Assembly: GCA_947574215.1 (NCBI GenBank)
Contig: CANPIX010000008.1
Span: 1 to 44,875, forward strand
Reading direction: 5' to 3'
Length of the DNA stretch: 44,875 nt
Source of the DNA: an uncultured Mycoplasmatota bacterium
GTDB lineage: Bacteria; Bacillota_I; Bacilli_A; RF39; UBA660
The notes beneath the pieces are model-generated. The model was given only the letters and a program-made list of their open reading frames with translations. It was not told where the DNA came from and did not search any database. Of this stretch, positions 1-44,875 are shown one piece after another. Positions within the stretch are counted from its first letter, which is position 1, and each line of letters opens with the position of its first letter. The position numbers and the translations under genes were made by a program.

Positions 1-136
1 CTACATTTATTCCTTCTTGTTTTGTTGTATACGCTATATACGCATAACTCACTCCAACAACCATACTAATTAGAAATAATAAAGCAACTCCTAACCATAT
101 TTTTTTTTCGTTTCTTTTAATATTTTCCCATTTCAT
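1..136 (-). CDS. N-terminus of an SYAYI-anchored surface protein (partial)
   Basis: Reading leftward from an ATG at 136 gives 45 codons that run off the window edge. The start of the protein is a short basic stretch (MKWENIKRNEKKIWLG), then a hydrophobic segment of about 18 residues that ends in VVGVSYAYIAYTT. A basic N-terminus, one hydrophobic span and an SYAY/SFAYF motif recur in other putative surface proteins of this window (14360-15937, 42748-43359). They resemble the signal/anchor region of TasA/camelysin-type exported proteins. The ribosome binding site is weak (AGAAAGCG). Most of the gene lies outside, so the function cannot be stated beyond probable export. Confidence 0.6.
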   Translation of the reverse strand, partial: MKWENIKRNEKKIWLGVALLFLISMVVGVSYAYIAYTTKQEGINV

Positions 137-308
137 ATTAATTTTCGCTTTCTAATTTCACATCATTTATGATGTATATATTTTTAATATTATACCATAA
201 CTTTTACATTTCTCCAATAATCTTTTTTATTCAAATTAATATATAAATTACTAAGTAAAATCATCTTATATTATATTGAAAACATATTGAATTTTTATTT
301 TTTTATTA

Positions 309-337
309 TTGACTTTTAATAAAAAAAATTATATTAT
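309..337 (+). promoter_or_regulatory. Promoter of the RelB-like antitoxin gene
   Basis: TTGACT at 309-314 and TATTAT at 332-337 are separated by 17 bp, which is the ideal sigma-A spacing. Transcription would begin near 344, and a ribosome binding site (AAAGTAGG) follows at about 347-353 before the TTG start at 364. Confidence 0.7.
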
Positions 338-363
338 TAGAATAGAAAGTAGGTTGATTTACA

Positions 364-621
364 TTGGCAAAAATTAACGAAGCCATCAATATGAGTTTTC
401 GAGTAGACAAAGATTTAAAAAAACAAGCAGATACTTTATTTAGAGATTTAGGTTTAAATACAAGCGTTGCTTTAAATATGTTTTTAGCACAATGCGTAAG
501 AAACCAAGCACTTCCTTTTACACCAACTCGAACGGAAAAGAATAATAGCAAAGAGGAAACCGCTGAAGAATTAAAATACACAAAAGCTGATGGCTACTAT
601 GATTTCGAAAGCATACTATAA
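364..621 (+). CDS. RelB/DinJ-family antitoxin, orphan
   Basis: This 85-residue protein has the RelB/DinJ ribbon-helix-helix pattern: the strand INMSFRVDKDLKKQAD, then a helical region (LFRDLGLNTSVALNMFLAQC) and the family's ALPF turn near residue 50. Such antitoxins bind DNA as dimers and neutralise a RelE/YafQ-type mRNA interferase through a C-terminal tail, here EELKYTKADGYYDFESIL. The TTG start at 364 is preferred to the ATG at 391. It is close behind the ribosome binding site and keeps the N-terminal strand that is usual in the family. No toxin gene follows: the next 150 bp hold no reading frame and the next gene is on the other strand. It has its own good promoter. It may be a lone remnant or may act on a toxin elsewhere. 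Confidence 0.85.
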   Translation: MAKINEAINMSFRVDKDLKKQADTLFRDLGLNTSVALNMFLAQCVRNQALPFTPTRTEKNNSKEETAEELKYTKADGYYDFESIL

Positions 622-774
622 GTTTTATTTTTTATCAGTATTTAAATGTTGTTTATAACTTTATTTATAAAGGATTACAACATTTTTTATTTTAAAAAAC
701 TTGCTAAAAATACTCATTCATTGCAAAAAGAACTTAAGAATATAAATTGTTCTTAAATTGCTTATATCTAAGAA

Positions 775-1392
775 TTAAAGGATTCTTCTAAACCCAACAC
801 ACTTATCTTCATCGTACACAAATTCAATTAAATCCATTCCATGAAACGTTCCATCAAACATAACTTCGTCATGATAATCCAAAATAAGTCGATCGTATAA
901 GTTATAGCCTTTGTTACAATACTTAGCAAGTAAAGATAATAAGGCAATATTGTGTGTTACAACCATAATATTGTTTTCTGGTCCTATTAAAGTATCTAGC
1001 AAAAAATCTTCCATACGTTTTTGAACATCTAGAATGGATTCCCCATGTTCTAACTTAAAATTAAAATCATGCTCTTGCATTCCTTTTAGATATCGAAATT
1101 CATTACTTCCTAAATTTCCTACAACTCGTTCATTCAATCGTTCATCCACAATTAAATCGATTCTTTTTTCTTCCGCAAAATATTTTCCTGTATTCATGGC
1201 CCCAAAATATTCAGAAGTATATACCACTTCGATTTCTTCTAAAACTTTCATTTTCGCAAGAGCAATAGCACTTTCTTCTCCTTTTTTGCTTAACATAGTT
1301 TGAATTCTTGCTCTTTTAAAGCTTGTTTTTTTAGGAAAAATAACATTAGTTTTGGAAACCAAATTGTTACTAACAAAATACAAATGTTTCAT
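775..1392 (-). CDS. Histidine-phosphatase-superfamily protein lacking the catalytic histidine
   Basis: The 205-residue protein follows the phosphoglycerate-mutase/histidine-phosphatase layout: N-terminal strand MKHLYFV, a LSKKGEESA helix start, a YTSEYFGAMNTGKYF segment (the usual SxxxRAxxTA region), LNER, a GES loop and VVTHN, where the second histidine normally sits. The signature RHG after the first strand is replaced by SNN at residues 8-10, so the phospho-accepting histidine and its arginine are missing. The enzyme is therefore probably inactive as a classical phosphatase, or has a changed role. The ATG at 1392 directly abuts the TAA of the upstream membrane-protein gene, with AGGAAGGA inside that gene as ribosome binding site. 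The two genes are probably translated from one mRNA. Confidence 0.75.
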   Translation of the reverse strand: MKHLYFVSNNLVSKTNVIFPKKTSFKRARIQTMLSKKGEESAIALAKMKVLEEIEVVYTSEYFGAMNTGKYFAEEKRIDLIVDERLNERVVGNLGSNEFRYLKGMQEHDFNFKLEHGESILDVQKRMEDFLLDTLIGPENNIMVVTHNIALLSLLAKYCNKGYNLYDRLILDYHDEVMFDGTFHGMDLIEFVYDEDKCVGFRRIL

Positions 1393-1905
1393 TTAGAAAA
1401 TCCTTCCTAAAATGCCATATGAAAAAATCAACATAATAATACCTGCTAAAACTACCCCTAAAAGAGCAGCAAATAAAGATTTCTTTTTATCCATGTCAAG
1501 AAGTGCTGCAATTAAACAGCCCATCCAAGCTCCTGTTCCAGGTATTGGAATACCAACAAACAAAAACAAACCTAAATATTTTAAATTTTCTATTTTATCT
1601 TTTTTAGAATTAGCTTTAGCCTCACACCAACCCACGATTTTTCCTAAATGACGCCATTCACGCATTTTGCGAAAAATAGGATTGATCAGCCAAAGAATAA
1701 AAGGAATTGGAATTATATTACCAATAAAACAGATAAAAAAGCTTTGCCACATCGGAAGTTCTAATAAACTTGCAGCTATTAAACCTCCTCGTAGTTCTAA
1801 AATAGGAACCATAGAAAGAAGAAAAATAATAAAATATTTCCCAAATAGACTTCCTGCAACTCCGCCAAATAAACCAATCATAAAATTTGCCAATTTTTGT
1901 GTCAT
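1393..1905 (-). CDS. Small multidrug export family (COG2426-type) membrane protein
   Basis: This polytopic membrane protein of about 170 residues matches the putative small multi-drug export family. It has a first hydrophobic segment ending in VPILELRGGL, a second around LPMWQSFFICFIGNIIPIP, a cytoplasmic basic loop (KMREWRHLGKIVGW), then LFVGIPIPGTGAWMG and a last membrane pair. The paired G-x-P-x-P-G motifs and the ELRGG motif are conserved in the family. Real transport activity has rarely been shown, so the name is only a family label. The ATG at 1905 is preferred because GGTGAT lies four bases before it. The in-frame GTG at 1914 and ATG at 1911 lie within or beside that site. It is the first gene of a two-gene unit with the phosphatase-like gene. 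Confidence 0.75.
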   Translation of the reverse strand: MTQKLANFMIGLFGGVAGSLFGKYFIIFLLSMVPILELRGGLIAASLLELPMWQSFFICFIGNIIPIPFILWLINPIFRKMREWRHLGKIVGWCEAKANSKKDKIENLKYLGLFLFVGIPIPGTGAWMGCLIAALLDMDKKKSLFAALLGVVLAGIIMLIFSYGILGRIF

Positions 1906-2011
1906 ATGCATCACCTATTTAAAATTTAATATTTACCCTTCTCAATTATTACCATTTTATCACAAAATTCATCGATTTACTATCTGCATTTTTATAAATA
2001 ACTGAAAACGA

Positions 2012-2043
2012 AAAAAATTACTTTTTAATTTAAGTAATTTTTT
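2012..2043 (-). terminator. Intrinsic terminator after the 386-residue gene
   Basis: A 12-bp inverted repeat (2012-2023 with 2032-2043, core AATTACTT / AAGTAATT, 8-nt loop) lies just past the stop codon at 2050. On the minus strand it ends in a run of T. Confidence 0.65.
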
Positions 2044-2049
2044 AGTCGT

Positions 2050-3210
2050 CTAGTGTTCTTTTTTTCTTCGAGAAACAACGTCAAAGATCTCTTCTTCAAA
2101 TTCTTTGTATTCTAAATTTTCGGTTTCCAAAGTTTGCATCTTTTTTGAATATTGCATAACCAAATTTTTAGATTCTTCCAACTGATAATCCAATTCCGCT
2201 ACTCTTCTTACAAGTTCATTATACTCTTTTAATAATTGGCTATAAGTAATATGTGCCTTTCCATTTTCCATTTTACAAGCTTCATTATTATACATCTCTA
2301 CCATATTAAGCATTTCTTTATCCATACTCATTGCGTCATCCATATCTTCTAAAGAGAATATTTCATGTTCTTTAATTCTCTCAGAAAAATTTTGAGCAAA
2401 TAATTTATACATATTAATTTTATTTTCTTTCTCTATATACCCTCTTACGGAAAATTGATAATCAGAAGAAACATCTAAAGCCACTCCTTTAATATGTTCC
2501 CCATATTTTTTTAAAGTTCTTATTTTATCTAACTTACTTTGAAGAGATAAGTATCTTTTACTAGATAAAGGTTTAACTAAATTTTCAATGAGTATACTAT
2601 TTGAAAAAGTTAAAATTTGATTCATCAACATACCTTTTAAACTAGAAAATTGATATTCATCGTTTGGAAATACGATGTTTGACATAGGCATAAATTCATT
2701 TCCACTTCGAATCAATCCAAGCAAAAAGAGATTACCATTATTATCTTTTTTAGCAATAAAATAATTACAAGGGTAATTTTTATCTAAACCTAACTGAAAA
2801 GTTTTACTTTTATCATATTTACATACAAATTCTATATCATTGGGATCAAAATAATAAATAAGACTTTCAAAAGATTTTAATTTCAACTCTATATGATCCG
2901 AAAAAAGAGAAGGAAATGACATATACCCTTCTTGTACCTTACGATAAACAGAATAACTATTTTCTAAAAATTCTTTTAATAAATCATAAGCATCTTGACT
3001 TTTAAATAAGTCTGTAGCTCGTAAATAATCAAGTCTCACACCAAGTAAATGTGGAATAGACTTCTCAGTAAACGAGAAAGATAATTTATCCCCATTTGTA
3101 AGATAAACTTGATAATTATTATAATGAAAAACATTATTTTCATATCGACTAATCAAATTTTTAATTCTTTCAATCAAATTGTCATATTCTTCTTTTGTTT
3201 TAATACTCAT
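2050..3210 (-). CDS. Unknown 386-residue protein under a poly-G promoter
   Basis: I do not recognise this protein with certainty. Residues 1-30 are helical. Residues 40-160 form a compact region with FTEKSIPHLLGVRLDYL and a later YFIAKKDNNGNLFLLGLIR strand pair. This resembles the HLLGL-type core of the PBECR/EndoU-like nuclease families found in phage and toxin proteins, but that match is tentative. Residues 300-386 are acidic/basic heptad helices typical of a coiled coil (YNELVRRVAELDYQLEESKN). There is no signal peptide or membrane segment. The ATG at 3210 has a ribosome binding site AAAAGGGGAG ending ten bases upstream. Its promoter contains a ten-base G tract between -35 and -10, so expression is probably phase-variable. 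That would suit a surface-active, toxin or defence role better than housekeeping, which is inference. Confidence 0.6.
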   Translation of the reverse strand: MSIKTKEEYDNLIERIKNLISRYENNVFHYNNYQVYLTNGDKLSFSFTEKSIPHLLGVRLDYLRATDLFKSQDAYDLLKEFLENSYSVYRKVQEGYMSFPSLFSDHIELKLKSFESLIYYFDPNDIEFVCKYDKSKTFQLGLDKNYPCNYFIAKKDNNGNLFLLGLIRSGNEFMPMSNIVFPNDEYQFSSLKGMLMNQILTFSNSILIENLVKPLSSKRYLSLQSKLDKIRTLKKYGEHIKGVALDVSSDYQFSVRGYIEKENKINMYKLFAQNFSERIKEHEIFSLEDMDDAMSMDKEMLNMVEMYNNEACKMENGKAHITYSQLLKEYNELVRRVAELDYQLEESKNLVMQYSKKMQTLETENLEYKEFEEEIFDVVSRRKKEH

Positions 3211-3240
3211 AATAAAACTCCCCTTTTCTAAAGCATTCGT

Positions 3241-3271
3241 ATTATACCCCCCCCCCGAAAGCTTTTGTCAA
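3241..3271 (-). promoter_or_regulatory. Promoter with a 10-G tract in the spacer (putative phase-variable switch)
   Basis: On the minus strand a perfect TTGACA (3271-3266) and a perfect TATAAT (3246-3241) are separated by 19 bp (3265-3247). The ten bases next to the -10 box are all G (C at 3247-3256 on the plus strand). Losing two G would give the optimal 17-bp spacing. Transcription would start near 3234, giving a leader of about 24 nt that carries the ribosome binding site for the gene at 2050-3210. Confidence 0.85.
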
Positions 3272-3288
3272 GTATTTATAATATTAGA

Positions 3289-3316
3289 AAAAGAACACAT
3301 GATTTTGTGTTCTTTT
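3289..3316 (-). terminator. Intrinsic terminator downstream of the sensor kinase gene
   Basis: AAAAGAACAC at 3289-3298 pairs with GTGTTCTTTT at 3307-3316 around an 8-nt loop. On the minus strand the hairpin is followed by TTTTTCTAATATT. It lies about 150 bp after the kinase stop and just before the -35 box of the next promoter, so it isolates the poly-G promoter from read-through. Confidence 0.75.
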
Positions 3317-3447
3317 AAAGTGTGAGTTTTGAGTTTATATGTTATTTAAATTGTATAGAGTTATCGTTATTTATATATTTTCTTTCTAAACGGTATACAT
3401 CCCTTCCTTTCTATGACTAAATCATAACAAAGGAATATGACAAAATT

Positions 3448-3464
3448 GTGAAGTTTAAGTGAAA
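3448..3464. promoter_or_regulatory. Candidate response-regulator direct repeat behind the kinase gene
   Basis: GTGAAG at 3448-3453 and GTGAAA at 3459-3464 are spaced 11 bp start to start. The same hexamer pair with the same spacing precedes the response-regulator gene at 5575-5591. Downstream on the minus strand, TATGAT, an AGAAAGGAAGG stretch and the terminator at 3289-3316 would delimit a short RNA, but no credible protein is encoded there. Confidence 0.4.
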
Positions 3465-3470
3465 CTTAGA

Positions 3471-4892
3471 TTACTTTACAATTTCAAAGTAAAAAGTAGT
3501 TCCATGCCCTTTCTTACTTTTAACTCCATATTTAAATTTGTGCATTTCTAAAATGTTTCGTACAATTGATAAGCCTATTCCAGTCCCTACAACATTACGC
3601 GTATGATTTTTTTCATTCTTATAATATTTATCCCAAATATAAGGGATATCTGAAGTTTTAATGCCTTTACCTGTATCAATGATTTCCACTAAAAAATATT
3701 TTTCGTATTCCACGATTCGAATTCGTACCTTTTTATCTTTTCCAGTATAATTAATAGCATTATTCAATAAATTGTAAATTACTTGATTCATCTTATTTTT
3801 ATCCGCTTTTACTATTGCTTTTTCTGGCAACTCCAACACAAACGTATACTTTTCCGTTTCTTTAATAATATCGTAACGATTTAAAACGCTGTTTATCTGT
3901 TCTACTAAATCATAAGTAGAAACATTTAATTTTTCACTATTGGCTTCTAATTTAGACAAATCAAGTAAATCGTTCACCAATATATTTAATCGATCCGTTT
4001 CTTCGATAATCACATTTAAATCCTTATTTCGCTTTTCCTTATTTTTATAAGAAATATCACGAACCATTTCGGCGTATGCTTTAATCATAGTAAGCGGCGT
4101 TTTTAAATCATGAGAAACATTCGATAATAAATCTCTTCGTAATTCATCAATACGTTTCATATCTTTACAAGTATTATTTAACGTTCTTGCAAGTTCATCA
4201 ATTTCCAAAGTTCCGTTTTCTTTAAATACAACATCGTAATTTCCTTTCCCCATTTCACGTGCTTTTTTCGTCATGTTAATAATTGGTTTCGTTATTTTCT
4301 TCGATAAAAAATAAGCAAGGAAGCAAGCAAACACTAATACTAAAAACATAATATAAATTAATTGACCTTTTAAAACAATACTAGTAGAATCAATATCTTC
4401 TAAACTACTATAAACAAAAACATAGCCAGTATTTACATAAATGCTGTATAAGTAAGCTTTCGTTTTGTAAGTCGGATTCACAAGCTTAACACCACTTTTT
4501 TTGGTTTCTTTATTTTTTAAACTATTTTTAATCTTATTAATACTAGCAATATTTTTATCTAGTCCACAACCAACTTGCAATGTATTATAAGTTACAACCG
4601 TTCCAAAATTCGATTCATATTCTATACAAACTCCATTTTGATAAGCTAAAGAAGTTAAAGTATTGTCCAAATTTTCTAAGCTGGTACTATCAATCTGATT
4701 TACAATTGTATTCATTTTTTTAATTTGATAATGTTCATAACTAAACTGTAAAAATAGGCCTTGAAAAACCCATAAAAAAACGATAATACCAATACTAAAC
4801 AAAATCAAATACAATAACGTCTTCATGTTCAGACTATTCTTTTTGGATTTTATAGTCTCTTTAATTTCTTGCCATCTATTCTTTGTATTCAA
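3471..4892 (-). CDS. Membrane sensor histidine kinase
   Basis: This 473-residue kinase has a first membrane segment at about residues 24-46, an extracytoplasmic sensor region of about 125 residues, and a second membrane segment at about 175-197. A HAMP linker (about 198-250), a HisKA domain and an ATPase domain follow. The phospho-accepting histidine is H261 in NVSHDLKTPLTMI. The N box is NLLNNAINYT near 375, the G1 box IIDTGKGI near 405 and the G2 box GTGIGLSI near 436. It would sense an external or envelope signal and phosphorylate the partner regulator. Its ATG overlaps the end of the regulator gene by 17 bp, so the two are translationally coupled. The sensor region matches no family I can name, so the ligand is unknown. 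Confidence 0.93.
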   Translation of the reverse strand: MNTKNRWQEIKETIKSKKNSLNMKTLLYLILFSIGIIVFLWVFQGLFLQFSYEHYQIKKMNTIVNQIDSTSLENLDNTLTSLAYQNGVCIEYESNFGTVVTYNTLQVGCGLDKNIASINKIKNSLKNKETKKSGVKLVNPTYKTKAYLYSIYVNTGYVFVYSSLEDIDSTSIVLKGQLIYIMFLVLVFACFLAYFLSKKITKPIINMTKKAREMGKGNYDVVFKENGTLEIDELARTLNNTCKDMKRIDELRRDLLSNVSHDLKTPLTMIKAYAEMVRDISYKNKEKRNKDLNVIIEETDRLNILVNDLLDLSKLEANSEKLNVSTYDLVEQINSVLNRYDIIKETEKYTFVLELPEKAIVKADKNKMNQVIYNLLNNAINYTGKDKKVRIRIVEYEKYFLVEIIDTGKGIKTSDIPYIWDKYYKNEKNHTRNVVGTGIGLSIVRNILEMHKFKYGVKSKKGHGTTFYFEIVK

Positions 4893-5538
4893 ACTTATAG
4901 CCTACTTTCCGAATTGTAACAATAAAATTACGATATTTCCCTAAACTATTTCGTAATGTTTTTATATGAGTATCTACGGTTCTATCATCGCCATAAAAAT
5001 CATAACCCCAAATATTCGTGAGTAAATTTTCACGAGATAAAGCAATATTTTTATTTTCAATCAAATAAAGCAACAAATCGTATTCTTTAGGTGTTAAACA
5101 AATTTCCTCTTTATCTAAGTATACTTCATGAGCATTGGAATCAATTTCTAAACCTTTAAACTTATAAAACGAATTATTGCTTTGGTTTCTTTTGGTTACA
5201 GCTTTAATACGAGCAACTAATTCTCTAGGGCTAAAAGGCTTTGTTACATAATCATCAACACCGATATCAAAACAAGTAAGCTTATCGTATTCTTCTGCAC
5301 GAGCAGAAAGCATAATAAAAGGAACACTACTAAATTTTCTGATTTCTTTAACAGCACTATACCCATCCATTTTAGGCATCATAATATCCATAATTACGAC
5401 ATCAAAAGAATTGTTTTTCACTTTCTCAATAGCTTCATAACCATCGCTTGCTTCTTCATACAATAGTTTCTCTAATTTTAAATATTCTTTTATAACATCA
5501 CGAATTAATTCTTCATCATCAACAATTAAGACTTTCAA
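4876..5538 (-). CDS. OmpR/PhoB-family response regulator
   Basis: The 220-residue protein has a receiver domain at residues 1-115. The acidic pair is D7/D8, the phospho-acceptor D51 (VVIMDIMMPKMDG), the switch residue S78 and the conserved lysine K100 (TKPF). A winged-helix effector domain covers about 125-220 with the typical LTPKEYDLLLYLIENK, DDRTVDTHIKTLRNSLG and TIRKVGYKFE motifs. It is the DNA-binding partner of the kinase encoded immediately downstream. Its own promoter carries two TTTCAC hexamers 11 bp apart next to the -35 position, as expected for autoregulation by this family. The ribosome binding site AAAGGAAGTGAT precedes the ATG at 5538. Confidence 0.95.
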   Translation of the reverse strand: MKVLIVDDEELIRDVIKEYLKLEKLLYEEASDGYEAIEKVKNNSFDVVIMDIMMPKMDGYSAVKEIRKFSSVPFIMLSARAEEYDKLTCFDIGVDDYVTKPFSPRELVARIKAVTKRNQSNNSFYKFKGLEIDSNAHEVYLDKEEICLTPKEYDLLLYLIENKNIALSRENLLTNIWGYDFYGDDRTVDTHIKTLRNSLGKYRNFIVTIRKVGYKFEYKE

Positions 5539-5555
5539 TTCATCACTTCCTTTGT

Positions 5556-5591
5556 ATTATAGTATATCGAATTTGTGAAAGACGAGTGAAA
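5556..5591 (-). promoter_or_regulatory. Response-regulator promoter with an 11-bp-spaced direct repeat
   Basis: On the minus strand TATAAT lies at 5561-5556. There is no good -35 box. Instead TTTCAC occurs at 5591-5586 and again at 5580-5575, starts 11 bp apart, with the nearer copy overlapping the -35 position. PhoB/PhoP/OmpR-class regulators bind such direct repeats and activate promoters with weak -35 boxes. Confidence 0.6.
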
Positions 5592-5614
5592 AAAAGAGAT
5601 TTTATTTATCTCTT
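5588..5614 (-). terminator. Intrinsic terminator overlapping the stop of the 165-residue gene
   Basis: AAGAGAT (5594-5600) pairs with ATCTCTT (5608-5614) around a 7-nt loop and is followed on the minus strand by seven T. The hairpin contains the last codons and the stop at 5602-5604. Confidence 0.8.
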
Positions 5615-6099
5615 CGTTCTAAAGTTAAACTAAAAGCCATAGTAAGTAAATCTTCCCCTTTAGTAATATCATCTTTGCTTTCGTCATAATGATCCCATTG
5701 TCTAAATAATACTCTTGGTCTTCTTCTAAAAACAATGCGTGGCGCATCGAGATCACTACCATAAGATTCTGAAATATAATCAATTGTTTTTTTTTGATAA
5801 ATTTCATCTATAAATGTATTTACAAAAATTTCACCATTCGCTATTTTTTCTCTTAGAACATAAGCATTTAAATAAAATCTAACTAAATTCCTATCGTTAG
5901 GATCAAAAGTTCTAGAATACAACCTTTTAAATTCTTCATTTAAGTTCAAAAAAACAAATGACTGTGAGCTATTCAAAAATTTTTTTGTCTCTTCTTCATT
6001 TAATTTTATGGCTAAAGGATAAACTTGATTTTCTAAAGATTCACGATACTCATTTAAAGTAACCATTTTATTTAATAATTTAATTTCTTTTTTCTTCAT
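5602..6099 (-). CDS. Hypothetical protein, 165 residues
   Basis: I do not recognise this protein. It is a soluble, charged, mostly helical protein without signal peptide or membrane segment. Its N-terminal half (MKKKEIKLLNKMVTLNEYRE...) looks helical, and its C-terminal half contains an arginine-rich strand (APRIVFRRRPRVLFRQWDHY) that could contact nucleic acid. That is only a compositional impression. The gene has a ribosome binding site (TAGGAGG) before the ATG at 6099 and ends in its own terminator. It lies between pheT and the two-component system and is probably a single transcription unit or the tail of the pheST transcript. Confidence 0.6.
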   Translation of the reverse strand: MKKKEIKLLNKMVTLNEYRESLENQVYPLAIKLNEEETKKFLNSSQSFVFLNLNEEFKRLYSRTFDPNDRNLVRFYLNAYVLREKIANGEIFVNTFIDEIYQKKTIDYISESYGSDLDAPRIVFRRRPRVLFRQWDHYDESKDDITKGEDLLTMAFSLTLERRDK

Positions 6100-6138
6100 C
6101 TTCTACCTCCTAAATTATTTATATTATAACACATAATT

Positions 6139-8508
6139 TTATTTATCTCTTAACACTGCAGTAAAGTCGTTAGTTATTTTTTCGATAATGGCATTAAAGA
6201 CTTCCATAACTTCTTCTTCTTCCAAAGTTCTAGTATTGTCTTTAAATACAAGTTTGTAAGCAATTGATTTTTTCCCTTCACTAATTTCTGGGTATAAGTC
6301 AAATACTTCAACTGAATCTAGTATTCTTTTCCCTTCTTTTTTAATCGCATTTTTAATAGTTTCACTATCAATGGAATTATCCACAATAAAGGCAACGTCT
6401 TTATTTATTTCGGGATACTTATTGGCTTCTTTAAATTTAATTGGTTTCACGCTAGATTCATACAAATCTTTCATAGAAAATTCACAAACATAAATTTCTT
6501 CTTTTTTAAGGCTTGGATGAATTCTACCAATTGCACCAATTTTTTTACGATCCAAATAAATTCCGGCTGAAATACCAGGATGCAGACTATCTATTTCTTC
6601 TCTTACAAAAGTATAGCGATTTTTAAACCCTAAATAATCAAATAAATTTTCAACAATACCTTTTAATAAATAGAAATCCACCTTTATAGTATTTCTTTGC
6701 CATTCGTTTATTATATAATTCCCTTTCATTAATAGGGCAACTTTGGTAATTTCTTCAAAATCTTTATCATACGTTTTAGCAATTTCATAAAGGAGAATAT
6801 CTTTAACATTTCTTTTCTTATTGTAATCATAAGTGTTTAATAAAGAAGGAAGAATACTCGTACGTAAAATACTTTTATCAACACTCATAGCGTTTGGTAA
6901 CAATAAGTTTTCTCTTGTATCAAACTTAAAAAGTTTGGCCATTTCAGGACTTGTTAGTGTATAAGTTTTGCATTCGTTTAAACCTAAATTTCTTAAACGT
7001 TTGCTTATACTTTTACGTAAACCTACATCACCCACGTACTTTCCACAACGAGTTACTCCAGTTGGTAAAGTAGAAACTAAATTATGATAGCCATAAAGAC
7101 GACCAATTTCTTCTGCAATATCATTTACATTGGCATCGATATCTAGTCTTCGACTTGGAATCGTTACGGTAAATAAATCTTGATCCAAAGTATAAGAAAA
7201 TCCTAATCGGTCTAATTCTACGCCCATTTCTTTAGTATCTATCACAATACCAAGTATCCTATTAACATCTTCTGCTTTAAATGTAACTATTTTTGGAGTT
7301 TTATTTATAACGTCATGAGATAAAACTCCCCCGAGTACGGTAGCATCAGCGTATTTTTCTAGTAGATGACACGCTCTTTGGATTGCCATTTCAGTATATT
7401 CGTAACTTAAACCTTTTCCATAACGAATACTTGCTTCACTTTTCAAATTTAAATGAGCCGCTGTATTTCGTATACTTACAGCATCAAAAATAGCACTTTC
7501 AATTAAAATCGTTTTCGTAGTTTCATCCACTTCTGTATTTAATCCACCCATTACTCCAGCAATACAAACAGGACATACACCATCAGTGATAACAATATCA
7601 CTTTGTTTTAAAACCCTATCTTTGTTATCCAGTGTAGTAATGTTTTCATTATCTAAAGCATCACGAACCACTATTTTATCTCCTAATTTATCTTTATCAA
7701 AAAAGTGAAGAGGTTGCCCAAATTCAAGCATAACATAATTGGAAATATCAACAACATTATTAATGGAACGCATTCCAGCACTGGTTAATCTCTTTTTAAT
7801 AAACTCTGGAGATTCTCCTACTTTTACATTGGTAACCATCTTAGCAAGATAAAATGGACATTTATCCGTTTCAACTCTTAAAGAAAAGTATTTTTCTATA
7901 GAGTCGTTTTCTTCCTTAAAATCAAGACTTGGTAAAGCCACTTTTTTATTTAAGATGGAAGCAATTTCATAGGCAAAACCAATATGATAATAACAATCGT
8001 TATTTCTATGTTTATGAATATCAAGTTCATAAAGCGTATCGTCGTATCCTAAGTATTTTAAAGCGTCTACTCCAGTGGGAGCATTCTCATTTAACTCATG
8101 TATTCCTTTATTGTAATTTTCTTCAGTCTTTTCTTCTAAACCAAGTTCAAATAAAGCACAAATCATCCCATTTGATTCCACTCCACGTATAGTGCTTTTC
8201 TTGATTTCAAAATTTCCTGGTAATACAGCTCCAGGAAGAGCAACAATGACTTTTAATCCTTTGCGTACATTCGCGGCTCCACAAACAATTTGACTTTCTT
8301 CTTTTCCTATACGAACTTGACAAACATGTAAATGATCGCTATCAGGATGATTTACACATTCTAAAATTTCTCCAACTACCAAATGGTCAATATGATTGGT
8401 TATTACTTTTTCTACATTAATCCCTGCTTTGGTAATTTTAACCGCTAATTCCTTTAAATCTTCGTTTTGAATATCGATGTAATCACTTACCCACTCTAAA
8501 CTAATCAT
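6139..8508 (-). CDS. pheT: Phenylalanyl-tRNA synthetase beta subunit
   Basis: With PheS this protein forms the alpha2-beta2 enzyme that charges tRNA-Phe. From the ATG at 8508 it has 789 residues, normal for bacteria. The order is an N-terminal MISLEWVSDYIDI segment, an OB-fold tRNA-binding domain at about 40-150 (VGEILECVNHPDSDHLHVC), the B3/B4 editing region at about 200-370 (GMRSINNVVDISNYVMLE), B5 at about 400-475, the catalytic-like core (IGRLYGYHN), and a C-terminal ferredoxin-fold anticodon-binding domain from about 695 (KYPEINKDVAFIVD). The start at 8508 is chosen over one at 8529 because AGGAGA sits six bases before it. It overlaps the end of pheS by 8 bp, indicating coupled translation. 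Confidence 0.97.
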   Translation of the reverse strand: MISLEWVSDYIDIQNEDLKELAVKITKAGINVEKVITNHIDHLVVGEILECVNHPDSDHLHVCQVRIGKEESQIVCGAANVRKGLKVIVALPGAVLPGNFEIKKSTIRGVESNGMICALFELGLEEKTEENYNKGIHELNENAPTGVDALKYLGYDDTLYELDIHKHRNNDCYYHIGFAYEIASILNKKVALPSLDFKEENDSIEKYFSLRVETDKCPFYLAKMVTNVKVGESPEFIKKRLTSAGMRSINNVVDISNYVMLEFGQPLHFFDKDKLGDKIVVRDALDNENITTLDNKDRVLKQSDIVITDGVCPVCIAGVMGGLNTEVDETTKTILIESAIFDAVSIRNTAAHLNLKSEASIRYGKGLSYEYTEMAIQRACHLLEKYADATVLGGVLSHDVINKTPKIVTFKAEDVNRILGIVIDTKEMGVELDRLGFSYTLDQDLFTVTIPSRRLDIDANVNDIAEEIGRLYGYHNLVSTLPTGVTRCGKYVGDVGLRKSISKRLRNLGLNECKTYTLTSPEMAKLFKFDTRENLLLPNAMSVDKSILRTSILPSLLNTYDYNKKRNVKDILLYEIAKTYDKDFEEITKVALLMKGNYIINEWQRNTIKVDFYLLKGIVENLFDYLGFKNRYTFVREEIDSLHPGISAGIYLDRKKIGAIGRIHPSLKKEEIYVCEFSMKDLYESSVKPIKFKEANKYPEINKDVAFIVDNSIDSETIKNAIKKEGKRILDSVEVFDLYPEISEGKKSIAYKLVFKDNTRTLEEEEVMEVFNAIIEKITNDFTAVLRDK

Positions 8509-9553
8509 TGTCTTTCTCCTCTCTATCAAATGTACGTATTTCTCTTAGATCGGTATTGTAAAACGTTCGTATATCATTTACTCCATATTTTAACATCGCA
8601 AGTCGCTCAGCTCCAAATCCAAAAGCAAAGCCCGTCCAAACACTTGGATCATACCCACAATTTCTTAACACATTTGGATGGACTATACCTGCACCACTTA
8701 CTGTAATCCATCCCGTATTTTTACATAAACTACATCCTTTTCCTTTACAAGCAAAGCAAGAAATATCGGTTTCTACGGATGGCTCGGTGAATTGGTAATA
8801 ACTTGGACGAAATCTTGTTTCACAATCTTTGCCAAACAATTTTTTAAATACGACATCCATTGTTCCCTTTAAATCAGAAAGACTAACCTTTTTATCCACA
8901 AGTAATCCTTCAATTTGCATAAATTGATGAGAATGTGTAGCATCATCATCATCTCGTCGATACGTTTTTCCAGGACAAATCATTCTTACTGGTTTATTTC
9001 CACCAGCAGACAACATAGTTCTCGCTTGAACAGGAGAAGTTTGGCTACGAAGGAGTATTTCTTCGTCTTGCAGATAAAAAGTGTCCTGAGCATCTCTTGC
9101 TGGATGCCCTTTTGGAATATTCAAAAGTTCAAAATTAAACTTATCTTCTTCCACTTCAGGACCATCTACAACATCGTATCCCATAGACATAAAAACACTT
9201 TCCACTTCTTCTATAATACGTTCCAATATATTAGGAGAACCCATTGGAATTTTAGTACCAGGTAAAGTAATATCAATTTGCTCTTTATTTAATTTTTCCT
9301 TTAATTCTTCTTCAGTATAAAAATTAATTTTTTCTTCTAATTTTTCACTAATCTCTGTTTTCAATTCGTTTAAAACTTTACCAAATTCTTTTTTTTCTTC
9401 ATTATTTAATTCCTTTAAATAACTCGTAAGTTCATTAATAGGTCCTTTTTTACCCAAATAGATTACTTTAAGTTCACTTACTTCTTTTAAATTTTTAGAT
9501 TTGCTAATTTTTTCTAAAGCTTCTTGCTTTAAATTTTTTACTTTTTCTTTCAT
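8501..9553 (-). CDS. pheS: Phenylalanyl-tRNA synthetase alpha subunit
   Basis: This 350-residue class II synthetase subunit activates phenylalanine. An N-terminal coiled-coil arm (about 1-85) is followed by the catalytic core. Motif 2 is in MICPGKTYRRDDDDATHSHQ and motif 3 is GFAFGFGAERLAMLKYG. A small Cys cluster, CFACKGKGCSLC, is common in Firmicutes PheS and probably binds zinc. The ATG at 9553 is preceded by AGAAAGGAATTC. The gene is first in the pheS-pheT operon, about 30 bp behind the T-box terminator, so its transcription depends on uncharged tRNA-Phe. Confidence 0.97.
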   Translation of the reverse strand: MKEKVKNLKQEALEKISKSKNLKEVSELKVIYLGKKGPINELTSYLKELNNEEKKEFGKVLNELKTEISEKLEEKINFYTEEELKEKLNKEQIDITLPGTKIPMGSPNILERIIEEVESVFMSMGYDVVDGPEVEEDKFNFELLNIPKGHPARDAQDTFYLQDEEILLRSQTSPVQARTMLSAGGNKPVRMICPGKTYRRDDDDATHSHQFMQIEGLLVDKKVSLSDLKGTMDVVFKKLFGKDCETRFRPSYYQFTEPSVETDISCFACKGKGCSLCKNTGWITVSGAGIVHPNVLRNCGYDPSVWTGFAFGFGAERLAMLKYGVNDIRTFYNTDLREIRTFDREEKDND

Positions 9554-9586
9554 TTTCGAATTCCTTTCTACTATATAATTATCTTT

Positions 9587-9834
9587 AAAAAAAATCCCTT
9601 ACAAAAAATTGTAAGGGACGAAAAAGTTATTTTCCGTGGTACCACCCAAATTCTAGAAAAATTCTAGCACTTTATTTAGATTTAACGCATGCTTTACGAT
9701 TTAAACTCAAGTTTAGTGAATTTCAATTTATCCCTTATCTTTAAGTAGTCTCAGCGTATCCTACTTAATCTCTGTTTGAAGAAAGAATAAAACTACTAAA
9801 ATAAACTTTCAAACGTTTTATTAGAATAATTATA
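9587..9834 (-). ncRNA. T-box leader controlling pheST
   Basis: The minus strand contains the diagnostic T-box GGGTGGTACCACGG (about 9647-9634). It is followed by a strong terminator, TCCCTTACAA (9604-9595 side) paired with TTGTAAGGGA (9609-9618), and eight T at 9594-9587. Upstream is a long structured stem I region. A TTC triplet followed by A at 9720-9718 is the likely phenylalanine specifier. TATAAT at 9834-9829 is the probable -10 box, with a poor -35. Uncharged tRNA-Phe would pair with the specifier and the T-box bulge, stabilise the antiterminator and allow pheS transcription. The T-box and terminator are clear. The specifier assignment is moderately sure. Confidence 0.93.
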
Positions 9835-9941
9835 ACACATATTTTTTTAGAGAGAAATAGAATTGTTTCCATTATCCACTCAATTTAGAAATATATAAAT
9901 TCAATACATTGTATATAAAAAACAATGTTTTTATATCTATA

Positions 9942-10973
9942 TTATTTTAATTTAACTATAGAATCTAAATAATACGTATCGTCAATTTTTTTAAACTGAT
10001 ATTGGTAGCGATTTAATCTTCTACTATTTGTATTTAAATCTTCTTCGGTAACATCTGTAATTTCAGGTTCATACAAATTGTCAAATGTATAAAAACTGTT
10101 TTCACTTTCATTGTAAATAGTTGCATTCGTTAAAATGTATAAAACATCTCCTTCTTCATATATATCGTCAATTTCTTCTAAAATTTTATTGGATGCTGCC
10201 GAACATTTCGTATTCTCTGCAGTATATTTGTCTTTATCTTGGTTGTATTTAAAATTTAAACAATTGTATTGAAAAGAAACCGCTTTATAATTTACTAAAG
10301 ATCCAAATAGTTTTTCAAAAGCTTGTTTTAAATCTTTGCCTTCAACCGTAATATTTACAGAATTTGTTTTAATCTGCTTTGCACTTAACGTTTTATAAGC
10401 CAAATTTAAAAGTATAGAAGATTTTACTTCATTAATTCTTCTATCAGCACTGTATAGATAATAAGCACTCACATTATCTGCATTTAAAGTTAACTTAGTA
10501 TTCTCAAGTAAATAAGCGTAATTGGTTATATACCAATTTTTATCTTTCACTACTTCTGGTACTTGATCTTTAACACTCGTATCATTATTATTGTTCCCAT
10601 TTTCCAAAGAATAGCAATTTCCATCTCGTTCACATTGAGATTTCATAAAATTAAAATATTTTGCATCGTATAAACAATACCCAAAATACAAAATAAGTCC
10701 AAATAACACAGTTATAACTACGTCTCTTTTAAAAATAGAAAGATTTTTTCCTTTTAAAATACGTTTTTCTTCTTTTTTTACAATATCAGCCACTTCATTG
10801 TTAACATCTTCTAAAAGCTCTTGTTTTAAATCCTCTTTGTATTTTTTAGTATTATCAATAATAGTAGATTGGATTTCTTTATTTACTTCTTCTAATACTT
10901 TATTTTTTATTTCATGAAGTACCTCTTTTTTAATCGTGTCTTCATTCTTTTTTGAGAATTCATTTTTAGGCAT
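9942..10973 (-). CDS. Hypothetical single-pass membrane protein with N-terminal coiled coil
   Basis: I do not recognise this 343-residue protein. Residues 1-75 are highly charged helices (KKEVLHEIKNKVLEEVNKEI and similar), probably a cytoplasmic coiled coil. One membrane span lies at about 88-107 (VVITVLFGLILYFGYCLYDA). An extracellular domain of about 230 residues follows, with two cysteines close after the membrane (SQCERDGNCYS) and two more later (FQYNCLNFKY, NTKCSA). There is no signal-peptidase site, so a type II anchor is likely. The ATG at 10973 has the ribosome binding site GAGGGGGAA. It stands alone between the pheST leader and the rubrerythrin gene. Confidence 0.65.
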   Translation of the reverse strand: MPKNEFSKKNEDTIKKEVLHEIKNKVLEEVNKEIQSTIIDNTKKYKEDLKQELLEDVNNEVADIVKKEEKRILKGKNLSIFKRDVVITVLFGLILYFGYCLYDAKYFNFMKSQCERDGNCYSLENGNNNNDTSVKDQVPEVVKDKNWYITNYAYLLENTKLTLNADNVSAYYLYSADRRINEVKSSILLNLAYKTLSAKQIKTNSVNITVEGKDLKQAFEKLFGSLVNYKAVSFQYNCLNFKYNQDKDKYTAENTKCSAASNKILEEIDDIYEEGDVLYILTNATIYNESENSFYTFDNLYEPEITDVTEEDLNTNSRRLNRYQYQFKKIDDTYYLDSIVKLK

Positions 10974-11019
10974 AAAATTCCCCCTCTTTCCATGGGCGTA
11001 TTATAACATAAAAATATAA

Positions 11020-11044
11020 AAAAAGCACTATTTCGTACTTTTTT
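11020..11044 (-). terminator. Intrinsic terminator after rubrerythrin
   Basis: On the minus strand AAAAAGTAC and GTGCTTTTT form a short hairpin that overlaps the rubrerythrin stop at 11043. It is followed by a T-rich tail. Confidence 0.6.
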
Positions 11045-11582
11045 AATAATTTTCAGCTTTTAATTCCATAAAACTTTGTGGATGTTTGCAAACAGGACAA
11101 ACTACTGGTGCACTTTCCCCTACAGTGATATGCCCACAATTTCTACAAATCCAAACACGCTCTTCACCTTTTTGGAATACTAAATTAGCTTCAATATTAG
11201 AAACCAACTTCATGTATCTTTCTTCATGATGTTTTTCGATTTCTCCGACCATTTCAAAAAGATTTGCAATCTCTAGAAATCCTTCTTCTCTTGCCGTAGC
11301 AGCAAATTCTTTATACATTTCTGTCCATTCATAATTTTCACCTGTAGCTGCGTCTTTAAGATTTGTTAGTGTATCTGGAATATCTCCATCATGCAATGCT
11401 TTAAACCACAATTTGGCATGTTCCTTTTCATTATTAGCCGTTTCTTCAAAAATAGCAGCAATTTGCTCATAGCCTTCTTTTTTTGCTTTAGAAGCATAAT
11501 AAGTATATTTATTTCTCGCTTGACTTTCTCCCGCAAAAGCTGCCATTAAATTAGCTTCTGTTTTACTATTTTTTAATTCCAT
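11043..11582 (-). CDS. rbr: Rubrerythrin
   Basis: Rubrerythrins reduce hydrogen peroxide in anaerobes with electrons from rubredoxin or NADH-linked partners. This 179-residue protein has the two parts of the family. An N-terminal four-helix diiron domain carries the ligands in [37 protein letters not shown] and [12 protein letters not shown]-terminal rubredoxin-like iron site has WICRNCGH and VCPVCKHP. The length is normal. The gene has its own promoter and ends in its own terminator. It supports an anaerobic lifestyle for the host organism. No PerR-type operator is obvious. Confidence 0.96.
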
Positions 11583-11608
11583 TTTTATTACCTCTCTTTT
11601 CTACAAAT

Positions 11609-11637
11609 ATTATACAGATTTCTAAAATTAAAGTAAA
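11609..11637 (-). promoter_or_regulatory. Rubrerythrin promoter
   Basis: On the minus strand TTTACT (11637-11632) and TATAAT (11614-11609) are separated by 17 bp. A ribosome binding site (AGAGAGGTAA) follows before the ATG at 11582. Confidence 0.65.
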
Positions 11638-11705
11638 GATTTTTATTTATTATTTTTTTAACAAGAAATTAATGATATAATACTATAAATAAAGAAAGGT
11701 AATTT

Positions 11706-12392
11706 ATGATTAAAGAAAAGAAACAAGGAAATTTAATTATTATTTCTGGGACAACTTGTGCTGGAAAAGGAGCAGTCATTGATGCACTGCTCCAAAGAAA
11801 CACAAATTTATCTCTTTCCATTTCGTACACTTCTAGAAAAATGCGTGAAGGAGAAATCAATGGAAAAAATTATATATTTATTACAAAGAAAGAATTTGAA
11901 GCTAAAATTGAAAACAAGGAATTTTTAGAGTATGCGTACGTTCACAATAGTAATTATTATGGAACTCCAAAAGCAGAAATTAAGGAAAAATTAAACAATG
12001 GCCAAGATGTAATCTTAGAAATTGAAGTACAAGGGGCTATGAAAGTAAAAGAAATTTTTCCAGAAACTATTTTAATTTTTATCATGGCTCCAAGTATGGA
12101 AGAAGTAAAAAGAAGAATCAAAACAAGAGGCCAAGAAAACAACGAACAAATTATAAAACGATTTAAAACCGCTTACCAAGAAATTAACGAAATACCAAAA
12201 TACAATTATGTCGTAGTAAATGATAAAATTGAAAACGCTGTAAATAAAATCGAAGCCATTTTAATAAGTGAAAAGTGCCGTGTAGATCGTATTGAAGAAA
12301 TTGCGGTAGAAAATCAAGAAGAAATAATTCATGAATTTTTAATGGATAAAGAATTTAGTAATGTAAATCTTTATGAAAACAAATTAGACTAA
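11706..12392 (+). CDS. gmk: Guanylate kinase
   Basis: Guanylate kinase phosphorylates GMP to GDP with ATP. The 228-residue protein has the P-loop SGTTCAGKGAV at about residues 14-24, where Gram-positive enzymes usually read SGPSGVGKGTV. The GMP-binding region follows (SYTSRKMREGEINGKNYIF, corresponding to SVTTRxPRxGExxGxxYxF), then EYAYVHNSNYYGTP and LEIEVQGAMKVK. The lid has RIKTRGQEN. A C-terminal tail of about 30 residues beyond the usual end is acidic and of unknown role. It is one of few plus-strand genes here. The ATG at 11706 follows AGAAAGG at a normal distance. The variant P-loop keeps the essential Gly and Lys, so activity is expected. Confidence 0.93.
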   Translation: MIKEKKQGNLIIISGTTCAGKGAVIDALLQRNTNLSLSISYTSRKMREGEINGKNYIFITKKEFEAKIENKEFLEYAYVHNSNYYGTPKAEIKEKLNNGQDVILEIEVQGAMKVKEIFPETILIFIMAPSMEEVKRRIKTRGQENNEQIIKRFKTAYQEINEIPKYNYVVVNDKIENAVNKIEAILISEKCRVDRIEEIAVENQEEIIHEFLMDKEFSNVNLYENKLD

Positions 12393-12424
12393 AAAACTGT
12401 TCTTCAAAGAACAGTTTTTTAGTC
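12387..12424. terminator. Bidirectional terminator shared by gmk and the coiled-coil gene
   Basis: A perfect 18-bp inverted repeat (12387-12404 with 12407-12424) has a 2-bp centre, core CTGTTCTT / AAGAACAG, flanked by A and T runs on both strands. It contains both stop codons, TAA of gmk at 12390-12392 and TAA of the convergent gene at 12421-12419. Confidence 0.9.
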
Positions 12425-14158
12425 TTTTGTATTTGAATTACTATCTGCATAATCTCCAATAACAAAGTCATTAGATTCTTGCGAAATAGAATTTTCAAGA
12501 ACATTTTCATTTTCTTTAAGATTTTCTTCCGTTGGAAGTTCTTCTATAACACGATCCGTTTCTAATTCTTCTAAAGTTTCACTTATAGAAGCATTTGGAA
12601 AAACAAAACTTATTTCCTCTTTTGGATAAGCCATATTTGAATTGGCTGTACCCAAAGAAATTTCAATTTCATCGTAAATTTCGCTAGGTGTTTGCGTATA
12701 TTTTTGACGATGTTTTATATTTTTAACTGCTTCATCTAAGTCTTTTAATTTCTGCTTATCATTTTCTATGGCAAGAACATCTTTCGCCTTATTAACATTT
12801 TCTAGTAACAATTCCATAGTGCGAATTTCTTTTTTATGATTTTCTATTTCTTTTCCGAATAAAGCAATGTCTTCATTTTCAATTTTATACGCTTTATTAA
12901 TTAATATTTTTTGATCTTCTTTATAATGTTCGGCAATTTTTTTAACATCTTCAAGTTCTTTTTGCTTACTTTCATAAGCAGAAGCCAAAACTGCACGTCT
13001 TTTTGGAGTTTTATCTTCAGTTTCTGTTTCAATGATAATTTTGTATTCTGCCAATTCTTCTAAAAGTTGATTGTAAACACTTACTGTACTTTCCAAATGC
13101 TTAGTTATTTCTTTAAAAGAAACATTGTCAATGTATTGAATCTCTTCTTTTTTCACTTTAATCTTTTCTTCTAAAGAAGAAATCTCAGATTGTAAAAAAT
13201 GAATTCTTTCTTCTATAACTTCTGTGTCACCACTTGAATAATTTTTAGTATCTATTAAAGAAGCAAATTCATCTCTTGCCGTAGTTGCGGCTTCTTCTTC
13301 TTCTTGCAACATAGCGGTTAATTCATTACTACTTGGAATATCCATATAAGGTTTTGACTTAACAATTGTTACTAATTCTTGTAACTTTGCTAAAGCATTT
13401 GTATAATCTTCATTAATAATTAATTCTTTGGCTTCACTTGCAATCATAGCAGGATCTACCATAATTTCCAATTTTCTTTTTTCCAAATCCGAAATCTTTT
13501 TTTGCAATTCTAAAATACGCTTTTCATCTTGCTCTTTCAATTCTTCATCTATATAAGAAGTTGGATTGGATAAACTCGATTTTGTTTCGGCAAGCCTAAC
13601 CTTTTTATCCTCTAATTTCTTGTTCATTTCTTCCATAGCTAGGGTTAAATAATCTAAGCGTTCTAAGGCATCTGTATCTTTATTTTCTAAATCTTTTAAA
13701 AGTTTTAAAAGTTCTTCTATGCGATTATTTTCTTCACTTAAAAGTTGATTAAAATATTCTTTCGTTGAGGGCTCTAAAACAGTTTCCAAACGATTTCTTA
13801 AAGCATTTATATATTCATTACTAGATGCAATCTCCTCATTTGTTTTAGCAATTTGATCATGCAATTCTGTTTCTTGTAAAACAACTCCATCTATATCTTT
13901 TTGTAATTTTTTTATAGTTTTTTCTTGCTCTTTAATTTTCGATTCTAAACTTACTTTTATGTTTTCTTCTAATTGTTTATCCGTTACTTTAAAATATTTT
14001 TCACTGTCTTTTGCTTCACGATATATTGTTAATTGTTCTTTTAAATCAATAATTTCGGCTTCAATTTCTCTTTTTTCTGCTTTAGCAGTATCTACATTTG
14101 TCGTTGATTCCGACATTTCTTTTAAAATATCTATCTTTCTTAGTATTCCAGTTTGCAT
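12419..14158 (-). CDS. Long cytoplasmic coiled-coil protein, unknown function
   Basis: I do not recognise a family. The 579-residue protein is almost entirely acidic/basic helix with heptad-like patterns from about residue 25 to 480 (KAEKREIEAEIIDLKEQL, EKTIKKLQKDIDGV, ISSLEEKIKVKKEEIQYI). The last 100 residues are acidic, low-complexity and probably disordered. There is no signal peptide, no membrane segment and no Walker motif, so it is not an SMC protein. It is more like a scaffold or cytoskeletal filament protein. The ATG at 14158 has a purine-rich GGGAGTGG upstream. It is convergent with gmk and shares its terminator. Confidence 0.6.
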   Translation of the reverse strand: MQTGILRKIDILKEMSESTTNVDTAKAEKREIEAEIIDLKEQLTIYREAKDSEKYFKVTDKQLEENIKVSLESKIKEQEKTIKKLQKDIDGVVLQETELHDQIAKTNEEIASSNEYINALRNRLETVLEPSTKEYFNQLLSEENNRIEELLKLLKDLENKDTDALERLDYLTLAMEEMNKKLEDKKVRLAETKSSLSNPTSYIDEELKEQDEKRILELQKKISDLEKRKLEIMVDPAMIASEAKELIINEDYTNALAKLQELVTIVKSKPYMDIPSSNELTAMLQEEEEAATTARDEFASLIDTKNYSSGDTEVIEERIHFLQSEISSLEEKIKVKKEEIQYIDNVSFKEITKHLESTVSVYNQLLEELAEYKIIIETETEDKTPKRRAVLASAYESKQKELEDVKKIAEHYKEDQKILINKAYKIENEDIALFGKEIENHKKEIRTMELLLENVNKAKDVLAIENDKQKLKDLDEAVKNIKHRQKYTQTPSEIYDEIEISLGTANSNMAYPKEEISFVFPNASISETLEELETDRVIEELPTEENLKENENVLENSISQESNDFVIGDYADSNSNTKD

Positions 14159-14326
14159 ACTTAAGCCACTCCCTTTATTCTTATACTATTAACATAGTAA
14201 CACATGAAAATTCAATTTGCAATAGAAAAAATTAAATACAATCAAGCTTATTTAGAAAGTTTTTATCACTCATTTATTTAAAAATTGGAACTCTCTTAAA
14301 AGCACAAATTATATCAATTCGGAAAG

Positions 14327-14349
14327 ACAAAAAAGAAGATTTCTCTTCT
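14327..14349 (-). terminator. Intrinsic terminator after the large surface-protein gene
   Basis: AGAAGA (14334-14339) and TCTTCT (14344-14349) form a hairpin with a TTTC loop. On the minus strand it is followed by TTTTTT. It lies 11 bp past the stop at 14360. Confidence 0.7.
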
Positions 14350-14359
14350 AATTGTAAAT

Positions 14360-15937
14360 TTATTTTTTAGTTAATAAAAATGGTTCTTCAATAGATCCTA
14401 CTCCACCACTTATATTTACATCAGAAGTAAGATACAATACAGGTCGTGCAAATATATTATCTATATATACATAATCGCTGCTTACAAGACCCGTTGGACG
14501 CAATGACATGACACCATCTGCATAAGTAGTTCGTTGCGTAATAGTCCATTCATGATTTCCTGTATACATCCAATTTTCTTTAAAACAATTATTTTTATTG
14601 TAATCATTTAAACTTTTGGTTAAACAAGTGGTTCTAACATCGCCTCCAACCGCATAACCATAATCGCTTGGATACATGAGAGTAATATAGCCTAACCACG
14701 TTGTTGGCCTTCCACTATAAACTTTGGTTCCTCTTTCAGCCGTATACAACGTTTTAGTGGAAGCTATTGGTGTTGAATGACCTCCAAGGCTCCACAAAAC
14801 TTTACTTATTAATTTTTGTGATTCCTCAGTTAAACTGTCATAATATTCGCCATTTAAATAAGTCTGCAAACCGCTTTTTCGCCAATCATTATTTTTAAGG
14901 GTTTTACTTCCACTCCAATATTTGCTACCAATATTCTCCGCTCTAATAATCTTCATTCTTGTTTCTTTATTTCCATTTTCATCTTCTATATTGTTCATCC
15001 AACCTATGATTCTCCACATTTCCTCATTAAACAAAACATAATTATTTGGATTTGCTCCAATATATCTTAAATTATTATCTAGCGTCTCGTCATAGGCTAA
15101 TTGACCTATCTCTATTCCTTCTTGAATCGGATCTTTTTTAAAATTAATGGTACAAGTCACATTGTATTCTAAATTTTCTTCTACATCTAAACTCCATGTT
15201 TCTATATTCCACTTTCGTTCTTTTTCATCATCGCATTTTACTTCTACTGCGTACCCTTCTTCTTTTTTCGGAATATCTATAACATTTTCTCCATCTACCA
15301 CAAAATTATAATACAATCTTGGACCCTCATAACTCGCTTCAAAACCTATATTGATTGTAAAAGATTTTCCTTGTTCTTCATTTTGATTTTTCTCATCGTT
15401 TAAATATTCTACAATTAAATAATACGTTGTATCTGTTTTAGCGGTTACATCTATTTCGATGGTTACTACTTCACGTCCATTAAAAATACCTTCTTTTATT
15501 ACGGTTCCTAATTCATTTGTATTACAATTCATTTTATCATAATATTTACCATCTTCAATTGTTGGTTTTGGGCTTTCACATACATCATTTGAGTTTATTG
15601 AGCTATTTTCAACAGCATACAGATTATATTTTACATGATTTTTAAAATCAACCACATTGGGCATGAGTATTATACTTGCTTTTATTGGCTTTGCCGTCTC
15701 AGGCCCACTTCCTGTTACCTTTACTGTTTTTAAAATTTTATTACCTGGATACATTCCTTTTGCTTCTACTTTTTCACCCAAATCCATAGTTGCACTAGCT
15801 AAAACAACTGCAGTCATTTCCAAATTTTTATCACCTTTTTGATTAATATTGGATGTAAAATAAGCAAAAGAGACTCCTAACGTTATTAAAAAAAGTATTA
15901 GTATCTCGATAGCTCCCGTTACAATTTTTTTCTTCAC
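14360..15937 (-). CDS. Secreted/anchored surface protein with SFAYF anchor and DUF6273-like C-terminal domain
   Basis: The 525-residue protein starts with a basic stretch and a hydrophobic span (ILILFLITLGVSFAYFTSN), the SYAYF-type export signal also seen at 1-136 and 42748-43359. Residues 40-200 form a beta-rich domain, with a cysteine pair near 120-140. A second beta domain covers about 205-270. The C-terminal 240 residues (EMWRIIGWMNN, DWRKSGLQTYLNG, FARPVLYLTSDVNISGG) match the domain often labelled DUF6273 in gut Firmicutes surface proteins. Function is unknown, probably cell-surface or adhesive. The start is GTG at 15937 behind AAAGTAGGA. The divergent neighbour is a ribbon-helix-helix protein and the promoter lies under palindromes. 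Confidence 0.75.
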   Translation of the reverse strand: MKKKIVTGAIEILILFLITLGVSFAYFTSNINQKGDKNLEMTAVVLASATMDLGEKVEAKGMYPGNKILKTVKVTGSGPETAKPIKASIILMPNVVDFKNHVKYNLYAVENSSINSNDVCESPKPTIEDGKYYDKMNCNTNELGTVIKEGIFNGREVVTIEIDVTAKTDTTYYLIVEYLNDEKNQNEEQGKSFTINIGFEASYEGPRLYYNFVVDGENVIDIPKKEEGYAVEVKCDDEKERKWNIETWSLDVEENLEYNVTCTINFKKDPIQEGIEIGQLAYDETLDNNLRYIGANPNNYVLFNEEMWRIIGWMNNIEDENGNKETRMKIIRAENIGSKYWSGSKTLKNNDWRKSGLQTYLNGEYYDSLTEESQKLISKVLWSLGGHSTPIASTKTLYTAERGTKVYSGRPTTWLGYITLMYPSDYGYAVGGDVRTTCLTKSLNDYNKNNCFKENWMYTGNHEWTITQRTTYADGVMSLRPTGLVSSDYVYIDNIFARPVLYLTSDVNISGGVGSIEEPFLLTKK

Positions 15938-15961
15938 TAGTATTCCTACTTTCTATTATTT

Positions 15962-16018
15962 ATTTTAGCACATTAGCATTGCAAATTGCAATGCATTTTG
16001 AATTGCGTTATGTGCAAT
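15962..16018. promoter_or_regulatory. Divergent promoter region with TTGCAA palindromes (RHH operator)
   Basis: For the surface-protein gene (minus strand), TTGCAA at 15991-15986 and TAAAAT at 15967-15962 are 18 bp apart. The -35 box lies inside a perfect 9-bp inverted repeat at 15976-15994 (GCATTGCAA, one base, TTGCAATGC). A second inverted pair, ATTGC at 16002-16006 and GCAAT at 16014-16018, lies nearer the plus-strand gene. Repeated TTGCAAT half-sites fit operator DNA for the ribbon-helix-helix protein encoded at 16049. Confidence 0.6.
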
Positions 16019-16048
16019 ACAATAGTTACAGAAAGCGAGATGACTATT

Positions 16049-16231
16049 ATGGCTTTTCAGTTAAATACTGAGAAAAAAGAAACAGAAAACAAAACTATAC
16101 GTTTTCCACTTCCATTAATAAAGAAAATAGAAGCCCAATTAGAAGGAACAGAATCTAACTTTTCAAGATTTGTAATTCAGGCTTGTGAATATGTTTTAAA
16201 AGAATTAGAAAGTGAAATAAAAAAAAATTAG
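16049..16231 (+). CDS. Small ribbon-helix-helix DNA-binding protein
   Basis: From the ATG at 16049 this is a 60-residue protein. It has a strand TIRFPLPLIKKIEAQL, a turn (EGTESNFSRF) and a second helix (VIQACEYVLKELESEI), the Arc/MetJ-type ribbon-helix-helix plan. No toxin partner is adjacent, so it reads as a regulator. An in-frame ATG at 16040 and an upstream TTG at 15986 are possible starts. 16049 is chosen because GAAAGCGAG stands nine bases before it and the fold needs nothing more. It is divergent from the large surface-protein gene and the palindromes between them are its likely binding sites. That would repress itself and control the neighbour (inference). Confidence 0.7.
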   Translation: MAFQLNTEKKETENKTIRFPLPLIKKIEAQLEGTESNFSRFVIQACEYVLKELESEIKKN

Positions 16232-16248
16232 AAAATCTAATTTTTTTT
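16220..16248. terminator. Bidirectional terminator shared by the RHH gene and trxB
   Basis: A 13-bp inverted repeat (16220-16232 with 16236-16248, AATTAGA / TCTAATT with A and T runs) has a 3-nt loop. It contains the stop codons of both convergent genes, TAG at 16229-16231 and TAG at 16239-16237. Confidence 0.8.
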
Positions 16249-17133
16249 TATTTCTTTACTTACATGAATTCCTGCAACAGCACCATCGTTTGCAGCCGTT
16301 ATCAATTGATAAATTTTCTTTTCGATACAATCCCCTACTGCATATATTCCTTGAATGGATGTTTCATAATTCTCATTTACTTTGATATAATTCGTTTCAT
16401 TATAAATATCCAAATCCTTTAAGAAATTATTGGCTTCGTATCCAATATATGTAAATAGTCCCTCAACCTCTAAATGTATTTTATCATTGATTACAACTTC
16501 TTTTAACTTTCCATTCTCTTCTTTTATAGAAGTTATAGTACTATTGTAAAGTATTTCTATATTTTCTTTTTCTTCAACTTTTTTAATTAAAGAAAACTCT
16601 GCTCGAAAAGCATCTCTTCGATGAATTAAATAAACCTTTTTCACTATATTTGCTAAATAAAGCGTTTCTTCTAAAGCACTATTCCCTCCGCCAACTACAA
16701 CAATCTCTTTACCTTTATATAAGGAACCATCACATAACGCACAGGTACTAATACCATGACCAATTAACTGTTCTTCATTTTTAAGTCCCAAATTTCGATT
16801 TTTTCTTCCTGTTGCTAAGATCACGTACTTTGCCTCAAAGTCTCCTATGTTGGTTTGGACTACTTTTTTATTTTCAATTAAAATTATGTTTTCAACTTCT
16901 GCAATCTTATAAGTAATTTGCAAATCATTTACGCTTTGAAACAACTTATATGATAAATCTGGTCCAGTAATTTCTCCGACACCAGGATAATTGTTAATAG
17001 TATTAATTTTATTTAAAAGACCTCCTGGCGTATTTTTCTCTAACATCAACACATTTAAACCACTATTCTTTGCATAAATCGCAGCGGAAATTCCGCTAAT
17101 TCCCATTCCAACAACAATCAAATCATATTGCAT
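16237..17133 (-). CDS. trxB: Thioredoxin reductase
   Basis: This FAD/NADPH enzyme reduces thioredoxin. From the ATG at 17133 the protein has 298 residues, slightly short of the usual 305-320. It has the N-terminal FAD motif IVVGMGISGISAA, the redox pair in CALC (about residue 130, usually CATC), and the NADPH motif VVVGGGNSALEE followed by HRRDAFRAE. The C-terminal FAD motif is GIYAVGDC. The residues selecting NADPH (HRRDxFRA) are intact. The start at 17133 has AAGGAGA seven bases upstream, and this site overlaps the lgt stop. lgt and trxB are an operon with 10 bp between them, a pairing often seen in Firmicutes. Confidence 0.95.
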   Translation of the reverse strand: MQYDLIVVGMGISGISAAIYAKNSGLNVLMLEKNTPGGLLNKINTINNYPGVGEITGPDLSYKLFQSVNDLQITYKIAEVENIILIENKKVVQTNIGDFEAKYVILATGRKNRNLGLKNEEQLIGHGISTCALCDGSLYKGKEIVVVGGGNSALEETLYLANIVKKVYLIHRRDAFRAEFSLIKKVEEKENIEILYNSTITSIKEENGKLKEVVINDKIHLEVEGLFTYIGYEANNFLKDLDIYNETNYIKVNENYETSIQGIYAVGDCIEKKIYQLITAANDGAVAGIHVSKEIKKN

Positions 17134-17143
17134 AAATATCTCC

Positions 17144-17956
17144 TTAAAATTGTATTTCACTACCTCTAGCTTCTGTGTACAAATCTTCAAATTTTCCTTT
17201 TCGGCTTAAAATCATAAAAATCAATAAACCAAGTAAAAACAAAGCAACAGAAACTAATTGAGCCACTTTAAAACCGCCAAGCATTAAAGAGTCCGTTCGT
17301 AAAGATTCAATAAAAAATCTTCCAACACTGTACCACATTAAATATATGCTTGAAAGTTGACCAACTTTTAAATATTTGTATTTTTTTACTAATAATAGGA
17401 TTAAAACGCCAACTAAACACCATAAAGATTCATAAAAAAACGTAGGATGGTAGTAGACACCATTAATTTGCATTCCTTGAATAACAAATTCAGGAATGTG
17501 TTTATTTTGCAAGGCAAGTAAAGTTGTAGCACTACCATGAGCTTCACCATTAAAATAATTCCCCCATCGACCAATAGCTTGCCCAAGTAAAAGTGGAATG
17601 CATATCATATCGGTCATTTTTGAAATCTTAGTATGGTATTTACGACAATAAAGGACAAGAGTCACGAAACCACCTAAAAGGCCTCCATGAATGGCTAATC
17701 CACCTTCCCATACTTTTAAAATACTAATAGGATCATTTAAATAATATTTATAATTAAAAATAACGTAATATATTCTTGCCCCAACAAATCCAAAAACAAT
17801 CATCCAAAAAGCAAGATTAAAAAGAAAATCTTTTGAGTAGTCGTATCTTTTCCCTTCTTTCATCAAAATATAAAGTCCAAAAACAATAGCTAATAATATT
17901 AAAAACGAATACCAACGTATTTCCAATCCAAAAATATTAAACATAACTGGATTCAT
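17144..17956 (-). CDS. lgt: Prolipoprotein diacylglyceryl transferase
   Basis: Lgt transfers diacylglycerol from phosphatidylglycerol to the lipobox cysteine of prolipoproteins at the membrane. The 270-residue protein has about seven membrane segments and the conserved motifs RWYSFLILLAI near the start, GARIYYVIFN, GGLAIHGGLLGG with the essential histidine, and the Lgt signature GRWGNYFNGEAHG. A late YSVGRFFIESLRTDS motif completes the family pattern. The ATG at 17956 (MNPVMF) is preferred over one at 17968 because TGGTGA precedes it at a normal distance. It is the first gene of the lgt-trxB pair. Confidence 0.96.
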   Translation of the reverse strand: MNPVMFNIFGLEIRWYSFLILLAIVFGLYILMKEGKRYDYSKDFLFNLAFWMIVFGFVGARIYYVIFNYKYYLNDPISILKVWEGGLAIHGGLLGGFVTLVLYCRKYHTKISKMTDMICIPLLLGQAIGRWGNYFNGEAHGSATTLLALQNKHIPEFVIQGMQINGVYYHPTFFYESLWCLVGVLILLLVKKYKYLKVGQLSSIYLMWYSVGRFFIESLRTDSLMLGGFKVAQLVSVALFLLGLLIFMILSRKGKFEDLYTEARGSEIQF

Positions 17957-17997
17957 AATTTTCACCATCTTTCATTTTTAATTATAACACTTTTTAT

Positions 17998-18024
17998 AAA
18001 AAAAACTGTACTTTTAAGATACAG
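17998..18024 (-). terminator. Intrinsic terminator after uvrA
   Basis: CTGTA (18006-18010) pairs with TACAG (18020-18024), extended by A/T pairs. On the minus strand it is followed by eight T (18005-17998). Confidence 0.75.
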
Positions 18025-18046
18025 CTTTTAAAAATATACATAAATT

Positions 18047-20863
18047 TTATTCTAAATATTTTTTTAAATATTTTCCTGTATAAGAATTTTTATTTTTCAC
18101 AATTTCTTCGGGAGTTCCTACAGCAACGATTTCTCCTCCTCCATCTCCACCTTCAGGTCCTAAATCAATAATATAATCCGCTACTTTAATAACATCTAAA
18201 TTATGCTCAATAACAACAACGGTATCACCATTTTCAACAATTCTTTGCAAAATCGTAATTAATTTTTTTATATCCGCGGAATGAAGACCTGTTGTAGGTT
18301 CATCTAAAATAAACAAGCTTTTTCCAGTTGGCTTTTTTTGAAGTTCTTTTGCGAGTTTAACCCGTCCTGCTTCTCCTCCAGAAAGAGTTGGAGCTCCGGC
18401 TCCCAATTCTACATAAGATAGACCCACATCCATCATTGTATCCAACTTTGCTTTAATTTTTGGAATACTTGAAAAAAACTCTGTTGCTTCTTCAACACGC
18501 ATATTTAACACTTCAGCAATATTTTTATCTTTAAACTTAATGTTCAAAGTGTCTCGATTATAACGTGTGCCTTTACAAACATCACATGGAACATATACGT
18601 CTGGCAAAAAATGCATCTCAATTTTTTTAACACCATCTCCATAGCAAGCTTCACACCTTCCACCCTTTACATTAAAAGAAAATCTTGATTTATCAAAACC
18701 ACGCATTTTACTTTCTTTCATTTCAGCAAACAAGTCTCGAATGTTATCAAAAACGCCTACGTATGTAGCAGGATTGCTTCGCGGAGTTCTACCAATTGGA
18801 TCTTGAGAGATTTGAACCACTTTATCTATTTCTTTTAGGCCTTTTATTTTCTTATAATTTCCAGGAAGCACTTTAGATTTTGGATACAAATTTTTAAAAA
18901 CAGACTTATAAAGTATTTCGTTAACCAAAGAACTTTTTCCCGATCCAGAAACACCTGTTACACATACAAATTTCCCTAAAGGTATTTCTACATCAATATT
19001 TTTTAAGTTGTGTTCACTTGCCCCTACAATTTCAAGTTTTTTTCCATTACCTTTTCTTCTTTTTTTAGGGACTTCAATTTTTTCTGTTCCAGCCAAATAT
19101 CTTCCTGTAATTGAATCTTTATTTTTCATAACTTCTTTAGGGGTTCCTGATGCAACAATTCTACCACCATCGCGTCCTGCCCCAGGTCCAACGTCTACCA
19201 AATAATCTGCTGCCATCATTGTATCTGTATCATGTTCAACAACAATTAAAGTATTACCTAAATCAACCATTTCTTTTAAGGAAGAAATCAACTTATCATT
19301 ATCCCTTTGGTGAAGTCCAATACTTGGCTCATCCAAAACATACAAAACACCTGATAATTTACTTCCTATTTGAGTCGCCAAACGGATCCGTTGCAACTCT
19401 CCACCAGACAAAGTACCAGCCATTCGATCTAAGGTTATATAATCCAAACCAACATTTTTTAAAAATTCTAAACGATTAATAATTTCTTTAATAATCAAAC
19501 GACTAATTTCAGCTTCTTCTTTATTAAGTTTTAAGTTTTTAATGAAATCCAAAAGTTTACCAATACTCATTTGAGTCATTTCATAAATATTCTTCTTGCC
19601 AACAAAAACATGCAAAACAGATTCTTTAAGTCTTGCTCCATGGCATTCAGGACATTCTATTTCCATCATATAATTATCAAGCCATTCTCTTATCCAAGCC
19701 GATGAAGTTTCTAAATACCTACGTTCCAAATTGCTTATTATTCCTTCAAAAGCTCTTGTTACGTACCTTTTATTACCATTTTTCGCCGTATATTCAAAAT
19801 TTAATTCTTCATTAGTTCCAAAAAATAGAATACTTTTTTCTTTTTTCGTTAAGCTTTTAAATGGCTTATTCATATCAATTTTATAATAATCACATGCGGT
19901 TTTCACATCTGTATAAAAAATATTTTGATCATCCGACATTGTTGCAACAGCGCCATCGTTAATAGATACATTTTTATCAGGAACTAGCAGTTCTTCTGAA
20001 ATCGCAGTTTTAAATCCAAGTCCTTTACACTCTGGACAAGCTCCAAATGGAGCATTAAAAGAAAACATTCTAGGTTCTAAATCTGGCAAAGAGTAATTAC
20101 ACTTTACACAAGCAAATTTTTCACTCCATAACAGTTCCTCTCCACCAATAACATGAATTAAGACAAGACCATCCGCGAGTTTTGTGCTGGTTTCTATAGC
20201 TTCAAAAATACGACTTCTTTCTTCCTCTTTTAAAACAATACGATCTACTACAACTTCAATAGTATCTTTTATATTTTTTTCTAAAAGAATCTCTTCGTCT
20301 AAAGAATGCATATTCCCGTTTATTCTTACTTTAGTAAAACCATCACGTCGTAAATCTTCTAAAATACTTTGATGCATACCTTTTTCATTTTTTACAACAG
20401 GGGCCAAAATTTCTAATTTCGTACCCAATTCAAAATTCATTACTTTATTCGTCATTTCTTCAATACTTTGGTGGGTAATTGGTTCAAGATGATTTGGACA
20501 GTATGGCGTACCAATCCTCGCATACAAAAGTTTTAAATAATCGTAAATTTCAGTAACTGTTCCTACAGTACTTCTTGGATTATTGTTGGTTGTTTTTTGG
20601 TCTATGGCAATAGCAGGTGAAAGACCATCGATACTATCAACATCTGGTTTATCACTTCCACCCAAAAACTGACGTGCATAACTCGATAAACTTTCCACAA
20701 ATCTTCTTTGTCCTTCAGCGTATATGGTATCAAATGCCAAACTGCTTTTCCCAGAACCTGAAACTCCTGTCATAACAACCAATTTATTTTTAGGAATTTC
20801 TAAATCAACATTTTTTAAATTATTTTCTCTGGCCCCTCGAATTACAATTTTATCGTTCTTCAT
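18047..20863 (-). CDS. uvrA: Excinuclease ABC subunit A
   Basis: UvrA is the damage-sensing ATPase of nucleotide excision repair. It loads UvrB onto DNA lesions. The 938-residue protein has two ABC modules. The first P-loop is GVSGSGKSSLAFDTIYAEG near residue 32 and the second GVSGSGKSSLVNEIL near 630. The ABC signatures are LSGGELQRIRLA and LSGGEAGRVKLA. A first zinc site uses CVKCNY and CPECKG, the second CEACYGDG with CDVCKGTRYN. Length and motifs are normal. The ATG at 20863 (MKNDKIVIRG) is chosen over 20881 because AGAGGT lies just before it. uvrB is 11 kb away rather than adjacent, which is less common in Firmicutes. Confidence 0.98.
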   Translation of the reverse strand: MKNDKIVIRGARENNLKNVDLEIPKNKLVVMTGVSGSGKSSLAFDTIYAEGQRRFVESLSSYARQFLGGSDKPDVDSIDGLSPAIAIDQKTTNNNPRSTVGTVTEIYDYLKLLYARIGTPYCPNHLEPITHQSIEEMTNKVMNFELGTKLEILAPVVKNEKGMHQSILEDLRRDGFTKVRINGNMHSLDEEILLEKNIKDTIEVVVDRIVLKEEERSRIFEAIETSTKLADGLVLIHVIGGEELLWSEKFACVKCNYSLPDLEPRMFSFNAPFGACPECKGLGFKTAISEELLVPDKNVSINDGAVATMSDDQNIFYTDVKTACDYYKIDMNKPFKSLTKKEKSILFFGTNEELNFEYTAKNGNKRYVTRAFEGIISNLERRYLETSSAWIREWLDNYMMEIECPECHGARLKESVLHVFVGKKNIYEMTQMSIGKLLDFIKNLKLNKEEAEISRLIIKEIINRLEFLKNVGLDYITLDRMAGTLSGGELQRIRLATQIGSKLSGVLYVLDEPSIGLHQRDNDKLISSLKEMVDLGNTLIVVEHDTDTMMAADYLVDVGPGAGRDGGRIVASGTPKEVMKNKDSITGRYLAGTEKIEVPKKRRKGNGKKLEIVGASEHNLKNIDVEIPLGKFVCVTGVSGSGKSSLVNEILYKSVFKNLYPKSKVLPGNYKKIKGLKEIDKVVQISQDPIGRTPRSNPATYVGVFDNIRDLFAEMKESKMRGFDKSRFSFNVKGGRCEACYGDGVKKIEMHFLPDVYVPCDVCKGTRYNRDTLNIKFKDKNIAEVLNMRVEEATEFFSSIPKIKAKLDTMMDVGLSYVELGAGAPTLSGGEAGRVKLAKELQKKPTGKSLFILDEPTTGLHSADIKKLITILQRIVENGDTVVVIEHNLDVIKVADYIIDLGPEGGDGGGEIVAVGTPEEIVKNKNSYTGKYLKKYLE

Positions 20864-20969
20864 TTTAATTACCTCTTCCATAGCGTTACTTATTTTACCA
20901 CAATTTGATGTTTTTTATTTGCAAAATTACTATAGCATATATTTGTTCGCTTTACAAGAATAAAAAAAT

Positions 20970-20999
20970 AAATATAATTTTGTTGCAAAAATTATATTT
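20970..20999 (-). terminator. Hairpin at the end of the MFS-like gene
   Basis: AAATATAATTTT (20970-20981) pairs with AAAATTATATTT across GTTGC. It overlaps the stop codon at 20992-20994. The stem has almost no G or C and the T tail is interrupted, so it is a weak terminator candidate. Confidence 0.45.
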
Positions 21000-22188
21000 T
21001 ATTATCTTTTTTCACTAATATATTTCTTTTTTTAATTAAAATTGTTGCAAATACATAATGAATCATACTAATAACCAAAGCAGGAAACACAAACATGCGC
21101 AAACTTAAATGAAATACCATTCCGCAAAAGAAGGTTCCTATTGCTTTTCCTAAAAGAGAACTGCAATACTTTAAAGTTGTTAAAAATAAAGAATATTTTT
21201 CATCAACTGCATTAATAAAATAACCGCTAAAAATAAAATTATAAGGACAATCCAATAAAAGTAAATACATTAAAGTTATAAACAAAAAAATTTTACTATT
21301 TGTAACAAAAATGAATACGTAAAGAATAACACGAATTCCATATTTTATAAATAAATTATTATGATCGTTTTTAAAGCGAAAATATTTTACTATCAACATA
21401 GAAAGAATATTAGAAGCAATTCCTAATCCTAAAATAAGATAACTTGCAAAATTAGAAGAAAAATGCAAATTTTCAGTTAACAATAACATAGGCATACCTA
21501 AAATAGCGCCCCAAATCATATCTCCTAAAAAATTTACAAACAGAAAAAAATACAAAATTTTATTGCTATTAAAATAGTCTACTGTTCTTTGCATATTAAA
21601 ATTTTCAGTACTTTTGCATTCTATTTGTAAGGTTATTAAAACTAAAAAAGCTAAGAAATTAAACACTATTGAAAACAGCAAACAAGTATTATAATTAATA
21701 AAAATATGAAAAATAGTTTTTCCTAGTAACGTAGCAACAAATAAAAATCCCAATTTACTAAATAATGATTCTATAAAACTTTTTTTAGTATATAAAACAT
21801 CATTTTTACTTATATTCATCATAAGTGGATAAACGCTAGCAAGAATTAATTGATTGAAGGCTATATTAAAAAACATTAAAAATTTAATAAAAAATAAATT
21901 TCCTGAATCGTTTAAACAAATTAATAGCGTTCCTGTAATCATATTTAATACTAACGCCACACAAATTCCCCATTTTAATTTACTCGTAGAAACCCGAATT
22001 GTAAAATAAAATAGGACAAAGACTGTGACAATACAAGAAACGCTAATAACATGACTTATGGTTGCAGTTGATAAATAATTAGCACTCATCCATAATTCAC
22101 GATAATTATCAAATACACCAATAGAAAAGCCAAATAAAGCTAAGAAAAATAATAGACAAAAACTTTTATTGTCTTTTAACTTTTGCAT
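20992..22188 (-). CDS. MFS-like transporter of unknown substrate
   Basis: The protein (398 residues from the ATG at 22188) is very hydrophobic, with about 12 membrane segments in two blocks separated by a basic loop near residues 195-210 (CKSTENFNMQRTVDYFNSNK). That is the layout of the major facilitator superfamily. The family A-loop motif is weak, and I see no motif that identifies a substrate. The ATG at 22188 is chosen because GGTGA precedes it. An in-frame start at 22200 has no such site. The gene lies downstream of the dehydrogenase gene with 36 bp between them, so they may share a transcript. Confidence 0.7.
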   Translation of the reverse strand: MQKLKDNKSFCLLFFLALFGFSIGVFDNYRELWMSANYLSTATISHVISVSCIVTVFVLFYFTIRVSTSKLKWGICVALVLNMITGTLLICLNDSGNLFFIKFLMFFNIAFNQLILASVYPLMMNISKNDVLYTKKSFIESLFSKLGFLFVATLLGKTIFHIFINYNTCLLFSIVFNFLAFLVLITLQIECKSTENFNMQRTVDYFNSNKILYFFLFVNFLGDMIWGAILGMPMLLLTENLHFSSNFASYLILGLGIASNILSMLIVKYFRFKNDHNNLFIKYGIRVILYVFIFVTNSKIFLFITLMYLLLLDCPYNFIFSGYFINAVDEKYSLFLTTLKYCSSLLGKAIGTFFCGMVFHLSLRMFVFPALVISMIHYVFATILIKKRNILVKKDNKI

Positions 22189-22224
22189 TACTATCACCAT
22201 AAAAACAGTATAGCATAAAAAAAA

Positions 22225-22986
22225 TTACTTTTCAGCAGGATATTTTCTTTTTTGAATTCGATACGTAATAGCTAATGAACACTTCCAAGGGACAAAACGA
22301 TTCAAAAATAAACCAAGTTTTACACTCCATCCAGGTATAATAATTAATTTATTTTTAAACATTTTATCAATAGCATACTTAGCAACTTTTTTACTTGGCA
22401 TTTCCTTTAAATGAAACCTACCATGAGCTACCTGATTAAATTCAGTAGCAACAGGACCAGGGCATAAAGCACTAATACGAACATGACTTTTTTGATGTCT
22501 TAATTCCTCATAAATAGCCAATGTAATTTTAGTAACATAGTTTTTAGTAGCGTAATATGTGTTAAGTCTTGGTCCTGCTAGAAAACCAGCACTTGAACAT
22601 ACATTTAATATATAACCACTGTCTCTTTTCATAAAATCTTTTAAAAATAACTTTGTAAGAATATGATACGCTTTAATATTTAAATCTATCATTTCTAGTT
22701 CTCTTTTTAAATCTGTCTTATTAAACGTTCCGAAAAGTCCAAATCCTGCATTATTAATAAGTATATCAATCTTTTCTTTTTCTACTTGATTATAAAGTGC
22801 GAAAACATTCTCTTCTTTAAGCAAATCTAGTACAATAATTTTAACACGCACATTTACTTTTTTTTGAATTTCTTCTAAACGTTCTTTTCTTCTAGCAACT
22901 AAAATCAAATCATAGCCTAACTCCGCTAAATAATACGCTATATCTCTACCAATTCCACTGCTAGCACCTGTAATCAAAACCTGCAT
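22225..22986 (-). CDS. Short-chain dehydrogenase/reductase
   Basis: The 253-residue protein is a classical SDR: cofactor motif ITGASSGIGRDIAYYLAELG at the N-terminus, ARRKERLEE after the second strand (favouring NADP), NNAGFGLFG, the catalytic serine in LNVCSSAGF, and YYATKNYV with the catalytic tyrosine and lysine. CPGPVATEF follows. It resembles the YqjQ/DltE-like reductases of Firmicutes, but the substrate cannot be read from sequence. The ATG at 22986 has GGGTGAT three bases before TAT-ATG and a clear promoter at 23021-23049. An in-frame start at 23022 lies within that promoter region and is rejected. Confidence 0.9.
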   Translation of the reverse strand: MQVLITGASSGIGRDIAYYLAELGYDLILVARRKERLEEIQKKVNVRVKIIVLDLLKEENVFALYNQVEKEKIDILINNAGFGLFGTFNKTDLKRELEMIDLNIKAYHILTKLFLKDFMKRDSGYILNVCSSAGFLAGPRLNTYYATKNYVTKITLAIYEELRHQKSHVRISALCPGPVATEFNQVAHGRFHLKEMPSKKVAKYAIDKMFKNKLIIIPGWSVKLGLFLNRFVPWKCSLAITYRIQKRKYPAEK

Positions 22987-23020
22987 ATAATCACCCACTT
23001 TATGTATTCTAGTATAATCC

Positions 23021-23049
23021 ATGATAATTCTAGTTTAGTTATAAGTCAA
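23021..23049 (-). promoter_or_regulatory. Promoter of the SDR gene
   Basis: On the minus strand TTGACT (23049-23044) and TATCAT (23026-23021) are 17 bp apart. Transcription would start near 23014, just upstream of the GGGTGAT ribosome binding site. Confidence 0.65.
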
Positions 23050-23120
23050 TAAAATACGATACTTCGCCACATTGAAATGTTACTAATAATATATTGACCA
23101 AGAATAATATAAGCAATGTT

Positions 23121-23657
23121 TTAAATACTTCTATGATTTATTGCAGACTGAATATCTCCATTTGTAATTATTTTTATTGTATCAAAGCCATAATTCTTGA
23201 CGAGAGATTTTAGACATCCTCCAAAGCAACCTATTATTTTCATCCGGTTTTCAACATTTATAAGATTTTCGGAAAAGGGTCCTATATAAACATTATTAAA
23301 ATCCCCTTTTAAAACAACCTCTAATCCTTTTTCATATATTTGTTGGTTTGTAAATTTTGGTTCAATATATTTTGCTATGATATGTAAATGTCTCAAATTT
23401 ATATACTCTATTTCTCCCATTTCTATCGTCGCTAAAAAAGCTTTTATTATACCATTATAAATATCTACAAATTCATAGTCTATTGGTCTATGCTCCAAAT
23501 ATGATGATGCTTTTTGTAAAGAAGTAAGTGCACATAATCGACCAAAATCTCTTGCAGCACGATAAAAATAAATATTATCATCATTTCGAGGAATATCTTT
23601 TTCACCCGTTATATATGGTCATAAAATTTCTGCATTGTAAAAGTCTAACATACTCAT
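23121..23657 (-). pseudogene. Unknown gene interrupted by one in-frame TGA
   Basis: An ATG at 23657, preceded by GGGTGATGATT (the same type of ribosome binding site as neighbouring genes), opens a frame of 179 codons to the stop at 23121. It is uninterrupted except for one TGA at 23621-23619, codon 13 (NAEIL-stop-PYITGEKD). Without it the product would be 178 residues, soluble, mixed alpha/beta, with a CFGGC pair near the C-terminus. I do not recognise the family. The largest open part begins at a TTG at 23498 that lacks a ribosome binding site, so an intact shorter protein is unlikely. The change would be explained by TGG to TGA. The remainder shows no decay, so the mutation is recent, a sequencing error, or read through. 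Confidence 0.6.
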
Positions 23658-23750
23658 AATCATCACCCAATAAAAATTTTTTAATTATTATATCACCTAT
23701 AGATTATCTTTTCAATCTTCATAAAAACATAATTATTGCAAAAAACAAAC

Positions 23751-24998
23751 TTATCCCTGAATAATAAAGTTTGCTTCTGTCCAAGTCAATGGATAAATAT
23801 TATCACCTTTTGCATTCAATATCCAATTTTTTGCTTCTTCATTTTTTATATACACTTGTGCATCATCAGGCATGTTTTTAAATAAATCTGATCTAGGTGC
23901 TAAACTAGATGAAGAATTACTTTCCAGAACTTTTATAAATTCAAAATTAGATATATCTAATTTTTTTAAGTTAACATTACCAGAAAACATTCCACCCATA
24001 ACAAGTACTTGTTCAGTATTAAAGTGCCTTATATCCAACTGTGTCAGTTTTTCCATATTAAAGAACATTTGATACATTTTTTTTACATTAGAAGTGTCAA
24101 AACTAGACAAATTCAATGATGAAACGGAAATTCCTTTAAACATTCCTGACATATCTTGTGCATTTTTGGTATTAAAACTACTTACATTTAAATCAGTAAT
24201 TTTAGAGGCAAAACGAAACATCCAAGAAAAATCTTCAACATTACTGGTATCAAAAGTACTTAAATCCAAAGATGTCAATTGAGAACATTCAGAAAACATC
24301 CAGTTCATATAAACAACCTCACTTGTATCAAAATACTCTAATCCTTCTATACTTTCTAAATTATGAAATTGATTAAATAATGATGAACTATCTAAATTTG
24401 CTTTAATTCCACCATCGGATTGAATAAACAAAATATACTTTGTTTTATCATCTTCATTAGGTACCAAGTAACTCTTTACACTTTTACTACCTGTTTCTTC
24501 TACATCAAAAACAAAACTTGCGTTCTTCTTAGCACTAAAAGAAGGCTCAAAAACCACTTTAGTAATATTTTCTTTATATTGCCAAAAATCGATATTTTCT
24601 TCTCTTTTTTTTAGAATTCCTCGATTATCTACAAAAGATAGATTGCATTTTATCGAAGTAGACTTAAAATCACTTACAATTATAGACCAATTTTCATGAT
24701 CCCAACTTCCTGTAGCAGTAGATCCACAATCAACATTAACTTTTAAAAAGTTTGATTTTTTAGGAATTTCTTTTATAAACTCTCCATTTAAAGTCATAGC
24801 AATCTCTACATCACTTTTGGAAAAATTAGGAACAATTCCTTTTAAAATATTAAACTCCTTTTTCTCTTCGTAAAGAGCAAAAGTTTTATAAAATACAACA
24901 CTTCCAATAAGAAGAATAATGCCTACAAGTAACCCAATAATTTTCTTTTTTTGATTTAAATTTTTATCAAATTTTTTCAATTTTTTACCTCTTTTCAT
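23751..24998 (-). CDS. BspA-like leucine-rich-repeat (DUF285) surface protein
   Basis: This 415-residue protein has a basic N-terminus, one hydrophobic span at about 20-42 (IIGLLVGIILLIGSVVFYKTF), a beta-rich stalk with two or three cysteines, and from about residue 205 to 345 a series of 22-25-residue repeats. The repeat type is LDLSTFDTSNVEDFSWMF, LNVSSFNTKNAQDMSGMF, LNLSSFDTSNVKKMYQMF. This is the DUF285/BspA-like leucine-rich repeat of host-associated bacteria, often adhesive or immunogenic. There is no LPXTG, so anchoring is probably through the N-terminal span. The ATG at 24998 has AAAAGAGG-type purines downstream and a weak upstream site. Its promoter is excellent, and an XRE repressor operator fills the promoter spacer. 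Confidence 0.85.
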   Translation of the reverse strand: MKRGKKLKKFDKNLNQKKKIIGLLVGIILLIGSVVFYKTFALYEEKKEFNILKGIVPNFSKSDVEIAMTLNGEFIKEIPKKSNFLKVNVDCGSTATGSWDHENWSIIVSDFKSTSIKCNLSFVDNRGILKKREENIDFWQYKENITKVVFEPSFSAKKNASFVFDVEETGSKSVKSYLVPNEDDKTKYILFIQSDGGIKANLDSSSLFNQFHNLESIEGLEYFDTSEVVYMNWMFSECSQLTSLDLSTFDTSNVEDFSWMFRFASKITDLNVSSFNTKNAQDMSGMFKGISVSSLNLSSFDTSNVKKMYQMFFNMEKLTQLDIRHFNTEQVLVMGGMFSGNVNLKKLDISNFEFIKVLESNSSSSLAPRSDLFKNMPDDAQVYIKNEEAKNWILNAKGDNIYPLTWTEANFIIQG

Positions 24999-25024
24999 AC
25001 TAAGAATACGTTTTTATCTGACAT

Positions 25025-25091
25025 ATCTTAAAAAGATTATATGTCTTATTTTAAGACAAGTCAAGATTGGATTGTCTTAAAATGAGATAAT
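25025..25091. promoter_or_regulatory. Divergent promoters with three operators for the XRE regulator
   Basis: The minus-strand promoter of the surface-protein gene has TTGACT (25064-25059), exactly 17 bp, then TATAAT (25041-25036). The 17-bp spacer (25042-25058) is itself a perfect inverted repeat, TGTCTTA-TTT-TAAGACA. Two related sites flank it: ATCTTAAAAAGAT at 25025-25037, over the -10 box, and TCTTAAAATGAGA at 25075-25087, next to GATAAT (25086-25091), the probable -10 box of the plus-strand regulator gene. Three copies of TCTTA-n3-TAAGA-like dyads fit a phage-repressor-like operator set. Confidence 0.75.
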
Positions 25092-25108
25092 TTTATAAGG
25101 TGACTGCA

Positions 25109-25345
25109 ATGATTGGAAAAATAATAAAAACCATGCGAAAAGAAAGCAACTTAAGTCAAGAACAAATTGGAAAAATAACTGGTTTTGCTAGAAATACAAT
25201 TTCACAATACGAAACCGAAACTTTACAGCCAGAGTTTTCCACAATAGAAAAAATAGCCAACGAATGTGGCTATAAAATTATATTTAAAAATATTTATACA
25301 GGAAAGGAATTAACAAGTGAAAACATTCAAAGAAAAGAAATTTGA
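25109..25345 (+). CDS. Small XRE-family HTH regulator
   Basis: The 78-residue protein is almost only a lambda-repressor-like helix-turn-helix domain: IGKIIKTMRKESNLSQEQIG, then ITGFARNTISQYETETLQPE and STIEKIANECGYKIIF. The ATG at 25109 is chosen because AAGGTGA precedes it by five bases. The in-frame GTG at 25100 is inside that site. It is divergent from the BspA-like surface gene. Its likely operators lie in the shared promoter region, which predicts autoregulation and repression of the surface gene. It ends in TGA, one of only two intact genes here that do, three bases before the convergent pyrophosphatase gene. Confidence 0.9.
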   Translation: MIGKIIKTMRKESNLSQEQIGKITGFARNTISQYETETLQPEFSTIEKIANECGYKIIFKNIYTGKELTSENIQRKEI

Positions 25346-25348
25346 AAT

Positions 25349-26965
25349 TTACTTTTCTAAAACTTCCATAACAATAGGCACTAGTTGTTTTTTTCGAGAC
25401 AACAGATCTTGCACATACTTACCTTCTATAAATTCTTCATCATTAAAAATATCTTTCAATAAATATTCTGATTTTTGATCAAAAAATACATAAGAGCCAT
25501 TTTTTTCTATATCTGTAATTAAAGAAATTACAATATTGTATTTTGAATTTGCTAAGTCATCTATTTTGTGAACAAAGGAATTCATATCGTCCTTAATATC
25601 TTCATAATCCATTGTAAATATTTGACTAAGTCCAACCACTTTATTTCCAACTCGAAAAGTTTTAATATCTTCTTCTATCAAGTCTTCTGCTTTTTTTCCT
25701 TGAATTGAAAATCCCGCTTTTACCATATCATGACCAAACTTTAAAACATCTACTTTCGATATTTTAGCAAGTTCTTTTACCACTTTTCTATCAATATCTG
25801 TAGTTGTAACAGATTTTAACAATAAAGTATCCGAAAGAATGGCGGACAACATAAGACCTGCCATTTTGAAAGGAATTTTTATATTGTTTTCTAAATACAT
25901 GTGATAAAGAATTGTACAGGTTGAACCAACAGGCATACTGCGAAAATTAATAGGCACAGTGGTTCCACCATTTACAAGATTATGATGATCAATAATTTCT
26001 TCAATTATTGCTTCTTCAATACCCTCTACGCTTTGTTGTAAACCATTATGATCCACTAAAATAACATGCATTTTTTCATATTGATTCACATCATTCATTT
26101 TTAGTAAACCTAAACATTTATTTGCTTTATTTACGACAGGATAATTACTATATCCTAATTTTTCACACAATTCTAAAAAATTTGTACGATAATCTAAAGA
26201 ATTAACAGTAACTGGAAAATTATCGGTTAAAATGGTAGAAATGTAATTGGATAGAATTAACTGACTTGTTGTATGATAGGTATCCATATTTGTTTTTAAA
26301 ATATTTACTTTCTTTTTCTTAGCTTCTTTAAGTAATTTTTCATCAATAGAATGTCCTCCTGTAATAATAATCAATTGAACTTGAGAAGCAATAGCATACT
26401 CTAAAACTTTATAGCGATCTCCTACAATCATAATATCTTTATTCGTTAAATTAGCACTTTCCAAAATGGTTTTGCTTTGGTAAGTAGCGGTATAAATATT
26501 TCCATGTATCTCTTCTTGAAAATTCAATAAAACTTCTGCTGAAAGAACTTTTATTATATTAGAAATTGTAGTATGCAATTTTTCTTTGTTTCCGCTAATT
26601 AATTGTTTAGCAAGTTCCTTTAAAGTAACTAATCCTTTTAGTTTTCTACTGTTATCTACTATACAAATTCCCGTTTCTTCTTCTTTTTGAATTAAATTAA
26701 AACTTTCATAAATGGAAGCATTTTCATAAACTATTGCATTTTTATTGTATTTCATATGACGAACTTGTACTTTTACATCATTCAAATATTCAGGTTCTTT
26801 TACATCGAAATAATTCAATACAAATTTAGTTTCCTTATTAATATGTCCTAAAACTTTTGGAACTGTATTGTATCCTAGCTCATTTTTTAAATACGACAAA
26901 CAAATACTGGCACATACACTATCTGTATCTGGTTTTTGATGTCCAAATATATATGTTTTTTCCAT
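25349..26965 (-). CDS. ppaC: Manganese-dependent family II inorganic pyrophosphatase with CBS and DRTGG domains
   Basis: Family II pyrophosphatases hydrolyse PPi and drive biosynthesis. The 538-residue protein has the split DHH domain of the CBS form. Residues 1-70 hold FGHQKPDTDSVCASI with metal ligands. A CBS domain follows (about 75-125), then a DRTGG-like domain (about 140-240) and a second CBS domain (about 245-295). The rest of the DHH domain contains LVDHNG and EIIDHHNLVNGG, and the DHHA2 substrate domain covers about 430-538. In characterised CBS-pyrophosphatases AMP and ADP inhibit while ATP or diadenosine polyphosphates activate. The same is likely here. The ATG at 26965 is preceded by GGGAG. 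Confidence 0.95.
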   Translation of the reverse strand: MEKTYIFGHQKPDTDSVCASICLSYLKNELGYNTVPKVLGHINKETKFVLNYFDVKEPEYLNDVKVQVRHMKYNKNAIVYENASIYESFNLIQKEEETGICIVDNSRKLKGLVTLKELAKQLISGNKEKLHTTISNIIKVLSAEVLLNFQEEIHGNIYTATYQSKTILESANLTNKDIMIVGDRYKVLEYAIASQVQLIIITGGHSIDEKLLKEAKKKKVNILKTNMDTYHTTSQLILSNYISTILTDNFPVTVNSLDYRTNFLELCEKLGYSNYPVVNKANKCLGLLKMNDVNQYEKMHVILVDHNGLQQSVEGIEEAIIEEIIDHHNLVNGGTTVPINFRSMPVGSTCTILYHMYLENNIKIPFKMAGLMLSAILSDTLLLKSVTTTDIDRKVVKELAKISKVDVLKFGHDMVKAGFSIQGKKAEDLIEEDIKTFRVGNKVVGLSQIFTMDYEDIKDDMNSFVHKIDDLANSKYNIVISLITDIEKNGSYVFFDQKSEYLLKDIFNDEEFIEGKYVQDLLSRKKQLVPIVMEVLEK

Positions 26966-27027
26966 AAAACAGCACTCCCTTTTTTAACATTATGCTAGTA
27001 TATCATAATAAATTGGAATTACAAGAC

Positions 27028-30000
27028 TTAACGATGTATTGTGTTATTTTCCTCAATTATTTCAAATGCTTCTATTTGATTTACTTCTAATTGCTCTAAA
27101 TATTTTTGTAATGCACCTTTCATTTTATTATAGCCTAATTCATTCATATTATCAGCAACATAATTATCGTGAGGGTCATTTCCTCTTGATTCATTTAATA
27201 TATTTTCCCCAAAATTCCACAAATAATAATTTTTTATAAATTCATCAAAATCTTTTCCTTCAGCAATTTTCAAAAAATTTTTAGCAGCAGTAACAAAAGA
27301 ACCACCATTTTGCAATATGAAGTTTTCAATTCCTACTCCACCGAGCCCTCCCTGAAAAGAATCACTTTGCTGCGATTTATAACATCCTGCTTCTCTTAAC
27401 ACTCGCTTTGCAATAATAATATTTCCTATAATCTGTTTATATTTTTTTTCATCTTGTTTTTTAATTGTGTTTAAATAATCGCATAAAGCCAAGTCTGTAG
27501 AATAAGTTATTTGATCTCGTTTTTGTACAAAACTAATATCAATTTTTAAAGATTCAGGAATATCTTCCACATAAGCTTGTTTTAATCTAAAATGACCATT
27601 TTTAACATCACTTTCATCTTTTTGGTGAAATGCATTTAATAAATCTTTTTTTAAATTATATAATTTTTTATTGTCAAATAAAAGATCTTTATCTAAGCGC
27701 ATCGTAAAATCAAAATCAATATCTTTAGGATCATAAGTACACCTACTTGTTGAACCAGTATAAAGGAATTCAACCGTTCCATTACTTATATCATTACTTA
27801 AACGATCTGTTAATATTAAATCATACTTTTCTATGACTTGTGCAACTGCTCTATAAATTGCATTTTTACAAATTTCTAAACTTGCTTTTTTTTCTTCTTG
27901 TTCTCTTAAAATAGAATTCACCTCGACTAAATCAATTTCTTTAGAAAAATGATAATTATTTTCTCCATAATAAGTTAAGCCTGACATTTTACTTCTTAAA
28001 TCATCATAGTCTTGTGAAGTAAATACAATTTTTCCATTAAAGTCTGCAATAGGTATATAAAAGCCATTCATAACAACCTCTAAACTTACTCTTGGATCAT
28101 AGGTTTCCATTAAAATACAATTAATTTCGCTAGATGCAAACCCTGTGCGGATTCCATAACAATCATCTTCTAATGTTTTAAAAATCTCAATTTTACTAGG
28201 ATCAAAAATATTTGGTACGTTATCTTCATTACTTTCCCTTGTAATTTGAAAACGCTCATCGTTTTTTAAAAGGAAAAAAATCGGTCCAAAACCCCATAAC
28301 CATGAAGAAGTATTTTTAATCATTTCTTCTATAGAATCTGTTTTATGAAGTATTCGAGAAACATCTGTATCTAAAGGAGTTCGGTCAGAATAAACTTTAC
28401 CACCCAAAAACTCTTTTGCAACACTACCATTTTGTAAAATAGTATTCAAATATCCAACATATGTAATTCCTTTTATAAAATCGCCTTCTTCTACTATAAC
28501 ATCTTTTTGAGAAAATAAACGATTTCTTTTGTCTGCGGCGCTTATTTTTGAATTTCGATAATTTTCAACTTCTTCTAAAGAATTAAATCCAGCAAAATGA
28601 AAATACATCTTTATGATTCGATCTATTAAATCACTATGACAATTATTAGGAATCGAAAACAATTGATATAAATTATTGATATCTTGTAAAATATTTCCTG
28701 TCATTAAATATTTTTTCTTTTCATTTTTTAAAGAAATATTATATAAAGTTTTTACATGCTGAACAAATTCTATCAAAATATTTTGATATTCACTACTTAA
28801 TTGCTCATAGGAAATCTTTCCTGAAGAAAGACTCAAAAATAAATGATTTCCTTTCTTTAAATTTTCCAAATACTTATTTAAAGATCTATTATTTGAACCT
28901 AAAGAAGCTCTTACTAAATCGGAAAATATAATAATATCACGCCATAAATCCTTTTTAAACATATTTTCTTTCAAATTATTCGGACACTTTTTCAATCTAG
29001 GTGAAATAATTCGATTATTAGAAAAATTATATTCATCATAGGAAGGATGAAAAAGCTTAAAAAACGAAAATATTTTGCCAACTACAGGTAAATGATTTTT
29101 TAAGAAAATATTTTCAATTTTCTTGAAGTCTTCTAAGAGATTTGAGCTTTGCATTAAATTCTGAAAAATCATTTCTTTAAATTTTTGTAACTCGATTGAA
29201 TTTGATTTTAAAAATAGCGTTGATAGTTTTACAAAGTTATCAATATTAATAGTCAAATTGTCATTCTCTAAAATATAATTACAAATTCCAATTGTAATAA
29301 AATCACATAAATTATCAAATTTTTGTACAACTTGTAAAAAATTTTTTTGTATTTCTTTTCGAGTAAAAAATGGAAATAAATCTATTTTTCTGTCAATCAA
29401 CTTCAAAAATTCTTCGTATTTTGTATTATATTTTTTTTCACAATCCAGATTAAAATTAATTATATTGTCAATGATCTCATCAGAAATATTTTCCTTATTA
29501 TACATTAAACTTAAAATTACATTTTCTTTTATAATTTTCGATTTAATTTGGGAACTTTTTTCTATAAAATCGCCAAATATACAAAGGTCTTCCTTTGTAC
29601 ACACAATCTCTAAAATATCTCGATGAACATCTGGATCAAATTTTTGTACAATTTGTAAAAAATTTTTTTGTAGTTCTTTTCGAGTAAAAAATGGAAATAA
29701 ATCTATTTTTCTGTCAATCAACTTCAAAAATTCTTCGTATTTTGTATTATATTTTTTTTCACAATCCAGATTAAAATTAATTATATTGTCAATGATCTCA
29801 TCAGAAATATTTTCCTTATTATACATTAAACTTAAAATTACATTTTCTTTTATAATTTTCGATTTAATTTGGGAACTTTTTTCTATAAAATCGCCAAATA
29901 TACAAAGGTCTTCCTTTGTACACACAATCTCTAAAATATCTCGACGAACATCTGGATCAAATTTAAGTATTTTTATAATTAAATCATCTGGAATATCATA

Positions 30001-31662
30001 ATTAAATAGCTTATATAATAAAACATTAAAATGCCCCTCCCCCAATGGTATATTTTCAGGATATTTCGAATAAACTGAAATGAATTTACTCAAATTTTTT
30101 TTACAATGAATTTGATAATTAGAATCTATTTTAGGTAGTTCAATAAAAAACTGTATAGAATCATAAGCTAGTTCATAAAAATTCTCAGTAAAACCATCTG
30201 AACCAAAATATTTTGATACATCCTGTTCTATTCTTGGTCGTACGGAACTAACTAATAAGTTTGGAAAGTCGAATACTAATTTTATATAATTTACTTCAGA
30301 AACACTAAAATTGTCTTCCCAATTAGAATCAATATAAGGAAACAAAATATTATATTTAAAATTAAATTTAATTTTTTGATAAAAAGCAGGTTTTACTCCC
30401 TTTTCATTAAAAACTTCACAAAAATCTTTAAATTCATAACGAATACAGTTCAAAAATATGTCTGAAATATTGTTATAATTTAATTCCCTACTAAAAAATT
30501 CTTTTTTTTCAATATTTTTTGGATTTATCAATTTATCTAATATTATAAAAAAACCAGCGTATCTACAATTCAATTGCTTTTGATTTGAGACCACAAAATT
30601 ACTAAAAGACGAATAGTTGTTATAACTAATATCTTCTGCTAAAATCAATTTTATAAAATGCTCTATAAAATCATTGTTAAAAAGCGATGATTTTGGAATA
30701 GCTTTTTCAAAATTCTCTTCAAAAAATTTTTTTACATTTTCTGGATTTTGATAAAAATCATTACGATCAAAATAATAATATTTAATAATTCTTATTATTT
30801 CATATACAGCATCCGAATTTAATTTTTCGGATAAATCTTTCCAATAAAATTCAGTTTCTGATTTATTTAGAATTATATTTAATATATCAATTGATGAACA
30901 ATCTATCTTATTTAAACAGATATATTTTTTGACAAAATCAAAATGACATTCATACAATTTATTAATATTTTCAGTAGTTAAAAATCCTAACTCATAAAAA
31001 AGTTTAGTCTTGATTTCTTGCAACTTAGATTTCATCAATAAACTGATTATTTCTTTTTGCGTTTTTAAAGGTTCATATCCTAAATCTTTAAAAAAAGAAA
31101 GACAAGTAGAAAATGCTAATAATTGTTTTTCATTTAACTCCTTACAGTATAGGAGGTATTGCTCAAGTTGTTCATTTATAAAAAGTTCAGTGTAAGTTTG
31201 TATATCTATAGTATTTACAATCATATTTCTATATTTTGGAAACTGAATTATTTTTTTCATAATATTTACTTTATCAACAAAATGAGTAATAGATTCGAAG
31301 CTATTCGTATCCAGTTCCATTTTCAGTAATTTAATAAAAGAATTTATAATTTCTTGTTCAAAAAAAGAATTATCTAAAATTTGACTAATTTTCACCCCGT
31401 TGTCTAACATATTTTGAATATCTCGATAACTAAAACTACTTTGGTATTTATCCTCGAATGACCAATTTATTTGGATGTTATCCGTATTGAAATATTTCAA
31501 ATAATTTCTTTTTTTACTTTCAATATATAATTTTAATATATCCTTATTTTGTAAATCAACTTTTCCTTGTTTTACTAATTTTTCAAAAGCAGAATAATCT
31601 CCCCTTGCAATTAATTTTTTGGCTTGCTCAATACGCAATTTTAAATTTAAATCTTTAAACAT
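27028..31662 (-). CDS. Giant 1544-residue protein with C-terminal CCA/OAS-like nucleotidyltransferase domain
   Basis: No known family accounts for the full length. Residues 1 to about 1000 are helical and lack signal peptide or membrane segments. They include a nearly perfect tandem duplication of 107 residues (about 568-674 and 675-781). A second region at about 1060-1270 is mixed alpha/beta (GDFIKGITYVGYLNTIL, GIRTGFASSEINCIL, MNGFYIPIADFNGKIVF). The C-terminal 260 residues carry a DNA-polymerase-beta-type nucleotidyltransferase motif. G1303-S1304 is followed after 11 residues by D1316-F-D1318 (GSTSRCTYDPKDIDFDF), and a third acidic strand, LKIDISFV, lies near 1372. GGLGGVGIENFILQNGGSF and GNDPHDNYVADNM follow, resembling the substrate domain of archaeal CCA-adding enzymes and OAS/CD-NTases. 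It is a candidate nucleotidyltransferase acting on RNA, protein or making a nucleotide signal. Confidence 0.7.
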   Translation of the reverse strand: MFKDLNLKLRIEQAKKLIARGDYSAFEKLVKQGKVDLQNKDILKLYIESKKRNYLKYFNTDNIQINWSFEDKYQSSFSYRDIQNMLDNGVKISQILDNSFFEQEIINSFIKLLKMELDTNSFESITHFVDKVNIMKKIIQFPKYRNMIVNTIDIQTYTELFINEQLEQYLLYCKELNEKQLLAFSTCLSFFKDLGYEPLKTQKEIISLLMKSKLQEIKTKLFYELGFLTTENINKLYECHFDFVKKYICLNKIDCSSIDILNIILNKSETEFYWKDLSEKLNSDAVYEIIRIIKYYYFDRNDFYQNPENVKKFFEENFEKAIPKSSLFNNDFIEHFIKLILAEDISYNNYSSFSNFVVSNQKQLNCRYAGFFIILDKLINPKNIEKKEFFSRELNYNNISDIFLNCIRYEFKDFCEVFNEKGVKPAFYQKIKFNFKYNILFPYIDSNWEDNFSVSEVNYIKLVFDFPNLLVSSVRPRIEQDVSKYFGSDGFTENFYELAYDSIQFFIELPKIDSNYQIHCKKNLSKFISVYSKYPENIPLGEGHFNVLLYKLFNYDIPDDLIIKILKFDPDVRRDILEIVCTKEDLCIFGDFIEKSSQIKSKIIKENVILSLMYNKENISDEIIDNIINFNLDCEKKYNTKYEEFLKLIDRKIDLFPFFTRKELQKNFLQIVQKFDPDVHRDILEIVCTKEDLCIFGDFIEKSSQIKSKIIKENVILSLMYNKENISDEIIDNIINFNLDCEKKYNTKYEEFLKLIDRKIDLFPFFTRKEIQKNFLQVVQKFDNLCDFITIGICNYILENDNLTINIDNFVKLSTLFLKSNSIELQKFKEMIFQNLMQSSNLLEDFKKIENIFLKNHLPVVGKIFSFFKLFHPSYDEYNFSNNRIISPRLKKCPNNLKENMFKKDLWRDIIIFSDLVRASLGSNNRSLNKYLENLKKGNHLFLSLSSGKISYEQLSSEYQNILIEFVQHVKTLYNISLKNEKKKYLMTGNILQDINNLYQLFSIPNNCHSDLIDRIIKMYFHFAGFNSLEEVENYRNSKISAADKRNRLFSQKDVIVEEGDFIKGITYVGYLNTILQNGSVAKEFLGGKVYSDRTPLDTDVSRILHKTDSIEEMIKNTSSWLWGFGPIFFLLKNDERFQITRESNEDNVPNIFDPSKIEIFKTLEDDCYGIRTGFASSEINCILMETYDPRVSLEVVMNGFYIPIADFNGKIVFTSQDYDDLRSKMSGLTYYGENNYHFSKEIDLVEVNSILREQEEKKASLEICKNAIYRAVAQVIEKYDLILTDRLSNDISNGTVEFLYTGSTSRCTYDPKDIDFDFTMRLDKDLLFDNKKLYNLKKDLLNAFHQKDESDVKNGHFRLKQAYVEDIPESLKIDISFVQKRDQITYSTDLALCDYLNTIKKQDEKKYKQIIGNIIIAKRVLREAGCYKSQQSDSFQGGLGGVGIENFILQNGGSFVTAAKNFLKIAEGKDFDEFIKNYYLWNFGENILNESRGNDPHDNYVADNMNELGYNKMKGALQKYLEQLEVNQIEAFEIIEENNTIHR
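29320..29961 (-). repeat. Two tandem 321-bp repeats inside the giant gene
   Basis: The segments 29320-29640 and 29641-29961 are direct repeats of 321 bp (107 codons). I count three substitutions by eye: a C/T near 29331, a T/G near 29353 and a T/C near 29623. The repeat is in frame and adds one helical unit. Near-identity in DNA, not only protein, shows a recent duplication. Confidence 0.92.
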
Positions 31663-31724
31663 ATCTCATTCCAACTTTCTTTATTCTTATTTTACTAGAA
31701 ATTAAAAAGATGAACAAGTTATAC

Positions 31725-33674
31725 TTATTCACTTTTCATTTCAAATAAAAGATTTCTCAATTCCATAGCTCGTTCAAAATCCAAGTTTTTGGCAGCACTC
31801 TTCATTTCATCTTCGATACGGTTCATTAACTGTTCTTTTTCTTTTTTACTCATTTTCATATCTTTTGTATTTTTTTCATCAATTTGATTACTAATTACTT
31901 CTTTTATTTCTTTTTCTATTGTTTTAGGAATAATATTATGCTTAGCATTAAAATTCTTTTGTATTTCGCGTCTTCTTGCAGTTTCTTTTATTGCATAATC
32001 CATCGCTTCTGACATAACATCCGCATATAAAATAACGTGTCCATTTGCATTACGAGCAGCACGCCCAATTGTTTGAATGAGACTTCTATTGCTTCTTAAG
32101 AAGCCTTGTTTATCTGCATCTAAAATACAAATTAAACTAACTTCAGGTATATCTAGTCCTTCTCGAAGCAAATTAATACCGACCACACAATCGTAAACTC
32201 CCATTCTTAACTCTTGAATAATTTTTAAGCGCTCTAACGTTTTAATTTCGCTATGCAAATAAGCTACCTTAATATTCATTTCTTTTAAATAATTAGTAAG
32301 TTCCTCACTCATTCGAATTGTAAGTGTTGTAATTAAAACTCTTTCATTTTTTTCTTTTCGGATATTGATTTCATTTATAATATCATCAATTTGACCCATA
32401 CTTGGCTTCACTTCAATCGTTGGATCTAAAAGGCCAGTTGGACGAATAATTTGCTCAATATATTCTCCATGAGTACGTTCTAATTCATAATCTCCAGGAG
32501 TAGCAGATACATAAATCGCTTGATTAATTTTTCTTTCAAATTCTTCGTATTTTAATGGTCGATTGTCTAAAGCACTTGGAAGACGAAACCCATAATCCAC
32601 AAGCGTTTGTTTGCGCATTCTATCTCCATTATACATTCCACGAACTTGAGGTAACGTAACATGTGACTCGTCTACAACAAGTAAAAAATCTTTTGGAAAA
32701 AAATCAATCAAACAAGTAGGAGTTTCTCCTTCATTACGTAAAGCTAAATGCCTAGAATAATTTTCAACACCACTACAAAATCCTGTTTCTTTTAACATTT
32801 CTAAATCGTATAAAGTTCGCTCACGAAGACGTTGCTCTTCTAACAACTTATTCTGACTTTTAAGTTCTTCTAAGCGTATTTCTAACTCAGTTTCAATTCT
32901 TTTTATGGCTTTTTGCATTTTTTCATCGCTTGTAACGAAATGACTAGCTGGAGATATCGTTACTGTTTTTTTATTTTGAACAAGAGCTCCTGTTACAGGA
33001 TCAAAACTATAAATACGTTCTACTTCATCTCCAAATAACTCTATACGAATCCCATTAGCGTGTTCATTTACTGGAACAACATCAATTACATCTCCACGTA
33101 CTCGAAACGTTCCACGATGAAAATCCATATCACTTCGTTCATAGGTCATATCAACCAGCTTATTAATAACAGTATTTCTATTTACAGAATCTCCAACTGT
33201 TAAAATTAACATTTTATTAATATATTCTTCTTTTTCTCCTATACCATAAATACATGAAACACTTGAAACTACAATTGTATCTGTATTGTTAATTAATGAA
33301 GAAGTAGCCGCATGACGTAATTCATCAATTTCATCATTTATAGAAGAATCTTTTTCAATATAAGTGTCACTAGATGGAACATAGGCTTCTGGCTGATAGT
33401 AATCATAATATGAGACAAAATATTCTACATGATTCTCTGGGAAGATCTCCTTGAGTTCCGCATACAACTGTCCAGCAAGTGTTTTATTATGAGCCAAAAC
33501 GAGGGTTGGTTTGTTCGTTCTTGCTATCACATTTGCTATTGTAAAAGTCTTACCAGTCCCTGTTGCACCAAGTAAAACCTGGTGTTTCTTGCCTTCTTCA
33601 ATTCCTTTTACTAGTTCTTTTATTGCTTTTGGTTGATCCCCAGCAGGTTCATATTTCGATACTAATTTAAACAT
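31725..33674 (-). CDS. uvrB: Excinuclease ABC subunit B
   Basis: UvrB is the helicase-fold protein that verifies DNA damage and recruits UvrC. From the ATG at 33674 it has 649 residues. Motif I is [16 protein letters not shown]. The damage-probing beta-hairpin region is [21 protein letters not shown] minus its last residues (about 92-112). Motif II is [15 protein letters not shown], and the later helicase motifs include [14 protein letters not shown] and [11 protein letters not shown]-terminal UVR domain binds UvrC ([18 protein letters not shown]). The start has GGAGGG six bases upstream. An in-frame TTG at 33722 is not a start. The first 250 bp of the gene and its promoter region are duplicated at 36238-36645. 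Confidence 0.98.
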
Positions 33675-33806
33675 TTTGCCCTCCTTATTATGACTACAGT
33701 CAGCCAGAATATTCGTGTCCAAAATTCAAAAATTCGTGTCCTGACTAATTTTTAGTGTTTCAAAATCTGACTTTTTTGCTTGGACACGAATGTCGGCCAC
33801 AAATTT
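33399..33806. repeat. uvrB 5' end plus upstream region, repeat copy 1
   Basis: This 408-bp stretch covers about 275 bp of uvrB coding sequence and 132 bp upstream. It recurs in the same orientation at 36238-36645, offset 2839 bp. The coding part differs at about eight mostly third-codon positions within the segment beyond 33427. The promoter-proximal part is identical except for two bases near 33782. Confidence 0.93.
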
Positions 33807-34078
33807 ACTAAATAGCACTAAATAACACTAAATGTTACAAGTCAATTTATAATGATATATTCTAACACTTATTTTAAAGCAAAACAAGGAAACACTATAT
33901 GTTTTCCTTGCTCTTATTTTTACCTTTTTCGTTTTATTTATACATATCTACTAATTATTAGATTCGTATCCAATTTGGTTGAATATTAGATATCTTGTAT
34001 TATTTCTTTTTGTTTAATTTATAAATATAACTATTTAAATTATCCTTAGACCAGGAGAATAACAAATTATTCTCAATT
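33675..34078. other. uvrB upstream region: GGACACGAAT repeats, decamer array and hairpins
   Basis: This gene-free stretch holds several signals. On the minus strand GGACACGAAT occurs at 33720-33711 and 33741-33732, 21 bp apart, and in inverse orientation at 33782-33791. An ACTAAATA array follows at 33807-33836. A hairpin (33885-33894 with 33900-33910, core AAGGAAA / TTTCCTT) and another, GAGAATAA/TTATTCTC at 34055-34074, lie toward the ASCH gene stop. No credible protein is encoded. Confidence 0.6.
33807..33836. repeat. Decamer array 1 (ACTAAATAnn x3)
   Basis: ACTAAATA, ACTAAATA and ACTAAATG begin at 33807, 33817 and 33827, a strict 10-bp period. The array starts exactly where similarity to the other uvrB-end copy stops. 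Confidence 0.75.
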
Positions 34079-35056
34079 CTAAAATTTTTCTAAAACTTTC
34101 ACTTTTAAATAAGTAAGTAAACTTTCATCTGTAAATTCTTCTTGAAACATTTTCGCTTTTTCTAGATAATCTTGATACAAATGTTTTTTGTATTCTAAAA
34201 ATGTTTTATAACCTGCAAGTTTATAATCAACCATTTCGTCTTTTAATTCTTTAAAAGGAATAAATTCTTCACTAATTACTTCTAAGGTTCCACAATATTC
34301 GTTATTTGCATTTACAACCATATAACGCTCACCTACTTGTGTTTTTTTATCAAAAGAATATTTGCGATTCAAAATATAATCTTTTTGGCCATTCAAATAA
34401 GCTTCTGCTATTCCTTTTTTCTCAGTATAAAGAGGATAGTAAGAACTATACAACGACGCTTTTTCATTAGTATATCTTTTTAAATTTTCTTTTTCTCTTA
34501 ATTTTTCCAATCTTTTTGAGTAGCCTAGTAGAAAAAAATAATCTTTTATACTTTTTCTTTTTTTATCATCAATTTCTTTCCATTTTTTATTTAATGTTGT
34601 AATTTCTGAACTTTCCTTTTCATCTAGTAAACCAATCGCTTTTAAATAGCTTTGCATTTTCTTTAAACAACTTAATTCTTGTTTGCTATACTCTTCTAAA
34701 CAATCATCAGGTATATGAAATGTTTCTGGATATCTATAAACACAACTTACTACTTCATCAAAAGAATGACAATGACTCTCCATCATTTGATACTTAGCTT
34801 CTTTTTCTTCTGGATCTTTTCGCCCATACATTAAAGCTTCATAGTGATATGTAACTCCACTACTAGAAACATTACCTAGCGCTTCATATAAGCTTATCTG
34901 TATATCATAACCAGCTTCTCTATATTCATCAAAATACACCCATTCAAAAGTATCTCGTTTTTTATCCCAAAAAGGATAAGGTAAACTACAATTTTTAATT
35001 TTTTTATATCTTTTTTCCTGTCTCCAGAAATAATATTTGTTCTTTAAACTTTTCAT
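34079..35056 (-). CDS. ASCH-domain protein (C-terminal), unknown N-terminal domain
   Basis: The 325-residue protein has a basic N-terminal start (MKSLKNKYYFWRQEKRYKKI), a middle part of unknown fold with several Cys and Trp residues, and a C-terminal region at about 220-325 that resembles an ASCH domain. That region contains DYILNRKYSFDKKTQVGERYM (strand and turn), VVNANNEYCGTLEV, then FIPFKELKDEMV and a terminal YLKVKVLEKF strand. ASCH domains are PUA-related RNA-binding folds; some members are ribonucleases. Assignment rests on pattern only. The ATG at 35056 is preferred. A TTG at 35083 is the alternative and would overlap the Fic stop. The gene follows Fic directly, so the two are cotranscribed. 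Confidence 0.6.
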   Translation of the reverse strand: MKSLKNKYYFWRQEKRYKKIKNCSLPYPFWDKKRDTFEWVYFDEYREAGYDIQISLYEALGNVSSSGVTYHYEALMYGRKDPEEKEAKYQMMESHCHSFDEVVSCVYRYPETFHIPDDCLEEYSKQELSCLKKMQSYLKAIGLLDEKESSEITTLNKKWKEIDDKKRKSIKDYFFLLGYSKRLEKLREKENLKRYTNEKASLYSSYYPLYTEKKGIAEAYLNGQKDYILNRKYSFDKKTQVGERYMVVNANNEYCGTLEVISEEFIPFKELKDEMVDYKLAGYKTFLEYKKHLYQDYLEKAKMFQEEFTDESLLTYLKVKVLEKF

Positions 35057-35079
35057 AATTATCAAAGCATCCTTATTTA

Positions 35080-36066
35080 TCAATCTTCTACTTTTATACT
35101 CCAGTATCCACCATTATCAGGTCCAACTCTTTCAATTATATTATTATCAACTAATTTTTTTAAATTATATTTAACACCATCAGATGTAATATTTAAAAAA
35201 CTAGCAAGTTCATTTCTTGTAACTTTAGGATTTTCTTTTATTAGCTCTATAATTTTTAATTGATTATTATTTAATTTTGTTTTTTGGGTAGTTTTCTGGG
35301 TAGCTTTTTCTAACGATGAGTGAATACACTTTAACATAAAATCTATAAATACATTCGCATTACCATTAACATGGCACTCTGCAATAGAATCATAATATTT
35401 TTGTTGATTTAAATATATTTCTTCTTCAATAGGAATATATTCAAACTTTGAATTCCAATCAGTTAAAATTAAACTTACCCAGAATCTAGCCATTCTGCCA
35501 TTACCATCACTAAATGGATGAATATATACAAAATAATAATGAAATATAGAGGATAAAACTAAAGGATGAATTTTATTTTCATTATCAATCATAAACTCAA
35601 ATAATTTTTTCATGAGAGATGGGACCAATATAGATTGCGGTGCTGAATAAATTACTTCATTTCCTTTTTTTACTCCTTCACCATGATTTCTATAATAACC
35701 ATTGTCATCATCAAAATACTTCATCATTAGTGTATGAGCTTTTAAAAAATCATCTTCATCTTTCCAGTTATATTCATTTATATGTTCATATAATTCATTA
35801 GCATTTTTGACTTCTTGAATTTCTTTTCTATCGCCTAAAACAAGTTTTTTTTCCACAATATTCTCAACTGATTCTATTGATAAAGAATTTGCTTCAATCG
35901 CTAATGATGAATGAATTGATCTAACCTTAGACTTAATTTGTAATTTCCTTTTTTTATCACTATCATCAACAATAATTAAATCAAGTTTTTTTTCAATTTC
36001 CTTTATAATTTTTTTATTATCATCTGTGATATAAAATACTGGTGTTATTGAAGCTATATTTTTCAT
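35080..36066 (-). CDS. Fic-domain protein (predicted AMP-transferase) with winged HTH
   Basis: Fic enzymes transfer AMP or other nucleotide parts to target proteins. This 328-residue protein has the complete active-site motif HPFSDGNGRMARF near residue 180 and the N-terminal inhibitory helix SSLAIEANSL near residue 55. There the usual [S/T]xxxE[G/N] glycine is alanine but the inhibitory glutamate is kept, marking a class II Fic. A flexible QKTTQKT linker leads to a C-terminal winged helix-turn-helix (about 265-320, KLNNNQLKIIELIKENP, VTRNELASFLNIT). The ATG at 36066 has GGAGGG before it. It ends in TGA. It lies in the island between uvrB and its detached 5' copy. Confidence 0.92.
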   Translation of the reverse strand: MKNIASITPVFYITDDNKKIIKEIEKKLDLIIVDDSDKKRKLQIKSKVRSIHSSLAIEANSLSIESVENIVEKKLVLGDRKEIQEVKNANELYEHINEYNWKDEDDFLKAHTLMMKYFDDDNGYYRNHGEGVKKGNEVIYSAPQSILVPSLMKKLFEFMIDNENKIHPLVLSSIFHYYFVYIHPFSDGNGRMARFWVSLILTDWNSKFEYIPIEEEIYLNQQKYYDSIAECHVNGNANVFIDFMLKCIHSSLEKATQKTTQKTKLNNNQLKIIELIKENPKVTRNELASFLNITSDGVKYNLKKLVDNNIIERVGPDNGGYWSIKVED

Positions 36067-36167
36067 TTTTTATCCCTCCATTTCTATAAATTTTTATAGT
36101 ATTATATTAAGAACACGAATGAATACAACTCTTAGCCACAAATTTTATTTGTTCATCTAATATTACC

Positions 36168-36221
36168 TAGTGTTATTTAGTCCTTTTTTGTGTATTAAAT
36201 GATATTAAATAGCACTAAATA
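36168..36221. repeat. Decamer array 3 (inverted pair plus three direct units)
   Basis: ATTAAATG, ATTAAATA and ACTAAATA start at 36194, 36204 and 36214, a 10-bp period. The reverse complement, ACTAAATAACACTA, reads on the minus strand at 36181-36168, so opposite-facing sets face each other across about 12 bp. The array ends 16 bp before the detached uvrB fragment. Just to its left (36113-36150), ACACGAATG and GCCACAAATTT echo the outer border of the uvrB repeat copies. Confidence 0.65.
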
Positions 36222-36513
36222 TAAGGGTTTTAGGAGTGTCGCTATAATACGAAACAAAATAACATACATGATTCTCTGGGAAGATCTCCTTGAGTTCAGC
36301 ATATAACTGTCCTGCAAGTGTTTTATTGTGTGCCAAAACAAGGGTTGGTTTGTTCGTTCTTGCTATCACATTTGCGATTGTGAAAGTCTTACCAGTCCCT
36401 GTTGCACCAAGTAAAACCTGGTGTTTCTTGCCTTCTTCAATTCCTTTTACTAGTTCTTTTATTGCTTTTGGTTGATCCCCAGCAGGTTCATATTTCGATA
36501 CTAATTTAAACAT
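36205..36513 (-). pseudogene. Detached 5' fragment of uvrB
   Basis: The frame starting at the ATG at 36513 (ribosome binding site GGAGGG as in uvrB) repeats the first approximately 85 residues of UvrB, through the Walker motif [10 protein letters not shown] and up to YFVSYY. It then diverges into [12 protein letters not shown] and stops at 36205. It has the nucleotide-binding P-loop but no other helicase motif, so it cannot work as UvrB. Differences from uvrB are nearly all synonymous. That suggests the fragment was under selection until recently, or came from another strain. It could still be transcribed, because the promoter region is also copied. Confidence 0.9.
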
Positions 36514-36645
36514 TTTGCCCTCCTTATTATGACTACAGTCAGCCAGAATATTCGTGTCCAAAATTCAAAAATTCGTGTCCTGACTAATTTTTAGTGTTTC
36601 AAAATCTGACTTTTTTGCTTTTACACGAATGTCGGCCACAAATTT
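36238..36645. repeat. uvrB 5' end plus upstream region, repeat copy 2
   Basis: This is the second copy of 33399-33806 at +2839 bp, same orientation. It keeps both direct GGACACGAAT elements (36550-36559 and 36571-36580, plus-strand coordinates). The inverted element is changed to TTACACGAAT at 36621-36630. Confidence 0.93.
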
Positions 36646-36655
36646 CATTTTCTGG

Positions 36656-36683
36656 ACTAAATAATACTAAATAACATCAAACA
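36656..36683. repeat. Decamer array 2 (ACTAAATAnn x2, third unit degenerate)
   Basis: ACTAAATA starts at 36656 and 36666, with a degenerate ATCAAACA at 36676, the same 10-bp phase. It lies 10 bp beyond the right end of repeat copy 2, matching the position of array 1 next to copy 1. A CAAGG...CCTTG hairpin near 36735-36760 further right resembles the one at 33885-33910. Confidence 0.65.
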
Positions 36684-36768
36684 TAACAAAATAGTAAAAT
36701 TACGAAATAATTCTATCATTTTTAACCCATAAAAACAAGGAAACTACTATCATTGCCTTGCGATTTAT

Positions 36769-37050
36769 TTACTTTAATAAAGGAAGTATATCTCCAACCC
36801 ATGTTTCTTGTTGCTCTAATAATTCTGAATCATTTGAAAAATCATTTTCTTTTATTATTATTTTTGGTTTTACACTTTCAATAAATGGTTCTAACTCACT
36901 TAAAAGTCTTCAATAATTTTGGCATTATCACCATAAACATCTATAGTTATTCTTTCTAAAATATTTCCCATTTTAAAACTAACTATTTTATTTGCTTTAA
37001 CATGAATAGTAACTCCAATTTTATGGATTTCTTCTATTGTTTTTTCTCAT
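36769..37050 (-). pseudogene. Frameshifted small gene, unknown function
   Basis: From an ATG at 37050 to a TAA at 36771-36769 the minus strand reads as one protein of about 94 residues only if two frame changes are accepted. One lies in an A run just after the start codon. The other is at a T run near 36902-36906. The segments are EKTIEEIHKIGVTIHVKANK... and LSELEPFIESVKPKIIIKEN..., ending WVGDILPLLK. I do not recognise it. Both breaks are in homopolymers, so real decay and sequencing error are both possible. Confidence 0.5.
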
Positions 37051-37088
37051 ACTTAAACCTTATTTCAAATTATCTTGTAATTTAGCAA

Positions 37089-37910
37089 TTAATTACACAT
37101 TGACTCATTATCAAATTTCATTGAATAATCACCTATAAAAATATCTTTGTTTTTATCTAAAGTATTACAGACCACCATAGTTATATCTTTTTCTTTTGAT
37201 TTATAAATAATTGTTCCACCATCTGATAAAATATCTTTGTTTTCTAGTTTGTTTGTAATTTCTTCAATGCTTCTATCAAAAGTTTGATTAACATTAAGAA
37301 TAAAATCTTTTAAAGCCCAAATGCTACCATTAATAATATAAAATTCATCGATATTGCCTGCTAAATAAATTGTTCTACCATTATTGTTATAATAATCATT
37401 AAATTTATTACTATTATGAACCTCTGATTTTAATAGGTATACGTCTATTTGTGATACACTATAAGGTCCTCCTTGTATAAACTTAATATATCTAGAATTA
37501 ATATTCGTTTGTCTAATAAATTCTTCTTGTTTTTCTTTACTATTATTAACTAAAGCAACAATAACTTGATTATTTTCTTCATCTTTAGAATACCCACCTA
37601 AATTACTACGATCAACATTTTCATTACCAAAATATTCATTCACTTTGTCATAGGCATCTTTCAATCCTTCTGTATTTTCTTTAATAGGTAAAGTGTTCGT
37701 TTCCCATTTAAAATAAGTTCTCTGTGTTATACCGCTATAAATATCGGTTTCTACTAAAATCCCTACATCCTTTTTATGAAACGATGAATAAGTTTTTGTT
37801 ACTTTTATAATAGGACTATTATTAAATAGGATAGCTTGGGCTGTATCTAATAATATAATTCCTATTATAATACTAATAACAACTAAAGTAATTTTAAAAC
37901 TTTTTTTCAT
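37089..37910 (-). CDS. Hypothetical exported or membrane-anchored protein, 273 residues
   Basis: The protein begins with MKKSFK and a hydrophobic span (ITLVVISIIIGIILLDTAQA) that could be a signal peptide cut after AQA or an anchor. The rest is hydrophilic alpha/beta. A segment near 85-130 (ENTEGLKDAYDKVNEYFGNENVD minus its last residues) and VIVALVNNSKEKQEEFIRQT resemble small extracytoplasmic domains of Firmicutes proteins of unknown function. The ATG at 37910 is chosen: GGAGG lies seven bases upstream, and another ATG at 37916 is too close to that site. It sits in the decayed island between uvrB and the DHH gene. Confidence 0.6.
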   Translation of the reverse strand: MKKSFKITLVVISIIIGIILLDTAQAILFNNSPIIKVTKTYSSFHKKDVGILVETDIYSGITQRTYFKWETNTLPIKENTEGLKDAYDKVNEYFGNENVDRSNLGGYSKDEENNQVIVALVNNSKEKQEEFIRQTNINSRYIKFIQGGPYSVSQIDVYLLKSEVHNSNKFNDYYNNNGRTIYLAGNIDEFYIINGSIWALKDFILNVNQTFDRSIEEITNKLENKDILSDGGTIIYKSKEKDITMVVCNTLDKNKDIFIGDYSMKFDNESMCN

Positions 37911-37981
37911 ATTCATTCCTCCACTCAAAAAAGTTTTCTTTTATTCAATTATATCAAAAAAAGAACAAATGATAAATCGAA

Positions 37982-38325
37982 TTATTTTATTTCTTTATCA
38001 TCTGTTCTTCCAATTAAATAATCAACTGAAATATATTATAATATATTGAAATTACTAAATCCTTCACATAAAAATTCTTATGTTAATTTATTTTCTTTAC
38101 AAATCTCTTTTAACCTTTATAATAATCCCAAGAGATAATCTATTGAAATTTTATAATAATTAGCTAATTCATTACTTTTTTCTAATTTCATATCATTAAT
38201 CGTATTTTCCTATCTAGAATAAGTATTTCGTTTTACTCCTAAAATATCAGCTATTTCCTTTTGCTTTTTTAAAACCTAAATCGAACTTCCTCGTATCTTG
38301 TAATCACATCAAAGCGAGAAATCAT
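37982..38325 (-). pseudogene. Decayed XRE-family regulator gene(s)
   Basis: From an ATG at 38325 the minus strand encodes MISRFDVITRYEEVRF, then a frame change. After it come KKQKEIADILGVKRNTYSR, a TAG where such proteins have Trp, and ENTINDMKLEKSNELANYYK with ISIDYLLGLL. A second partial unit further on reads LKEICKENKLT and ends VDYLIGRTDDKEIK before the TAA at 37984-37982. These are typical Firmicutes XRE-HTH pieces (W-E-N after the recognition helix, DYLLG at the end). At least one nonsense change and one or two frameshifts make it non-functional. Confidence 0.75.
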
Positions 38326-38384
38326 AAAATCACCTATATTCATTTTAATTTAATAAAGTATCCCCCTTTGTTTTGATCGCAATT

Positions 38385-38406
38385 AAAGAAAAGACTACTT
38401 TTCTTT
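38385..38406 (-). terminator. Hairpin after the DHH gene
   Basis: AAAGAAAAG (38385-38393) pairs with CTTTTCTTT (38398-38406) around ACTA. The following T run on the minus strand is short (TTTAATT), so efficiency is uncertain. Confidence 0.5.
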
Positions 38407-38415
38407 ATTACAACT

Positions 38416-39348
38416 TTATTTTTTCCATTCAATTTCTTTAAAAATAATTTCACAAATTTTTTCCTGCAAATTATCTGGTAAAGGACTTCCTCCTGCATGT
38501 TTATGACCTCCGCCACCATTAGGAATCGTTAAAACAGAAACGTCTACTTCTTCTTTATAAGCACGATAACTAACACTTCTATCCACATTAATGACCACTG
38601 CAATCTCTATGTCTAGTTTTTCTACCATAGCATGTCCTAAATAGGATCTATTTTGTTCTGTAAAAACAATACCTACAGACACACCCATTATTTTAGCAAA
38701 TAAAATATGTTTCATTTTTTCTTCAATATAATTTTTAACTTTTTCTTCATGAAGTTCAATCAATAATTTTTCTATATCAGAAAAATCAAAATTTTCATTT
38801 TCTAAAATATAAGAATAAAAGTGTTCTATATATCGTTCTCTACCATAAATTGAATACAAATTACCAAATCGAAAAGATTTTTCTTTTTTATCCTCTATAA
38901 AATCATAAGTATCCATTTCTCTTACCAATTCAACCATTTCTCTCACACATGGTTTTACAAGAATATCCTTTTTACTGACTTCTTTCAAAAAATTATAAAA
39001 CAATGTAGTTCCACATTCTTTTTTACCATCTTGTTGTTCAACAATAACTTCTACAAAAGGATAATCATTTAAAAACAATTGACTTTGGTGATGGTCAAAA
39101 ACTTTAATTTTTTCTAAAAGAATTTGATTGCTTTCTATTTCATCAGCAAGAGCTTTACTCATTGCTAAATCTACCACATATATGAAAGAATATTTTTCTT
39201 GATTTTTAATTGCCTCTTTTAAAATCAAATCTACTTCTCCTACTTCACATGAAAATATATCTAGATCACTAAATACAAGTTTTGCCAAAATAATAGGAAA
39301 TGCACCATCAGCATCCGCTCCATGAGTTATTAAACAAATTTTGTTCAT
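38416..39348 (-). CDS. DHH/DHHA1-family phosphoesterase (NrnB-like)
   Basis: The 310-residue protein has the DHH-superfamily motifs: ITHGADADGAF with the first aspartates, VVDLAMS, the DHH triad in KVFDHHQSQ, and the C-terminal DHHA1 nucleotide-binding motif NGGGGHKHAGGSPL. These enzymes are manganese-dependent nanoRNases or cyclic-dinucleotide/pAp phosphatases. This length and motif order match the NrnB/oligoribonuclease-like group better than GdpP, since it has no membrane, PAS or GGDEF domain. The exact substrate is not readable. The ATG at 39348 (MNKICLITHG) is chosen over an in-frame TTG at 39360. Confidence 0.88.
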   Translation of the reverse strand: MNKICLITHGADADGAFPIILAKLVFSDLDIFSCEVGEVDLILKEAIKNQEKYSFIYVVDLAMSKALADEIESNQILLEKIKVFDHHQSQLFLNDYPFVEVIVEQQDGKKECGTTLFYNFLKEVSKKDILVKPCVREMVELVREMDTYDFIEDKKEKSFRFGNLYSIYGRERYIEHFYSYILENENFDFSDIEKLLIELHEEKVKNYIEEKMKHILFAKIMGVSVGIVFTEQNRSYLGHAMVEKLDIEIAVVINVDRSVSYRAYKEEVDVSVLTIPNGGGGHKHAGGSPLPDNLQEKICEIIFKEIEWKK

Positions 39349-39402
39349 AAATTCTTTCAAATCCTTTCCAAAAATTAATTATATTATACATCAATATACA
39401 TC

Positions 39403-39429
39403 AAAAAAAGAATACTTTTAGGTATTCTT
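39403..39429 (-). terminator. Intrinsic terminator after the L,D-transpeptidase gene
   Basis: AAGAATAC (39408-39415) pairs with GTATTCTT (39422-39429). On the minus strand the hairpin is followed by five T at 39407-39403. Confidence 0.8.
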
Positions 39430-39434
39430 AAAAA

Positions 39435-40451
39435 TTATTTTTTCACTAAAACTCGAGTTCCTTTTTCAACATAACTATAAATTTTCATAGCAGGATCTTG
39501 AAGCAAATTAATGCATCCATGCGAACCGTTTGTTAAATAAGTATCGCCTCCAAACATTTCTGCACTACGCCACCCATCTGCATCATGAAGTCCTTCTCCA
39601 AAATTATAATACATCATTATATCCACATACGCTTTATAACCAGGCCCTCTTAAATAATCTTGTTTTTTAAATTTATAAATTTCGAATAATCCTTCATCAG
39701 AAGGCGTATCAGGATGACCAGATATTATAGGAGTTTCTAAAATAACCACATTATTTTGATACAATTTTAATTGTTGATCACTAAGGTCAACTACTACAAA
39801 AACATCGAAAAGCTCTTCTAAAAAATTTTTATCCACATACCCAATTAGATCATTTATTTGAACTAAATATTGACCGTCAATCTCCTCATATACTTCTAAG
39901 CATTCTCGAATTGGTAATGTAATTATCTCTTCACTATTACTTTTAGAAATTTCAGCTGGTATTCTCATTTCTTTTTCCTCTGTAGTATAAAAAACTTTCT
40001 GAATATCGCCTTTAATTTTGTAAGTAGTTGTTTTAGAAGTATATTCTCCACTTACATAACGTTCTTCTCCATAGTACAAAACTTTATACCAACCATTATT
40101 TAGTTCATCTAATAATTCTAAAGAATGTCCTTCTACTAATTTTCCAGCTAAATCAGCTTCCAAGTAAGGAGCTTTTCTTATATTTACATTGGTATTGGCA
40201 ATAACACTAGGCACTTTAATAAATTTACTTGCATTTTCTTCTATAGTTTTACACAAGAGTGCTTTGGCATACGAAATTTTTTCTGTTAGAGTATCTATTC
40301 TTATTTCAGAATTCATAACCGCTTTATCCATGGAACAAGAATTTTCAAACTTAATCTTGTTTTTCTCTTCAGCTAATTTTGTCATTTTTGCACTTATAAG
40401 ACTTGCTAACAAAACATACAATAAAATTTTTTTATTCCTTATTTTATTCAT
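39435..40451 (-). CDS. L,D-transpeptidase (YkuD) with SH3-like domain
   Basis: L,D-transpeptidases make 3-3 cross-links in peptidoglycan or attach proteins to it through a catalytic cysteine. The 338-residue protein has an N-terminal hydrophobic segment (ILLYVLLASLISA, about 9-21), a bacterial SH3-like domain at about 82-140 (NVNIRKAPYLEADLAGKLVEG), a linker, and a YkuD domain at about 215-338. That domain starts FVVVDLSDQQLKLYQNN, includes SGHPDTPSDEGLFEI, and ends with the active-site motif H-to-SHGCINL (HDADGWRSAEMF, then NGSHGCINLLQDPA). All catalytic residues are present. It lies next to a putative wall hydrolase, a likely envelope-remodelling pair. Confidence 0.95.
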   Translation of the reverse strand: MNKIRNKKILLYVLLASLISAKMTKLAEEKNKIKFENSCSMDKAVMNSEIRIDTLTEKISYAKALLCKTIEENASKFIKVPSVIANTNVNIRKAPYLEADLAGKLVEGHSLELLDELNNGWYKVLYYGEERYVSGEYTSKTTTYKIKGDIQKVFYTTEEKEMRIPAEISKSNSEEIITLPIRECLEVYEEIDGQYLVQINDLIGYVDKNFLEELFDVFVVVDLSDQQLKLYQNNVVILETPIISGHPDTPSDEGLFEIYKFKKQDYLRGPGYKAYVDIMMYYNFGEGLHDADGWRSAEMFGGDTYLTNGSHGCINLLQDPAMKIYSYVEKGTRVLVKK

Positions 40452-40517
40452 TTTTCATCAATTCCTTTTTCAAACAGAAGATTATTATAACATATAAAAA
40501 ATAATATGCAATAAAAA

Positions 40518-42473
40518 TTATTTAATTGTTGGTGATGAAAAAAGAATTTTCACAGGTCCTAGATTTTTGATTGTTCTTTTATTTTTCAACAAATTTTCAT
40601 ACAAGATTCTTTGGGAAACTCTCATAGCACCGCCATAACGATTTCCACCTTGTACAATATAAGTATCAGAATAATCTACTGTTCCCCAACTTCTAAAAGA
40701 TAAAAAATCATGAACAATTCCATCATATCCGTCATAAAACATATCATAAAAGGCTTGTTTTGCTAATTTAAATTTCTTTTCATAATCAGAATTAGAAGAA
40801 TTTAAATACAATCTATAACTTCCATTTTCGTAGACCGCAAATTGTTTTGATGCTATAAATTGTAAGTAAGGATTAATCCCTTTTTTAGAATAATAAGAAT
40901 CTGTAATGCGATTAAAAAATACATTAGAGACCCAATACAAATCATAATAACTCCATGCTCCTTCAGCAGATACCCCAGCAACAACAGCATCCAATTGTTC
41001 TTTAGATTCAAATGCATAGTTCTCTAAAATATAATTTTCTTTTTCTTCGTTTATTTTTTCATACAATTGCAAAATCATTTGTTCTTCTCTCGTTAATTGA
41101 TTATCTGATTTCTTTAATATAGAAATATAATCTTGAAAATCAATATTATAATAATTTAAAATAAAGTTTTCTCGATCCTTTAACGAATAAGATGCTAAAA
41201 GCTTCCAAAAGATTTCTGTCTTTTCTTGATCCGAAAATGTTTGTATTTCGAAAATAAAATTAACTTTTTCTTCTAAAGTTATAGAATTATAGGAGGCATC
41301 ATAATAAACAAGTGCTTGAACAAGTTGTTCTTTTGTAAGAGTATCGTTATTTAATAAAACACGAAACAGACTTTCAAAAGAAACCACGTCTGCTTTTATA
41401 ATTTCTTCTAAAAGTAAATCCACAGTAATATTTTCAATTGTTAATAAATCATTAAATACATTTTGAAAAGAAGTATTTGGAATTAACAAAGTAAACCAAA
41501 TTTTTTGCTTTAAAGTAAAATGTTCAGATTTTATAAAATCAAATTTTTCTTCATAGGTTGCTCCTTGATATTGAATTATATATTCCATATTTTCAGATTG
41601 TGAAAGTCCAGAATTCAACAACAAAAAATGTGAAACTTCTTCAAAACTAGTAAGATTTGAATTCAAAATCGCATTTATTTTACTTTCCATACTTAAATCA
41701 TTTATTGAAAGAATATATAAAAAAATATTTTTAGAATCAGTACTACCAGAATGAATTATTTTATCCAGCTTTTGATTTATTGAAATATCTTCTTGCAAAA
41801 ACAGGGCAAATTGTTCTTCATAATTTATCTCTTTTAATGAATTTTTTTGACTTTCATTGAAAGATTTTGGAAATCGAAAAACAATTGTGTCATCAATAAA
41901 TTCTTGAATATCCTCAATAATTGTAGTATTTAATAAGTTTAAATCAATATTTTGAATAAAGCCATACCAAAGATTTAAATAAATTATAATAGCAACAGAT
42001 AAAATAAATTCTTTAGGTATTTTCTTTTCATTTGCTTTAGAAGACAAAAATGAAATATCATTAGAAACAAACATACAATTTGTCGCCTCATTATCTCTTA
42101 AAAAATATTCAAAAGGATGGTATTCTACAATTTCCATTTTTTGCATTTCTTTTAATTTATCTATTAAAAAATCTTCTACTGTCTTACTTAGAATAGTACA
42201 ATCTAATAATTCTAATATTGGTCTTTTTTCTAAATCCTCTATACTCTTTTTCACAGGTTCTACTTTTTGCAAAATCTCATGATAAACTTTTAATTTACGA
42301 TTTTGTACCGCCTCACCATTTCTTATAGAATCTATCGAATTATTCTTTTTTAAATTAATGTATTGTTTTGAAAATTTTTCCAATACCGTTTTATAATTTT
42401 TATTTAGAATAACTAAAGATAAAATAATCATATTTAAAGTTAAAAACACAACTGTATTATTCTCTTTTTTCAC
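40518..42473 (-). CDS. Membrane-anchored protein with SleB-like cell-wall hydrolase domain
   Basis: The 651-residue protein has one N-terminal membrane span (TVVFLTLNMIILSLVIL, about 7-23) and a long helical region of about 450 residues without a recognised family. Its C-terminal domain (about 500-630) resembles the Hydrolase_2/SleB-CwlJ fold: AVVAGVSAEGAWSYYDLYWV with a glutamate at the expected catalytic place, SNVFFNRITDSYY, a KQFAVYENGSY segment and AKQAFYDMFYDGYDG. SleB-type enzymes cut peptidoglycan; in this likely non-sporulating organism it would act in wall turnover. The start is GTG at 42473 with a perfect AAGGAGG six bases before. The L,D-transpeptidase gene follows after 66 bp. 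Confidence 0.6.
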   Translation of the reverse strand: MKKENNTVVFLTLNMIILSLVILNKNYKTVLEKFSKQYINLKKNNSIDSIRNGEAVQNRKLKVYHEILQKVEPVKKSIEDLEKRPILELLDCTILSKTVEDFLIDKLKEMQKMEIVEYHPFEYFLRDNEATNCMFVSNDISFLSSKANEKKIPKEFILSVAIIIYLNLWYGFIQNIDLNLLNTTIIEDIQEFIDDTIVFRFPKSFNESQKNSLKEINYEEQFALFLQEDISINQKLDKIIHSGSTDSKNIFLYILSINDLSMESKINAILNSNLTSFEEVSHFLLLNSGLSQSENMEYIIQYQGATYEEKFDFIKSEHFTLKQKIWFTLLIPNTSFQNVFNDLLTIENITVDLLLEEIIKADVVSFESLFRVLLNNDTLTKEQLVQALVYYDASYNSITLEEKVNFIFEIQTFSDQEKTEIFWKLLASYSLKDRENFILNYYNIDFQDYISILKKSDNQLTREEQMILQLYEKINEEKENYILENYAFESKEQLDAVVAGVSAEGAWSYYDLYWVSNVFFNRITDSYYSKKGINPYLQFIASKQFAVYENGSYRLYLNSSNSDYEKKFKLAKQAFYDMFYDGYDGIVHDFLSFRSWGTVDYSDTYIVQGGNRYGGAMRVSQRILYENLLKNKRTIKNLGPVKILFSSPTIK

Positions 42474-42649
42474 AAAAAACCTCCTTAAATGCCTCGTACA
42501 TATTAATATAAATTTAAAATAAAGTCAATTCGAAAATATTTAAAAATGAGTTATTATTATAACTTTCTACTTTTATCTACAAATTACTAAGTGTATAAAA
42601 TCTTATAAAAACTTAGTTAAAAAGTAAAAAGTTGTGATAAAAAGGATTC

Positions 42650-42703
42650 CCTAAATTGAAAAATGAACCGCACCACAAGGTGCGGTTCATTTTTCAATTT
42701 AGG
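42650..42703. terminator. 25-bp perfect inverted repeat (bidirectional terminator-like)
   Basis: Positions 42650-42674 and 42679-42703 are exact reverse complements around an ACAA loop. The core AACCGCACC / GGTGCGGTT is unusually GC-rich for this DNA, and TGAA-TTTTTC-type T runs flank it on both strands. It would stop transcription in either direction, but the stem is longer than needed for that. Confidence 0.7.
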
Positions 42704-42729
42704 AAACTTCATTTAATGAAGTTTTTTAT
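42704..42729. terminator. Second hairpin directly after the 25-bp repeat
   Basis: AAACTTCATT (42704-42713) and AATGAAGTTT (42715-42724) pair around one base and are followed on the plus strand by further T. It lies 24 bp past the stop of the TasA-like gene. Confidence 0.6.
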
Positions 42730-42747
42730 TTCTAATCAAATAAATTT

Positions 42748-43359
42748 TTAATCTTCTTCGTAAACAGATCCTGTTACATCCAACTTTAAATAAACATACT
42801 CTCCAATTATATCCACAGTTGCTTCTTCACTAATCCAAACATTTAAATAAAAAGTAATTGTTTCTCCTGGATTAATGGTAGATGTCTGTAAAACTCTTTT
42901 ATTATCCTTTAATTCAAGCTCATTTAAAGCTTTAGAAGGAGTAGTCACAGCATCTTTACCAGCTACTTGAGTTTGTAAGGAATGTCTTATTAAACTATGA
43001 TCTACAAATTTAGAGCCATTAGGGACTTCAGAAACATTATCATAAATTAATAAATCATATTGCATAGGAAGAGTACCCGTATTTGTAACTCCTAATGAAA
43101 AACGACAACCACCTGTTTTAGACCCTGTACTATCAGATTGGGGCGTTAAACAATTGTTCTCAGCATTTTCATCAACATTTATTGTATTTCCTTTACTATA
43201 TTCGATAACAAGACTACCAGCTGTTACAATTTGGTTTTCTCGATTATTATTTACTTGTAAAAATAAAGCATAGCTCGTACCAATAACAACAAGTGTAAGA
43301 GCTATTACTACAAAAGCGATGACTTTGGTCTCTCTTTTAAAGACTTTCTTATAGTTCAT
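42748..43359 (-). CDS. TasA/camelysin-like exported protein
   Basis: From the ATG at 43359 (GGTGAT three bases before TAT-ATG) the product has 203 residues. A basic start is followed by a hydrophobic span ending VIGTSYALFLQVNN, then QIVTAGSLVIEYSKGNTIN, a pattern typical of TasA/CalY-like proteins, whose mature forms build extracellular fibres in Bacillus. The rest is a beta-sandwich-like domain with a cysteine pair (NCLTPQ, GGCRFS) and VTNTGTLPMQYDLLIYDN, the usual late strand. A dedicated SipW-type signal peptidase is not present in the window. The upstream neighbour encodes another small anchored protein and the two are probably cotranscribed. Confidence 0.75.
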   Translation of the reverse strand: MNYKKVFKRETKVIAFVVIALTLVVIGTSYALFLQVNNNRENQIVTAGSLVIEYSKGNTINVDENAENNCLTPQSDSTGSKTGGCRFSLGVTNTGTLPMQYDLLIYDNVSEVPNGSKFVDHSLIRHSLQTQVAGKDAVTTPSKALNELELKDNKRVLQTSTINPGETITFYLNVWISEEATVDIIGEYVYLKLDVTGSVYEED

Positions 43360-43413
43360 ATAATCACCATATATAAATAATATCAAAAATATCCCTTTTT
43401 TACAAGAAAAAAA

Positions 43414-43962
43414 CTACGCAGTCGTAGTCTCATTTTTTAAATCAAAATCCATAATTAAAGTCTTTGATTGTTGATCATTTCCTGTCATAGAATTTAACCA
43501 TAAACGAACTTCATATTTTTTTGTGTTTCCTAATATCTGAGCAGTATCTAAAACAAATATATAATAATTATCTTCTTCTTGTCTGTATAAATCTTTTAAA
43601 GAATAAATCATATTGTCAATTCCTATGTTTAAAAACTGATAATCTAAAGTTGAATTTTTATCTATTTTTAAAATAAGAGTATATTCTTCTAATGTATAAG
43701 TACCATTAATTACCGAAACAATACATGGTTTTAAATTTTGCATAGCTTCTTCATCACGCATAGGAAACATATTGTATTGTATAGGACTATCTACTTTTAT
43801 ATTTGTATAATGCATACTAGAAAAAGTAGAAATAGAATTTGAAAACAATTGAGCATTTTTACTCTGCCACAAGTAAGTAGAAACAATTGCAAAACATAAA
43901 ACAAAAGTAATTTCCAATATTTTTTTTAAAATCAACCTATTAATGTCTTTCTTAATTTTCAT
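43414..43962 (-). CDS. Hypothetical N-terminally anchored protein, 182 residues
   Basis: The protein has a basic N-terminus, one hydrophobic span at about 13-31 (ILEITFVLCFAIVSTYLW) and an extracytoplasmic beta-rich domain (YTLEEYTLILKIDKNST, YYIFVLDTAQILGN, YEVRLWLNSMTG). It resembles the stalk domains of other anchored proteins here but no family is evident. It precedes the TasA-like gene by 54 bp on the same strand and may be its accessory protein. TATAAT at 43996-43991, with TTGCAT 16 bp before it, is the likely promoter. That -35 lies inside the upstream terminator hairpin. Confidence 0.6.
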   Translation of the reverse strand: MKIKKDINRLILKKILEITFVLCFAIVSTYLWQSKNAQLFSNSISTFSSMHYTNIKVDSPIQYNMFPMRDEEAMQNLKPCIVSVINGTYTLEEYTLILKIDKNSTLDYQFLNIGIDNMIYSLKDLYRQEEDNYYIFVLDTAQILGNTKKYEVRLWLNSMTGNDQQSKTLIMDFDLKNETTTA

Positions 43963-43996
43963 AACACTATAATCCCCTTAATTGTTTTCTATTATA

Positions 43997-44028
43997 CACA
44001 AAAAAAACAATAATGCAAGCATTATTGT
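43997..44028 (-). terminator. Intrinsic terminator after the 162-residue gene
   Basis: ACAATAATGC (44007-44016) and GCATTATTGT (44019-44028) form a perfect 10-bp hairpin. On the minus strand it is followed by eight T. It separates the 44047-44875 transcript from the 42748-43962 pair. Confidence 0.85.
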
Positions 44029-44046
44029 AAAAAAAGTCCTTTTTTC

Positions 44047-44535
44047 CTATTTTTCACAGTCAAAACCTAATTCATTCATATATTCTAAATATTTCTCTAC
44101 TGAATCAAGTGATTGATCTTGGTTCTTTTTTAAAATCATATTTTTATGATATACAATTTTCAAATTTTCTTTTTCATAGTCAATTGAATAATATGTATTA
44201 TTTTGATTTATATAATTATCTATAAAATATTGATAATCGGCTTCATTTTTAAAGAAAATTGTATCTTGATATCGTCCATTATTGATTTTATTCTCAAGAA
44301 CAAAAAATTCATATTCTTCAACAAAGTGAAACTGACTTTTATTACTCATATCACTTGTTTTCTCTAAAGTTTTACATAAATAAGAGTTGGCTTTAGCTTT
44401 ATCAAGTATTTCTTGCTCTTTTACAGGAGGTTCAGAAACATTATTTTTTTTCTTTAAAAATATTAAATACAAATCACCCGCTACAATAAATAATAGGATT
44501 GTAAAAAGCAATACAATTATTTTATTCTTTTTCAT
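44047..44535 (-). CDS. Hypothetical membrane-anchored protein, 162 residues
   Basis: From the ATG at 44535 the protein has a short basic start, a hydrophobic span (IIVLLFTILLFIVAGDLYLIF) and a soluble, charged domain with two cysteines (SYLCKTLEK and the C-terminal GFDCEK). There is no lipobox. No family is recognised. The ribosome binding site GAAGGCGG precedes the ATG. An in-frame start at 44562 would overlap the upstream gene and lacks a better site. It follows the cysteine-rich protein gene by 14 bp, so they form one operon that ends at the terminator at 43997-44028. Confidence 0.6.
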   Translation of the reverse strand: MKKNKIIVLLFTILLFIVAGDLYLIFLKKKNNVSEPPVKEQEILDKAKANSYLCKTLEKTSDMSNKSQFHFVEEYEFFVLENKINNGRYQDTIFFKNEADYQYFIDNYINQNNTYYSIDYEKENLKIVYHKNMILKKNQDQSLDSVEKYLEYMNELGFDCEK

Positions 44536-44549
44536 AATCCGCCTTCTTT

Positions 44550-44875
44550 CTAATAGTAACAAATATGATCTGCTTCATTTAGTGTTCCACCATTTGGACA
44601 AGTATAATTATGACATATATCCGGACATCTATCGTAGCAAGTTTCTTCAGTTTCATCTCCATCACAACAAGTAGCAGATCCACACGCATCCCCTGCTCCA
44701 GGAGGACAATTACATCCACCATCTTGATCCCCTGCATCACAGCAAGGTACATGATCTCCATGGCATATAGTACAATCATGTGGGTTACAATCTTTTACAC
44801 AAGGATATGGATTATCAATAGCTGGATAATTGTGAGCCACATAGAAAGATACACTAGATTGTAACCCATTGTTTC
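44550..44875 (-). CDS. Cysteine-rich C-terminal end of a larger protein (5' end beyond the window)
   Basis: The minus-strand frame is open from the window edge (44875) to the TAG at 44552-44550. The visible 108 residues read NNGLQSSVSFYVAHNYPAID, then a segment of about 83 residues holding 16 cysteines in CxxC, CC and Cx3-4C patterns (for example CTICHGDHVPCC, GGCNCPPGAGDAC, ATCCDGD), with many Asp and Gly, and ends CPNGGTLNEADHICYY. There is no start signal at the GTG at 44840, and the frame upstream looks coding, so this is the tail of a surface or exported protein. Such density of cysteines suggests disulfide cross-linking or metal binding. Which one cannot be told from this piece. Confidence 0.65.
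   Translation of the reverse strand, partial: NNGLQSSVSFYVAHNYPAIDNPYPCVKDCNPHDCTICHGDHVPCCDAGDQDGGCNCPPGAGDACGSATCCDGDETEETCYDRCPDICHNYTCPNGGTLNEADHICYY

Follow-up and report, generated by a model that had tools for sequence, protein, structure and literature searches.

Switching of promoters by slippage in poly-G tracts is textbook knowledge for Neisseria, and the dependence of sigma-70-type promoters on spacer length is well established. In Neisseria fetA and opc, promoter spacing is altered by slippage in poly-C tracts. In the vlp system of Mycoplasma hyorhinis, which comprises tandem lipoprotein genes, a poly-A tract lies in the promoter spacer region. The spacer of Neisseria meningitidis porA contains a G tract (9-11 G) whose length alters the spacing; a change from 11G to 10G halves the amount of surface protein and 9G lowers it about 13-fold, so that the response is graded and not on/off (PMC3639595).

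The promoter described here was found in a window of 44,875 nucleotides (the whole stretch of DNA that was analysed) from an uncultured bacterium. It shares the arrangement of porA, and graded expression would likewise be expected. It differs from porA in belonging to a different phylum, in having perfect consensus boxes and in its recurrence in dozens of genera, with up to 23 copies per 1-Mb genome. Its targets are mainly Gram-positive surface proteins and an ABC transporter and, in the window, an uncharacterised cytosolic protein. Homopolymer slippage is the common feature with fetA and opc, but the tracts there are of C, a version that is absent on the sense strand here. As in vlp, a homopolymer lies in the promoter and arrays of paralogous surface genes with individual switches occur; unlike in vlp, the homopolymer is G rather than A, the loci are dispersed as well as arrayed, and the hosts have peptidoglycan genes, as inferred from a D-Ala-D-Ala carboxypeptidase-like gene ahead of an ABC operon. 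Like Campylobacter and Helicobacter, this genome also has G tracts within the reading frames of glycosyltransferase and surface genes, although control at the window locus is transcriptional and not translational. The open-access literature yielded no report of phase variation in RF39-type or uncultured Bacilli, nor of poly-G promoter switching used across a whole lineage of gut-type Bacilli. The class of mechanism is known; the host group, the breadth, the sense-G rule and the dispersed near-identical cores appear to be unreported as far as that literature shows.

The promoter and its genome

On the minus strand, positions 3271 to 3241 read TTGACA, AAAGCTTTC, GGGGGGGGGG (G10) and TATAAT (Table 1). 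The original description of perfect hexamers on this strand, separated by a 19-bp spacer ending in G10, was confirmed in the sequence; the spacer consists of nine non-repetitive bases followed by the ten G's. Its remark that such a run is improbable in AT-rich DNA also held, as a first-order model gives 0.001 expected runs of C>=10 in the window (27.7% GC), where no other C run is longer than 5 bases and no G run longer than 4. The 31-mer pattern of the promoter has a single exact match in the genome (1,112,514 bp, 40 contigs). A generic promoter scan missed it because only spacers of 16-18 bp were considered. Spacers of 19 bp are absent from the 27 perfect promoters of this genome that lack a tract.

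Table 1. Features of the window and other long G tracts of the same genome
Feature	Position	Strand	Sequence or basis
-35 box TTGACA, perfect	3266..3271	-	Sequence and pattern match
Spacer, distal non-repetitive part	3257..3265	-	AAAGCTTTC; pattern match
G10 homopolymer, proximal spacer, abuts -10; proposed slippage switch	3247..3256	-	0.001 expected in window
-10 box TATAAT, perfect	3241..3246	-	Sequence and pattern match
Ribosome-binding site AGGGGAG of controlled gene	3218..3224	-	Read from sequence
Controlled gene, 386 aa	2050..3210	-	Cytosolic-looking, uncharacterised family; coiled-coil C-terminus; possible PBECR4-like N-terminal domain
Intrinsic-terminator-like hairpin and T run, between two-component operon and switch promoter	3289..3316	-	-11.6 kcal/mol, z = -5.4
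Upstream neighbour, sensor histidine kinase (HAMP, HisKA, HATPase_c)	3471..4892	-	Domain search
Downstream neighbour, Sm_multidrug_ex family membrane protein (PF06695)	1393..1914	-	Domain search
Promoter of same design	C33		TTGACA-AAGAGTTC-G10-T-TATAAT
Promoter of same design	C9		TTGAAA-AAGAGTTC-G11-TATAAT
Plausible promoter of prepilin-like gene (MKNKGFTLVE)	C31		TTGAC-G10-TGTGTTTGAT-TATACA
Tract between start codon and long frame, out of frame	C17:21626 (L031)		Glycosyltransferase-like ORF, by eye
Tract between start codon and long frame, out of frame	C21:7910 (L032)		Membrane-anchored surface-type ORF
Tract between start codon and long frame, out of frame	C34:363 (L035)		Membrane-anchored surface-type ORF
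Tract at end of 351-codon frame	C15:20638 (L030)

The -10 box lies 30 bases from the ATG of the 386-aa gene. Just upstream of the -35 box, the terminator-like hairpin ends the two-component operon, and the 386-aa gene therefore probably depends on the poly-G promoter. Equivalent hairpins lie upstream of the orthologues in genomes G020 and G018 (z = -1.3 and -4.7, respectively). Separately, about 60 bases between the stop codon of the sensor kinase and the hairpin are near-identical in three species, in which the flanking proteins have diverged (window 3289-3370, minus strand; L037:1316-1352; L041:3188-3224). This stretch is possibly a small RNA or a conserved 3' element; an Rfam search returned no match for it.

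Across the genome, the first-order model predicts 0.05 runs of G or C of length >=10, and eight of 10-11 were observed. In each of the eight, the G's and the downstream gene share a strand. At least three of the eight lie in promoter spacers, and at three others a start codon and its ORF are in different frames, which gives these genes the look expected of the phase-OFF state, as far as can be judged from reading frames. The window locus would then be one of several poly-G contingency loci of this genome, of both promoter and reading-frame types, within a lineage-wide strategy. Loss of mismatch repair was rejected as the cause of the tracts: 20 of 22 congeneric genomes, this one among them, encode MutS, and the slippage rate should consequently stay moderate.

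Occurrence in related genomes

Genomes were assigned to genera and families by kinship only, and the name Bacilli for the wider group is inferred from the label of one congener and from gene content. The search of relatives for promoters with G or C runs, which had been suggested as a check, was performed with patterns for both bases. TTGACA and TATAAT enclosing G>=7 were found at 36 perfect sites in 14 of the 22 congeneric genomes. With G>=8, there were 226 sites (table sum) in 57 of 386 family genomes, representing 39 of 150 genera; the highest count per genome was 23 (G402). Members of six further families of Bacilli (f7, f12, f13, f16, f18 and f21) have such promoters as well. The reversed pattern had no match in any search (22 congeneric and 386 family genomes), and the sense-C version had none in the 386 family genomes.

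All 36 congeneric spacers measure 15-20 bp, and of the further 141 family sites that were listed, 134 have spacers of 14-21 bp, with patterns that permitted far more. The tract is immediately preceded by C on its 5' side in 30 of the 36 congeneric promoters; it abuts the -35 box in some genera and the -10 box in others. This specificity of position and strand rules out chance, base composition and poly-G sequencing artefacts as the source of the pattern. Why only sense G is used is unexplained; the rule would point to an unknown mechanistic constraint and has a physical cause that can be tested.

Loci whose flanks are otherwise unrelated share spacer cores such as AATAAGACAT, as though copies of the promoter had spread through the genome, although this is suggested by sequence resemblance alone. 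A recurring promoter core, e.g. TTGACAATAAGACAT-Gn-TATAAT, was seen upstream of different genes in G414 (L211-L220) and in G281 (L204-L210).

Gain, loss and length of the tract

The gene family of the window has members in 40 of the 386 family genomes. Among 23 tract-free loci of this family, a 17-bp spacer gave the best TTGACA/TATAAT-like solution in 13 and a near-equal solution in three more, whereas the spacers of the tract-bearing orthologues are 19 (window, G10), 15 (G020, G9), 19 (G413, from another genus, G12) and 18 bp (G133). This contrast indicates that the tract was added to an ordinary 17-bp promoter. It was probably gained more than once in this family, and assemblies that bear it tend to lie off 17 bp. 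In the congener G018 the orthologue has decayed to a pseudogene, with its tract interrupted to GGGGGAGGTGGG. A second promoter, that of an ABC transporter, was compared among orthologues by means of the gene upstream of the operon, which was identified by eye as D-Ala-D-Ala carboxypeptidase-like; the tract is present in G005, G009, G010, G013 and G014 and absent from G000, G006, G016 and G017.

In four genomes of genus g158 (L166, L167, L168 and L169), the tract of the window gene's orthologue lies in the 5' leader instead and measures G10, G11, G10 and G7, respectively. Behind each tract come CCCTC and a T run, and a perfect promoter with a 16-bp spacer lies about 100 bp upstream. This is a different arrangement, possibly attenuator-like.

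A difference in tract length between related promoters with constant flanks was taken as one criterion for a phase-variable promoter of the porA type. It was met by paralogous promoters in relatives: in ten genomes, copies with identical spacer flanks differ solely in tract length (e.g. 11/12 in G281, 10/11 in G176, 13/16 and 11/12 in G197, 9/10 in G414 and G278 and 10/11 in G253). Two copies in G281 agree at 99% of 77 flanking bases, yet have 11 and 12 G's. Tract lengths overall range from 8 to 16. All identical-flank copies are of uniform length in G402 (G9 in seven copies), G163 (G9 in six copies) and G292, from which it follows that the tracts are not wildly unstable and that the rate is moderate. 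Tract lengths from short-read MAGs may be wrong by one base. For the window promoter itself, the length comparison is confined to orthologues (10, 9 and 12 G).

Implausibly long G runs were noted in G018 at C10:10508-10555 (about 50 G) and at the start of a contig (C38:1-18). They look like two-colour Illumina artefacts, and tract lengths from this genome need caution.

Proposed mechanism and alternatives

The original proposal of a porA-type poly-G promoter has gained strong comparative support from the 39 genera, the empty control searches, the differences in length and the 17-bp tract-free orthologues. The architecture, its recurrence, the strict sense-G orientation, the length differences and the 17-bp spacing that is usual in orthologues without a tract were observed directly. 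Switching itself was not observed; the phase-variable reading is strongly supported by comparison of sequences. We consider it very probable that the window promoter is a contingency promoter with a spacer set by slippage, the slippage rate, the effect on expression and the benefit being inferred. RNA polymerase with the housekeeping sigma factor would recognise TTGACA and TATAAT. At replication, slipped-strand mispairing within the G tract would add or remove one or a few G's, and the spacer (currently 19 bp, G10) would shift around the usable range of 16-18 bp. Daughter cells would thereby differ in transcription of the 386-aa gene, by degrees or as a switch, in a heritable and reversible manner. 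The original proposal took G8 (17 bp) as the optimum and the present G10 state as weak, both of which are unproven suppositions. We lean slightly towards G10 being a low or intermediate state and G8-G9 a higher one. This expectation as to expression is inferred and is held with limited confidence, because a G-rich spacer may shift the optimum, which beside a G tract may not be 17 bp.

The tract could instead be a fixed regulatory element, acting through protein binding or DNA shape, with its length kept by selection and no slippage switch. The strict sense-G bias (226 versus 0) exceeds what slippage alone requires and would suit such an element, as would the single length across all copies in G402 and G163 and the repetition of cores where the flanks are otherwise unrelated. 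We nevertheless regard it as unlikely: lengths vary over the full range given above and are unequal in copies with identical spacer flanks, the position of the tract (at -35 or at -10) differs by genus, orthologous genes occur with or without it, and frame-shifting tracts are found within ORFs of the same genome. The long runs of overlapping G9 matches in G018, together with several contigs that terminate within about 80 bp of a tract, might suggest an assembly or sequencing artefact of the two-colour Illumina poly-G kind. Such an artefact would not select the gap between TTGACA and TATAAT, nor a single strand in 386 genomes; moreover, the window tract is internal to a contig of 44.9 kb, and orthologues from two other genera share it. 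This explanation can be virtually discounted.

It is also conceivable that the tract is neutral, the promoter being equally active from G8 to G12 or the gene being transcribed from elsewhere. Expression data are absent either way, which leaves room for this reading, but the terminator-like hairpin separates the promoter from the upstream operon and the broken tract in G018 goes with a dead gene. Effects of spacer length are, moreover, established for promoters of the sigma-70 type. In porA itself they are large between 11G and 9G (PMC3639595). We hold a neutral tract to be very unlikely.

The controlled genes

By eye, the window protein has no signal peptide; in the family alignment the N-terminal domain is conserved and the C-terminus is coiled coil. 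Searches of the window protein against Pfam, NCBIfam, PHROGs and the PDB gave only coiled-coil noise, no relative of it was found in annotated phages, and a single-sequence structure prediction (pLDDT 36) was set aside. The nuclease-like domain that had been suggested for this gene found only weak support. One of 25 family members matches PBECR4 (PF18813; phage-Barnase-EndoU-ColicinE5/D-RelE-like nuclease) with E = 3.9e-5 and 24.5 bits, under the cut-off of 27. For the window protein, this profile gave no match, above the cut-off or otherwise. PBECR domains are predicted RNases of conflict proteins of phages and mobile elements (PMC5512222). A nuclease-like role is a lead only, and activity is unproven.

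In relatives, the genes downstream of poly-G promoters encode mainly surface proteins, lipoproteins and pilins, which are classic contingency targets. Secreted and prepilin-like proteins are among the products, as are an Ig-like repeat protein, an ABC ATPase, a UbiA-family prenyltransferase, a DUF3419 protein and members of several unknown families. We think it rather likely that much of the surface biology of many mostly uncultured, reduced-genome lineages of Bacilli is governed by one shared design, in which a perfect sigma-70 promoter carries a non-template-strand G tract in its spacer. The tract would be repeatedly gained and lost at the same genes, in places dispersed as copies of one core, and would reach phages and non-surface genes (the ABC transporter, a sigma-factor-like gene and the PBECR4-like family of the window). 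If so, dozens of genera, mostly uncultured, hold sets of stochastic expression switches, and since these can be read directly from DNA, population-level switching would be measurable in existing metagenome reads. The Neisseria-type trick looks routine for diversification in these bacteria.

Three further observations concern individual loci. A protein with sigma-70 regions 1.2 to 4 is encoded downstream of a poly-G promoter in G009 (L060:1501-3030) and is a possible phase-variable sigma factor. In G340 (L248, C6:14000-30000), six tandem paralogous secreted proteins of about 480 aa each have their own poly-G promoter, an array that looks like a combinatorial surface-variation locus. The same promoter pattern is present in six IMG/VR viral contigs (L159, L160, L161, L162, L163 and L164); at L162:5051-5083 it lies between terminase-like and portal-like genes, ahead of a gene for a small membrane protein.

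What the first reader, a model, noticed from the sequence alone, without database searches (positions are those of the whole stretch)
27028..31662. 1544-residue protein with a C-terminal CCA/OAS-like nucleotidyltransferase: candidate undescribed system
The last 260 residues contain a polymerase-beta-type nucleotidyltransferase motif (GS at 1303-1304, DxD at 1316/1318, third acidic strand near 1372), followed by a substrate-domain-like region resembling archaeal CCA-adding enzymes and OAS/CD-NTases. Bacterial CD-NTases and MenT toxins are much smaller. Here the domain ends a giant protein with about 1000 residues of helical repeats and a separate unknown alpha/beta region (1060-1270). The gene is neither a housekeeping CCA enzyme nor a known CBASS arrangement. 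Helical repeats could be a sensor or target-binding scaffold.
Basis: partly seen in the sequence, partly recalled or inferred. Interest (0 to 1): 0.75.

Follow-up and report, generated by a model that had tools for sequence, protein, structure and literature searches.

The report
Giant toxin-like protein with two enzyme folds
A gut bacterium encodes a 1,544-residue protein that ends in a previously undescribed pair of fused enzyme-like domains, one resembling NAD-using ADP-ribosyltransferases and one resembling the enzyme that rebuilds tRNA ends; the pair recurs in over 80 bacterial proteins, including giant secreted-toxin-like ones, so it is probably a mobile effector or toxin module.

Summary
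The ORF (27028-31662, minus) is intact. Its last ~300 residues are a pol-beta nucleotidyltransferase (NTase) of the class I CCA-adding/OAS/CD-NTase type: model pLDDT 90.9, pTM 0.90, Z 16.6 to archaeal CCA enzyme; G1303, S1304, R1307, D1316, D1318, D1375 identical in 82/82 homologues. The 'unknown alpha/beta region' (1052-1247) is ADP-ribosyltransferase (ART)-like (best Z 8.7 to tRNA 2'-phosphotransferase, 8.5 to DarT), with its own invariant residues but no recognisable canonical ART triad. Helical domain + ART-like + NTase (790-1544) form one conserved module in >80 proteins, mostly from gut Bacilli MAGs, also Clostridia and Saccharibacteria/Patescibacteria. In relatives the variable N-terminal scaffold also carries a different C-terminal domain, and a few relatives hold the module inside T7SS-type giant proteins. 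It is not the housekeeping CCA enzyme (a PF01743 enzyme is elsewhere in the genome); no CBASS partner or immunity gene recurs in Bacilli. Best reading: a transferable effector/toxin module that probably adds nucleotides to RNA ends. Activity, target and delivery of the window protein are inferred, not shown.

The parts
27028..31662 (-). whole gene, 1544 codons plus stop
29296..31662 (-). N-terminal variable scaffold, residues 1-789; distantly similar to N-termini of some other members (28% over 550 aa to L039)
29314..29934 (-). in-frame 321-bp tandem duplication within the scaffold (residues ~577-783), 99% identical copies
   Evidence: sequence
28513..29295 (-). helical domain of the conserved module, residues 790-1050
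   Evidence: secondary structure of model; conservation
27922..28509 (-). ART-like alpha/beta domain, residues 1052-1247; invariant G1060, D1061, G1079, T1095, D1098, D1100, G1174, P1204
27031..27933 (-). CCA/OAS-type nucleotidyltransferase domain, residues 1244-1544
27751..27756 (-). GS motif, residues 1303-1304
   Evidence: 82/82 identical
27709..27717 (-). DxD motif, residues 1316-1318
   Evidence: 82/82 identical
27538..27540 (-). third catalytic acid, D1375
   Evidence: 82/82 identical
27298..27351 (-). GGLGGVGIENFILQNGGS (residues 1438-1455), strongly conserved stretch after the NTase core, in the place of the class I CCA 'GxSGYxxExLxxxYGSF' motif (that motif recalled, not fetched)

Best explanation
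The C-terminal ~755 residues are a portable enzymatic effector module (helical support domain, ART-like domain, CCA/OAS-type NTase) that bacteria attach to different N-terminal scaffolds, in the manner of polymorphic toxins. The NTase most likely transfers nucleotides from NTP to an RNA 3' end (tRNA is the favoured acceptor), disabling it; the ART-like domain most likely binds NAD+, ADP-ribose or the RNA end and supplies substrate recognition or a second modification. Shown: ORF, folds (by prediction), invariance of both active-site-like residue sets, family distribution, swapping of C-termini on shared scaffolds in relatives, occurrence in T7SS-type giants. Inferred: catalysis, acceptor, target cell, and delivery of the window protein (its genome lacks a full EssC).
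For: NTase fold with archaeal CCA enzyme as top match, complete invariant active site, weak profile hits to cca_archaeal E 0.0013 and SMODS E 0.013 in single members. ART-like fold with Tpt1/KptA and DarT, which act on RNA and DNA, on top; pairwise hhalign to DarT aligns the motif-I helix (P 0.0024). Module at the C-terminus in 76 of 85 proteins. Toxin-like modularity: the N-terminal ~860 residues of L046 are 62% identical to L159, which ends in an unrelated domain. The module lies inside a 5,100-aa protein (L031) whose N-terminal, ART and HD segments match giants of the window's genus; those giants lie directly beside EssC (L171, L174) or within about 3.5 kb of it (L172, L173). A 6,816-aa protein (L035) combines it with C39/transglutaminase-like and ADPrib_exo_Tox domains. 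Patchy distribution: 17/193 family genomes, absent from the same-genus genomes listed; tandem paralogues in L071.
Against: No immunity gene beside the window gene or recurrently in Bacilli. The window genome and 7 of 18 other module-bearing genomes checked have no full-length EssC, so most members are not shown to be secreted. No catalytic or toxicity data. By eye an invariant Arg lies where DarT has its catalytic Glu, so ART activity may be absent. Z 8.7 is modest.
Confidence: 0.5

Rival explanations
1. Intracellular anti-phage (abortive infection) protein: the variable N-terminal scaffold senses a trigger and the NTase/ART-like module shuts down translation or makes a signal in the same cell.
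For: Most members lack a recognised secretion domain and immunity gene; scaffolds diverge fast while the module is conserved; patchy accessory genes; serine-recombinase genes near 5 of 85 loci.
Against: No PADLOC match; no defence-island neighbours recur; the module also sits in T7SS-type giants.
Confidence: 0.2
2. RNA-repair enzyme: the ART-like domain cleans 2'-phosphate ends (KptA/Tpt1-like) and the NTase restores lost 3' nucleotides (CCA-like), healing damaged tRNA.
For: Top folds are Tpt1 and CCA-adding enzyme; KptA and pol-beta/CCA NTases are both described as phage RNA-repair enzymes (PMC7824862, PMC9503650).
Against: Tpt1's N-lobe Arg-His-Arg residues (from general knowledge) have no evident counterpart, and motif I is K/R-G; no ligase, 2H or Macro gene recurs nearby; companions in the giants are toxin domains.
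Confidence: 0.12
3. Second-messenger synthase: the NTase makes a cyclic or linear oligonucleotide (CD-NTase/OAS-like) under control of the ART-like and helical domains.
For: CD-NTase structures at Z about 14 over ~248 residues; weak SMODS hits.
Against: No adjacent effector gene; CCA enzymes score higher; no PADLOC match.
Confidence: 0.12

Closest known systems
Archaeal class I CCA-adding enzyme (TIGR03671)
   Same: NTase fold and following helical region (Z 16.6, rmsd 3.1, 224 residues, 13% identity), GS/DxD/D active site, motif-level profile similarity
   Different: Aligns only to residues 4-252 of ~435 and the protein ends there, so the tRNA-binding tail is missing; fused to ART-like and helical domains; profile 17.6 bits against a cut-off of 281; the genome has its own PF01743 CCA-type enzyme
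CD-NTases (CBASS) and OAS
   Same: Same superfamily fold, Z about 14
   Different: No effector partner gene, fused in a giant protein, no PADLOC match
Tpt1/KptA RNA 2'-phosphotransferase and DarT DNA ADP-ribosyltransferase
   Same: ART-like fold of residues 1052-1247 (Z 8.7 and 8.5)
   Different: 6-11% identity; motif I is K/R-G; conserved TPxDxD and R1172 instead of a recognisable R-S-E or H-Y-E triad
MenT-type nucleotidyltransferase toxins (tRNA 3'-extending; PMC10435456, PMC11541572)
   Same: Proposed chemistry: NTase toxin adding nucleotides to tRNA acceptor ends
   Different: MenT are small toxin-antitoxin proteins; here a giant modular protein without an antitoxin gene; homology to MenT not tested
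Polymorphic toxin systems (PMC3482391) and T7SS giant toxins
   Same: Swappable C-terminal modules on shared scaffolds; module embedded in giants related to EssC-linked proteins
   Different: A CCA/OAS-type NTase plus ART-like pair does not appear in the abstract and passages read; the window protein has no recognised secretion domain or immunity gene

Membership tests
Class I CCA-adding enzyme | pol-beta NTase head fold with GS, DxD, third Asp | tested here: met
Class I CCA-adding enzyme | NCBIfam equivalog cut-off (281 bits) | tested here: not met
   best member 17.6 bits, E 0.0013
Class I CCA-adding enzyme | body/tail domains that bind the tRNA elbow | tested here: not met
   alignment ends at CCA residue 252 and the protein ends ~16 residues later
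Class I CCA-adding enzyme | sole/housekeeping CCA enzyme of the cell | tested here: not met
   PF01743 enzyme at G000:C19
CBASS CD-NTase | CD-NTase profile match | tested here: not met
   PADLOC no hit; SMODS below cut-off
CBASS CD-NTase | adjacent effector gene | tested here: not met
   window neighbours are uvrB and a pyrophosphatase gene; no recurrent neighbour in Bacilli
Polymorphic / T7SS toxin | shared N-terminal scaffold with interchangeable C-terminal domains | tested here: met
   in relatives: L046/L027 versus L159/L033; for the window scaffold only weak similarity
Polymorphic / T7SS toxin | secretion domain and apparatus | tested here: inconclusive
   giants L031/L082 share regions with EssC-linked proteins; the window protein has none and its genome (92% complete) has no full EssC
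Polymorphic / T7SS toxin | immunity gene downstream | tested here: not met
   none in the window or recurrent in Bacilli; a ~150-aa partner in Clostridia follows other proteins too
Polymorphic / T7SS toxin | toxicity of the module | not testable with these tools
   needs an expression assay
ART superfamily (Tpt1/DarT-like) | ART fold | tested here: met
   Z 8.7/8.5, list almost entirely ARTs; modest Z
ART superfamily (Tpt1/DarT-like) | catalytic triad (R-S-E or H-Y-E) or Tpt1 Arg/His set | tested here: inconclusive
   motif I K/R1064-G1065, conserved T1095/D1098/D1100/R1172; no reliable residue alignment
MenT toxin | MenT family profile | not tested
   no MenT sequence compared

The most novel reading that the evidence does not exclude
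A new two-enzyme module in which an ART-fold domain and a CCA/OAS-type nucleotidyltransferase act in sequence on the same RNA end (for example NAD+-dependent end processing or ADP-ribosylation followed by nucleotide addition), used as a mobile warhead in giant bacterial effectors.
Probability: 0.2. Interest if true: 0.85.

Novelty: new variant of a known kind. Interest (0 to 1): 0.6.

Why it matters
It defines an unannotated family (over 80 members here) that fuses two folds best known from nucleic-acid enzymes and recurs in little-studied gut Bacilli and in MAGs titled Saccharibacteria/Patescibacteria, partly inside T7SS-type giants. If active, it would add a CCA/OAS-type nucleotidyltransferase to effector chemistries and offer a directly testable tRNA- or RNA-targeting enzyme.

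Tried and rejected
Single-sequence Pfam, PADLOC and PDB sequence searches found nothing above cut-off; profile searches of PDB sequences gave only chance-level hits. Viral contigs, phages and plasmids: no relatives, so not phage cargo as far as these collections show. Housekeeping CCA enzyme rejected. CBASS rejected for lack of partners. HEPN_RiboL-PSP hit (E 2.8e-5 in 2 members) could not be placed in the members rescanned. hhalign of the ART-like domain to KptA and to the PF03496 ARTs of relatives gave nothing; to DarT a weak local match. The viral structure library gave no significant match. The module tree gave no clean evidence for or against transfer between phyla.

Full report
Observation. 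It lies between uvrB and a DHH/CBS/DRTGG-type (pyrophosphatase-like) gene in a 44.9-kb contig of a 1.1-Mb, 40-contig genome. On its own the sequence has no Pfam match above cut-off and no PADLOC or PDB-sequence match.

Family. Relatives occur in 17 of 193 genomes of the same family and 22 of 288 of the order sample; none of the other same-genus genomes listed has it. A scan of GTDB contigs gave 78 loci, mainly gut Bacilli MAGs, with Clostridia and MAGs titled Saccharibacteria/Patescibacteria (titles of MAGs can be wrong). A phylum-wide sample found it only in this family. The conserved part is residues ~790-1544; everything before varies.

Structure. An 82-sequence alignment gave a model of residues 790-1544 with pLDDT 90.9 and pTM 0.90. 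Residues 1244-1528 match archaeal CCA-adding enzymes best (Z 16.6, rmsd 3.1, 224 aligned), then poly(A) polymerase, Cid1 and CD-NTases. G1303, S1304, R1307, D1316, D1318 and D1375 are identical in all 82. Single members hit cca_archaeal (E 0.0013) and SMODS (E 0.013) at the same place. The NTase is therefore real and looks catalytically intact.

The alpha/beta region. Residues 1052-1247 were modelled alone (pLDDT 89). The best structural matches are yeast tRNA 2'-phosphotransferase (Z 8.7) and DarT (8.5-8.2), and almost every listed chain is an ADP-ribosyltransferase; a weak local profile match to DarT covers the 'ILxNG' helix. G1060, D1061, G1079, T1095, D1098, D1100, G1174 and P1204 are identical in 82/82. 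The usual ART triad is not recognisable: position 1064 is K/R (one H), and by eye R1172 falls where DarT has its catalytic glutamate. So 'ART-like fold' is supported; ART activity is open.

Architecture and context. The module ends the protein in 76 of 85 cases. N-terminal scaffolds are shared with proteins that end differently: L046 is 62% identical to L159 over 870 residues, but L159 carries a different C-terminal domain and no module. In L031 (5,100 aa) the module sits inside a giant whose other regions match giants of the window's genus (L171-L174). L171 and L174 lie directly beside an EssC gene; for L172 and L173 an EssC gene lies about 3.5 and 3 kb away on the same contig. L082 shares such an N-terminal region. 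L035 (6,816 aa) joins the module to C39/transglutaminase-like and ADPrib_exo_Tox domains. In Bacilli no neighbour recurs. In Clostridia a ~150-aa gene follows the module gene in 11 of 12 loci, but it has 2-15 copies per genome and follows many other proteins, so it looks like a general partner, not a specific immunity gene.

Secretion. Full-length EssC was found in 10 of the 19 module-bearing genomes checked, and a partial one in G085; 8 had only an FtsK-like segment, the window genome among them. Export of the window protein is therefore not supported.

Interpretation. The toxin-like modularity and toxin-domain company favour a portable effector module; the two folds favour an RNA end as substrate. 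Rivals are intracellular defence, RNA repair (KptA and CCA-type enzymes are both described as phage RNA-repair enzymes: PMC7824862, PMC9503650) and second-messenger synthesis. The literature searches found no description of such a fusion, within the limits of an open-access library. No activity has been shown.

Noticed in passing
window 29314-29934: In-frame 321-bp tandem duplication, copies 99% identical over 300 nt, inside the scaffold; recent repeat expansion or assembly effect.
   Followed up: partly
L093 9578-10030 and 11 similar ORFs: ~150-aa protein family in Clostridia with a basic/amphipathic C-terminal tail, downstream of the module gene and of many unrelated proteins, 2-15 copies per genome, no Pfam match.
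   Followed up: partly
L033 11631-16655, L157, L158, L159, L160: Same kind of N-terminal repeat scaffold ending in another unassigned domain (RLDDP...DCCQ...AQSWVWRN...FDNIE), no Pfam or PDB sequence match for the ones tested.
   Followed up: partly
L171, L172, L173, L174: Giant proteins in genomes of the window's genus with canonical ADPrib_exo_Tox (YRGV, STS/SCS, QQE) domains, beside or within about 3.5 kb of EssC genes; HD-like segment in L173 and L174.
   Followed up: partly
L071 6768-18071: Three tandem paralogues of the module protein.
   Followed up: no
L034 9443-10663: 407-aa stand-alone protein with the NTase and only the end of the ART-like domain, beside several 1,200-2,000-aa proteins.
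   Followed up: no
window 23754-24998 and 35083-36066: A DUF285 protein and a Fic/DOC protein with a winged-helix domain in the same window.
   Followed up: no
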